In this document: piece by piece, positions 1 to 64,000 of the stretch | Position numbering within the stretch: position 1 is the stretch's first letter | Layout of the letters: every line of letters begins with the position of its first letter | Assembly: GCA_032622095.1 (NCBI GenBank) | Contig: CP136068.1 | Span: 52,446,443 to 52,510,442 of the forward strand | DNA from: Siphonodentalium dalli | Taxonomy: Eukaryota; Mollusca; Scaphopoda; Gadilida; Siphonodentaliidae | Reading direction: 5' to 3' | DNA length: 64,000 nt | Notes under the pieces: model-generated | Database searches by the model: none | Told to the model about the DNA's origin: nothing | The model's input: only the letters and a program-made list of their open reading frames with translations | Translations under genes and position numbers: made by a program

Positions 1-890
1 TGTTTTAGGTGCACCCTTTTCTGGCTTGAATACATGGGAATTTATAGGCCTGAATTAAATCACTTCAATAAAGATTTTTTGCTAAACTTCGGTATGATAT
101 AGGAGTCACAGGATGGAATTTCATTTGTCTATATTGATAATTTTCACTTGATAACCTGACAAAGGAAACTTGATCCAAGTTTGACAGTGTTTGTTTTCTT
201 TCTTCTCACTCATTTCTTGACTTAGTTAATATTTTTTGGGGTGAAAGAAAGATAACTCAATAACTCCTGGGGGAAATCTGTCCCTCAACCAGTTGTGAAT
301 ATCTATTACTAGTAATATTTAGTACATAAGTCGACAATTTAAGCCCAATGAACGTATACAGTTTTTAATAAATAGATAATGTCAAGGAATCATAATTGCT
401 TTTTATTTTAACAAAGGGTTGAATATTGAAAAGGTTTTATCATTTGGCACTTCATAAATTTGATACAGAAAGGTACCTTAAATTTAGCGCAAAAACAGGT
501 AAAATCTGCAATGTGTAAAATAATCTTACTGAAAATATTTGTATCTCCACCAACAATGGCAGAGGAAACTGTTAATATTTAGTGTTTAATGTTTAGCAAT
601 TTGTTTCTGTGTCCATCTTCAAAACATTCATGAAAGCATTTTTGTACCAACTTTTTTTATACCAACTTTCAACATAATCATAATCATAAATCAGAACAGG
701 TTGTTATTTGAGAATGTAATCGCGAGGTAACTAGGCAGAATCAACCACGTGCCGTTTAGTGGTAACCACTTATATATCTTTCAGAAAAAGGCATTAATTG
801 TCGATGTGTGCAACCCTGAAAAAACATTATTTTTTTGCAAAATGTTTCATAACTGATCAGCGTTATCTGGCTAATAAAATAAAACCCTGC
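1..890. other. Capicua intron, left part
   Basis: AT-rich, non-coding sequence upstream of the first visible capicua exon. No open frame with protein-like composition and no clear tandem repeat is seen. It should be the 3' part of an intron, because the exon at 1299 starts with the last base of a split codon and an acceptor. The previous exon is outside the window. Confidence 0.6.
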
Positions 891-1247
891 TTAACCCCTT
901 TCTTTACTGTATGGATTCTCCCAATCAGTGAGATATAAGTATACACTGGAATGGTATATTATTCCGCTCTCATAATTGGCTACGTCAATCAGTAATGCCA
1001 AAGCAATTGCTGAAGTAAACTGGACCCATGGCAATGGTTGCTGTAGCGGATTGCCGAAGCCAACAAATCTTAATTGAGAGGGCTGATTATTCATTTGGAG
1101 GGATGTTCAGGAAATATAAACAGACAGACAGCCGAAATGATAATACAAGTGCATAAGGTTCCTAGTCATTGTCGTTTGTTGAAATTATTATCTGAAAATT
1201 TCCTAAGGTACTACTCGTTGATGAGTATTTAGTATAGAAATGGTTAA
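891..1247 (+). mobile_element. TTAA-flanked MITE, family A copy 1
   Basis: The sequence starts TTAACCCCTTTCTTTACTG and ends with TTTAGTATAGAAATGGTTAA, so the ends are imperfect inverted repeats bounded by TTAA. The inside has the family signature: ATGGATTCTCCCA, a GGAGGGATGTTCAG block, and a TTATTATCTGAAAATTTCCT block. At least eight related copies occur in the window. TTAA targets and CCCTTT-type ends are known for piggyBac transposons; the assignment as a non-autonomous piggyBac-like element is inference. It lies in a capicua intron, just before the acceptor at 1298. Confidence 0.7.
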
Positions 1248-1298
1248 ACCTAATAAAAGCAGCTTTAAAAAAAAACTAACCTATTTATAATTTTGTAG

Positions 1299-1435
1299 GA
1301 CAACACTGCTGGAGAAAGGTCTTCATTCTTTACCAAAATTTAATCCTGAGGTGACTGACAATACCACCATTCCACAGAGTCCGCGCGGCATTATAAACAG
1401 TTACAAACGTAAACGAAAGTTCTCCACAGCAGGAG
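1299..1435 (+). CDS. CIC: Capicua, internal coding exon (fourth from last)
   Basis: Acceptor TTTTGTAG at 1291-1298 and donor G|GTAAG at 1436. Base 1299 is the third base of a split codon; the frame then reads TTLLEKGLHSLPKFNPEV, continues to SPRGIINSYKRKRKFS, and ends with a G that pairs with AC of the next exon to make GAC. This region is proline/serine-rich and ends in a basic cluster. The segment alone would not identify the gene; the call rests on in-phase joining to the two downstream exons, which carry the unmistakable capicua C-terminus. Capicua is a nuclear HMG-box repressor that binds TGAATGAA-type sites and is relieved by receptor tyrosine kinase/MAPK signalling. The HMG box lies upstream of the window. 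Confidence 0.78.
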
Positions 1436-1473
1436 GTAAGTCTAGTTAGGTTTGTTTCAACTGCAAAGCTAGG

Positions 1474-1628
1474 TACAGTAATGCTCTAAGTAATCGACTT
1501 CTTAACCACAGCAGAATTATGGGTAACTTTTCAGGATTTAGTCGGAAATATGGCTTGTTGCCATTCATCGGAAAGCTCTCCCTAATTCTGCTGTGGTTAA
1601 GAAGTCGATTACTTAGAGCATTACTGTA
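1474..1628. mobile_element. Foldback element with 46-bp perfect arms
   Basis: Bases 1474-1519 and 1583-1628 are perfect inverted repeats (arm core GCTCTAAGTAATCGACTTC) around a 63-bp loop. The element lies 38 bp downstream of a capicua donor site. Transcribed in the intron it would form a long hairpin. No coding capacity; most likely a small foldback MITE. I see no clear target duplication. Confidence 0.8.
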
Positions 1629-2949
1629 TATTGTTGTCATGTATGTCAGAGATTGGTAAACATTAATATTATGTGTTGTGTCACAATGTTCTCATTCAGA
1701 ATATTTATGTTTGGATTATGATGTCTCAGTCATATTTTATTTTTGACAATTCCAACATGAACCACCCATATTGGCTCATTTAAAATTGTGATGATCTTAG
1801 GGTGGACCTTCTGCAGTCTGGAGTAAACTACATACCCACATATAAAAAATAGTGGGTCTGACGACCTTTTGTTCAGTTTTCATTTCCCAAACCCGGGATT
1901 CCTTGTAATTCCGCCAATCAAAACTTAGCTCCAAGAAATGTGTGCCCCAATAAAAAACTAGTAACATGTCACATGCTCTCGGTGTGGAAATTCCGAAGGT
2001 GTGGCTAAATGTTGTTAAAATAGTATCCATAACGTCATGTTATACCGGAAGAGAAATTCACAAATCGACAAATAACGTAGATTGTTGACGACCGGTCGAA
2101 AGTTTAAAATCAAGAATCACCGGAATTTGGATTGCAGGCAACTGTAATTAGGATACAACTGGCCAATCTTTGGAGCTAATAATACGGCTGTGTAAGGTCG
2201 GGAGGGTTTCGGTGGGGTTAGTGGTAGAATTGTGTTGCTCTTCGCTCGTTTTGGTTGCGGTGGTACTACTGCCGGTACTGGGGAACTGATAGATCGTTTT
2301 GTTATGTCATTTAACTTTTTTTTAGTTCTGTAGTTGTTTTAGCAGATAGTCCCGACATTCATGTATTTTTTATTCGTGGCCGTTGATTTGTGTTATTTTT
2401 TGACAACATGGCGACAAATCGCCTGGCCAATCTAAAAAATAATTCGTTCTGAGTCCAAGAGATCCACATAAATTGACATTTTTTATAATTTCAAGAAGAT
2501 CTGTCTTAGTTATTGTACATATTATTTTGGATCCCGGAAGCTAGCTATTTCCCTTTATTGTCAGTACAACAACCGCCGAACGAAAAGTCACAAACCCTGC
2601 AACTATTCATTCCGATTCTTAGAATCGGCTTCACAGGGTTGAAGCGGCCATGACGGCACTGGCACGTTACCATGTTTACGCCTGTCAATCACAACTAAAT
2701 TCAGATTTATATTTTGTGCGGTGTGACGTAATTTGGGGGAAGCCCACAACCGTTCAGAAATGAAAAGTTGATGGGAATGCAATAGACTCAGTATCAGTAT
2801 GAATCTGAGTGTATGTTTACATAGACTGGACCTTCTGGTGTATCTAGAGAATTATTTTTGCAACGGCATTAGACTTTGTGGCTAAAAAAACACCAAAGCG
2901 ATGCTGTCTAGTTGTTAGATATTTATAATAGAATTGTATTCTTCTTCAG
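1629..2949. other. Capicua intron remainder
   Basis: Unique-looking AT-rich sequence with short inverted stretches, for example around 2611-2645. No tandem array and no supported exon. The intron runs from 1436 to 2949 and ends in TTCTTCTTCAG. Confidence 0.6.
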
Positions 2950-3105
2950 ACGAGGAAGTTGCTTGTTCCCCTGGATTGAAAGGATCAGAACCAAACACGC
3001 CAAAAACAACCCCGCTACCAAAGTCAGGACGATTGGATGACCATAGTGATATGTTCTTCGGGGCAGACTTCAATCTGGACGCTTATGAGGCAGCTCTTAG
3101 AAAAG
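2950..3105 (+). CDS. CIC: Capicua, internal coding exon (third from last)
   Basis: Acceptor CTTCTTCAG ends at 2949; donor AAAG|GTTTG at 3106. With the G carried over from the preceding exon it reads DEEVACSPGLKGSEPNTPKT, then a proline/lysine stretch, then DDHSDMFFGADFNLDAYEAA and ends LRK plus one base. The FFGADFNLD-type acidic/aromatic stretch followed by Ser/Pro/Thr-rich sequence fits the less conserved region just before the capicua C1 module. Introns on both sides are in the same phase (one base before the donor). The exon is short (156 nt). Identity is inferred from phase and order; the sequence itself is only moderately diagnostic. Confidence 0.8.
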
Positions 3106-3127
3106 GTTTGTTAAAAATTCTGTAGCT

Positions 3128-4400
3128 TTAACCCTTTCTTTACTAAATGGATTCCCCCAATTCAGTTAAATAATTATACCCCCTTTTAAAAAAAAGGGGG
3201 GTATACTGTTTTGCACCTGTCCGTGCGTGCGAGCGTGTGTTTGTGCGTGCATGCGTGCGTACGTCCGTCCGATGTCTGTTCATGTCATAACTTGAACAGT
3301 AGTGCTCAGATCCCAATGAAATTAGGTATGGATGTTCACTAATATGAGGACATTAAATAGAGGGTTCCATCATTTCTTTCGGATTCTCCATTCTAGAGTT
3401 ATTCATCTTTGTTTATCTGGAAATGTTGGATTTTGGTCTGCCTGGTGTCTGTTCATGTCATAACTTGAACAGTAGTGCTCGGATCTCAATGAAATTTTGT
3501 ATGGATGTTCACTGCTATGGGGGCATTCAACAGACGGTTACATCGTTTTGTTCGGATTTTCTATTCTAGAGTTATTCATCTTTGTTTATCTGGAAATGTT
3601 GTCTTTTTGGTCTGTCTGGTGTCTGTTCATGTCGTAACTTCAATAGTTGTGCTGGGATCTCCATGAAATTTGGTATGGACGTTCACTACTATGAGGACAT
3701 TAAAAAGAGGGTTCCATCGTTTTGTTCAGATTTTCCATTCTAGAGTTATACATCTTTGTTTATCTGGAAATGTTGGCTTTTTGGTCCGTCTGGTGTTTGT
3801 TCATGTCGTAACTTCAACAGTTGTACTGGGATCTCAATGAAATTTGGTATGGATGTTTACTACTATGATGGCATTCAATAGAGAGTTCCATTGTTCTGTT
3901 CTGCTTTTCCATTCTAGAGTTATTCATCTTTGTTTATCTGGAAATGTTGGCTGTTTGGTCCTTCTGATGTCTGTTCAGCTCATAACTTGAACAGTAATGC
4001 TCGGATCTCAATGAAATTTTGTATGGATGTTCACCACTATGAGGACATTTAATGGCACATTCAACTGTTTTGTTTTGGTTTTTTGTTCTATAGTTATTCA
4101 TCTTTGTTTATATGAAAATTATATAGTATAGCAATCATAAGTTATAGATATGCCAACACTAGGCGGTATGCCACAAGGGGGTATGCACCGGACGACAGTC
4201 CATCTCTTGTTATACAATGGAATGGTCCATTATTCATTTGGAGGGGTGATCATGAAATATAAGAAGATGACAGATAGCTGAACAGATAATACAATTCCAG
4301 GAGGATTCATATTCATTAGTGGCAAATGTTCAGACAATAAGTTCAACAAATGGTCTATTTTCTGAGGGAACTACATTTCAAAGAGTTCAATAAATGTGTT
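3128..4400 (+). mobile_element. Family A MITE copy 2, split by a tandem-repeat insertion
   Basis: The left end TTAACCCTTTCTTTACTAAA at 3128 and the right part from about 4213 (TATACAATGGAATGGTCCA, GGAGGGGTGATCATG, TTCAGACAATAAGTTCAAC) are two halves of one family A element. They are separated by about 1 kb of unrelated repeat (about 3180-4212). The right terminal inverted repeat is degenerate. It lies in the capicua intron 3106-5341. Confidence 0.6.
3180..4212 (+). mobile_element. Insertion made of five 174-bp tandem units
   Basis: Copies of a unit beginning TGTCTGTTCATGTC start at about 3273, 3446, 3620, 3794 and 3968, a period of 173-174 bp. Each has a conserved AGTTATTCATCTTTGTTTAT segment. 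The left edge is a (C)5TTTTAAA / AAAGGGGGGTATAC palindrome and a CGTGCGTGCG run; the right edge has a CAAGGGGGTATGC motif. The whole block interrupts the family A element. It may be a non-autonomous transposon with internal tandem repeats (Helitron-like elements often look so), but I cannot identify diagnostic ends. Confidence 0.6.
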
Positions 4401-5110
4401 TGTAGAATTGATCAGAAACCATTGTTGATTTGGTTACTGTAAAAGGATTGAAATTCGTTAGCATCAATTTTCGTGGGTCAGCCATTTATGACCTTTTTGC
4501 GGGTCTGTAAATTAGTAAGTCCGCCAGTACTAATTTTTAGCTCGAAACCCTCGATAATAGCAAACAATTATCAAGTCCAACTAATAGAAGTGCAGCCAGC
4601 TCAGCGGGCCGTTATGCTTTTACAACGGCAATACCAAATGATCGCATTTAAGTTTATTGGGATTATTCAATGTTGCAAATTAATGTTGCAATCTCATCAA
4701 TCGTCTAGATTTTAAATTATTTCTCCATCGAGGAGTCTGTATTCTTGAATAGTGCAGAATATTCTATTATGTTTGTTATTATTCATTAACATAATGGGTC
4801 ATATGGGGTACTTGGAACTCAATAATTTAACTTTATGGCCTGAATTAATCATAGAAATTAATAATAGTTGGCTGTGGTGATGAAAACATCATGGAATAAT
4901 ATGGTTGTTTAGTTTGAAGTTTATAGCAAAATATTGTGTGCATATATTGTTTTAACTCCAATTCACTTGGAGTGCTATGTAGCATAAAAAACATATATTT
5001 GTGTATATAGAGTTATCTCTCCTCCTATGCACAGTCTTGAAAATTACTTCTGTTATTGAGTCAAGAACACACACATACATGCAAGAACGATGGCTGACAA
5101 TGCCCTTACA
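4401..5110. other. Capicua intron, no recognised feature
   Basis: AT-rich intronic sequence. The open frame at 4473-4715 has no recognisable composition or splice context, and I do not support it as coding. Confidence 0.5.
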
Positions 5111-5265
5111 GGCTAACCCTTTATAACAGTTTATATTGGCACAGTCCGATATTCATTTCAGGGTTGTTCATATACTAAAATCAGATCACAGACAGAAAAC
5201 AGATAATACAAGAGCAGAATGATTCATAATCAGTGGTGGGAAATGTTCAGATAATTTCAACAAAA
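5111..5265 (+). mobile_element. Degenerate family A fragment
   Basis: GCTAACCCTTTATAACAG at the left, then CAGATAATACAAGAGCAGAA and GGTGGGAAATGTTCAGATAA follow the order of family A blocks, but the right inverted repeat is gone. It lies directly before the capicua acceptor at 5341. Confidence 0.45.
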
Positions 5266-5341
5266 TTTTGCCAAAAAGTCATGGAAATTTACCTTCAATT
5301 TTGTGTACCTTGTATAATAAACTGGTGATTCTTGTTTTCAG

Positions 5342-5473
5342 AAAGTGAAAATTCTCCATTGACACCAAAAACCCCAAGTTCACCGGGTAATTACTCGTCG
5401 TTGAGGAGGATTCTGGACCAGAGGCGTTCCTTGGTTATGAAACTGTTCGAGGAACAAACGCTGTTCCCATCAG
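5342..5473 (+). CDS. CIC: Capicua, penultimate coding exon (start of C1 module)
   Basis: Acceptor TTGTTTTCAG ends at 5341; donor ATCAG|GTATAT at 5474. With the carried-over G it reads [20 protein letters not shown] and then [24 protein letters not shown]. The LRRxLDQRRxLVMxLF signature is, from memory, characteristic of the C-terminal C1 module of capicua in insects and vertebrates. C1 is reported to assist the HMG box in DNA binding. The exon ends inside codon A of [10 protein letters not shown], so the intron splits the C1 module. No in-frame stop and no anomaly seen. Confidence 0.93.
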
Positions 5474-6541
5474 GTATATATATAACCGATTTTATATTCT
5501 GGTCCATTATCAAAGACGAGATTTGTATCAATACACTTATTTTTTACCATAATACCCATTTCAGGCAGAGTTCCTTAACTTAGTGGTAATACAAGGGGAA
5601 CATAAATATAAGATACGCTTCTCAATTTCCTCGAATGGAGAAATAACAAGTCACCCCCCCCCCCAACTTGGCCAGAAATACAATAATGTGCAGAACAATT
5701 AAATATAATTGCAGAACACTTGTATACCTGCAGGGTTGGTGCTAAAATTTCTATAGTTTTTGCTATAAGAAATTTAATTTTGCTAAATTTCAAAATGATT
5801 TGCCAAATTTAATTCAGGGTATAATTGGGGAAATTGAAGGAAATTCTTTTTTCTTTATCTGTGTTATATAATGTAAATCTAACCACAGATACAGGTTAAA
5901 TTTCACATTCGGCTGATTAACCTTTTGTCTTCGCAAGTCGTAAAACATCGACATCATAAACACGTTGTATGTTGCCAGTAATATGCATTGTTACAATTAC
6001 TGCGTCCATAATCCAAACAGACAAAGGGGGATTAACTGTGATATCACCTAACTATCATATTTTATCCATGGTCGTTTAATTGTTTTATGATTTTTTTTAT
6101 CAATTTGGTGGTCTGGTTTCCCTTTGTGTTTTCTGAAAGTCAGCACTCGTAACAAATAATCCATTGTCTCATAATTACAAGCTCACTTGGCAAAATTTTT
6201 GCCAAACGCTATAATTCCCTTCATGTGTTATATATGGATGAATCATATAAGCTAGTGACAAGGTGGAGATATCATCCATGAAAACATGCAAGACTGTTGG
6301 AGACCAGCCAAAAAAAGTGGTCGAACAAGACTCTTTCAAGTCACATGGCAGACCTGAATGGTAATACAATATGAAAATGGAATATTTAGATATATTAACA
6401 ATGTATTATTAATGCCACCCAAGTTGAGCCAACACAAACTAATATCTGTCCAAATGACAGGTACATTCCAAGCTCAAATTAGTGATATATTCTTTTTTAC
6501 ACAATGTTCATTCATAATAATGCTCAAATTATTTATTTCAG
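5474..6541. other. Last capicua intron
   Basis: It starts GTATATATA and ends ATTTATTTCAG. Contains a run of 13 C around 5653-5665 and otherwise unique AT-rich sequence. A duplicated-looking short stretch upstream (TTCCAAGCTCAAATTAGTGA at about 6467, compared with TTCCAAGCTCAACACAGCGA at about 6558) partly mirrors the start of the last exon. Confidence 0.6.
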
Positions 6542-6744
6542 CCCAAGCGACTGCCACTTTCCAAGCTCAACACAGCGATATATTCCCATCAAAACAAATG
6601 CTTCAACTGAAAATCAGAGAAGTTCGACAAAAAATGATGGCTCAGTCTGCAGCTGTCGAGGCTAAGTTTGGAGCAATCCAATCGTCGGTTGCTGCCACAC
6701 CCACAAGTCCCAGCAGTACATCTGATTCCGCCGCTGACAAATAG
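6542..6744 (+). CDS. CIC: Capicua, last coding exon (C1 module and C-terminus)
   Basis: Acceptor ATTTATTTCAG ends at 6541; stop TAG at 6742-6744. The frame reads [20 protein letters not shown], then [13 protein letters not shown], then a Ser/Thr/Ala-rich tail ending SDSAADK. [25 protein letters not shown] is the strongest capicua signature in the window and completes the C1 module. After C1 only about 35 residues remain, a shorter tail than the long Pro-rich one of the human protein. The four visible exons together encode 208 residues of the C-terminus. The transcript runs left to right and converges on the SIK gene 51 kb away. Confidence 0.95.
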
Positions 6745-6978
6745 AGTGGGTCTGGTCCACTGGTATGATGAATTCTTGAATCGATGAGGGAGGCAAGCCA
6801 GCCTCCCACCCACCCTGTCTATTGGAGGGGCAGTTCCCGCCACCCCCCTGCATATCTGAGTATCATTTTCAAAAGTGGACATACATAATATATCTTGTTG
6901 GTATGGCAGAACAAACTGTCAAAAAAGTCGTGTGACTATTTGAAACTGGTTACAGCTTTTAGTCAATGCCAACATTGT
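6745..6978 (+). other. Capicua 3' untranslated region, start
   Basis: Sequence directly after the stop codon. It has a GC-richer stretch around 6783-6855 (CCTCCCACCCACC, CCGCCACCCCCC), then becomes AT-rich. No AATAAA or ATTAAA is found before the family A element at 6979, so the true transcript end is unknown and may lie within or beyond that element. Confidence 0.5.
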
Positions 6979-7751
6979 TTAACCCTCTCATTACTAAATA
7001 GAATCTTCCATTAAGTTATAAGGTGTTATACATTGGAATGGACTATTATACATCTGGAGGGATGCTCAGAAAATTTGAACAGATAGACAAAAAGTTAGTT
7101 GGCTCCTATTGATTGTTGAGAAATGTTGAGATAATAAGTTCAGCAAAGACCTATTATCTCTAAATATTCTAAGTACTCGTCAATGAGAACTCGTCAATGA
7201 GAACTCATCAATGAGTAGTCGTCAATGAGAACTCGTCAATGTGAATGAGAACTCGTCAATGAGAACTCATCAATGAGTAGTCGTCAATGAGAACTCATCA
7301 ATGTGAATGAGAACTCGTCAATGAGAACTCGTCAATGAGAACTCATCAATGAGTAGTCGTCAATGAGAACTCGTCAATGAGAACTCATCAATGAGTAGTC
7401 GTCAATGAGAACTCATCAATGAGAACTCGTCAATGAGTACTCGTCAATGAGAACTCATCAATGAGTAGTCGTCAATGAGAACTCGTCAATGAGAACTCAT
7501 CAATGAGTAGTCGTCAATGAGAACTCGGCAATGAGAACTCATCAATGAGAACTCGTCAATGAGTACTCGTCAATGAGAACTCGTCAATGAGAACACGTCA
7601 ATGAGAACTCGTCAATGAGAATGAGAACTCGTCAATGAGAACTCGTCAATGAGAACTCGTCAATGAGAACTCGTCAATGAGTACTCGTCAATGAGAATGA
7701 GAACTCGTCGATGAGAACTCGTTAATGAGTATTTAGTATAGAATGGGTTAA
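6979..7751 (+). mobile_element. Family A MITE copy 4, expanded by an internal minisatellite
   Basis: Starts TTTAACCCTCTCATTACTAA, carries GGAGGGATGCTCAGAAAAT and GATAATAAGTTCAGCAAAG, and ends AGTATAGAATGGGTTAA. Between the TTATTATCTCTAAATATTCT block and the right end lies the 14-bp minisatellite 7166-7735. It may be part of the capicua 3' UTR. Confidence 0.7.
7166..7735 (+). repeat. 14-bp minisatellite inside the MITE
   Basis: About 40 copies of GAGAACTCGTCAAT with variants CTCATC, GAGTAGTCGTC and GAGTACTCGTC; some units carry an extra GTGAAT or GAGAAT. Short higher-order blocks (three-unit groups) are repeated. The unit resembles the family A right-end sequence TACTCGTTGATGAG, so the array most likely arose by slippage within the element. 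Confidence 0.9.
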
Positions 7752-8413
7752 AATTATATATATCAAAATCATCAGTGCAATTAGCATATTTCAACAAGCA
7801 AAATATAGTAAATATGTTTTGGGAACTTGCAAACAGACTTTGTTTGATCTTTGGATGTGGGGGTGGGGCTGTCCTCATGTCCTGAGGTGGGGGAGGGCAG
7901 TCACACTCTCCCTCATGAAATATATAGAGGATCTACAACGAGTTCCCAGTATAGAGTGAAATTTACGCAACAAGTCCAGTAATTTAGGTCTGGACTGAGC
8001 CTTTGGCTCTTTTTCTTATATTCCTTTTTTATATTTTTCCAATATTTTTTTTTTTCGTGTTGATACCATCGTTATGTAAACAAAACTGTTATAGTGATTT
8101 GTCAACAAGCATATAATCGTGTAATAAGTTAAAAATTTGAGGCTGAATATGATTTTCAGAATATTTTTCAATGCTATGACCTTTTTCAATGTTTGGTATC
8201 AAGAGTTTATTAAACTTTCAGAGCACAGTTGAGAAACTTTACATTTGTTTCTTTGTAAGTCGCTTCTGCAGCTTGTATAGTAACCAGTTCACACATGTAT
8301 AACACAGCAGCAAGTGTAAATTTCACTATATACTGGGGACTCATTATAGATCATCAATATACATATATAAATTATAATATAACCCATGTAAGATGTTCAA
8401 TCTGCAGCCTGTT
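7752..8413. other. Intergenic, no recognised feature
   Basis: AT-rich, with a GGGTGGGGCT-type G-rich patch near 7858-7893. The phrase CCAGTATAGAGTGAAATTTAC (7947) recurs inverted at 8315-8337 (AAATTTCACTATATACTGGGGAC), suggesting a foldback element of about 390 bp with degenerate arms. No coding evidence. Confidence 0.4.
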
Positions 8414-8812
8414 TATAACCCTTTCTTTGCTAAATGACGAGTAGTTACCTTTGGAAATGTTCAGATAATAAGTTTGTTGCTGAACTTATTACACAAGCAT
8501 TTCCCACCAAGCCTTGAAATAGTGTGTCTGTCATTTGCAGAATGAGGTCCCCAGAGGGTGAATTTAGTGATGCTACCCTGCATAGCGGGCTAGCATCACC
8601 AAATTCACCCTCTGGGGACCTCATTCTGCAAATGACAGACACACTTTCAAGGCTTGTTTCCCACCAATGAATTCTGCTCTTGTCTTATCTTTTCGTTCGG
8701 TTGTTTTCTGCTCATATAATATTAACATCCTTCCAGATGAATAATTGACCCTTCCAATGTATACTTTTATAACTGAGTGGGAGAATCCATTTAGTATAGA
8801 AAGTGCTAATGA
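8414..8812 (-). mobile_element. Family A MITE copy 5, reverse orientation, carrying a foldback insertion
   Basis: The left end ATAACCCTTTCTTTGCTAAA and the right end CCATTTAGTATAGAAAGTGC are family A termini. Internal blocks (CATCCTTCCAGATGAATAAT, GAGTGGGAGAATCCATTTAG) are in reverse complement relative to copy 1. It is interrupted at about 8508-8655 by a family C palindrome, with the host sequence TTTCCCACCA on both sides. Confidence 0.7.
8508..8655. mobile_element. Family C foldback element, copy 1
   Basis: Near-perfect palindrome: the outer arm AAGCCTTGAAATAGTGTGTC pairs with the outer right arm at about 8635-8655, and the inner arm GAATGAGGTCCCCAGAGGGT pairs with ACCCTCTGGGGACCTCATTC. 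The centre is GCATAGCGGGC. It is flanked by direct copies of TTTCCCACCA, one on each side, consistent with a target-site duplication of about 10 bp. Such duplications are typical of Foldback/MULE-type elements; class assignment is inference. Confidence 0.75.
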
Positions 8813-9527
8813 TAACATGCTTATTTTTAAGACCTAGTCTTTATTTGAAGTTTATTGAAGTTCAGTGCTTTTCGTTTACGATGTATAAATATTTTTCATT
8901 TGCCAAAGACCTCTATTGGAATTGAATTACTAGTTTGTATGCTTCTGTTGTTTATGTTACCCAGGAACTCCAATATTGTGTGCTATATGTATACATGTGT
9001 TCCCCTGTGTGGTCCCCTGGTGAGCATGATGGCACATGTTTTTAGTCTTGGGACATGTTCCAGTTTGGAGCAAAGAATAGAACCATCACAACTGCCTGAA
9101 TTAGAAGTCTTCTAAAACACAATTAATTAACGATCACATATGTTAGCAGCAGAACCATCTTTTGGTTTTCTGCAATGTTTCACAAATGACAGACATCATT
9201 CACCATTTCTCATGGTACCCAAATTTATATTTCAAGATACCTTACTTATATTTAAATTCATGCAGTATTATTTTTCGATCAGTTTTAAACTCGAGCACTT
9301 TGAATTCGTGCAACCTGACACGTGAAATTGAATTGTGACACCAGCAACCACCGATTGGGTACTGACATCATAAATGTAAATATTTAGTTTACATATATAT
9401 TGATAATAAGCACACAGATGTGTCAGAGACCAGACCAGAGGTTCAAATTGGAAGAAGTCACTTCTCCCTATTTTGATTCTCAGGGAGAAGTGGTTTGTCA
9501 GGGAGGAGTAACAATGGCTGAAGTTCA
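8813..9527. other. Intergenic, no recognised feature
   Basis: Contains two short open frames (8855-9115, 9140-9325) without recognisable protein character. A stretch ACTTCTCCCTATTTTGATTCTCAGGGAGAAGTG around 9458-9491 is a small hairpin; a related AGAAGTCACTTCTCCC hairpin recurs at 9911-9950. Confidence 0.4.
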
Positions 9528-9786
9528 ATTCAAGCCTTGAAATAGTGTGTCTGTCATTTGCAGAATGAGGTTCCCAGAGGGTGAATTTAGTGATGCTACC
9601 CCACATAGCGGGCTAGCATCACCAAATTCACCCTCTGGGAACCTCATTCTGCTGAGGTGTAAGCAGAATGAGGTCCCCAGAGGGTGAATTTGGTGATGCT
9701 AGCCCAGTATGCGGGGTAGCATCACTAAATTTACCCTCTGGGGACCTCATTCTGCAAATGACAGACACACTATTTCAAGGCTTGTC
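9528..9786. mobile_element. Family C foldback element, tandem double copy
   Basis: Two complete inner palindromes (about 9563-9655 and 9663-9756) lie side by side, enclosed by one pair of outer arms: AAGCCTTGAAATAGTGTGTC at 9532 and its complement ending at 9785. The two inner copies differ by a few bases (GGTTCCCAGAG versus GGTCCCCAGAG), so each arm pair has kept its own matching changes. No coding capacity. Confidence 0.8.
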
Positions 9787-10039
9787 TATGATCAAAAAAG
9801 TATTATGCAACACAAGAACCCATTTAACCATTATATTGAGTAAGAACACCATTATACTCATTAAATAATCTTTAACAATGCTGTTGTGACATGCATACTG
9901 GTATATGAGAGAGAAGTCACTTCTCCCTGGGACAAATATAGAGAGAAGTGGCACATTTTGGGGAGAAAATGTCTCCCAAGACTCTCCTGGTCTCTGAGAT
10001 GGGTGCGCAAAAATAGTATTGTGCAAATTTAAAGATGCA

Positions 10040-10182
10040 TATTTCCGAACTATATGCATCTTTAAATTATTTTTGGGCAATTAAAGGGATTCTGATAACT
10101 GATAAGGGCCATTTAAAAAAATGTTGTTGTTGGAATATGATGATATAGGGACCATCAAATCGGATTGAGTACCCTTTAAATA
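10040..10182. mobile_element. Family D element fragment
   Basis: TTATTTTTGGGCAATTAAAG, ATGTTGTTGTTGGAATATGA and the end GATTGAGTACCCTTTAAA match the element at 47285-47420 and the terminus of the complete TTAA element at 44281-44757. The left terminus is not recognisable; directly before it is a small hairpin of AAAGATGCATA and its complement. Confidence 0.5.
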
Positions 10183-10313
10183 AGAGTAAGGTTTTAGGTA
10201 TCCTAAACAACAGAACCATAAAAACTGAACCAAATCAGTTCAACTGGTTACCTCTACCATCCTGTGATGACAGGTATATTTACTCACACCTCATCAGATT
10301 TGATTAACCCATT

Positions 10314-10547
10314 CTTTACTAAATGGATTCTCCCATTCGTTATAAATGTATACATTGGAATAGTCTTATTATATATATGGAGGGTTGTTCAGAAAATATA
10401 AGCAGTCAGACAAAACAAGTCCAGAAGCATTCATATGAATTGGTGGCCAATATTGAGATAATAAGGCCTATGGTCATTTATTGAACTTATCTGAACATTT
10501 CCTAAGGGAATTACTCATCAACTACTATTTAGTAAAGAAAGAGTTAA
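10314..10547 (+). mobile_element. Family A MITE copy 6, full length
   Basis: TTAACCCATTCTTTACTAAA at the left and TTTAGTAAAGAAAGAGTTAA at the right form the terminal inverted repeats with TTAA at both ends. The inside has all the family blocks and no insertion, so this 234-bp copy gives the best picture of the intact element. Confidence 0.8.
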
Positions 10548-11049
10548 TGTAATAGGAAGGTTATCACACTCAGACAGATACCTAAAAATGAAAATTAACT
10601 TTTTGTAAATAAAAGGTTATCTATTATGTTACCATCTATTTTCGCTAATATGAGACATTTTTATGTTCAAAACTATGCTCGACTGTAGTATAGAGTTTGT
10701 TTTTTCCTGATACAAAGCTACATTCACAACCGATGTCAGAATATTCAAAGGTACTCGGAGCTGCACAAAAATAGAACTTGGGACAATTAAATTTGATAAA
10801 TGTGTGGGTAAATACATCTAATATTTGATAAATGTGTGCGTAGCTACATCTATTATTTGACCGACCTCGAAGTATTTACTATAAAATGTTATATTATCTT
10901 TTTCTGAACTGAGTGTATATTTGTGAAATTAGCAATCTGCAGGTAAAAAAAATATTTTAAATTTAATAATCCAATGAAATTTACTGAAATTAGATTTCTT
11001 CATTCAGATTATGAGCTAAAATCATTGAACAGTCAGAATGATGTCATTC
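10548..11049. other. Intergenic, no recognised feature
   Basis: AT-rich unique sequence; TTTGATAAATGTGTGxGTA is duplicated at about 10793 and 10826. No coding evidence. Confidence 0.4.
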
Positions 11050-11125
11050 AAACAAGGGAGACAATCTCTTATCTCTTCATAGCTCCAAACAAGGGAGACA
11101 ATCTCTTATCTCTTCATAGCTCCAG
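11050..11125 (+). repeat. 37-bp direct duplication
   Basis: Two adjacent identical copies of a 37-bp unit starting AAACAAGGGAGACAATCTC and ending TCATAGCTCC. Confidence 0.85.
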
Positions 11126-11244
11126 TAAATGAAACCAGCAGTATGAAACATAAAATTTTTGACACCTTGAGTAACAAACCCATCTCAAAATATGGAAATT
11201 ATATTTTGTAAACAAAAGTTTTCAGCAAATTGTTAACATAATCC

Positions 11245-11580
11245 GTTGAAAGTCATCACCGTGGACACCAGTATGTTTTCATACTACCTGAAAGTCATCA
11301 CCGTGGACACCAGTATGTTTTCATACTACCTGAAAGTCATCACCGTGGACACCAGTATGTTTTCATACTACCTGAAAGTCATCACCGTTGGTATCAGTAC
11401 GTTTTCATATTAACTAAATCATCATGGTTGGGCACCAGCATATTATTATATTTCCTGAAAGTCATCAATTTGGTACCAGCATGTTTTCATATTAACTTAA
11501 AGTCATCATCGTGGGCACCAGTATCTTTCCATATTACCTGAAAGTAATCATGTTTGTAACAGTATGTTTTCATATTACCT
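11245..11580 (+). repeat. 42-bp minisatellite
   Basis: Unit TGAAAGTCATCACCGTGGAC plus ACCAGTATGTTTTCATACTACC. The first three copies are almost identical; four further copies to about 11578 are progressively diverged, with GGTATCAGTACG and GGCACCAGCATA variants. Confidence 0.85.
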
Positions 11581-13360
11581 TTCTATATATTATACAATGC
11601 TTGAAATGAGTCCTGTGCATTTTGAATGTTTGAGTTCTGAAAATCAAAATATTGAACTGAAGACGATGTGATCTGAGTTTCTGTATGCATCCCCATGTCA
11701 TTGTGTTTCCGTGTAGAAAGATCTGAAAGTTTAAAGCTCTGTGGCAGAGCTTCAAATTAAACCAAACAATTCTTGAAATTACAGGGCATGGTAACCTACA
11801 TCATAATTTTCTTGAAAATGGCCGCAAGATATCTCACATCGATGTTAGAATTTATCGATTTCTTGGCATAGATAAATAATTTAACCAAAAAAGATAGCGA
11901 ATGAGCTGTGTATAATTTTTGCGAGCTCACTATGAATCCTGTCCCCGTATAAATATGACTTGAGAAGATATAAGTGTTCATGTGATTTTAGTCACCATTT
12001 TTCGAGGCATGAAATACTGAATGCCACAATCCGATTATAAATAAATCTGTTTAATATCTTGGTTTTTGTATCCGAGATGAGTTGTTGGGATAACTCATTA
12101 GTCTAATAGCCTGCTGTTATCTTGGGGAAAATAATAGAAAAATGAATGTTGAAATTGCGAGGCGTCATATATTGCTCCCATTTTCAGGCAAGTTATGATG
12201 CATATTCCCAGCTCTGTATTATGACAGTCGTGTCTGGTTCCATGTTCAAATAAGTCTATAAATACTTTTTCTACAGACTTGATAAGCATCAGAATGACTT
12301 GAGAGATTATCACTTCATATAATCGAAGGGTCCACATGATGTGAGCCTTTAATAAAAAAAACACTGCCAATATGCTGTTTATTATCCATTTTGCATGAGC
12401 GGAAGTAATTATTTATATGTGTTTTAGTTGTACTGTTATTCGAGACAAGAGTGTTATTGTACTGTGAGTACAGTGGCCAACACACCCCCGGTCACCAGAA
12501 AACATTTTTATGCTGAGACAACGATTAGCTGTTTGAAAACAATATTAGGATGTTTGTCATTAGTCTGTTCAAAGTCTGGACCCGTTTCCAGGACAAATTT
12601 GGCGAGAAGAGAACATACTATTAATTCTACTCAGCATCCCAATTTATTTTCTCAATCTCCGCCTCGAACTACAGTACAACCAAAATGCGTAGAAATAATT
12701 CCACTTCCATTCATCTACAGTGTTATCGTTATGGTCACAATAAACTTTATGTCTTCTCACAGACACAATTGGAAGGAATAGACGGATGCGCAGGAGACTT
12801 GATGAGTGCTAACAAGTGCTGAGAATTAATATTACCTCTTACTGTTGTTGCTAAGCAACTGGGGCAAAGTTATTATTATAAAACAAGTTGTTGAATTGTA
12901 AAATGTTGTAATATATTTATTTGAATTGTTGATAGTCCCATAAGATATATATCATGTAAATATGGTAAATATGTCCATCTTGTTAGAACACACGTCATGT
13001 AAATGCACAGCGGTTAATGTATATATATATATGTATATACTCACGCGGACCATTGTATGTATAATGTATATACACCACACAGTGCTCTCACTGTCATCTT
13101 CTCACGTTGATATCATGTACTCTCATCCAAAGCGTTTGTTTTAAAGAACTTTTCTGTGATATTATTCGTTGTTAGAGATTAAACTGATTGACCGGGTAGA
13201 CATTGATTGAATATGAAACCACCTCTGATCACTTTGTAATATATTAAAAGACATGGAAGATGGGATTCATTTTGAAATTCGCCTTAATCACCTAAATATC
13301 ATGTATTCAGGGTTCAGAATTCCAATCACAAATACAACATACAAAATCTCATTTAAAAGG
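11581..13360. other. Intergenic, no supported gene
   Basis: AT-rich sequence with a (TA)n stretch near 13020-13040. The 117-residue frame at 12428-12781 starts in a plausible context but has no recognisable domain and no splice or codon support. Two AATAAA-type signals (about 12050 and 12350) cannot be tied to a gene. Confidence 0.4.
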
Positions 13361-13440
13361 GTCTCCCTGTGGGTATAAGAGAATACATTGGCACATGGTT
13401 TTCAAAAAAATTCAGGAAGCTCCAGTCATGGAAGGGTTAA
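13361..13440 (+). mobile_element. Family B MITE, right-end fragment
   Basis: TATAAGAGAATACATTGGCA, then TTCAGGAAGCTCCAGTCATG and GAAGGGTTAA are the right end of family B. Nine bases later another family B copy starts in TTAACCC, so the two are nearly adjacent. Confidence 0.65.
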
Positions 13441-13448
13441 CCGATGGG

Positions 13449-13666
13449 TTAACCCTTTCATGACTGGAACTGCGCTGGTGCAACATTACAGATCCTCTGC
13501 CAGTGCATTTTCTTATATATGCTACAAAATCAGGGTAAATATTGTTTAGGACAATGCATTCTCTTATATATGCAAGGCTGCCTATGGGAGACTCGTATAT
13601 ATAAGAGAATGCATTGGCACAGGGATTTCGCAAAATTTCAAGAATCTCCAGTCATGGAAGGGTTAA
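13449..13666 (+). mobile_element. TTAA-flanked MITE, family B copy 2
   Basis: Starts TTAACCCTTTCATGACTGGA and ends TCCAGTCATGGAAGGGTTAA: terminal inverted repeats of about 20 bp with TTAA outside. Inside are the family hallmark motifs GCATTCTCTTATATATGC and GTATATATAAGAGAATGCAT, which pair with each other. Related copies occur at 16029, 45928, 49791, 50639, 53958, 56218 and 56846. PiggyBac-like non-autonomous origin is inferred from TTAA and CCCTTT ends. Confidence 0.75.
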
Positions 13667-13979
13667 TACCAGGTTGGCAATTTGTTATCAGAAAGAATTG
13701 GGTTTTTATTTTCATTCTTTTTTGTTTGTCGGTATGTGTGAGAGAAATGTCTTCTGTCAGAGTGAGCAGAGGTGGTCGTTAACGTCATGTGGATATAGTT
13801 AAGTGTTGTTTATGCTCTTAAGTCTTACGATACTAGTATGCATTTCTCGATTTCTGAATACTGTTGTTTTGATTGTTTAAGATATAAACCACCACCCCAT
13901 CCCCCTGTAATCTGGAATCCCGATATTATTAGGGCATGAAATCCACAATCAAGTTTAAGGATAACAAGGAGTAATTAAG

Positions 13980-14082
13980 AAGTATATGGACCTATTTGAA
14001 GTATATATGGACATATTTAAAGGAGTATATGGACCTATTTAAGGAGTATATGGACCTATTTAAGGAGTATATGGACCTTGAC
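13980..14082 (+). repeat. 21-bp minisatellite
   Basis: About five copies of AGTATATGGACCTATTTAAGG, with slight length changes (GAAGTATATATGGACATATTT). Confidence 0.8.
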
Positions 14083-14239
14083 TGTATATGGATCTCTTTA
14101 AGGATAATAAAGCAGTAAATTTAAACCAATATAGGTATATACAGTATAATCCTCAGCATCCGGGAATGAATTACGTTACTTTAATTGGCTTATAAAGTCA
14201 TCTATGTGTTTACATATTCGGAATGTATGAAATTTGTAG

Positions 14240-14420
14240 AAAATAAAAAATAAAAATTACTTAAATTGTAAAATTACGCTGGAAAGGGATCCCGTTATCT
14301 GGTGTCAGAATCAGGTGTACGGCTTTAAAACACCCAATGACTTAAATTGTAAAATTCTGCACGAACGGGATTCCTTTATCTGGTGTATGAGTTAAAAACT
14401 GGTGGACGGCTTTAATATAG
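14240..14420 (+). repeat. Imperfect direct duplication of about 90 bp
   Basis: ACTTAAATTGTAAAATTACG at about 14258 and ACTTAAATTGTAAAATTCTG at about 14339 each precede a related GGGATYCCxTTATCTGGTGT and GGxxGTACGGCTTTAA-type sequence. Confidence 0.65.
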
Positions 14421-14599
14421 CTGGAATACAGAGTACAAAAAGAAGGGGAGAGGGTGGTGGACTCTGATATAATGTCTCTGAATATTGTGAATCACACAAG
14501 TGATCAGCTGATGGGAATACTGCCAAAAATGAATTTGTTAAAAGCTTGGCTGCGTTAGCTTGATGATATATGAAATAATACTCTTAACTCCATTTTTGA

Positions 14600-14701
14600 C
14601 TTGTTAAATTTATTAATCATGAGCTTTCTACCCTTCCAGGGATATATCTTAAGTGGAATCCTTAGCCGGGTCGGAAGCCTGTGATTAATAAATTTAACAA
14701 G
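14600..14701. mobile_element. Small element with 20-bp terminal inverted repeats
   Basis: CTTGTTAAATTTATTAATCA (14600-14619) and its exact complement at 14682-14701 enclose about 62 bp. No target duplication is evident. A MITE-like foldback. Confidence 0.6.
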
Positions 14702-15735
14702 ACTAAATAAGTGTTATTGGAGACTTGTACGGCATATCATTTATTCAACTCTTATGTGTTCTTGATAATATTTTCATTTCATTTAGAAAAAATGTTATGT
14801 GGAGAATGTATTTGTTCTCTTTTGCAGATCAGTGGACCAATCATGTGGTGGATACAAAAAGTCTTGAATGCAATTTTCAAATGCACCTTGTGTTACACTG
14901 TTCCTGTGTCTTGGTCTGTTCCATAATCCATAATTTATAATCAGAATGTTCATAAGACGCATTCACTTCATGTTGTATTTGACTACAATACTGAAACTAA
15001 AAAAAAAAGGAAGGACCAATTCTTTGATAAGATCATAATAGACCTGCGACGAGGTTGAACAAAGGCTTGACTCCTTTACTGTCACATGCTGCCATTAATG
15101 TGTAAAGTGTATATGTTCTGCTGCTGTCCTGGTCATCCATGGCCATTTATCATTTGTTTGTAAGAATGATGAGCACTCAGTGAAATTCTCCTATCGATCT
15201 CTGCACAATGACAACCATCCTAAGAGACGCCACAAGAGTGGTCCAGACAAGCCGATTAAAAAATTTATTTATGCCTCGCCGTCCACTTGAAAATAACATC
15301 GAACATCTTTCTAACAAATCAAAGCAGCCACTGTTTCTTACTGGAGGTAGTATATTTGAGAAGTTGATATTTGATGACATCAACTTCGCACTTCATACTT
15401 CAACAGACTGAATTTGGGGTGGGAATATCCAGCCAAAATTGGCTGAACTATAATCTGTCAGCAAGCTCATCATAACAGCCACACGACTTGTTTCACAAGA
15501 TTAGTGATCGCATACAATACAAACTGTACGATTCGTGTCTCACTGTTACACAGACTCCGTGTGGAATAGAACATAGGTGTTTCAATATTGGATGATATTT
15601 TCCACATTAAAATTATAGTGTTCTAGTCTGTTGATGCGAAGTACAACTTGAGTCAAATTTCAACGTCACATTAGTTCCATGCTGATCACAATCGGCTTAC
15701 TTTGAAGCAGACACCTAGGCCTTCCGAGATTTTGA
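14702..15735. other. Intergenic; low-repeat block with short open frames
   Basis: Non-repetitive compared with its neighbours. Two overlapping + strand frames are open around 15099-15411. One (15208-15411) has an ATG and 67 residues; the other contains a basic stretch KRRHKSGPDKPIKK. TTTTGCAG at 14821-14828 resembles an acceptor. No family is recognised; possible decayed exon or non-coding transcript. Confidence 0.3.
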
Positions 15736-15808
15736 TCACGAATGTTCATTGATCACAAATGTTCATTGATCACAAATGTTCATTGATCACAAATGTTCAT
15801 TGATCATC
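15733..15808 (+). repeat. 18-bp minisatellite, about four copies
   Basis: GATCACAAATGTTCATT repeated about four times; the first copy has GATCACGAATG. Confidence 0.85.
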
Positions 15809-16028
15809 ATGTTTACCCATGGGAGTGTTCTAGTAAAATAAATATATATTTATCACTTGTTTATTTCTGTGTCTTCATATTTTCCTCTCCTGCTCTAGAC
15901 CATGCCAGCTTTATGTATCAGCGGTGCTAGATGCTGGCGTACTATGTGGTTCCAACCCATACCTCTTCTACCACATAGTTCATACACAGACCCGGGGATG
16001 GGAAGTCATATTGTTTGTATATTAGCCG

Positions 16029-16293
16029 TTAACCCTTTCATAACTGGAGCTGTGCTGGTGCAGCATTAAAGATCATGTGCCAGTGAATTCTCTTATATAT
16101 GCGAGTCCCCCCCCCCCCCCCCCCCCCCATAAGGAGCCTCGCATATATAAGAGAATGTCCTGGCTGTCGAGGTAAATTTTGTTAGGCCAATGCATTGTCT
16201 AATATATGCGAGGCTCCCTGAGGGAGACTTGCATATATGAGAGAATAAATAGGCACATGTTTTTCAGGAAGCTCCAGTCATGGAAGAGTTTAA
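16029..16293 (+). mobile_element. Family B MITE copy 3 with a 22-base C run
   Basis: Starts TTAACCCTTTCATAACTGGA and ends GCTCCAGTCATGGAAGAGTT followed by TAA. Contains two palindromic GCGAGxCTCC...GCATATATAAGAGAATG modules. The loop of the first hairpin has become a run of 22 C (16107-16128). Confidence 0.75.
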
Positions 16294-17003
16294 AAGTGAA
16301 TGTTCACAATGGATAAACGTCATTCACGGTCATTGCTATAAATGAATTACATATAGTGACTATTGTTGGCAAAATCATCGCCCTATCACCCAATAATTTG
16401 TACCAAATAAAGTACATGTCGTAAATATTTACATTTGTGCGTAGATCAAACATTGTGTTCTCTGAAATGGCACATGTACCATCAATGTGGTTGGAATTTT
16501 TGACAATCTTAGTTTATTGCTACATTCTTCCATTGGAGATAGCATTTGAGAACTAACTTATTGGTATTATTCACTGAAATAAGTGTACAATATGTCTTTA
16601 AATATTGTCCAGAATGCTGATACAAGTCAGACCTGTTGACCTCGTAAAATAATTGAGTATTACTATTGTAAATGGCAGCTTTTCCCAACCGCAATGGTTC
16701 TAACGCAATGTATACCGGTAATAACTCTTGATAACTATGTGTTAGCCTTGATGGGTGTAACTAGTTTTGTTATCCTTTACCACAATCTCCTCCCTTCTGA
16801 TTGGCTGAGGGTGTGTCACATGTGGGGGCCCCAATCACTTGTTGCCCTCGAAGTAACATTTAGAAGGTTATTGACCGCTCAGCGATGTTGTTTGCTCATT
16901 TGCATAATTATTGTTTTTAATTTGCAATTAAAATGCGTTGTGCATAAATGGTGTTATGACTGAGATAAATCTGTTGTATGACTTACAAGGTTCCTATTCG
17001 ACC
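16294..17003. other. Intergenic, no recognised feature
   Basis: Unique AT-rich sequence. The short open frames here have no recognisable product. Confidence 0.4.
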
Positions 17004-17180
17004 TTTTTAGCTCACCTGAGACGAAGTCTCCGGTGGAGCTACCTAACCAAATTTAGTAAACCGCTTTTCAATTGGTCCGTTTTTCCCGCGTTTTGTTGTT
17101 ACGTCACAACCTCGTTATCGGACTTCGATCTCTTTCTCAAACCTCCATCGTAGCGAACGGGTTGCAAATATATTTGGCTG
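17004..17180 (+). mobile_element. Interspersed element with TAGCTCACCTG hairpin end
   Basis: TTTTTAGCTCACCTGAGACG followed by AAGTCTCCGGTGGAGCTA forms a hairpin that I recognise as a common end of interspersed repeats in bivalves and gastropods. The following TTTTTCCCGCGTTTTG and TACGTCACAACC are GC-richer than the surroundings. The other end is not located, so the extent is approximate. Confidence 0.4.
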
Positions 17181-17743
17181 GTTTAGCCATCAATTTTATT
17201 CATTAATGTCTTAAGTAATAATGGAAGGCCAATACAGATAGTTGGGAGTGTCTTTTGTCTCACCGGCAAGGTAAATACAACTCTTATACATCGTATGTTA
17301 TTACAGATATTACAAGTGTTTTCATGAGATAATATTTCACTTTCAGGATATTTACTCCTTTTGGTCAAAGGTCAAACCTAAACCTTGAGGGTTTGAATTA
17401 TTCATATCAATTCCGATGGCGGCATATATTTATAGTCAAATACTTTTATTAAAGTCATTATATTTACACTTTTAATTATCATTTGAACATTTTTATGGGG
17501 AGGGGGAAGTTTTGATATTACAAGTGCATGAAGCACAGTAATCACTGTCAGTTATAAAGTAATCACAAGTCAGTAATAAATGAAATAAATAACAAAGTAT
17601 CTAGCAAATGTTCAGTTCATTTACTATTGTTGTATTTTGGTTATTGCAGAGAAATTCCGAAGATCTGTAGAAGTTAGACACATGTATACCTGTAGCACGA
17701 CATTTGTACAGTGCTGTATACCTATATCATCCAATATCTATTA
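17181..17743. other. Intergenic, no recognised feature
   Basis: AT-rich, with the direct repeat ATCACTGTCAGT / ATCACAAGTCAGT near 17541-17575. No coding evidence. Confidence 0.35.
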
Positions 17744-18510
17744 TATATTTTGGAAGGTCTGTGTGTGTGTGTGTGTGATCGCGATGGACTCGAAAACGAC
17801 CGAGCCGATTTCGATGAAACTTGGTATGTGGGGGTATTTTCGGCCGGGGGGTGGCATGGGCCTATCAATTTTCAGATCCGAGGTCAACTTTTCCCGTGCC
17901 GCGGTCAAATCTGTTTTTACGCTGTGTTACGGGACTTTCATTTGAGTTCGGTGCTTACAAATCGATTTGAAACAGCGCGAATAATAAAATGCCAGTCATA
18001 ATAATGACACTGTGAGAATCTTTCGTGTTTCCTCTTTCCAACGATATATAATGCGTATGTATCCGTTTTAGTTATCTGCCTCGATTATCAAGAAGAAGTG
18101 GTACTATCTTCCATCAGGATAAAAACAATGCGTAACTTCTATGACGTCGTTAGAGTTCATAACGTTAGATCACGTTAACGCTTAACCGGCCGATGCATTT
18201 GACTGTTTCAGACGTCTTGGCGATATCTCGGGCACCGGTGGTAATTTATCTTTACGTTGAAACTTGATAATTAATGAGCGTGTGTATATGAGGCGCGTTT
18301 ATATACTTGAGTGGAAATCAAATCGGGTTAAAAGGTCAAATCGGGTAAAACCGGATGGATTTCGACGGGTACTTTTGTCGGGTACTTTTGTTCGGGCAGT
18401 GTTTTGGACGGGTCAAATCGTGACCCCACTTGACCTTGGCCTTCAAAATAGACAATTCAAGGTCAAACCCCGGACGAAGTCGGGTCACCTTCTAGTATAT
18501 ATATAAAGAC
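17744..18510 (+). mobile_element. CpG-richer interspersed element with (GT)n
   Basis: Starts near GGAAGGTCTGTGTGTGTGTG and runs to about GTCGGGTCACCTTCTAGTAT. It contains CTCGAAAACGACCGAGCCGA and TTCGATGAAACTTGGTATG, phrases of the sort found in dispersed molluscan repeats. CpG content is clearly higher than in the flanks. There is no intact protein; GAAGGT...ACCTTC may be very short inverted ends. Confidence 0.45.
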
Positions 18511-20980
18511 ATCTTAAGGTGAGACCTTTCCATTATTCACCTCCAACCCTCATGGCGAAGAAGTTCGATATATACACATGTTTCTCGGACTTGACTGCTG
18601 TGTATACACATGCAAACCGAAAATATATATGCATATAACGATTTCCCTGAGAAAGGAATCCCTGCGACATACTCATTATACCCTGATTTGCAAAGAAAAC
18701 TGGGGGGGGGGGGGTATATTGGATTGAATTTGTCTGTCAGTATGTCCTCCCATCCATCCCTCTGTTGGGATGTCTCCATCCGTCCATCAATTTTGTTCTT
18801 CTCCACATACATATTAAAGACCGAATGGGTTTATATATTTTGACTCACATTCAGATTTTTTCAAATGAGTTCATCAGGTCATATAGGTGAGAAGCCAGGG
18901 CCATAACTCTTTCCCTCCATAGTAATTCTTCAAAAACCAAGGGGCCAGCATCCTCATCATATTATGCCTGTATAACATTATATAGATAACACTTTTGTAT
19001 TGTATAAACTACATATATTTTTGAAAACCATAACCCCTGTTATGAAACACTTAATCTTCCATGTACCTAACAATATAAGCATTCCTATTACACAGGTCAG
19101 ATATGATCTTATCTGTCCATGTTTTATAAACAAATAACAACTGGGGAGATGGGGGTGGGTAGTAATTAAAGTACAATTTAAATATGAGATGGAATCCCAT
19201 ACATGTATGTTGTTCTAAGCAGTCTGGCTTGTCAACAAATTATAATTTGTCTTTAGAAGTGAATGAATTTTGAATATCTGGCATGCCAAAAGTGGCAGAG
19301 ATAGGGATTTTTCACTTTTGTTTCCAATGTGTTAACTTACAGTAAACTCCTAATCATATCCTCCGAAATCACTAAACCATTGGATCTCACAGTGAGAGGT
19401 CTTTGGGTGAATAGGGACAGAGTTATGAGATTTAAAACTACTCCTCCCCCACCCCAAATACTTTAACCACTTCTTTAAGACAAATTATTTGAGCTTTTGA
19501 TTTCAAGTTTGGTACTGATGTATGGATTCCTGTGATCATATCTTTGAAAAATTATCAGTTATAGCTAATCGCTATCGCCAAGGTATGGGTTAAACATCTG
19601 CCGATCGTGATCAGCCTCTCGTTATATCAATAATGAATACTGTTGAACAAATAATTAAACATTACGCAGTTCATATATATATATACTGCAGACAATTTCA
19701 CACACGATGTACATACGTTTTTGTACTGAGCTCTAAAGTTCAAATAGCCACTCTTTATTGTATTGACAATTTCCTCTCGACAATACGTTCCCCCGACTCC
19801 ACAAGCACAACAGTTGTCAATTTCCTTTGCATGGCCAATACTTGTTAGTTTCACATGCATGCTAATGTTCTTGAAATTAACACGTGAAGACTCATTTAAA
19901 ACAAAACCGAACATTTCGCCCCATGGCTGTTCTCTACTTCGAAATTGCTTTACTCCTCTTTCCGTGAACCGATTAACACCATGCGGCCAGCAAAATGACC
20001 GGAACATTACAACCCCAATGATGGATTTGTTAATTGACCCACAATGTGATTATGAACATTTTATATTCTAAAAAGTGAAGATTCCAACAACATAAAATGA
20101 ACTCTTCAAACTGGATTAAAGAATATACATTCACACCTAGACATGTCATTAAGCAGGTGTGTACTCATTTGCCAGATAACAAAACAGTTATCACCCTTGT
20201 TTTCGTTAGACACAGGGATTTGTCGCTGCTCTCGACTTGGAATGTCACCCACGGGCCTGGCGGCCCTCGGGTGTTATTCCAGGTCTTGAGCGGGTGACAA
20301 ATCAAAGTCTCACTCAATTGCAGGCAACAACTGTATATTGTCAACAATTCCAGCAATAATTATGATAATTTGATTTACACTGGTCTTAAAGAGAGGTTGC
20401 TGGCAAAGTGAAACAATGGGCAGAACGGAACCTGACTTTTAAAGCAAATAAAATGAAAAATATGAACGATACCATTCAACATTTCATTAATAGTCCTTGT
20501 GATGGTGAACAATACTGAACATCCATACCCAATTATTGAGATCCTACCATGTTACCCATGCCTGATCTGCACAGATGGACAGAAATCCATGAAAAAAAGA
20601 GTGAACTCCAAAAAATAAAAAACGAAAATCATTCAAAGTCCTCTTGATTGCTGACCTCCATTCTAAATATTATTCAGAAGAACCGATAAGCCAAGGGTGA
20701 GATATCACAATGACAGACAGAAAACCATTATTTCAAGATAAACAAAGAAGGATAACTCTAGTAGAATGGAACACAAGAACATGATCATTGGGCCTTCTTT
20801 TGAAATAGCCAAGATATTTGCTCGGATGCATGTAATTGAGTATACTGCCCCCCTCCCCCAATCAGAGTGGGGTAATAATTATTGCCCGTGCATTATAGAT
20901 ATAGAAAAATTGTTGAAAGAGAAGGGGTACAGATTTAGATGAATAATCATGAAAATATGGATTTTTTTTTTTATTTCCTA
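18511..20980. other. Intergenic, left flank of the giant array
   Basis: AT-rich, with a G run near 18702-18714 and a hairpin-forming GC-rich stretch at 20248-20275 (CACCCACGGGCC...GGCCCTCGGGTG). Overlapping frames on both strands at 19627-20071 show no recognised domain. It ends in a T-rich tract directly before the first 24-bp unit. Confidence 0.4.
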
Positions 20981-23280
20981 TCAAACCCATGTCGATATGG
21001 AAGACTAAACCCATGTCGATATGGAAGACTGAACCCATGATGACGATATGGATGACTAAACCCATGTCAATATGGATGACTAAACCCATGACGATATGGA
21101 AGACTAAACCCATGTCAATATTGAAGACTAAACCCATGTCAATATGGATGACTAAACCCATGTCAATATGGATGACTAAACCCATGTCAATATGGATGAC
21201 TAAACCCATGTCAATATGGAAGACTAAACCCATGTCAATATGGATGACTGAACCCATGTCAATATGGATGACTAAACCCATGACGATTTGGAAGACTAAA
21301 CCCATGACGATATGGAAGACTAAAACCCATGTCAATATGGAAGACTAAACCCATGTCAATATGGATGACTAAACCCATGTCAATATGAATGACTAAACCC
21401 ATGTCAATATTGAAGACTAAACCCATGTCAATATTGAAGACTGAACCCATGTCAATATGGAAGACTAAACCCATGACGATATGGAAGACTAAACCCATGT
21501 CAATATGGATGACTAAACCCATGTCAATATGGAAAACTAAACCCATGTCAATATGGAAGACTAAACCCATGACGATATGGAAGACTAAACCCATGTCAAT
21601 ATGGAAGACTAAACCCATGTCAATATGGAAGACTAAACCCATGTCAATATTGAAGACTAAACCCATGTCAATATTGAAGACTAAACCCATGTCAATATGG
21701 ATGACTAAACCCATGACGATATGGAAGACTAAACCCATGTCAATATTGAAGACTAAACCCATGTCAATATGGAAGACTAAACCCATGTCAATATGGAAGA
21801 CTAAACCCATGTCAATATGGATGACTAAACCCATGTCAATATGGATGACTAAACCCATGACGATATGGAAGACTAAACCCATGTCAATATGGATGACTAA
21901 ACCCATGTCAATATGGATGACTAAACCCATGTCAATATGGATGACTAAACCCATGTCAATATGGATGACTAAACCCATGACGATATGGAAGACTAAACCC
22001 ATGTCAATATGGATGACTAAACCCATGTCAATATGGAAGACTAAACCCATGTCAATATTGATGACTAAACCCATGACGATATTGATGACTAAACCCATGT
22101 CAATATTGAAGACTAAACCCATGTCAATATGGATGACTAAACCCATGTCAATATGGAAGACTAAACCCATGTCAATATTGAAGACTAAACCCATGTCAAT
22201 ATGGAAGACTAAACCCATGTCAATATGGATGACTAAACCCATGTCAATATGGATGACTAAACCCATGACGATATGGAAGACTAAACCCATGTCAATATGG
22301 ATGACTAAACCCATGTCAATATGGATGACTAAACCCATGACGATATGGAAGACTAAACCCATGTCAATATGGATGACTAAACCCATGTCAATATGGAAGA
22401 CTAAACCCATGTCAATATGGATGACTAAACCCATGTCAATATTGAAGACTAAACCCATGTCAATATGGAAGACTAAACCCATGTCAATATTGAAGACTAA
22501 AGCCATGTCAATATGGAAGACTAAACCCATGTCAATATTGAAGACTAAACCCATGTCAATATGGAAGACTAAACCCATGTCAATATTGAAGACTAAACCC
22601 ATGTCAATATGGAAGACTAAACCCATGTCAATATTGAAGACTAAACCCATGTCAATATGGAAGACTAAACCCATGTCAATATTGAAGACTAAACCCATGT
22701 CAATATGGATGACTAAACCCATGACGATATGGAAGACTAAACCCATGTCAATATGGATGACTAAACCCATGTCAATATGGATGACTAAACCCATGACGAT
22801 ATGGAAGACTAAACCCATGTCAATATGGATGACTAAACCCATGTCAATATGGAAGACTAAACCCATGTCAATATGGAAGACTAAACCCATGTCAATATGG
22901 TAGACTAAACCCATGTCAATATTGATGACTAAACCCATGTCAATATGGAAGACTAAACCCATGTCAATATGGATGACTAAACCCATGACGATATGGAAGA
23001 CTAAACCCATGTCAATATTGAAGACTAAACCCATGTCAATATTGATGACTAAACCCATGTCAATATGGAATACTAAACCCATGTCAATATTGATGACTAA
23101 ACCCATGTCAATATGGAAGACTAAACCCATGTCAATATGGATGACTAAACCCATGTCAATATGGAAGACTAAACCCATGTCAATATTGATGACTAAACCC
23201 ATGTCAATATGGAAGACTAAACCCATGTCAATATGGATGACTAAACCCATGTCAATATTGATGACTAAACCCATGTCAAT

Positions 23281-26200
23281 ATTGAAGACTAAACCCATGT
23301 CAATATGGATGACTAAACCCATGTCAATATTGATGACTAAACCCATGTCAATATGGAAGACTAAACCCATGTTAATATGGAAGACTAAACCCATGTCAAT
23401 ATGGAAGACTAAACCCATGTCAATATGGATGACTAAACCCATGTCAATATGGATGACTAAACCCATGTCAATATGGAAGACTAAACCCATGTCAATATGG
23501 AAGACTAAACCCATGTCAATATGGATGACTAAACCCATGACGATATGGAAGACTAAACCCATGTCAATATGGAAGACTAAACCCATGTCAATATTGATGA
23601 CTAAACCCATGTCAATATGGAAGACTAAACCCATGTCAATATTGAAGACTAAACCCATGACGATATGGATGACTAAACCCATGTCAATATGGAAGACTAA
23701 ACCCATGTCAATATGGATGACTAAACCCATGTCAATATGGATGACTAAACCCATGTCAATATGGATGACTAAACCCATGTCAATATGGATGACTAAACCC
23801 ATGTCAATATGGATGACTAAACCCATGACGATATGGAAGACTAAACCCATGTCAATATGGATGACTAAACCCATGTCAATATGGAAGACTAAACCCATGT
23901 CAATATTGATGACTAAACCCATGACGATATTGATGACTAAACCCATGTCAATATTGAAGACTAAACCCATGTCAATATGGATGACTAAACCCATGTCAAT
24001 ATGGAAGACTAAACCCATGTCAATATTGAAGACTAAACCCATGTCAATATGGAAGACTAAACCAATGTCAATATGGATGACTAAACCCATGTCAATATGG
24101 ATGACTAAACCCATGTCAATATGGAAGACTAAACCCATGTCAATATGGATGACTAAACCCATGTCAATATGGATGACTAAACCCATGTCAATATGGAAGA
24201 CTAAACCCATGTCAATATGGATGACTAAACCCATGTCAATATGGATGACTAAACCCATGTCAATATGGATGACTAAACCCATGTCAATATGGATGACTAA
24301 ACCCATGTCAATATGGAAGACTAAACCCATGTCAATATGGATGACTAAACCCATGTCAATATGGATGACTAAACCCATGTCAATATGGAAGACTGAACCC
24401 ATGTCAATATGGAAGACTAAACCCATGTCAATATGGAAGACTAAACACATGACGATATGGATGACTAAACCCATGTCAATATTGAAGACTAAACCCATGT
24501 CAATATGGATGACTAAACCCATGTCAATATGGAAGACTAAACCCATGACGATATGGAAGACTAAACCCATGTCAATATGGAAGACTAAACCCATGTCAAT
24601 ATGGATGACTAAACCCATGTCAATATGGATGACTAAACCCATGACGATATGGATGACTAAACCCATGTCAATATTGAAGACTAAACCCATGTCAATATGG
24701 ATGACTAAACCCATGTCAATATGGATGACTAAACCCATGTCAATATGGATGACTAAACCCATGTCAATATGGAAGACTAAACCCATATCAATATGGATGA
24801 CTAAACCCATGTCAATATGGAAGACTAAACCCATGTCAATATGGAAGACTAAACCCATGACGATATGGATGACTAAACCCATGTCAATATTGAAGACTAA
24901 ACCCATGTCAATATTGAAGACTAAACCCATGTCAATATGGATGACTAAACCCATGTCAATATGGATGACTAAACCCATGTCAATATGGAAGACTAAACCC
25001 ATGTCAATATGGATGACTAAACCCATGTCAATATGGAAGACTAAACCCATGTCAATATGGAAGACTAAACCCATGATGATATGGATGACTGAACCCATGT
25101 CAATATGGATGACTAAACCCATGTCAATATGGATGACTAAACCCATGACGATATGGATGACTAAACCCATGTCAATATTGAAGACTAAACCCATGTCAAT
25201 ATGGATGAATAAACCCATGTCAATATGGATGACTAAACCCATGACGATATGGATGACTAAACCCATGTCAATATGGAAGACTAAACCCATGTCAATATGG
25301 ATGACTAAACCCATGATGATATGGATGACTAAACCCATGATGATATGGATGACTAAACCCATGTCAATATGGAAGACTAAACCCATGTCAATATGGAAGA
25401 CTAAACCCATGTCAATATTGAAGACTAAACCCATGTCAATATTGAAGACTAAACCCATGTCAATATTGAAGACTAAACCCATGTCAATATGGAAGACTAA
25501 ACCCATGTCAATATTGAAGACTAAACCCATGTCAATATGGATGACTAAACCCATGTCAATATGGATGACTAAACCCATGTCAATATGGATGACTAAACCC
25601 ATGTCAATATTGAAGACTAAACCCATGTCAATATGGGTGACTAAACCCATGTCAATATGGATGACTAAACCCATGACGATATGGATGACTAAACCCATGT
25701 CAATATGGAAGACTAAACCCATGTCAATATGGAAGACTAAACCCATGTCAATATTGAAGACTAAACCCATGTCAATATTGAAGACTAAACCCATGTCAAT
25801 ATGGATGACTAAACCCATGTCAATATGGATGACTAAACCCATGTCAATATGGAAGACTAAACCCATGTCAATATTGAAGACTAAACCCATGACGATATGG
25901 AAGACTAAACCCATGTCGATATGGATGACTAAACCCATGTCAATATGGATGACTAAACCCATGACGATATGGAAGACTAAACCCATGTCAATATGGATGA
26001 CTAAACCCATGACGATATGGAAGACTAAACCCATGTCAATATGGATGACTAAACCCATGTCAATATGGAAGACTAAACCCATGTCAATATGGAAGACTAA
26101 ACCCATGTCAATATGGATGACTAAACCCATGTCAATATGGAAGACTAAACCCATGTCAATATGGATGACTAAACCCATGTCAATATGGATGACTAAACCC

Positions 26201-29200
26201 ATGACGATATGGATGACTAAACCCATGTCAATATGGAAGACTAAACCCATGTCAATATGGAAGACTAAACCCATGTCAATATGGAAGACTAAACCCATGT
26301 CAATATGGTAGACTAAACCCATGTCAATATGGAAGACTAAACCCATGTCAATATTGAAGACTAAACCCATGTCAATATTGAAGACTAAACCCATGTCAAT
26401 ATGGATGACTAAACCCATGTCAATATGGATGACTAAACCCATGTCAATATGGAAGACTAAACCCATGTCAATATTGAAGACTAAACCCATGACGATATGG
26501 AAGACTAAACCCATGTCAATATGGATGACTAAACCCATGTCAATATGGATGACTAAACCCATGGCGATATGGAAGACTAAACCCATGTCAATATGGAAGA
26601 CTAAACCCATGTCAATATGGATGACTAAACCCATGTCAATATGGATGACTAAACCCATGTCAATATGGATGACTAAACCCATGTCAATATGGAAGACTAA
26701 ACCCATGTCAATATGGATGACTAAACCCATGTCAATATGGATGACTAAACCCATGTCAATATGGATGACTAAACCCATGTCAATATGGAAGACTAAACCC
26801 ATGACGATATGGAAGACTAAACCCATGTCAATATGGATGACTAAACCCATGTCAATATGGATGACTAAACCCATGACGATATGGAAGACTAAACCCATGT
26901 CAATATGGATGACTAAACCCATGTCAATATGGAAGACTAAACACATGTCAATATTGATGACTAAACCCATGACGATATTGATGACTAAACCCATGTCAAT
27001 ATTGAAGACTAAACCCATGTCAATATGGATGACTAAACCCATGTCAATATGGAAGACTAAACCCATGTCAATATTGAAGACTAAACCCATGTCAATATGG
27101 AAGACTAAACCCATGTCAATATGGATGACTAAACCCATGTCAATATGGATGACTAAACCCATGACGATATGGAAGACTAAACCCATGTCAATATGGATGA
27201 CTAAACCCATGTCAATATGGATGACTAAACCCATGACGATATGGAAGACTAAACCCATGTCAATATGGATGACTAAACCCATGTCAATATGGAAGACTAA
27301 ACCCATGTCAATATGGATGACTAAACCCATGTCAATATTGAAGACTAAACCCATGTCAATATGAAAGACTAAACCCATGTCAATATTGAAGACTAAACCC
27401 ATGTCAATATGGAAGACTAAACCCATGTCAATATTGAAGACTAAACCCATGACGATATGGAAGACTAAACCCATGTCAATATGGATGACTAAACCCATGT
27501 CAATATGGAAGACTAAACCCATGTCAATATGGAAGACTAAACCCATGTCAATATGGTAGACTAAACCCATGTCAATATTGATGACTAAACCCATGTCAAT
27601 ATGGAAGACTAAACCCATGTCAATATGGATGACTAAACCCATGACGATATGGAAGACTAAACCCATGTCAATATTGAAGACTAAACCCATGTCAATATTG
27701 ATGACTAAACCCATGTCAATATGGAATACTAAACCCATGTCAATATTGATGACTAAACCCATGTCAATATGGAAGACTAAACCCATGTCAATATGGATAT
27801 ATGGATGACTAAACCCATGTCAATATGGAAGACTAAACCCATGTCAATATTGATGACTAAACCCATGTCAATATGGATGACTAAACCCATGTCAATATGG
27901 AAGACTAAACCCATGTCAATATTGATGACTAAACCCATGTCAATATTGAAGACTAAACCCATGTCAATATGGATGACTAAACCCATGTCAATATGGAAGA
28001 CTAAACCCATGTCAATATGGATGACTAAACCCATGTCAATATGGATGACTAAACCCATGTCAATATGGAAGACTAAACCCATGTCAATATGGAAGACTAA
28101 ACCCATGTCAATATGGATGACTAAACCCATGGAAGACTAAACCCATGTCAATATGGAAGACTAAACCCATGTCAATATTGATGACTAAACCCATGTCAAT
28201 ATGGAAGACTAAACCCATGTCAATATTGAAGACTAAACCCATGACGATATGGATGACTAAACCCATGTCAATATGGAAGACTAAAACCATGTCAATATGG
28301 ATGACTAAACCCATGTCAATATGGATGACTAAACCCATGTCAATATGGATGACTAAACCCATGTCAATATGGATGACTAAACCCATGTCAATATGGATGA
28401 CTAAACCCATGACGATATGGAAGACTAAACCCATGTCAATATGGATGACTAAACCCATGTCAATATGGAAGACTAAACCCATGTCAATATTGATGACTAA
28501 ACCCATGACGATATTGATGACTAAACCCATGTCAATATTGAAGACTAAACCCATGTCAATATGGATGACTAAACCCATGTCAATATGGAAGACTAAACCC
28601 ATGTCAATATTGAAGACTAAACCCATGTCAATATGGAAGACTAAACCCATGTCAATATGGATGACTAAACCCATGTCAATATGGATGACTAAACCCATGT
28701 CAATATGGAAGACTAAACCCATGTCAATATGGATGACTAAACCCATGTCAATATGGATGACTAAACCCATGTCAATATGGAAGACTAAACCCATGTCAAT
28801 ATGGATGACTAAACCCATGTCAATATGGATGACTAAACCCATGTCAATATGGATGACTAAACCCATGTCAATATGGATGACTAAACCCATGTCAATATGG
28901 AAGACTAAACCCATGTCAATATGGATGACTAAACCCATGTCAATATGGATGACTAAACCCATGTCAATATGGAAGACTGAACCCATGTCAATATGGAAGA
29001 CTAAACCCATGTCAATATGGAAGACTAAACACATGACGATATGGATGACTAAACCCATGTCAATATTGAAGACTAAACCCATGTCAATATGGATGACTAA
29101 ACCCATGTCAATATGGAAGACTAAACCCATGACGATATGGAAGACTAAACCCATGTCAATATGGAAGACTAAACCCATGTCAATATGGATGACTAAACCC

Positions 29201-31320
29201 ATGTCAATATGGATGACTAAACCCATGACGATATGGATGACTAAACCCATGTCAATATTGAAGACTAAACCCATGTCAATATGGATGACTAAACCCATGT
29301 CAATATGGATGACTAAACCCATGTCAATATGGATGACTAAACCCATGTCAATATGGAAGACTAAACCCATATCAATATGGATGACTAAACCCATGTCAAT
29401 ATGGAAGACTAAACCCATGTCAATATGGAAGACTAAACCCATGACGATATGGATGACTAAACCCATGTCAATATTGAAGACTAAACCCATGTCAATATTG
29501 AAGACTAAACCCATGTCAATATGGATGACTAAACCCATGTCAATATGGATGACTAAACCCATGTCAATATGGAAGACTAAACCCATGTCAATATGGATGA
29601 CTAAACCCATGTCAATATGGAAGACTAAACCCATGTCAATATGGAAGACTAAACCCATGATGATATGGATGACTGAACCCATGTCAATATGGATGACTAA
29701 ACCCATGTCAATATGGATGACTAAACCCATGACGATATGGATGACTAAACCCATGTCAATATTGAAGACTAAACCCATGTCAATATGGATGAATAAACCC
29801 ATGTCAATATGGATGACTAAACCCATGACGATATGGATGACTAAACCCATGTCAATATGGAAGACTAAACCCATGTCAATATGGATGACTAAACCCATGA
29901 TGATATGGATGACTAAACCCATGATGATATGGATGACTAAACCCATGTCAATATGGAAGACTAAACCCATGTCAATATGGAAGACTAAACCCATGTCAAT
30001 ATTGAAGACTAAACCCATGTCAATATTGAAGACTAAACCCATGTCAATATTGAAGACTAAACCCATGTCAATATGGATGACTAAACCCATGTCAATATGG
30101 ATGACTAAACCCATGTCAATATGGAAGACTAAACCCATGTCAATATGGATGACTAAACCCATGTCAATATGGAAGACTAAACCCATGTCAATATGGAAGA
30201 CTAAACCCATGATGATATGGATGACTGAACCCATGTCAATATGGATGACTAAACCCATGTCAATATGGATGACTAAACCCATGACGATATGGATGACTAA
30301 ACCCATGTCAATATTGAAGACTAAACCCATGTCAATATGGATGAATAAACCCATGTCAATATGGATGACTAAACCCATGACGATATGGATGACTAAACCC
30401 ATGTCAATATGGAAGACTAAACCCATGTCAATATGGATGACTAAACCCATGATGATATGGATGACTAAACCCATGATGATATGGATGACTAAACCCATGT
30501 CAATATGGAAGACTAAACCCATGTCAATATGGAAGACTAAACCCATGTCAATATTGAAGACTAAACCCATGTCAATATTGAAGACTAAACCCATGTCAAT
30601 ATTGAAGACTAAACCCATGTCAATATGGAAGACTAAACCCATGTCAATATTGAAGACTAAACCCATGTCAATATGGATGACTAAACCCATGTCAATATGG
30701 ATGACTAAACCCATGTCAATATGGATGACTAAACCCATGTCAATATTGAAGACTAAACCCATGTCAATATGGGTGACTAAACCCATGTCAATATGGATGA
30801 CTAAACCCATGACGATATGGATGACTAAACCCATGTCAATATGGAAGACTAAACCCATGTCAATATGGAAGACTAAACCCATGTCAATATTGAAGACTAA
30901 ACCCATGTCAATATTGAAGACTAAACCCATGTCAATATGGATGACTAAACCCATGTCAATATGGATGACTAAACCCATGTCAATATGGAAGACTAAACCC
31001 ATGTCAATATTGAAGACTAAACCCATGCCGATATGGAAGACTAAACCCATGTCAATATGGATGACTAAACCCATGTCAATATGGATGACTAAACCCATGA
31101 CGATATGGAAGACTAAACCCATGTCAATATGGATGACTAAACCCATGACGATATGGAAGACTAAACCCATGTCAATATGGATGACTAAACCCATGTCAAT
31201 ATGGAAGACTAAACCCATGTCAATATGGAAGACTAAACCCATGTCAATATGGATGACTAAACCCATGTCAATATGGAAGACTAAACCCATGTCAATATGG
31301 ATGACTAAACCCATGTCAAT
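23281..31320 (+). repeat. Higher-order repeat, 8040-bp copy 1 (335 units)
   Basis: Every rare variant I traced here recurs exactly 8040 bp later: GTTAAT at 23371 and 31411, ACCAATG at 24061 and 32101, GGTAGAC at 26305 and 34345, ATGAAAG at 27361 and 35401, ATGCCGAT at 31027 and 39067. The first mismatching lines are just before 23281 and just after 39360, which sets the limits. Copy 1 differs from copy 2 in a rearranged patch at about 27796-28135. Confidence 0.85.
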
Positions 31321-34300
31321 ATTGAAGACTAAACCCATGTCAATATGGATGACTAAACCCATGTCAATATTGATGACTAAACCCATGTCAATATGGAAGA
31401 CTAAACCCATGTTAATATGGAAGACTAAACCCATGTCAATATGGAAGACTAAACCCATGTCAATATGGATGACTAAACCCATGTCAATATGGATGACTAA
31501 ACCCATGTCAATATGGAAGACTAAACCCATGTCAATATGGAAGACTAAACCCATGTCAATATGGATGACTAAACCCATGACGATATGGAAGACTAAACCC
31601 ATGTCAATATGGAAGACTAAACCCATGTCAATATTGATGACTAAACCCATGTCAATATGGAAGACTAAACCCATGTCAATATTGAAGACTAAACCCATGA
31701 CGATATGGATGACTAAACCCATGTCAATATGGAAGACTAAACCCATGTCAATATGGATGACTAAACCCATGTCAATATGGATGACTAAACCCATGTCAAT
31801 ATGGATGACTAAACCCATGTCAATATGGATGACTAAACCCATGTCAATATGGATGACTAAACCCATGACGATATGGAAGACTAAACCCATGTCAATATGG
31901 ATGACTAAACCCATGTCAATATGGAAGACTAAACCCATGTCAATATTGATGACTAAACCCATGACGATATTGATGACTAAACCCATGTCAATATTGAAGA
32001 CTAAACCCATGTCAATATGGATGACTAAACCCATGTCAATATGGAAGACTAAACCCATGTCAATATTGAAGACTAAACCCATGTCAATATGGAAGACTAA
32101 ACCAATGTCAATATGGATGACTAAACCCATGTCAATATGGATGACTAAACCCATGTCAATATGGAAGACTAAACCCATGTCAATATGGATGACTAAACCC
32201 ATGTCAATATGGATGACTAAACCCATGTCAATATGGAAGACTAAACCCATGTCAATATGGATGACTAAACCCATGTCAATATGGATGACTAAACCCATGT
32301 CAATATGGATGACTAAACCCATGTCAATATGGATGACTAAACCCATGTCAATATGGAAGACTAAACCCATGTCAATATGGATGACTAAACCCATGTCAAT
32401 ATGGATGACTAAACCCATGTCAATATGGAAGACTGAACCCATGTCAATATGGAAGACTAAACCCATGTCAATATGGAAGACTAAACACATGACGATATGG
32501 ATGACTAAACCCATGTCAATATTGAAGACTAAACCCATGTCAATATGGATGACTAAACCCATGTCAATATGGAAGACTAAACCCATGACGATATGGAAGA
32601 CTAAACCCATGTCAATATGGAAGACTAAACCCATGTCAATATGGATGACTAAACCCATGTCAATATGGATGACTAAACCCATGACGATATGGATGACTAA
32701 ACCCATGTCAATATTGAAGACTAAACCCATGTCAATATGGATGACTAAACCCATGTCAATATGGATGACTAAACCCATGTCAATATGGATGACTAAACCC
32801 ATGTCAATATGGAAGACTAAACCCATATCAATATGGATGACTAAACCCATGTCAATATGGAAGACTAAACCCATGTCAATATGGAAGACTAAACCCATGA
32901 CGATATGGATGACTAAACCCATGTCAATATTGAAGACTAAACCCATGTCAATATTGAAGACTAAACCCATGTCAATATGGATGACTAAACCCATGTCAAT
33001 ATGGATGACTAAACCCATGTCAATATGGAAGACTAAACCCATGTCAATATGGATGACTAAACCCATGTCAATATGGAAGACTAAACCCATGTCAATATGG
33101 AAGACTAAACCCATGATGATATGGATGACTGAACCCATGTCAATATGGATGACTAAACCCATGTCAATATGGATGACTAAACCCATGACGATATGGATGA
33201 CTAAACCCATGTCAATATTGAAGACTAAACCCATGTCAATATGGATGAATAAACCCATGTCAATATGGATGACTAAACCCATGACGATATGGATGACTAA
33301 ACCCATGTCAATATGGAAGACTAAACCCATGTCAATATGGATGACTAAACCCATGATGATATGGATGACTAAACCCATGATGATATGGATGACTAAACCC
33401 ATGTCAATATGGAAGACTAAACCCATGTCAATATGGAAGACTAAACCCATGTCAATATTGAAGACTAAACCCATGTCAATATTGAAGACTAAACCCATGT
33501 CAATATTGAAGACTAAACCCATGTCAATATGGAAGACTAAACCCATGTCAATATTGAAGACTAAACCCATGTCAATATGGATGACTAAACCCATGTCAAT
33601 ATGGATGACTAAACCCATGTCAATATGGATGACTAAACCCATGTCAATATTGAAGACTAAACCCATGTCAATATGGGTGACTAAACCCATGTCAATATGG
33701 ATGACTAAACCCATGACGATATGGATGACTAAACCCATGTCAATATGGAAGACTAAACCCATGTCAATATGGAAGACTAAACCCATGTCAATATTGAAGA
33801 CTAAACCCATGTCAATATTGAAGACTAAATCCATGTCAATATGGATGACTAAACCCATGTCAATATGGATGACTAAACCCATGTCAATATGGAAGACTAA
33901 ACCCATGTCAATATTGAAGACTAAACCCATGACGATATGGAAGACTAAACCCATGTCGATATGGATGACTAAACCCATGTCAATATGGATGACTAAACCC
34001 ATGACGATATGGAAGACTAAACCCATGTCAATATGGATGACTAAACCCATGACGATATGGAAGACTAAACCCATGTCAATATGGATGACTAAACCCATGT
34101 CAATATGGAAGACTAAACCCATGTCAATATGGAAGACTAAACCCATGTCAATATGGATGACTAAACCCATGTCAATATGGAAGACTAAACCCATGTCAAT
34201 ATGGATGACTAAACCCATGTCAATATGGATGACTAAACCCATGACGATATGGATGACTAAACCCATGTCAATATGGAAGACTAAACCCATGTCAATATGG

Positions 34301-37300
34301 AAGACTAAACCCATGTCAATATGGAAGACTAAACCCATGTCAATATGGTAGACTAAACCCATGTCAATATGGAAGACTAAACCCATGTCAATATTGAAGA
34401 CTAAACCCATGTCAATATTGAAGACTAAACCCATGTCAATATGGATGACTAAACCCATGTCAATATGGATGACTAAACCCATGTCAATATGGAAGACTAA
34501 ACCCATGTCAATATTGAAGACTAAACCCATGACGATATGGAAGACTAAACCCATGTCAATATGGATGACTAAACCCATGTCAATATGGATGACTAAACCC
34601 ATGGCGATATGGAAGACTAAACCCATGTCAATATGGAAGACTAAACCCATGTCAATATGGATGACTAAACCCATGTCAATATGGATGACTAAACCCATGT
34701 CAATATGGATGACTAAACCCATGTCAATATGGAAGACTAAACCCATGTCAATATGGATGACTAAACCCATGTCAATATGGATGACTAAACCCATGTCAAT
34801 ATGGATGACTAAACCCATGTCAATATGGAAGACTAAACCCATGACGATATGGAAGACTAAACCCATGTCAATATGGATGACTAAACCCATGTCAATATGG
34901 ATGACTAAACCCATGACGATATGGAAGACTAAACCCATGTCAATATGGATGACTAAACCCATGTCAATATGGAAGACTAAACACATGTCAATATTGATGA
35001 CTAAACCCATGACGATATTGATGACTAAACCCATGTCAATATTGAAGACTAAACCCATGTCAATATGGATGACTAAACCCATGTCAATATGGAAGACTAA
35101 ACCCATGTCAATATTGAAGACTAAACCCATGTCAATATGGAAGACTAAACCCATGTCAATATGGATGACTAAACCCATGTCAATATGGATGACTAAACCC
35201 ATGACGATATGGAAGACTAAACCCATGTCAATATGGATGACTAAACCCATGTCAATATGGATGACTAAACCCATGACGATATGGAAGACTAAACCCATGT
35301 CAATATGGATGACTAAACCCATGTCAATATGGAAGACTAAACCCATGTCAATATGGATGACTAAACCCATGTCAATATTGAAGACTAAACCCATGTCAAT
35401 ATGAAAGACTAAACCCATGTCAATATTGAAGACTAAACCCATGTCAATATGGAAGACTAAACCCATGTCAATATTGAAGACTAAACCCATGACGATATGG
35501 AAGACTAAACCCATGTCAATATGGATGACTAAACCCATGTCAATATGGAAGACTAAACCCATGTCAATATGGAAGACTAAACCCATGTCAATATGGTAGA
35601 CTAAACCCATGTCAATATTGATGACTAAACCCATGTCAATATGGAAGACTAAACCCATGTCAATATGGATGACTAAACCCATGACGATATGGAAGACTAA
35701 ACCCATGTCAATATTGAAGACTAAACCCATGTCAATATTGATGACTAAACCCATGTCAATATGGAATACTAAACCCATGTCAATATTGATGACTAAACCC
35801 ATGTCAATATGGAAGACTAAACCCATGTCAATATGGATGACTAAACCCATGTCAATATGGAAGACTAAACCCATGTCAATATTGATGACTAAACCCATGT
35901 CAATATGGAAGACTAAACCCATGTCAATATGGATGACTAAACCCATGTCAATATTGATGACTAAACCCATGTCAATATTGAAGACTAAACCCATGTCAAT
36001 ATGGATGACTAAACCCATGTCAATATGGAAGACTAAACCCATGTCAATATGGATGACTAAACCCATGTCAATATGGATGACTAAACCCATGTCAATATGG
36101 AAGACTAAACCCATGTCAATATGGAAGACTAAACCCATGTCAATATGGATGACTAAACCCATGACGATATGGAAGACTAAACCCATGTCAATATGGAAGA
36201 CTAAACCCATGTCAATATTGATGACTAAACCCATGTCAATATGGAAGACTAAACCCATGTCAATATTGAAGACTAAACCCATGACGATATGGATGACTAA
36301 ACCCATGTCAATATGGAAGACTAAAACCATGTCAATATGGATGACTAAACCCATGTCAATATGGATGACTAAACCCATGTCAATATGGATGACTAAACCC
36401 ATGTCAATATGGATGACTAAACCCATGTCAATATGGATGACTAAACCCATGACGATATGGAAGACTAAACCCATGTCAATATGGATGACTAAACCCATGT
36501 CAATATGGAAGACTAAACCCATGTCAATATTGATGACTAAACCCATGACGATATTGATGACTAAACCCATGTCAATATTGAAGACTAAACCCATGTCAAT
36601 ATGGATGACTAAACCCATGTCAATATGGAAGACTAAACCCATGTCAATATTGAAGACTAAACCCATGTCAATATGGAAGACTAAACCCATGTCAATATGG
36701 ATGACTAAACCCATGTCAATATGGATGACTAAACCCATGTCAATATGGAAGACTAAACCCATGTCAATATGGATGACTAAACCCATGTCAATATGGATGA
36801 CTAAACCCATGTCAATATGGAAGACTAAACCCATGTCAATATGGATGACTAAACCCATGTCAATATGGATGACTAAACCCATGTCAATATGGATGACTAA
36901 ACCCATGTCAATATGGATGACTAAACCCATGTCAATATGGAAGACTAAACCCATGTCAATATGGATGACTAAACCCATGTCAATATGGATGACTAAACCC
37001 ATGTCAATATGGAAGACTGAACCCATGTCAATATGGAAGACTAAACCCATGTCAATATGGAAGACTAAACACATGACGATATGGATGACTAAACCCATGT
37101 CAATATTGAAGACTAAACCCATGTCAATATGGATGACTAAACCCATGTCAATATGGAAGACTAAACCCATGACGATATGGAAGACTAAACCCATGTCAAT
37201 ATGGAAGACTAAACCCATGTCAATATGGATGACTAAACCCATGTCAATATGGATGACTAAACCCATGACGATATGGATGACTAAACCCATGTCAATATTG

Positions 37301-39360
37301 AAGACTAAACCCATGTCAATATGGATGACTAAACCCATGTCAATATGGATGACTAAACCCATGTCAATATGGATGACTAAACCCATGTCAATATGGAAGA
37401 CTAAACCCATATCAATATGGATGACTAAACCCATGTCAATATGGAAGACTAAACCCATGTCAATATGGAAGACTAAACCCATGACGATATGGATGACTAA
37501 ACCCATGTCAATATTGAAGACTAAACCCATGTCAATATTGAAGACTAAACCCATGTCAATATGGATGACTAAACCCATGTCAATATGGATGACTAAACCC
37601 ATGTCAATATGGAAGACTAAACCCATGTCAATATGGATGACTAAACCCATGTCAATATGGAAGACTAAACCCATGTCAATATGGAAGACTAAACCCATGA
37701 TGATATGGATGACTGAACCCATGTCAATATGGATGACTAAACCCATGTCAATATGGATGACTAAACCCATGACGATATGGATGACTAAACCCATGTCAAT
37801 ATTGAAGACTAAACCCATGTCAATATGGATGAATAAACCCATGTCAATATGGATGACTAAACCCATGACGATATGGATGACTAAACCCATGTCAATATGG
37901 AAGACTAAACCCATGTCAATATGGATGACTAAACCCATGATGATATGGATGACTAAACCCATGATGATATGGATGACTAAACCCATGTCAATATGGAAGA
38001 CTAAACCCATGTCAATATGGAAGACTAAACCCATGTCAATATTGAAGACTAAACCCATGTCAATATTGAAGACTAAACCCATGTCAATATTGAAGACTAA
38101 ACCCATGTCAATATGGATGACTAAACCCATGTCAATATGGATGACTAAACCCATGTCAATATGGAAGACTAAACCCATGTCAATATGGATGACTAAACCC
38201 ATGTCAATATGGAAGACTAAACCCATGTCAATATGGAAGACTAAACCCATGATGATATGGATGACTGAACCCATGTCAATATGGATGACTAAACCCATGT
38301 CAATATGGATGACTAAACCCATGACGATATGGATGACTAAACCCATGTCAATATTGAAGACTAAACCCATGTCAATATGGATGAATAAACCCATGTCAAT
38401 ATGGATGACTAAACCCATGACGATATGGATGACTAAACCCATGTCAATATGGAAGACTAAACCCATGTCAATATGGATGACTAAACCCATGATGATATGG
38501 ATGACTAAACCCATGATGATATGGATGACTAAACCCATGTCAATATGGAAGACTAAACCCATGTCAATATGGAAGACTAAACCCATGTCAATATTGAAGA
38601 CTAAACCCATGTCAATATTGAAGACTAAACCCATGTCAATATTGAAGACTAAACCCATGTCAATATGGAAGACTAAACCCATGTCAATATTGAAGACTAA
38701 ACCCATGTCAATATGGATGACTAAACCCATGTCAATATGGATGACTAAACCCATGTCAATATGGATGACTAAACCCATGTCAATATTGAAGACTAAACCC
38801 ATGTCAATATGGGTGACTAAACCCATGTCAATATGGATGACTAAACCCATGACGATATGGATGACTAAACCCATGTCAATATGGAAGACTAAACCCATGT
38901 CAATATGGAAGACTAAACCCATGTCAATATTGAAGACTAAACCCATGTCAATATTGAAGACTAAACCCATGTCAATATGGATGACTAAACCCATGTCAAT
39001 ATGGATGACTAAACCCATGTCAATATGGAAGACTAAACCCATGTCAATATTGAAGACTAAACCCATGCCGATATGGAAGACTAAACCCATGTCAATATGG
39101 ATGACTAAACCCATGTCAATATGGATGACTAAACCCATGACGATATGGAAGACTAAACCCATGTCAATATGGATGACTAAACCCATGACGATATGGAAGA
39201 CTAAACCCATGTCAATATGGATGACTAAACCCATGTCAATATGGAAGACTAAACCCATGTCAATATGGAAGACTAAACCCATGTCAATATGGATGACTAA
39301 ACCCATGTCAATATGGAAGACTAAACCCATGTCAATATGGATGACTAAACCCATGTCAAT
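31321..39360 (+). repeat. Higher-order repeat, 8040-bp copy 2
   Basis: Directly abuts copy 1 and is almost identical to it; one private difference is AAATCC for AAACCC at 33828. This implies a recent single duplication of 335 units. It also contains the 552-bp (23-unit) local duplication seen in copy 1, so that smaller event is older. Confidence 0.85.
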
Positions 39361-42300
39361 ATGGATGACTAAACCCATGACGATATGGATGACTAAACCC
39401 ATGTCAATATGGAAGACTAAACCCATGTCAATATGGAAGACTAAACCCATGTCAATATGGAAGACTAAACCCATGTCAATATGGTAGACTAAACCCATGT
39501 CAATATGGAAGACTAAACCCATGTCAATATTGAAGACTAAACCCATGTCAATATTGAAGACTAAACCCATGTCAATATGGATGACTAAACCCATGTCAAT
39601 ATGGATGACTAAACCCATGTCATTATGGAAGACTAAACCCATGTCAATATTGAAGACTAAACCCATGACGATATGGAAGACTAAACCCATGTCAATATGG
39701 ATGACTAAACCCATGTCAATATGGATGACTAAACCCATGACGATATGGAAGACTAAACCCATGTCAATATGGAAGACTAAACCCATGTCAATATGGATGA
39801 CTAAACCCATGTCAATATGGATGACTAAACCCATGTCAATATGGATGACTAAACCCATGTCAATATGGAAGACTAAACCCATGTCAATATGGATGACTAA
39901 ACCCATGTCAATATGGATGACTAAACCCATGTCAATATGGATGACTAAACCCATGTCAATATGGAAGACTAAACCCATGACGATATGGAAGACTAAACCC
40001 ATGTCAATATGGATGACTAAACCCATGTCAATATGGATGACTAAACCCATGACGATATGGAAGACTAAACCCATGTCAATATGGATGACTAAACCCATGT
40101 CAATATGGAAGACTAAACCCATGTCAATATTGATGACTAAACCCATGACGATATTGATGACTAAACCCATGTCAATATTGAAGACTAAACCCATGTCAAT
40201 ATGGATGACTAAACCCATGTCAATATGGAAGACTAAACCCATGTCAATATTGAAGACTAAACCCATGTCAATATGGAAGACTAAACCCATGTCAATATGG
40301 ATGACTAAACCCATGTCAATATGGATGACTAAACCCATGACGATATGGAAGACTAAACCCATGTCAATATGGATGACTAAACCCATGTCAATATGGATGA
40401 CTAAACCCATGACGATATGGAAGACTAAACCCATGTCAATATGGATGACTAAACCCATGTCAATATGGAAGACTAAACCCATGTCAATATGGATGACTAA
40501 ACCCATGTCAATATTGAAGACTAAACCCATGTCAATATGAAAGACTAAACCCATGTCAATATTGAAGACTAAACCCATGTCAATATGGAAGACTAAACCC
40601 ATGTCAATATTGAAGACTAAACCCATGTCAATATGGAAGACTAAACCCATGTCAATATTGAAGACTAAACCCATGTCAATATGGAAGACTAAACCCATGT
40701 CAATATTGAAGACTAAACCCATGTCAATATGGAAGACTAAACCCATGTCAATATTGAAGACTAAACCCATGTCAATATGGATGACTAAACCCATGACGAT
40801 ATGGAAGACTAAACCCATGTCAATATGGATGACTAAACCCATGTCAATATGGAAGACTAAACCCATGTCAATATGGAAGACTAAACCCATGTCAATATGG
40901 TAGACTAAACCCATGTCAATATTGATGACTAAACCCATGTCAATATGGAAGACTAAACCCATGTCAATATGGATGACTAAACCCATGACGATATGGAAGA
41001 CTAAACCCATGTCAATATTGAAGACTAAACCCATGTCAATATTGATGACTAAACCCATGTCAATATGGAATACTAAACCCATGTCAATATTGATGACTAA
41101 ACCCATGTCAATATGGAAGACTAAACCCATGTCAATATGGATGACTAAACCCATGTCAATATGGAAGACTAAACCCATGTCAATATTGATGACTAAACCC
41201 ATGTCAATATGGAAGACTAAACCCATGTCAATATGGATGACTAAACCCATGTCAATATTGATGACTAAACCCATGTCAATATTGAAGACTAAACCCATGT
41301 CAATATGGATGACTAAACCCATGTCAATATTGATGACTAAACCCATGTCAATATGGAAGACTAAACCCATGTTAATATGGAAGACTAAACCCATGTCAAT
41401 ATGGAAGACTAAACCCATGTCAATATGGATGACTAAACCCATGTCAATATTGAAGACTAAACCCATGTCAATATGGATGACTAAACCCATGTCAATATGG
41501 ATGACTAAACCCATGTCAATATGGAAGACTAAACCCATGTCAATATGGATGACTAAACCCATGTCAATATGGAAGACTAAACCCATGACGATATTGATGA
41601 CTAAACCCATGTCAATATGGAAGACTAAACCCATGTCAATATTGATGACTAAACCCATGTCAATATTGATGACTAAACCCATGTCAATATGGAAGACTAA
41701 ACCCATGTCAATATTGATGACTAAACCCATGTCAATATTGATGACTAAACCCATGTCAATATGGAAGACTAAACCCATGTTAATATGGAAGACTAAACCC
41801 ATGTCAATATGGAAGACTAAACCCATGTCAATATGGATGACTAAACCCATGTCAATATTGAAGACTAAACCCATGTCAATATGGATGACTAAACCCATGT
41901 CAATATGGATGACTAAACCCATGTCAATATGGAAGACTAAACCCATGTCAATATGGATGACTAAACCCATGTCAATATGGAAGACTAAACCTATGTCAAT
42001 ATGGATGACTAAACCCATGTCAATATGGATGACTAAACCCATGACGATATGGATGACTAAACCCATGTCAATATTGAAGACTAAACCCATGTCAATATGG
42101 ATGACTAAACCCATGTCAATATGGATGACTAAACCCATGTCAATATGGATGACTAAACCCATGTCAATATGGAAGACTAAACCCATATCAATATGGATGA
42201 CTAAACCCATGTCAATATGGAAGACTAAACCCATGTCAATATGGAAGACTAAACCCATGACGATATGGATGACTAAACCCATGTCAATATTGAAGACTAA

Positions 42301-43689
42301 ACCCATGTCAATATTGAAGACTAAACCCATGTCAATATGGATGACTAAACCCATGTCAATATGGATGACTAAACCCATGTCAATATGGAAGACTAAACCC
42401 ATGTCAATATGGATGACTAAACCCATGCCAATATGGAAGACTAAACCCATGTCAATATGGAAGACTAAACCCATGATGATATGGATGACTGAACCCATGT
42501 CAATATGGATGACTAAACCCATGTCAATATGGATGACTAAACCCATGACGATATGGATGACTAAACCCATGTCAATATTGAAGACTAAACCCATGTCAAT
42601 ATGGATGAATAAACCCATGTCAATATGGATGACTAAACCCATGACGATATGGATGACTAAACCCATGTCAATATGGAAGACTAAACCCATGTCAATATGG
42701 ATGACTAAACCCATGACGATATGGAAGACTAAACCCATGTCAATATGGATGACTAAACCCATGTCAATATGGAAGACTAAACCCATGTCAATATTGAAGA
42801 CTAAACCCATGTCAATATTGAAGACTAAACCCATGTCAATATTGAAGACTAAACCCATGTCAATATTGAAGACTAAACCCATGTCAATATGGAAGACTAA
42901 ACCCATGTCAATATTGAAGACTAAACCCATGTCAATATGGATGACTAAACCCATGTCAATATGGATGACTAAACCCATGTCAATATGGATGACTAAACCC
43001 ATGTCAATATTGAAGACTAAACCCATGTCAATATGGGTGACTAAACCCATGTCAATATGGATGACTAAACCCATGACGATATGGATGACTAAACCCATGT
43101 CAATATGGAAGACTAAACCCATGTCAATATGGAAGACTAAACCCATGTCAATATTGAAGACTAAACCCATGTCAATATGGATGACTAAACCCATGTCAAT
43201 ATGGATGACTAAACCCATGTCAATATGGAAGACTAAACCCATGTCAATATTGAAGACTAAACCCATGACGATATGGAAGACTAAACCCATGTCAATATGG
43301 ATGACTAAACCCATGTCAATATGGATGACTAAACCCATGACGATATGGAAGACTAAACCCATGTCAATATGGATGACTAAACCCATGACGATATGGAAGA
43401 CTAAACCCATGTCAATATGGATGACTAAACCCATGTCAATATGGAAGACTAAACCCATGCCAATATTGAAGACTAAACCCATGTCAATATGGAAGACTAA
43501 ACCCATGTCAATATGGAAGACTAAACCCATGTCAATATGGATGACTAAACCCATGTCAATATGAATGACTAAACCCATGTCAATATGAATGACTAAACCC
43601 ATGTCAATATGGAAGACTAAACCCATGATGATATGGAAAACTAAACCCATGACGATATGGAAAACTAAACCCATGTCGATATTGAAGAC

Positions 43690-43895
43690 TAAACCCATGT
43701 CGATATGGAAGACTATAAACATATGACGATATGTAAGACTAAACCCATGACGATATGGAAGACTAAACCCATGACGATATATGTAAGACTAAACCCATGA
43801 CGATATATGTAAGACTAAACCCATGACGATATATGTAAGACTAAACCCATGACGATATATGTAAGACTAAACCCATGACGATATGTAAGACTGAA
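43690..43895 (+). repeat. Degenerate right edge of the satellite
   Basis: The last eight or so units read GACGATATATGTAAGACTAA with an extra TA and GTAAGAC in place of GGAAGAC, giving 26-bp units, after an irregular unit with ATAAACATATGACG. These forms are not found in the interior. Confidence 0.8.
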
Positions 43896-44157
43896 CAACA
43901 ATCATGGTTAACTGCACATTTATTAGAACCAAGATCTACTTTCATTTTTTTTTTCATCTTTGACATTATTTTAACATTAAATTTGTATTTACATCATTAA
44001 CAAAATCATTGTGTTCAAAAAAATCATTGTGTTCAATTCACTAACAAGATCATTGTGTGAAATCACCAAGTTTAACATTAATATAATATGCATACATACA
44101 GTAAGTAATCTCTCACACTATCAGGTCGGGCAAATCCTATATACAGCTATAAGAGCT

Positions 44158-44793
44158 CAATCTAGCTATCAGTTAATGACAATATTACTCATTAAATCTA
44201 GCTATCAGTTAATGACAATATTACTCATTAAATCTAGCTATCAGTTAATGACAATATTACTCATTAAATCTAGCTATCAGTTAAAGGTACTCAACCCGTA
44301 AAGAGGGTCCCCATCTCAACAGATTCCAACAACAACAATCCGATCAGAGGGTCCTATATTACTATTTCTTTGGCTTTGGGGGTAAAAAATATTTGATTCG
44401 AGTCGAGGAACCCATCAAACAAAGCTCAGAGTTATTAGATATTGATTTTTCAAATTTGTTATGTTCTCGAGATGAGTACCAATAACTGCCGTAATCTGCT
44501 CTGGATGTGTACTCCAAATCTATTCAAACAGACAAGGGTGAATAACTCTAAAATCAAGTGGTAATTTTTACGCAATTTTGACTGAGTTCTGGGCCAGATA
44601 GTATTCCCGATAATGAAAAATAATAGATTTCTAAAATCGATATCTAACAAATCTGAGCTTTGATGGGTGACTTCCTCGACTTGAATCAAATATTTTTGAC
44701 CCCCGAAGCCATTGAAATAGTAATTGAGAGGAGTTTTATCGGGTTGAGTACCTTTAATGACAATATTACTCATTAAATCCAGCTATCAGTTAA
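44158..44793 (+). repeat. 36-bp minisatellite, interrupted by a TTAA element
   Basis: The unit AATCTAGCTATCAGTTAATG plus ACAATATTACTCATTA is present as three full copies and a partial fourth at 44158-44284. It resumes at 44754 and ends near 44793. The gap is exactly the element 44281-44757, so the array predates the insertion. Confidence 0.9.
44281..44757. mobile_element. Complete TTAA element, family D
   Basis: Left end TTAAAGGTACTCAACCCG and right end CGGGTTGAGTACCTTTAA are inverted repeats. The arms continue imperfectly inward: TTTGGGGGTAAAAAATATTT pairs with AAATATTTTTGACCCCCGAA. It sits in a minisatellite unit whose uninterrupted form reads CTATCAGTTAATGACA; the TTAA is present on both sides of the element, showing a TTAA target-site duplication. 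No protein is encoded. TTAA duplication is the hallmark of piggyBac transposition. Confidence 0.88.
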
Positions 44794-45145
44794 AAAATCA
44801 AACTAATCACAAAACAATCATTTGAATTTACAAGAGCTAGATTTGGCTATTGTTTTCACAAAGTTTTTGTTTGCATATATTATCAAAGGCAAACAAATAT
44901 TGTATTTATACTATCAGATATATGTAACAGGAATTTTCTTGGAATTGTATCCTTCTGGTAATCTCAAATATAGTTATACCAGTTCAAGGTAATGGCTACA
45001 TTCAAATGCAAAATGTACAAAAGTTATTTTGCAATGGTCATATTTAACTACAGTAGTTAGATATTGCTATAAATGGAATATGTCAGACCCAAATATTACA
45101 GGTATACCAGCTGCAACTCACAAATAATAATTCAACCATCAAATT
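44794..45145. other. Intergenic, no recognised feature
   Basis: AT-rich unique sequence without open frames of note. Confidence 0.4.
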
Positions 45146-45300
45146 CAGGAAAGACGCTCTCAAAAACTAGATGTGCCGGGCAAGCCGCTCTCAAAAACTA
45201 GATGTGCCGGGCAAGCCGCTCTCAAAAACTAGATGTGCCGGGCAAGCCGCTCTCAAAAACTAGATGTGCCGGGCAAGCCGCTCTCAAAAACTAAATGTGC
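45146..45300 (+). repeat. 31-bp minisatellite, about five copies
   Basis: CTCTCAAAAACTAGATGTGC plus CGGGCAAGCCG in near-perfect tandem copies; the last unit degrades to ACTAAATGTGCTGC. Confidence 0.9.
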
Positions 45301-45589
45301 TGCACACAAATTTGAATATTTGGTCAGATTATCTTATAAGTGTCAGATGTAGAATATTGTCATTTCCTCTGATGAAATTTCCTTGGACTAGTCTTGACTT
45401 TTGGTGCCGATATTTAAACTTGATCTGTATCTTTTGTGATTATAAAACCACCACTTTAAATATTGGGCCGATCACAATTTATAAGCGAGAATCTGACAGA
45501 TAGTCAATATTCCCAACCTGCATGCTGGTAAATCCGAGAGGATCCTGCACTTGACAACATACAGATACAGTTAATAGATTTATCATCCA

Positions 45590-45665
45590 GAAATCATGGA
45601 CCAGCCTAGAGAGAGACATGGGAAATATCATGGACCAGCCTAGAGAGAGACATGGGAAATATCAT
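45590..45665 (+). repeat. 34-bp direct duplication
   Basis: ATCATGGACCAGCCTAGAGA plus GAGACATGGGAAAT occurs twice in tandem. The flanks (45301-45589 and 45666-45927) are unique AT-rich sequence. Confidence 0.85.
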
Positions 45666-45927
45666 CGACCTAAATGTGTCGCTACTACTTTTGTAATTCA
45701 AAAATTTAATTTGGCAATTCCAGCAAGTATGTGTCCAAAAAGGAAAGAAATGCTTTAACGTGAGTGAAAAGAAGTGTTAATTTAAAATTTCAATATTTAT
45801 GACTTGTAAAATCATTTGTCTCAATTCAAAACCTCTAGAATGGTCTCTGTCCGATATAATCAACTGCGATTCAAATATTTAAACTAAATATAAAAAACCA
45901 AACAAATTATTTCATCGCTTTTGGTCC

Positions 45928-46107
45928 TACAATACTCCCATAGGGAGCCTTGCATATATAAGAGAATACATTGGCCTAACAATATCTACCTTGATCTTGT
46001 AAGCCAGTGCATTCTCCTAATATCCGGGGCACCCAATGGGAGACTCGTATATAAGAGAATGCACTGGCAAAGGATAGCTAGTGCAGCTCCCATCATGAAA
46101 GGGTTAA
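45928..46107 (+). mobile_element. Family B MITE copy 4, left end truncated
   Basis: CTCCCATAGGGAGCCTTGCA, the central ACAATATCTACCTTGATC and the right end CCCATCATGAAAGGGTTAA are present; the left TTAACCC end is missing. The 39-bp minisatellite begins at the terminal TTAA. Confidence 0.7.
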
Positions 46108-47095
46108 TGCTTGGGACATGTACTCTGCATGAAGATCAGTTATTAATGCTTGTGACATGTACTCAGCATGAGGATCAGTTATTAATGTGTGGGATATGTA
46201 CTCGGCATGAGGATCAGTTATTAATGCGTGGGATATGTACTTGGCATGATGATCAGTTATTAATGCTTGTGACATGTACTCAGCATGAGGATCAGTTATT
46301 AATGTGTGGGATATGTACTCGGCATGAGGATCAGTTATTAATGTTTTGTGATAGGTAATCGGCATGAGAATCAGTTATTAATGCGTGGGATATGTACTTG
46401 GCATGACGATCAGTTATTAATGCGTGGGATATGTACTTGGCATGATGATCAGTTATTAATGCTTGGGACATGTACTCAGCATGAGGATCAGTTATTAATG
46501 TGTGGGATATGTACTCGGCATGAAGATCAGTTATTAATGCGTGGGATATGTACTCAGCATGATGATCAGTTATTAATGTGTGGGATATGTACTCGGCATG
46601 AAGATCAGTTATTAATGTGTGGGATATGTACTCGGCATGAAGATCAGTTATTAATGTGTGGGATATGTACTCAGCATGATGATCAGTTATTAATGCTTGT
46701 GACATGTACTCAGCATGAGGATCAGTTATTAATGTGTGGGATATGTACTCGGCATGAGGATCAGTTATTAATGTTTTGTGATAGGTAATCGGCATGAGAA
46801 TCAGTTATTAATGCGTGGGATATGTACTCGGCATGAGGATCAGTTATTAATGCTTGGGACATGTACTCAGCATAAGGATCAGTTATTAATGCGTGGGACA
46901 TGTACTCGGCATGAGGATCAGTTTTTAATACGTGGGACATGTACTCGGCATGAGGATCAGTTATTAATGCGCGGGACATGTACTCGGCATGAGGATCAGT
47001 TATTAATGCTTGTGATAGGTAATCAGCACGAGAATCCGTTATTAATGCTTGGGAGATGTGCTCGGCATGAGAATCAGTTATTAATCAGTTATTTT
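46104..47095 (+). repeat. 39-bp minisatellite, about 25 copies
   Basis: Unit ATGTGTGGGATATGTACTCG plus GCATGAGGATCAGTTATTA, with variants GCTTGGGAC, GCGTGGGAT and GCTTGTGAC. A longer variant ATGTTTTGTGATAGGTAATC occurs at 46340 and 46770, marking a higher-order duplication of about 430 bp (11 units). Open frames on both strands are by-products of the 39-bp period. Confidence 0.93.
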
Positions 47096-47154
47096 TTATT
47101 TCTCGAGATATTAAATTTTTTCCACCTGACAGAAAATCGTCAAGGCGACGGTCT

Positions 47155-47420
47155 CGGACCAAATTTCGGATGAAGATGGATAACCCTAAAATCAAGTGGC
47201 TTAATAGTGTGTATATATTTGACAATTCGGCCATATTTCATTGAACAAAATGTTGATAAATAACACATTTCGGTCAATTTCATACTATAGTTGACTGCAG
47301 TTAGCATTATTTTTGGGCAATTAATCGATTCTGATAACTGAAGCAGCATTTCAAAAAATGTTGTTGTTGGAATCTGAAGATATGAGGACCATCGAATCGA
47401 AATGAGTACCTTTAAACTTT
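47155..47420. mobile_element. Family D element fragment
   Basis: ATTATTTTTGGGCAATTAAT, AAATGTTGTTGTTGGAATCT, GGACCATCGAATCG and the end ATGAGTACCTTTAAA match the copy at 10040-10182 and the right end of the complete element at 44281-44757. The left end is unclear. Confidence 0.5.
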
Positions 47421-49120
47421 AAACTTGAGCTAATTATTGCTATTTATTACTATTTATCACAATTTAATCATTCAGTGAACAGATTCTGCTCCATTCACAT
47501 ATATGCGTCAACGAGTCAATGTTATTGCCTTATTAAATAGCATTGCGCAAATATGGTTTCTATTTATGGAAGAGGTTATTTCCGAGCGAAGCATGGCCAA
47601 GTTGTTGAGAATGACTTGGCATATGTGCCCAGCATGAGGATTAGTTATCGAAGTTTGGGATATGTATTCCATGTGAGGATCAGTACCAAAGCGTGGGACA
47701 TGTACTTTGCATTAATACTTGGGATATGTACTCTAAATGAGGATCAATTATCCATACATGATATATGTACCCAGCACGAGTCAGCACAGCAGTAATATTG
47801 ACCACTCAAGTCAAACAATTACATTATCCCAGCCGATCAGACAGGCAATAATTGGTTGAAAGCCCACTCAAAACCTGTGTGTTCAGCGAACATTAATTAG
47901 CTCAATGATTAGGTTTAATTGGTCAGGTTCCCATTCGAAGTATAACTTGACGTCATTTCTCAAATGTCGGCAAAGGATTGAAATGCCACAGGTAAAATGT
48001 GTAAAGGTCAGAGTAGTAATATGTGCTCTGGGTACGAGACAGAGTTAACAGGTGACATTGATTGTGTGCGTTTGTGGAGATCAATGAAATGAAATGAGAA
48101 TCTGAGAAGAATCAGGAACAATGAAGCTCAACACACCTGTGCAAACAAAGAGAGGGAAAATCTGCACCGGACCAAGGATCAGCTGGGAAGGGGGGGGGGG
48201 GGGTATACAAGAGGAAGGCAGGAACAGAGAGGGCGGCACATGTCTAAGAAAATTTTAAGGCAGGATGGGAGGGGTGTCTTTCCAACCACTACACACCCCT
48301 CCCTTTTTACCAAGCCAAAATTGGAAAATTTAAAACTTAAAACCTCTGATCAATGGTCATTTCAGTCTAATATAAATTTTAGCTGATAGTACGCAAATAT
48401 TCCACTATCAGTTCAGAAAGAATACATATTTGCACTAACTATTGGTTGAAAATAAAATTAAACTAGTTTATCAGAAAATTTCCAACCTATTTTTGGTCTG
48501 AATATTTCCACCTCTATAGAGTGTAAGTCTTAGGATGGAATTTCCAACTGGTGAAATTTAAAGGAACACATTATGTTTGTGCAAAAATTTGACATAATTT
48601 GCTCTCTGTATACTCAATTTTGAGCCTTGCATACATATAGCAATCATAAAATGCTGGCTGTAGTATACCTGAAAATAAAAATTTAATTTAGACAGCACAG
48701 ACATATTCACAAACATTGGCCTTCCAACATTCACATCAGCTGTCATGCTTAATAAATACATACATACAAATCATCAAACTATCACAATAGAGGGGTTCTA
48801 CCATTTCACAAATACACAAGGCTCATTCATGCATCAATAGACACATGTTCAAGGAGTTTTGAAAGATTAAATCGCTGATTGTCTCCATGCCTGAAATGTG
48901 TTCCGAATAAGAAAAGATCAATGAGGCGGGAGGAATTATTCATGAAAAGTGGAAATCCCTCAGAAATTCATGTATCATGTATACGATGATGGACAGTGCT
49001 GTGTAGTGATAGATATTATTTCACACCCTAGTAAGTAACCAAAGGAACCAACACACTGATGTGTTGTTTTGATTAAATTTTAATGAAGCTTTTTATTTCT
49101 GTAGTATTAATGGCTTGTAT
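47421..49120. other. Intergenic, diverged 39-bp repeats then unique sequence
   Basis: Positions about 47615-47785 contain degenerate relatives of the 39-bp unit (GGATATGTATTCCATGTGAG, GGGACATGTACTTTGC), outliers of the array that ends at 47095. A run of 15 G followed by TATAC lies near 48189-48207. No coding evidence. Confidence 0.5.
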
Positions 49121-49130
49121 TCCACTTGTG

Positions 49131-49212
49131 TTGGACATAATCTGTCTACCATTCATAATCTGTCTACCATTCATAATCTGTCTACCATTCATAATCTGTC
49201 TACCATTCATGA
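49131..49212 (+). repeat. 18-bp minisatellite, four copies
   Basis: ATAATCTGTCTACCATTC is repeated four times; the last copy runs into ATGACTATTTGTC. Confidence 0.85.
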
Positions 49213-49318
49213 CTATTTGTCAAAACTTATTTTCGTTTTGCAAAGTATTGGCAATCAAGTTTCACTATCGTGAAAACTGGAAATGATTAATTTGCAGTTG
49301 AACGACGGCTAAAAAAAT

Positions 49319-49693
49319 GAATCTCTACTCTGGTTAATGCATGTAGAGATCATATTCCACCAATAACCAAAAACCTGGGAAGTTTTGAAAGGGAACCTTA
49401 TAAAATCGAAAAAATAACACAGGGAATATATTTCTTTGTTATTATCTGTTTCTTAATAATGTATTGAATGTTTATTCATTCACATAAGTCACAGAAAAGC
49501 ATGCCATTTCAAGTTGGGACCTTCATCTACAGTGATGTACACTATTAAGAAACAGATAACCATTAAGAAATATATTCCCCCTGTGTTATTATTTTGACTT
49601 TATAAGGTTCCCTGTCAAAACTTCAAAAAGTTCCAAGGTTTTGTACTGGTGGAATATGATCTCTACGGTCGTCAGTCAGAGTAGAGATTCATG
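49319..49693. mobile_element. Foldback element with long inverted arms
   Basis: GAATCTCTACTCTG at 49319 and CAGAGTAGAGATTC ending at 49693 begin inverted arms that extend inwards about 110-120 bp with mismatches: GATCATATTCCACCA with TGGTGGAATATGATC; AACACAGGGAATATATTTCT with AGAAATATATTCCCCCTGTG; TATCTGTTTCTTAATA with TATTAAGAAACAGATA. No open frame. A MITE-like foldback of unknown class. Confidence 0.75.
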
Positions 49694-49790
49694 GCATGAT
49701 CTAATAAAACTCATAAAGATGTAAAGCCTCTATCAATCTGACATTAATTCTATATTGGTAGATGTAATGTTTATGCCTTTTGGCCCTTTC

Positions 49791-50025
49791 ATGACTGGAA
49801 CTTCCTGAATTATTGTGAAAACCCTGTGCCAATGCATTCTCTTATATAAGCGAGAATATACATAAGAGAATGCATTGGCCTAACAATATTTACCTTGCTC
49901 TTGTAAGCCAGTGCATTCTCTTATATATGCGAGGCTCCCCATGGGGGACTCACATATATAAGAGAATGCACTGGCAGAGGAACTTTAATGCTGCACCAGT
50001 GCAGCTCCCATCATGAAAGGGTTAA
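49791..50025 (+). mobile_element. Family B MITE copy 5
   Basis: GGCCCTTTCATGACTGGAAC at the left and CCCATCATGAAAGGGTTAA at the right, with both internal hairpin modules. The left TTAA has become TTGG. Together with the adjacent family A copy it forms a pair of TTAA elements 46 bp apart. Confidence 0.75.
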
Positions 50026-50070
50026 AGACCATGAAGTCCTTCAATATGTTTTACAGTGTATCCTCTGGTA

Positions 50071-50260
50071 TTAACCCTTTCTATACTAAAGCATCATTGA
50101 CGAGCAGTTATCCCATAGGAAATGTTCAGATAATAAGTTCAACAAACAACCATAGGTCATTGAACTTATTATCTCAACATTTCCCTCAATAAATTTCCCT
50201 TCTGTACTTCAATTTATCTTTAGCTAACTTGGAGAATCCATTTAGTATAAAAAGGGTTAA
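50071..50260 (-). mobile_element. Family A MITE copy 7, reverse orientation
   Basis: TTAACCCTTTCTATACTAAA at the left and TTTAGTATAAAAAGGGTTAA at the right: inverted ends with TTAA on both sides. The element is short (190 bp), lacks the GGAGGGATGTTCAG block and keeps the ATAATAAGTTCAACAAAC and TTGAACTTATTATCTC pair. Confidence 0.8.
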
Positions 50261-50638
50261 AGCATTAGAACAAGAGGAACTAACTAACAATAGTTCAATC
50301 TGATGCGATAATCTACGTACTACAAATTGGGGGTTTTCAGTGAAATTGAACTTCGAATTGAAAGATAATCGCAAATCGATTACGTGCTCTCCGTCGATGC
50401 AAAGGGGCAGCAGTATTTACATGTATAAACATCACGTTATTTAAGCTACTACATCTTGAAACCAACTTTGAAACACAAGCCCCACTAATAGGGTCTGGAT
50501 GCGGATAATTTCACCCAGTTTCAAATAAATATTTTCCAGTATAATTTCTAAATCTCTGTAAAGTTTTGATTAATGAATATGGAAGTGTTATACATGTACA
50601 TTTCAAGGATACCGACACGTAACAAATATTTCTGATAT
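50261..50638. other. Intergenic, no recognised feature
   Basis: Unique AT-rich sequence; no coding evidence. Confidence 0.35.
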
Positions 50639-50977
50639 GGTTCATGACGGGAGCTGCCCTGGGGCAGCATTAAAGAACTTGTGCCAGTACATTCTCTGAT
50701 ATATGCGAGTCTCCAATAGGGAACCTTGCAGATATATAGTAACCTTGCAGATATATAGTAACCTATAGTGGTCACTGGAAAGACAAGAAAGTCGTCCAAA
50801 CGATATTATCTGCAAGAGAATGCACTGGTTTCAAAGGTCAAGGTAAATACTGTTACTTAGGCCAATGTATTATCTTATATATGCGATACTCCCCTATGGG
50901 AGACTCGGATATATGAGAGAAGGCATTGGCACAGGGTTTTCGTAAATTGCAGGAAGCTCCAGTCATTGAAGAGTTAA
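50639..50977 (+). mobile_element. Family B MITE copy 6 with internal insertion
   Basis: TTCATGACGGGAGCTGCCCT at the left and CTCCAGTCATTGAAGAGTTAA at the right flank both hairpin modules. A 19-bp duplication (CTTGCAGATATATAGTAAC, twice) and about 55 bp of other sequence lie in the first module near 50725-50808, breaking its symmetry. Confidence 0.65.
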
Positions 50978-51335
50978 CCAATTTTTTTTTTTATGCATGG
51001 GAATGCTGAATATTCAAATCCTATTTTTGAATTGATTAGGCAGCCCAACTCACAAATCAAATCGAGTCTCAAAGCTTTACAGGGGCCTACGATAACCAAA
51101 TCAAGTCTGTGTATGGCATTGGTGTTAATGCGGCTCTACTTTCCTTATGAGATATTTAACACAAAATTAACTGCATTTTTGATATAAAATGGCACTGTGA
51201 TCCTACACTGGACAACATTCATTTGTATTTACATATTCCTGATTTCATCTATGTTTCATTTACATAATTTACATATTTTTAATGAATTTTATATACAGAC
51301 CATGTTAATGATATGTACCAGTGTTTAAGTTATGC
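50978..51335. other. Intergenic, no recognised feature
   Basis: AT-rich; contains a poly-T stretch next to the family B end. The 64-residue frame at 50993-51187 is not recognisable. Confidence 0.35.
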
Positions 51336-51340
51336 AACAG

Positions 51341-51445
51341 AATGAATATTCATCAGTGCACAATCAATATCTCTGATGAATATTCATTAGTGCATAATCA
51401 ATCTATCATGAATATTCATCAGTGCATAATCAATCTCTCATCACA
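51341..51445 (+). repeat. About 33-bp minisatellite, three copies
   Basis: ATGAATATTCATCAGTGCA followed by YAATCAATCTCTC, three imperfect copies. Confidence 0.8.
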
Positions 51446-51513
51446 GATATATCTCCTCAATGTGGTTCAATCCCATTTGCATAAAAAGGTGCCTCCTTGT
51501 TGAACTTTGAACT

Positions 51514-51748
51514 CTTTAAACCATTCTTTACTAAATTGATTCTCCCACTCAGTTATAAAACTATTCATTAGAATGGTCTATTGCTCAGTTGGAGGGATGT
51601 TCAGGTAAAACAGACGACAGTATGCCAAAAAGATAATACAAGTTCAGAAGGATTCACATTCTTTGGCCCTGTGATCATTTGTTAAACTTATTATCTGAAT
51701 ATTTCCTGAGTCAACTACTAGCCCATGAGCAATTAGTAAAGTGTTAAT
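51514..51748 (+). mobile_element. Family A MITE copy 8
   Basis: TTTAAACCATTCTTTACTAA at the left, GGAGGGATGTTCAGGTAAAA inside, and AATTAGTAAAGTGTTAATAA at the right. The ends are diverged but the block order is the family's. Confidence 0.65.
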
Positions 51749-51759
51749 AACGAATCGCT

Positions 51760-52085
51760 CACTAAAGGTTATTTGCTGAACCTATTATCGGAGCATTCCT
51801 GAACATTTCCTGATATTGCCTGAACATTCCCTATCATTCCCTGATGTTACCTGATATTACCTGATATTGCCTGAACATTCCCTATCATTCCCTGATATTG
51901 CCTGAACATTCCCTATCATTCCCTGATATTTGCTGAACATTGCCTGAATATTCCCTGAACATTCCCTGAACATTCCCTCAAATTGCCTGAACATTATGTT
52001 TTCCGAACTGTCATATGTTTATAAAAAGACATATAAAAGAATGAACCATTCTAATGTATACTTTTATCCATTCAGTAATTAAATG
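51760..52085. repeat. CCTGAACATTCC minisatellite within family A sequence
   Basis: Irregular tandem array of CCTGAACATTCC, CTATCATTCC and CTGATATTGC units (about 51800-51990). It grows out of the family A phrase TTATCxGAxCATTTCCTGA and is followed at about 52040-52085 by the reverse complement of the family A left end (AATGTATACTTTTATCCATT). The whole looks like a second, inverted family A copy expanded by slippage. Confidence 0.7.
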
Positions 52086-52490
52086 AATTGCACTTGCTTG
52101 TATGGAAATGAGGTGACCACCAGTAAGGAGACTTAATTGTCAAGCAAACAGTCAATCAACAATGCTCAATTATACAATCAACCATCCATTAATCAACTAT
52201 ATTTATAATTAACAGTTCTCAACCAAGCACTCCAGTATCTATCACATTTCATACGCTCAAACTCAATCAGTAATTAATTTTTGCTTTACGTGAAGCACTT
52301 TCAAGTCAATTTTCTAACCACCAGAATATAACATTTTTTTATATACATTTTATTTTCAAAAACAAAGTTAGATATAAGCTGAGACTCGTCAGACTTGTTA
52401 TTATGATTCGTGTACAGATAGTTATTATGTTATCGTGTACAGCTATGAATTTAGGACCTTTCACTCTTTATGACATGCAGGCCTCAAAAT
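52086..52490. other. Intergenic, no recognised feature
   Basis: AT-rich; short motif duplications such as CAATCAACxATCxA near 52150-52200 and GATTCGTGTACAGATA / TATCGTGTACAGCTA near 52404-52446. Confidence 0.35.
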
Positions 52491-52494
52491 ATGG

Positions 52495-52591
52495 AGAATG
52501 AGGTCCCCAGAGGGTGAATTTAGTGACCCTACCCCAGCACAGTGGGCCAGCATCACTAAATTCACCTTCTAGGGACCTCATTCTGCTTAGG
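52495..52591. mobile_element. Family C foldback element, inner palindrome only
   Basis: AGAATGAGGTCCCCAGAGGG to CTAGGGACCTCATTCTGC with the centre CAGCACAGTGGGCC. The outer AAGCCTTGAAATAG arms are replaced by AGGCCTCA / TAGGCCTCAT, a different short inverted pair. Confidence 0.7.
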
Positions 52592-53957
52592 CCTCATCTC
52601 TTCTGGAAAGTATCTTTATTATCAAATTAACAAGATTTTTTACTTTCTTTAGAAATTTCTTGTTAATTTTTAATTTAGTTTCTCTATAACCCCAAATTGT
52701 CTCCCATTCACATATATAAATAAGAGAATGCATTGGCACAGGATCTTTAATGATTTGGCCTGGAACCATGAATACATCTTTAATTTTGAGAATTCGGCTC
52801 AGATTGACATTCCTAAACATGGATTTTAGCCATACTGTTTTAGTACTGATCTGGTCTGCCCTGGCAGTAAAAGAGTTGAACAAGTGAATGACAAAAATAT
52901 AGTTCATTGCAAGCCTGAAAATTCATTTATATACACTAAAGTTTGATAACAATGATATATTTATTTAAAAATATATTTTTAATTTTAAGAGTTTTCAGAT
53001 GTACAATATGAATAAGCTCAAAACAAACTCATAGTTTTACATCATAGTTTGCATAATATGGACAGATCGGTATGTGTGAAATGGGATTAGAACAATTCAT
53101 AACCCTCAATAAACATTGAGTAAAGATGCGTGAAATGATGGCGCAGGTTAGCTAATACTCAGCCTCTAGTCGCACTTTTTGATGATTTTTTTACTTGGCA
53201 GTGCTTCATATCGGTTGATAAATGTTTCGTCACATGCAAGGTGCAAACTGTTCATTTCAAACTGTCGGCATTTACGAACAACTAAGAGCAACTAACGCGT
53301 GCAAACTTGCTTGTGTTGTCATAAATTGACAAACTCACATTGATAAAATGTTTGTATATACCTTTTTATAGCGTTTGTTGATATAAATGTTGACAGACGT
53401 AGCATTGACCTCAGACCTCTAGCCAGTTTACCAACAACACGGAATACCGGAATTGCATGTGGGGTGCTCCCCATAAACAAAGGAGGAAAGTACATCACAG
53501 AAGAAATTTGATAGCAAGATCTCACAGCGTCATTATACCCGCTCACGCGGAATTGGCGATCAAGAAAATAATAGAATAGGATACATTTATATTAATGGAA
53601 TAGATTTATTCCAACAATGATGCGGAGGGTGTTATAGGAAGCTTACCGAATATCATTGGGATGTGGTGACGGTGGGAGAGCATCTGTTTTAAAAAAATAC
53701 AGCAAAATTAGCATTCTGTCTACTATTCCGTGTTTTTTATTTATGTAATTTGTCTCGATACTTCCTGTACATCACCACGGCTTGTGTCTGGCAGACAAAC
53801 TATCAGCTGACAGGAGGCCGCCAGATAAAAAAAATCATAAACAGGCCAACTAGAGGCTGAGTATTAGATAGGCAGAGGTGAGCTGCAATTCCAAGTTAAA
53901 ACTTCCTGCCAATCACTGAACTAAGTACTACTTCTGATGAGGACCTCATAACTAGTA
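52592..53957. other. Intergenic with one family B remnant
   Basis: CACATATATAAATAAGAGAATGC near 52711 and CCTGGAACCATGA near 52760 are leftovers of a family B element. Further right, AACTAGAGGCTGAGTATTAG (about 53848) is the inverted copy of TAGCTAATACTCAGCCTCTAG (about 53150), giving a possible element of about 720 bp between them. No gene is supported. Confidence 0.4.
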
Positions 53958-54211
53958 TTAACCCTTTGAGTGCCAGGTCCGACTTTTGTATCAACCCATA
54001 TACCCTGTGCCAATGCATTCTCTTATATATATGCGAGTCGACCATAGGTCGCCTCGCATATATAAGAGAATGCATTGGCTTAACAATTTTTTTGTTTTTT
54101 TGTTTTTTTTACAGTTTTTTACAATTTTAATATATTTTATTATATTCTTTAACAGACTTATTGTGTAGGTTTAGGGCCGATAATATCGGCCCCTGGCACT
54201 CAAAGGGTTAA
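53958..54211 (+). mobile_element. TTAA MITE with family B core and different ends
   Basis: Terminal inverted repeats TTAACCCTTTGAGTGCCAGG and CCTGGCACTCAAAGGGTTAA are perfect over 20 bp and bounded by TTAA, but differ from other family B ends. The core has the same hairpin TGCCAATGCATTCTCTTATA with TATAAGAGAATGCATTGGC. A second hairpin GGGCCGATAATATCGGCCC lies near the right end. Confidence 0.85.
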
Positions 54212-54880
54212 CTACCATTTCAGGCTCGTCTAATTTAACATATTACTCAATTGCAAAACATCAAATGTTACAAGCCAGACAATGAGGGTGCACATTCAAA
54301 CTCCAGCTCCGAAATTTTCTTGAGTGCAACGTGTTAACTGAAAACTTTAGTTTGAACACAACAGAATTTGATGTAGTGTATCACTGGATTAGTAGACAGG
54401 CTTAGAATGAGAACGTTCGTATACAGATAAATATTATCCAGTTTTATCGACATGCGATAACATCAGGCGATCACATACATCATGTGACCTTTAGAAACTG
54501 AGATAGCATGAAGTTAGAAGTTCTCAATTTAAACCTGTTTACAACTAATTATTAAAAAGAACAAGTTCAGAGGTACACGACATTCTGTCATGGTTAGTAG
54601 GCCCAAATGAGGTATAATTCTTGTCATGAAAGTAACAATATGTTACTGCTTCTGGCACAAAAGATGACAGGATACCTTAGATGCTACTATATTCGATTCA
54701 CATGCCGTTTGGAAAGACATTTAGTCAATTTCCTGGTACCTTGGAAAAATAATATACATTTACGCACTTCTAAATTGTTTTGTAACCACATAAATGCATC
54801 CCCCAGTCCTATCCCAGTTATCTCGTGATATGCATACACAAAAATAAAGACTGCATCAATCCTGTCAAAGACACCCTGTC
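54212..54880. other. Intergenic, no recognised feature
   Basis: Unique AT-rich sequence. The 73-residue frame at 54607-54828 has no recognisable motif. Confidence 0.35.
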
Positions 54881-55095
54881 TGATTTAACACCCCTAAATT
54901 ACTATTTCTTCTTATTAATCGGCTGTAAATTACTATTTCTTCTTATTAATCGGCCCTAAATTACAATTTCTTCTGATTTAACACCCCATAATTACTATTT
55001 CTTCTGACTTTAGCGGTGTTAAATTAGAAGAAATAGTAATTTAGGGGTGCTAAATCAGAAGAAATAGAAATTTAGGGGTATTACATCAGACAAGG
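54880..55095. repeat. Inverted and tandem repeat cluster
   Basis: Four direct copies of AATTACTATTTCTTCT (with CTTATTAATCGGC or GATTTAACACCCC spacers) are followed by two copies of the complement AGAAGAAATAGTAATTTAGG. The outer arms TCTGATTTAACACCCCTAAA and TTTAGGGGTATTACATCAGA close the structure. Confidence 0.8.
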
Positions 55096-55635
55096 TATCT
55101 TTAAAGTAAACTCAATAATAAATAATGCTGAAATTATGGCAACCAATAATTTAAAGTGGACTGCTGAACAACTTGTATCAAAAATAAAATATTGCACACA
55201 AGGATGAAATTATTCCAGGAGAATTCTCTATCAAATTAAAAATAAACTCAGAACTTGAATTATGATTTTTAATTTTAAGAGTTACATTTCAGATTTGACA
55301 ACCCTCAGTCTTACACAACTACAACAACAGCCAACTAGGTTTATATGTAAAAACATATTTACTTCAAACATTATATTTCACAGGTTATACAGGAATGTCG
55401 CATCTCAATCCAGCTAAAATAGGGGTGGGGGTGGGCATGAAGTAACAGAGCCATGAAGATGTCATAAGGTGATAATTATTGATTTCCAATCTAAACTTTG
55501 TAATTGTATTATGTACTCTTATGTACCGAAATTTGGGTCTAATTTCAGAATATGGAAAAATTTGAGTTGGATTTGTCCTGTCTTGAATGTCCCTGTTTTA
55601 GCATTCAGAGTTGTGAGTCATGGTGCAGCCATCGA
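55096..55635. other. Intergenic, no recognised feature
   Basis: AT-rich, with a short GGGGTGGGGGTGGG patch near 55421-55434. Confidence 0.35.
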
Positions 55636-55637
55636 CA

Positions 55638-56048
55638 CTCTTGATACAGTGTAGCCACCCACACACGCTGATATTCGGGGCGGCCATAGACACACACTTG
55701 ATATTCGGGGCGGCCATAGACACACTTGATATTCGGGGCGGTCACCCAAACACTTGATATTCGGGGCGGCCACCCAAACACTTGATATTCGGGGCGGCCA
55801 CCCAAACACTTGATATTCGGGGCGGCCACCCAAACACTTGATATTCGGGGCGGCCACAACACACTTGATATTCGGGGCGGCCACCCAAACACTTGATATT
55901 CGGGGCGGCCACCCAAACACTTGATATTCGGGGCGGCCACAACACACTTGATATTCGGGGCGGCCACCCAAACACTTGATATTCGGGGCGGCCACAACAC
56001 ACTTGATATTCGGGGCGGCCACCCAAACACTTGTGATACAGTGTAGGC
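55638..56048 (+). repeat. GC-rich 27/28-bp minisatellite, about 14 copies
   Basis: Unit CACTTGATATTCGGGGCGGC plus CACCCAAA, with a second type ending CACAACA. The first three units have CATAGACACA. It is bounded on both sides by GATACAGTGTAG (55644 and 56035), so the array probably grew inside a duplicated segment. Far more GC-rich than the surroundings. Open minus-strand frames follow from the repeat and are not genes. Confidence 0.93.
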
Positions 56049-56217
56049 ATGTTGTTCAGCAGTATACTCTAATAACTATTAATAACAATATTGAATAACC
56101 GATGATGACCCACACACAGCTGTGGATGGATAAGATTTCTAGTTTACTATAAAACAATAAATATGTATTCTCAACAACTTCTATTCTATATTGATTTTCA
56201 TATGTCTAAATTAATCC

Positions 56218-56484
56218 TAACCCTTCCATGACTGGAGCTTCCTGAAATTTTGGAAAAACCCTGTGCCAATGCATTCTCTTATATATGCGAGTCTTCCATA
56301 CCTAGGGCGCCTTGCATATATATGAGAATGCATTGGCCGAACAATATTTACCTTTGTCTTGTAAGTCAGTGAATTCTCTTATATATGCGAGGCTCCCTAT
56401 GGAATACTCGCATATATAAGAGTATGCACTGGCACAGGGTGTTTAATGCTGCACCAGTGCAGCTCCCATCATGAAAGGGTTTAA
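56218..56484 (+). mobile_element. Family B MITE copy 8
   Basis: CTAACCCTTCCATGACTGGA at the left and CCCATCATGAAAGGGTTTAA at the right, with both hairpin modules complete. It is followed within five bases by a family A copy. Confidence 0.8.
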
Positions 56485-56488
56485 GCAT

Positions 56489-56795
56489 TTAACCCTTTCT
56501 ATACTAAATGGTTTCTCCCAGTCAGTTTTATATTGTACAAAGGAATTGTCTATTATTCATTTACAGGGATGTACAGGCAATATAAGCAGACAACAGATAA
56601 ATAAAAGTACAGAAGGAGTCCTATTTATTGAGGGAATTGTTTAGATAATAAGTTTGTTAAACTTATTATCTGAACATGTCCTATGGGATAACTACTCATC
56701 AATGATGCTTTAGTATAGAAAGGGTTAAACTTATTATCTGAACATGTCCTATGGGATAACTACTCATCAATGATGCTTTAGTATAGAAAGGGTTA
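56489..56795 (+). mobile_element. Family A MITE copy 9 with duplicated right end
   Basis: TTAACCCTTTCTATACTAAA at 56489 and TTTAGTATAGAAAGGGTTAA ending at 56728. The last 67 bp (from AACTTATTATCTGAACATGT) are repeated once more in tandem to 56795, so this copy has two right ends. Confidence 0.85.
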
Positions 56796-56845
56796 AAGAG
56801 GGAACACAGAATAAAGTAGAGCCAATTTCCATAAATTTTAAATCC

Positions 56846-57377
56846 TTAAACCTTTCATGACGGGAGCTGCGCTGGTGCAGCATTAAAGACCCTATGCCAG
56901 TGCATTCACTTATATATGCGATTCTAACATATATAAGAGAATGCACTGGCTTACAAAATCAAGGTAAATATTGTTAGGCCAATGCATTCTCTTATATATG
57001 CGAGGCACTCTTATGGGGAAACTCACATATATAAGAGAATGCACTGGCTTACAAATTCAAGGTAAATATTGTTAGGCCAATGCATTCTCTTATATATGCT
57101 AGGCGCCCTCTCTAAACAAACAGTTAATTTAATCAGCGCTGGAGCAGCATTAAATATCCTGTGCCAGTGCATTCTCTAATATGTATGCGAGTCTCTCATA
57201 GGGAGCCTCGCATATATAAGAGAATGCACTGGTTTACAAGGTTAAGGTAAATATGGTTAGGCCAATGCATTCTCTTATATTTGCTAAGCGACCTATGGGA
57301 GACTCACATATATAAGAGAATGCAGAGGCACAGGGTTTTCGCAAAAATTCAGGAAGCTCCAGTCATCAAAGAGTTAA
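56846..57377 (+). mobile_element. Compound family B MITE
   Basis: Starts CTTAAACCTTTCATGACGGG and ends CTCCAGTCATCAAAGAGTTAA. Between them are four hairpin modules, not two, with a partial element start (AATTTAATCAGCGCTGGAGC) near 57128. This suggests one copy inserted in or fused with another. It lies less than 200 bp downstream of the SIK stop codon and may be in its 3' UTR. Confidence 0.75.
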
Positions 57378-57564
57378 AGACTTTCTCTTCCTGTCATTTG
57401 CTTACAGCATCTGAGCATCCCTAGAAATGTAGAATTGACTATTCCAATGCTTAGAACTGAATGGGTAAATCCATTCACTAAACAAACGATGATAATCTTT
57501 GGCTGTGTGAGGGTCATCCGATTTCCACACAAAATTACAATTATTTAACCTCACAAAGCGCTCA
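57378..57564 (-). other. SIK 3' untranslated region, start
   Basis: Unique sequence between the SIK stop and the compound family B element. No AATAAA is seen on the minus strand here; an ATTAAA on the minus strand at about 57127-57132 falls inside the MITE. The open frame at 57402-57599 overlaps the SIK end in another frame and is not considered real. Confidence 0.45.
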
Positions 57565-59412
57565 TCAAGAGAGATCCATCTCTTCATCATTCCCAACATT
57601 CACAATCGGCTTCTGAGAATATGAAGCCTGCAAAATCGACTGTGCTTGCGATATTTGTGAATCGCTCGCCGAGCATGGAGTATTTCCATTCACAGAAATG
57701 TCGCCTACACACAGATGATTTTCACTTCCGATAGAAAGTCCTGCGATTCCTGTCCCAACACTCGCAAAATATGATTGGTCCTGCGAATGTGCCTTCCCAT
57801 TTGGAAAAGCCATGTCGCCGCTAACATTCGGATAAATACCTAATGTATTACTGCTTTCTGCCAACGTTCCTGAACCCGAATAACTTCCTTGCAGAAGCGT
57901 GTGAGAAAGAACGTCCTCCGACAGTTCAAGTTTTTGGCCAGGTGGCAGAAGTTGCGAAAGAGTGTTTTTTCGTTCAACTCTCGCACCAGTTGACTGATTG
58001 CTTGCACTTGATAATTGATCTTCTAAGCTAAAGTCATTAAAATTTGGTGGATTTTTCGTGTCGATTTGCAACATTTGTAGTTGCTGTTGGAGCGGCGTGT
58101 GTTTCTGGAACGTCTGCCGTTTTTGTTGCAGACGATGCTGAAGAAGCTGTTGCTGTAACGATTTGACGGGTGACTGAATTTGATATGCTGACATTGGCAA
58201 CTCTTCTGTTCTGTCAATGTGTTGCTCTAGCTGTCGACTGTGCTTCATCGCCAAGAATTTATGTGGCTGCATGTCGACCGTGTCTGAAGGTAAACTCATC
58301 CTTTTCAATAAAGGATGTGATGATTTTATCCCATACCTAGAATTATACTCATCCAGCGACATTTGTCGAAAACCGGCTCTGTCATTATAATGACGTTGCC
58401 TGGCCCGTAAAGCCTCTTCATCGTTTAAAAATTCCTTGTACCTGTTTTGAAGCTCTTGATGTTCCTGGCGAAGTTCGGCCATGCCTTGCGTCCGCATTCC
58501 TTCACGTAATCGTTGCTTAAACGCTATAACTCCTTGAGCTACAAGTCCATCAGAAGCTCGTCTGCCTTCCCTGAAATTAACAGGTGACCTCATTCGCGAC
58601 CTCTCCATGGTAACATTTTCCTGCAGCGTGCATGTTTTTTCATCGGTAGCATCAGATATTGCGTTCGAATCCTCACTGACCTGGCTTAAAGGTGGCTGAT
58701 TGTCATTTGGGCCTCCGACTAGACCAGGATGCAACAGAGAATTGATGCTACTTTGAGAGTTTAGACAAAGACTAGACATAGAATCGGGCTCAAACGATGA
58801 GTCGAAGCTGGTGAATGTCGAACTCAAGTTTGGCTGGTCAGTTTTCGATTGATCCTTGTTACTGTTGTTCGATTCAACTCCAACAATTTGTGACATATCA
58901 CCAAAAGCACAACTCGGGACCAGCCCGATGCCGTACCCATCACGAGCGAAACCCTGATCACGACTCTCCACGTTATCACGATTATCCTCCTTTTCATACA
59001 TATCTGCTTCAACACCCTCGTCGATTGACGTTGTTATCACTTGACCAGGAACATGCGTTTTGACCGTTGGTTTTGGAAACACTTCCTGTATGGCTATATT
59101 CACACCAGGTGGCACCTGTATGTTCTCGATGTCCAACAGTTGACCCCTATTACGAACAGGGACTGATGGGTAATCGACAGACTGACTTGTCTTCAGACAC
59201 GCTAGAACCTGCGATGCAGTAAGAAAGGGTGCACCAGCGCCTGTCATGTTCGGAGCATTCCTTATTATTGCTTGGTCCGATATAGTACTTGGTCTTCTCT
59301 TCCGTGGATCGACACAATTGTCTGTGGGATAACTGTATCGATGTTGACGAATTCGTTCTTGTAAAAGGTAATATATTGCTGTGTAATGATCGTATGCATC
59401 ATTCTTTAGAGC
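57565..59412 (-). CDS. SIK: Salt-inducible kinase, last coding exon (UBA end and regulatory tail)
   Basis: Acceptor TTGTTGACAG precedes 59412; stop TGA at 57565-57567; 615 residues. It opens with ALKNDAYDHYTAIYYLLQER, the typical second half of the SIK UBA-like domain. RKRRPSTISDQ (exon residues 37-47) matches the site around Ser358 of SIK2, and NFREGRRASDG (Ser at about residue 287) that around Ser587; in the family, PKA phosphorylates these serines, 14-3-3 binds and the kinase is held in the cytoplasm. A Gln-rich stretch lies at about residues 419-448. SIKs phosphorylate CRTC coactivators and class IIa HDACs. The frame is intact. RRASDGLVAQGVIAFKQRL looks SIK1/SIK2-like rather than SIK3-like, but the paralogue is uncertain. 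Confidence 0.93.
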   Translation of the reverse strand, partial: ALKNDAYDHYTAIYYLLQERIRQHRYSYPTDNCVDPRKRRPSTISDQAIIRNAPNMTGAGAPFLTASQVLACLKTSQSVDYPSVPVRNRGQLLDIENIQVPPGVNIAIQEVFPKPTVKTHVPGQVITTSIDEGVEADMYEKEDNRDNVESRDQGFARDGYGIGLVPSCAFGDMSQIVGVESNNSNKDQSKTDQPNLSSTFTSFDSSFEPDSMSSLCLNSQSSINSLLHPGLVGGPNDNQPPLSQVSEDSNAISDATDEKTCTLQENVTMERSRMRSPVNFREGRRASDGLVAQGVIAFKQRLREGMRTQGMAELRQEHQELQNRYKEFLNDEEALRARQRHYNDRAGFRQMSLDEYNSRYGIKSSHPLLKRMSLPSDTVDMQPHKFLAMKHSRQLEQHIDRTEELPMSAYQIQSPVKSLQQQLLQHRLQQKRQTFQKHTPLQQQLQMLQIDTKNPPNFNDFSLEDQLSSASNQSTGARVERKNTLSQLLPPGQKLELSEDVLSHTLLQGSYSGSGTLAESSNTLGIYPNVSGDMAFPNGKAHSQDQSYFASVGTGIAGLSIGSENHLCVGDISVNGNTPCSASDSQISQAQSILQASYSQKPIVNVGNDEEMDLS

Positions 59413-60724
59413 CTGTCAACAAGAACATGATATTAATTTATACCTGGGTGGAAAAAACAACAGGTTGCAACACGGGTGCTGGCATACTCTTGCAGTGCCA
59501 AATTTAAACATGGACAAGACGGAACCCCAAATTTAGGACTACAACATCAACATTTCCAAATATACAAAGAAGAAGAAAAAGGATAACTCTATCTAAAGCA
59601 GAAAATGTGAATGTCTTGGGTCCTGGGGACATCTTCCATATCAAATTCAACTCAGATGAGATGAAGCAAGATAAATGCCCAGACGGATACTACCGGTAGA
59701 TGGACAAAGTCAATACAATATATCCACAATGTTTTTTTTAAGTGGACGTAATTAAAAAGGTTCTATTGTTTTTATATTATAAGAAGATTATAAATGGTTT
59801 CTTGCAATTGCAATTCAAAATTTACTTCTACCTGTTAATATTATCACACAAGTTTGTTACGACACGGTGGTAGAATGATTTATGCTGATCATTGGACCTC
59901 TATAGTGATAGCTAACTCCTACCTCTATTGTGGGAGCTAACTCCTACTTCTATTGTGGGAGCTAACTCCTACCTCTATTGTATTATGTCGATCATGGGAG
60001 CTAACTCTTACCTCTATTGTATTATGCTGATCATGGGAGCTAACTCTTACCTCTATTGTATTATGCTGATCATGGGAGCTAACTCTTACCTCTATTGTAT
60101 GATGCTGATCATGGGAACTAACTCCTATCTCTATTGTATGATGCTGATCATGGGAGCTAACTCTTACCTCTATTGTATTATGCTGATCATGGGAGCTAAC
60201 TCTTACCTCTAAATGAGTGTATGATGCTGATCATGGGAGCTAACTCTTACCTCTATTGTATGATGCTGATCATGGGAACTAACTCCTATCTCTATTGTAT
60301 TATGCTGATCATGGGAGCTAACTCTTACCTCTATTGTATGATGCTGATCATGGGAGCTAACTCCTATCTCTATTGTATTATGCTGATCATGGGAGCTAAC
60401 TCTTACCTCTATTGTATTATGCTGATCATGGGAGCTAACTCTTACCTTTATTGTATGATGCTGATCATGGGAGCTAACTCTTACCTCTATTGTATTATGC
60501 TGATCATGGGAGCTAACTCTTACCTCTATTGTATGATGCTGATCATGGGAGCTAACTCTTACCTCTATTGTATTATGCTGATCATGGGAGCTAACTCTTA
60601 CCTCTATTGTATTATGCTGATCATGGGAGCTAACTCCTACCTCTATTGAATTATGCTGATCATGGGAGCGAACTCCTACTAGTACCTCTATTGTATTTTG
60701 CTGATCATTGGAGCTAACTCCTAC
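59413..60724 (-). other. Last SIK intron
   Basis: Runs from the donor GAG|GTAGGAG (GT at 60724-60723) to the acceptor ending at 59413. The first 820 bp on the minus strand are the splice-site minisatellite; the remainder (59413-59900) is unique AT-rich sequence. Intron phase is 0, so any alternative donor in the 39-bp array keeps the reading frame as long as the frame is open. Confidence 0.8.
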
Positions 60725-60760
60725 CTCTATTGTATTATGCTGATCAATGCCTAGGCTTTG
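59905..60760 (-). repeat. 39-bp minisatellite containing the SIK exon end and 5' splice site
   Basis: On the minus strand each unit reads GATCAGCATAATACAATAGAG, then GTAAGAGTTAGCTCCCAT. The first unit is the real exon end (DQHNTIE codons), and the rest are about 21 tandem copies of that exon-intron junction. GT positions include 60724, 60685, 60640 and 60601, then every 39 bp. Units 4-7 and most later ones have GAG|GTAAGA, a better donor than the first unit's GAG|GTAGGA; three units (about 60363, 60285 and 60129) have AT in place of GT. The coding frame stays open from the exon to a stop at 60209-60211, adding 13 residues (VRVSSHDQHNTIE) per unit. Confidence 0.92.
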
Positions 60761-60948
60761 CATAAGTCGTAGGATCTGTTCACTGTATTCTCCAGCTTTC
60801 GTCTTTTCACCTATCAGTGGTGTTGACGTCATCATTTTGTCCAGTTTCTCACCACCTTGCTTCATCCAGTGGTGATTGCGAATCTGTTGTATTGTATAAC
60901 GCTTTGACGGATCAAGAACAAGCATTTTCCTTATAAGGTGCTCACATT
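60725..60948 (-). CDS. SIK: Salt-inducible kinase, penultimate coding exon (end of kinase domain and start of UBA)
   Basis: Acceptor TTATTTTCAG before 60948; donor GAG|GTAGG after 60725. The frame reads (E)CEHLIRKMLVLDPSKRYTI, then QQIRNHHWMKQ, and later EQILRLMQSLGIDQHNTIE. CEHLIRxMLVxDPxKR and the HxWM motif are the end of the AMPK-related/SIK kinase C-lobe; LGID...TIE is the first half of the UBA-like region. Joined in phase 0 to the next exon it gives GIDQHNTIE-ALKNDAYDHYTAIYYLL, colinear with known SIKs, which supports the first donor as the ancestral one. The exon starts with a split codon, and the rest of the kinase lies beyond the right edge. Use of a donor further into the array would extend the exon by multiples of 13 residues. 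Confidence 0.93.
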
Positions 60949-62084
60949 CTGAAAATAACATTTAATTTAGGTAAACCAAAAATCGTTGTTTGTCTTAATG
61001 CAGTGCATGAAATTAAAAATCGTATTTAAATATAGAGAATAATTTAATTAGGTCATGTCATTCCAAAACGGAAATGATATTCAAACAAAGAAAGTCGCCA
61101 TCCGTCTGATGACAGAAAGAAACAAATGGATGTTACAAGACAGTCAATGACTGTGTGTCCCTACCAGACTGAAAAGACTGAGAAGACTGGGACTCTGAAG
61201 ACTACAATAGTCAGTACTTGACAAAATCACTATAACAAGTAGTTCTAAACATGGACATAGCTGGAAGTTCTCAGATGAGCAGGGCTCTTCACCTTGAAAT
61301 TTCTAATTGCACACAACTGACAAATCACCAACCCCTTACCCCTTTTAAAGAAGACAACCATATCCTTTTGCACATCTCTCTTAGGTTGAATTTTACAACT
61401 GGTATTGGTACTTCAAGCTTTCAAACTTTTGAAAATTAATAACCTGACATCCCCCATAAAGTTAAAATTTGTGGCTAATTCGGTCCAACAGTTTAACCTG
61501 AAGTAGGAACATATGGACTGTTGGTTTAAAAACATATTGGTTGGAAAATCAAGTCAATCTATGAGAACAGTTCTAACCTATTTTTGGTGTGAAAATCTAA
61601 TCTACAACAAATGTATCAAGGAAAGAAATTTTCAACTGTTTAAAATTTTATCAAAGTAGGGGGTCAAAACTCAACCCCCTCTACACTTCCTCCCCATTGT
61701 GTCAAACATTGGCCCCCACCCAGGCAGCCTAGAAATCAATATTATTATACCAGTACCAAACAGCATAGATACAGGCAGGGAGGGTGGGGAGAGTTAAATC
61801 TCTTATCTCTGCCCCTATTTGAACAAATGTGAATCCACATCTATGAGATCCATTCATCTAGTAATTTCAAATGGTAGATTTAAGAGTTGAAGTGAATTGA
61901 TTTCCCTCAAAAGTTTCCTAAAAAATGACCCCATTTGAACAAATCTGAACCCAAGGACCCTCCATACAGACAAACAGACAAGTTAAATCCAATATAACCC
62001 CCAATTTTTCTTTTAAAAATCAGGGTATGATTTAATCTGGATAAGTGGTGGTTAAGAAAATAATATTTGAAGAGCCAATTCTGA
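60949..62084 (-). other. SIK intron, no recognised feature
   Basis: AT-rich sequence with no kinase-like exon in any minus-strand frame that I can see. The acceptor at 60949-60958 marks its end. Confidence 0.5.
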
Positions 62085-62205
62085 AATTAGTGTGTCTGAC
62101 ATTTGCAGAATGAGGTCCCCAAAAGGTGAATTTAATGATGCTATTCCACAAGGCAGGCTAGAATCACCGAATTCACTTTCTGGGGACCACATTCTGATAA
62201 GGCCA
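62085..62205. mobile_element. Diverged family C foldback element
   Basis: TAGTGTGTCTGACATTTGCA and GAATGAGGTCCCCAAAAGGT at the left pair with CTTTCTGGGGACCACATTCT at the right. More mismatches than in other copies, so older. It lies in a SIK intron. Confidence 0.65.
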
Positions 62206-62469
62206 CAACTGCCATGGGAAACCTAGGAACAGATTGAAGTTCTCCAGTTGAAGTTGGTGATGTACCCCCATTGAGCACCTCGATTATGCATTATCTTCTG
62301 CAAATTAGGGGATATAGAAACTGAACAGAAGGGAAAAAGTAACTAAATGAAAGTGTCAATGACACTGTAGCTCAACTTGAAAAGGGAATAATTTCATGTG
62401 TTACAGTCAATGGAGCGATTAGGAATGTGGACAGTTGAAAAGTATAAGTAATACTAGATTATCAACATG

Positions 62470-64000
62470 AAGAGATATATATAAATGTAAAATCCAAGAT
62501 GGTTGCTGACGGCATTGTTTTCCAATGAAATTCAAAAACATTTGATAGCATCCATCAGTAGATCAATATCAAGATTAATATGAAGTTTGGTGTGATCGTA
62601 TGAGGGAAGTGGACAGTAGGGTGTGCCAAAAGATTTAGTCATGCAAAGAGTAAAATCCAAGATGGCTGCCAGCGGTCATATTTTATGGCCGAATGACCCC
62701 CAAAATGACCCGTTCCCATCTACATGTCATTGTTAACATCCATGACAAATTTCATCATGATCCGATCAAAGGTACGACCTGTAACCCGTACTAAAGGATT
62801 TAGTCATGCCAAGAGAAAAATCCAAGATGGCTGCCAGCAGCCATGTTTTATGACTGAATGACTCCAAAATGGCTCGTTCCCATCTACATATCAATGTTAA
62901 CATCCATGACAAATTTCATGATGATCAGACGAACACTCTGGTCTGTAGTCTGCGGATTGAATTGAATTGATAGAATTTTGAAATCCAAGATGACCACTGG
63001 CAGCCATGTTTTATGGCCGAATGACCTCAAAATGACTCGTTCCCATCTGCATGTCAATGTCAACAGCCATGACAAATTTCATAATGATCCGACCAAAGGT
63101 ACAACCTGTAGCCCGTACCAAATGATTTAGTCATGCAAAGAGTAAAATCAAAGATGGCTGCCAGTGGCCATGTTTTATGGCCGAATGGCCCCAAATGACT
63201 CGTTTCCGATCTACATGTCAATGTCTACATCCATGACAAATTTCATAATGATCCAACCACAGGTATGAACTGTAGCCCATGCCATATGATTTAGTCATGC
63301 AAAGAGTAAAATCAAAGATGGCCGCCTGCGGCCATGTTTTATGGCCGAATGACCCCAAAATGACTCGTTTCCCATCTGCATGTCAATATTAACATCCATG
63401 ACAAATTTCATAATGATCCGACAAAAATTCCAGCCTGTAGCCCATGCTAATGGATTAAATTTTGAAATCCAAGATGGCCGATGGCAGCCATGTTTTTTTG
63501 CCGAATGACCCCCAAAATGACTCGTTCCCATCAACATTTCAATGTTAATAGCCATGACAAATTTCATGATGATCCGACCAAAGGTACGACCTGTAACCCG
63601 TACCAAAGGATTTAGTCATGCCAAGAGAAAAATCCAAGATGGCTGCCAGCAGGCAATGTTTTATGGCCGATTGACCCCAAAATGACTCATTCCCATATAC
63701 ATGTCAATGTTAACAACCATGACAAATTTCATGATGATCCGACCAAAGGTACGACCTGTAGCCCGTGCCAAAGGATTTAGTCATGCAAAGAGTAAAATCG
63801 AAGATGGCTGCCAGTGGCCATGTTTTATGGGCGAATGACCCCAAAATGACTTGTTCCCATCAACATGTCAATATTAACGTCCATGACAAATTTCATGATG
63901 ATCCTACCAAAGGTACGACCTGTAGCCTGTGACAAAGGATTTAGTCATGCAAAGAGTAAAATCCAAGATGGCCAAATAACCCCAAAATGACTCGTTCCAA
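62470..64000 (+). repeat. About 164-bp tandem satellite reaching the window edge
   Basis: The phrase AATCCAAGATGGCTGCCAG recurs at about 62490, 62655, 62820, 62983, 63146, 63311, 63467, 63631, 63797 and 63960, a period of 156-166 bp. Conserved neighbours are GCCATGTTTTATGGCCGAAT, CCCCAAAATGACTCGTTCCC, ATGACAAATTTCATGATGAT and GATTTAGTCATGCAAAGAG. Copies differ by about 5-15%. The array continues beyond 64000, so its length is unknown. It lies upstream of the visible SIK exons, presumably in an intron. Confidence 0.9.

Follow-up and report, generated by a model that had tools for sequence, protein, structure and literature searches.

The end of an exon of a salt-inducible kinase (SIK) gene has been amplified, together with the beginning of the intron that follows it, into a 39-bp minisatellite with 22 copies of the exon-intron junction. 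This array is a real, well-defined and unusual feature of the window, that is, of the whole 64,000-nucleotide stretch of DNA that was analysed. It is probably a “mirage” minisatellite within the SIK intron, a largely neutral by-product of repeat turnover, with the authentic junction being the one that is mainly used. Mirage-type repeats are already known from lancelets; the SIK array would extend them to a signalling kinase and to a mollusc-like genome. Many near-identical donors in a single intron, with stronger competitors included, also constitute a natural test of how the spliceosome chooses a 5′ splice site. The features on which the analysis rests are the following:

60725..60948, minus strand: SIK exon A, 224 nt, end of the kinase domain and first half of the UBA domain; assigned from the reading frame, acceptor and donor, and the match to SIK3
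60723..60724, minus strand: authentic 5′ splice site, GAG/GTAGGA, score 8.13 on an animal donor matrix
59896..60746, minus strand: 39-bp minisatellite, 22 junction copies counting the native one; units 20 and 21 shortened to 25 bp
60212..60724, minus strand: part of the array that is open in the exon frame, 171 codons, units 1-13, with the native donor and 8 stronger, 1 equal and 2 weak donors
59921..60206, minus strand: units 14-22, with 8 scored donors (5 strong); any use of these would include the in-frame TAG and give a truncated product
57565..59412, minus strand: SIK exon B, 615 codons and stop (TGA), second half of the UBA domain and C-terminal region

Anatomy of the junction array

The tandem unit crosses the exon-intron boundary, with 22 exonic bases, TGATCAGCATAATACAATAGAG, followed directly by 17 intronic bases, GTAAGAGTTAGCTCCCA. 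The native junction is identical to the unit consensus over the 22 bases of the exon part and departs from it only within the intron, where it has G at +4 and A at +16. A preliminary description of this DNA had proposed that an exon end and intron start were amplified in a SIK gene, into about 22 tandem copies, and both statements hold: a pattern count yields 22 junctions, and TRF reports a 39-bp array of 20 copies at 59956-60746 (91% matches) with additional 25-bp units at 59896-59981. The location given there was 59905..60760; the array extends slightly below this lower limit, to about 59896. With up to three mismatches allowed, the 22-base exon end has 19 matches in the window, all of them within the array; in 100 shuffles the mean number of matches was 0.00 and the highest 0.

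Among the junction copies, 12 read GAG/GTAAGA, one AAG/GTAAGA and four GAG/GTAGGA, including the native site at 60724; the remainder are three GAG/ATAGGA, which are without GT, one CTA/GTAGGA and one GAA/GTAGGA. GT is retained in 19 of the 22, and an extra weak GT at 60685 (GAG/GTACTA) lies outside the junction pattern. Indels comprise six additional bases in unit 1, five in unit 13 (resulting in a 44-bp unit) and the shortening of units 20 and 21 to 25 bp. The interior of the array is homogenised, most of its copies having GTAAGA, whereas both edges are divergent and show GTAGGA as well as length variants. Exceptions in the interior are the three ATAGGA copies, which share the G at +4, and unit 13 with its 44 bp. 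The array terminates in TCCAATGATCAGCATAA, with a 12-base overhang, TGATCAGCATAA, and is followed by unique sequence. We rejected a higher-order dimer organisation, as the similarity at lags 1, 2 and 4 did not exceed that of shuffled order (p 0.94, 0.64 and 0.59, respectively, over 17 core units, of which one was misaligned through an indel). At the 3′ end (59896-59981), the 25-bp units (GTAGGAGTTAGCTCCCACAATAGA...) appear as if a unit that had lost 14 bp from its inside had itself been duplicated.

The SIK gene and the age of its intron

Judged by its sequence, the gene is a salt-inducible kinase of the SIK1/2-like type. Both exons are nearest to molluscan SIK2/SIK1-like proteins among the matches listed (best 120 of 1018), and the best protein match among these is a SIK of Pinctada imbricata (47% identity at a query coverage of 96%); none of the best 120 of 1018 homologues was close enough to be a protein of the same species. 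In a tree of 36 rows, the SIK of the window groups with molluscs, on a long branch (1.56) and at a weakly supported fork (86/57), for which reason it is described as no more than mollusc-like. A UBA domain of the SIK type is present C-terminal to the kinase domain: when exon A is fused with the first part of exon B, the nearest solved structures are SIK3 chains (8oku, E 4.1e-23, and 8r4o). Exon B alone matches positions 22-40 of the PF23312 profile (UBA_SIK3; E 4.4e-4; 20.6 bits, where the curated cut-off is 27), and since this profile has 40 positions, the intron splits the UBA domain, confirming the proposed location of the junction between two UBA halves.

Exon A is preceded by TTATTTTCAG on its acceptor side and ends in phase 0 with ...DQHNTIE. 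Exon B starts at 59412, preceded by TTGACAG, and its C-terminal ...DEEMDLS resembles DExMDxS, the consensus end of the homologues. Upstream kinase exons were not present in the ORF lists of the window. A 164/327-bp array at 62623-63973, upstream of exon A, probably lies within the preceding SIK intron; its consensus has, on the opposite strand, a donor-like site of fair quality.

The intron is probably old and the array derived. Of the 120 listed homologues, 96 span the junction by BLAST and 24 do not. We kept 94 of the 96 and dropped P0027, whose upstream part is unlike UBA (1/15 identical) and looks like intron read-through, as well as P0023 (Tegillarca), which has three extra residues in a poorly matching stretch (3/12 identical), probably a gene-model error. 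The 94 that remain (among the best 120 of 1018) have a genuine alignment across the junction; the end of exon A is ordinary UBA sequence in them, and none has a gap at the junction. The 13-residue insertions that the preliminary description suggested looking for in related SIK proteins are absent from this set. Leaving P0023 aside, 25 listed homologues lack a genuine alignment across the junction: 9 extend to the opening codon of exon B, and 16 begin downstream. All 9 have a Q immediately before this codon, with only one or two residues ahead of the Q in P0037, P0045 and P0060. This fits read-through of a CAG acceptor, as gauged from the proteins of the relatives and not from their genomic DNA, and the position of the intron therefore looks shared with them.

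The anatomy of the unit can be read off directly; by the mutational route that we infer, a tandem duplication would have taken in the 3′ end of the SIK exon together with the 5′ end of the phase-0 intron behind it, and slippage or unequal exchange would then have amplified and homogenised the duplicated unit. Short direct repeats, of which one lay in the exon end and the other in the intron, may have bounded the initial duplication. The 12-base overhang is what a duplication of this kind would leave, and the claim is tentative due to the rearranged 3′ edge. The GTAAGA form looks like a single change propagated by repeat turnover, since most interior copies carry it and GTAGGA is found at the two edges, although a G at +4 is also present in the three interior copies without GT.

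Donor strength and predicted products

Donors were scored with an animal donor matrix. On this matrix, the 13 copies of the form (G/A)AG/GTAAGA reach 9.99-10.16, as compared to 8.13 for the native site, in agreement with the earlier assertion that most copies have a better donor than the native GAG/GTAGGA (13 of 22). Their advantage is modest, because the U1 duplexes differ by only 0.2-0.3 kcal/mol (-9.3 kcal/mol for the native donor vs -9.6 or -9.5 kcal/mol for the stronger copies). Among the 7282 GT of the window (both strands), 22 score at least 9.9, 13 of which are in the array and 9 elsewhere; apart from both rows of the SIK array, none of the 42 array rows of the window has a consensus donor of at least 8. 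The local-fold accessibility of the native donor is 0.45; among the 13 GTAAGA copies, 12 have values of 0.48-0.57 and one has 0.22. With a native donor that is both weaker and, by tendency, less accessible, sequence alone does not predict that it is used exclusively. A hairpin masking the native donor found no support: energies in short pieces were -4.8 vs -3.2 kcal/mol, yet the native site was the more open one (0.56 vs 0.41).

The frame of exon A remains open for 171 codons into the array, which substantiates the roughly 13 open units described before, and is closed by a TAG at 60211-60209, adjoining the 5-bp insertion. Use of the weak donors at 60685 and 60679 is predicted to insert 13 and 15 residues, respectively, and use of the donor at 60640, whose score equals that of the native site, 28 residues. 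For the eight strong donors between 60601 and 60250, the predicted insertions are 41, 54, 67, 80, 93, 106, 132 and 158 residues. It had been expected that the choice of donor would add multiples of 13 residues without a frameshift; the insertions are in frame, up to the TAG, and their lengths are mostly 13n+2 instead, because of the 6-bp insertion in unit 1. They would land in the middle of the UBA domain, given that exon B starts at position 22 of PF23312. As the UBA domains of AMPK-family kinases are three-helix bundles attached to the kinase domain (PMC4686854, excerpt), an insertion would probably disturb this domain.

The open frame itself needs little explanation, because the frame of a 39-mer stays open with 71% of random 17-base intron starts; a unit length divisible by three would be roughly a one-in-three event. 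Within the in-frame part, units 1-13, the substitutions show no sign of constraint on either peptide or donors, at little power: the nine distinct changes are 1 synonymous and 8 nonsynonymous, where all possible changes of the consensus unit comprise 23 synonymous, 91 nonsynonymous and 3 stop. The nine donor columns received 3 of the 9 substitutions, with 2.1 expected, again at little power. A first count of 6 synonymous, 30 nonsynonymous and 1 stop was inflated by indel-shifted units and was replaced by the count over registered units 1-13. The functional role previously suggested for the array receives no support from the tests made here, each of which is weak by itself.

To search for relatives of the array peptide, we used a 245-residue query of read-through exon and array, scored over residues 60-245. 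None of 7992 scored candidates, all about 135-429 residues long and so shorter than full-length kinases, matched at E<=0.01. Weak Pfam matches of the array peptide to DUF7590 and CBM_6, below the curated cut-offs, were rejected as repeat noise.

Parallels, competing explanations and other repeats

The lancelet mirages are minisatellite-like duplications of exon-intron boundaries in Adh3, troponin C and globins; their clusters are unstable in length, and in one of them the cluster boundaries are excluded from homogenisation (PMC3087553). Data on Adh3 and RT-PCR of globins suggest that regular splicing is undisturbed, though many copies keep possible cryptic splice signals (PMC3087553), and an excerpt of PMC3902484 states that the Adh and troponin C mirages generate no aberrant mRNAs; it also describes a mirage in PGBD5 with imperfect 60- and 108-bp repeats. 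The SIK array resembles these cases (Adh3, troponin C, BflGb6/BflGb9, PGBD5) in having a boundary-spanning unit with splice signals in many copies, and BflGb6 in being homogenised inside and divergent at the boundary. It differs from lancelet mirages in phylum and gene, in that most copies have a donor stronger than the original, and in its open frame. It has 22 junction copies, whereas the two BflGb6 haplotypes have 6 and 3 units, and its unit of 39 bp compares to units of 10-72 bp (Adh3) and of 150-160 bp (BflGb6). For the lancelet mirages, unstable lengths as well as regular splicing have been reported; the SIK array is known here from one sequence.

The repeated donors of a VNTR in human CBS reportedly allow alternative splicing, a point that Lievers is said to have made in 2001. 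This VNTR, c.1444_1467+7, has 31-bp units in 16 to 21 copies (PMC2630376, excerpt). By these coordinates, it likewise joins an exon end to the first 7 intron bases, at a similar copy number; unlike in SIK, the unit is not a multiple of three, and polymorphism is known. Internal tandem repeats at exon boundaries in human segmental duplications, averaging four 30-bp units in recent paralogues (PMC2812944, excerpt), are also minisatellites that alter introns, as far as the excerpt describes them, whereas SIK has a long array in one gene. We rejected the minisatellites of earthworm metallothionein and CeRep25B of C. elegans as parallels, as the excerpts on them describe intronic repeats and no splice-junction array. 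Among the listed matches in openly licensed literature, we found no mirage-type array in SIK or in molluscs.

If the array is a largely neutral mirage, most transcripts would still be spliced at or near the authentic junction, internal donors would occasionally be used and lead to in-frame UBA insertions, and donors further down would yield truncated, probably degraded transcripts. Because the native donor is the weaker one, such leaky in-frame isoforms are possible. We count in favour of neutral turnover that 47.5% of the window lies in tandem arrays, as well as the three of 22 copies without GT and the substitution counts. Appreciable splicing at internal donors seems rather unlikely to us; it would produce a family of SIK proteins whose UBA domain is longer by 28 to 158 residues, varying between individuals with array length. 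Eight in-frame donors outscore the native one and keep the frame, and boundary tandem repeats in human segmental duplications changed introns, with 66% of the changes also having repeat-retaining transcripts (PMC2812944, excerpt); but there is no sign of selection on peptide or donors (9 changes), the insertion would fall mid-domain, and in lancelets splicing is stated to stay regular despite the mirages (PMC3087553; PMC3902484, excerpt). The empty array-peptide search counts little against it, considering the protein lengths covered. In a stronger form, the number of units would set the number of competing in-frame donors, and individuals would mix kinases with 28 to 158 extra UBA residues; this is unlikely, and it keeps a modest probability because eight in-frame internal donors outscore the native one. 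If true, the array would be a heritable, quickly mutating dial on kinase regulation.

Donors from 60206 on might instead compete for U1 or give premature-stop transcripts, so that array length would tune the SIK level via nonsense-mediated decay or slow splicing. Five strong donors do lie beyond the TAG, and the array holds 13 of the 22 donors of the window (both strands) that score 9.9 or more, but GT has been lost in three copies and constraint is not apparent, and we consider this effect quite improbable. That the repeat is the older element, from which the intron or the exon end was later recruited, is very improbable: such intron gain is a published model for mirages, proposed for lancelet globin (PMC3087553), but in SIK the exon end is ordinary, ungapped UBA sequence in the 94 listed spanning homologues and the intron position seems common to relatives.

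Several other repeats were observed in the window. A 22.9-kb satellite at 20983-43896 comprises about 954 copies of a 24-bp unit (AAACCCATGTCAATATGGAAGACT); since the unit length is a multiple of three, long open frames run on both strands (5226 aa on minus), which are unlikely to be genes. A second 39-bp minisatellite, at 46104-47085, has about 25 copies of a different unit, whose consensus is without a good splice donor. A 20-bp motif, AATGCATTCTCTTATATATG, occurs 30 times with up to three mismatches, as compared to 0.02 expected:

13502-13615, 16082-16208, 45953-46065, 49831-50927, 52715-52734, 54012-54076, 56268-56430, 56899-57326: sites of the 20-bp motif

Many of its copies form inverted pairs, only some tens of bases apart, and some lie just 3′ of the SIK stop codon; by this arrangement, the motif appears to be a small dispersed hairpin or MITE-like repeat.
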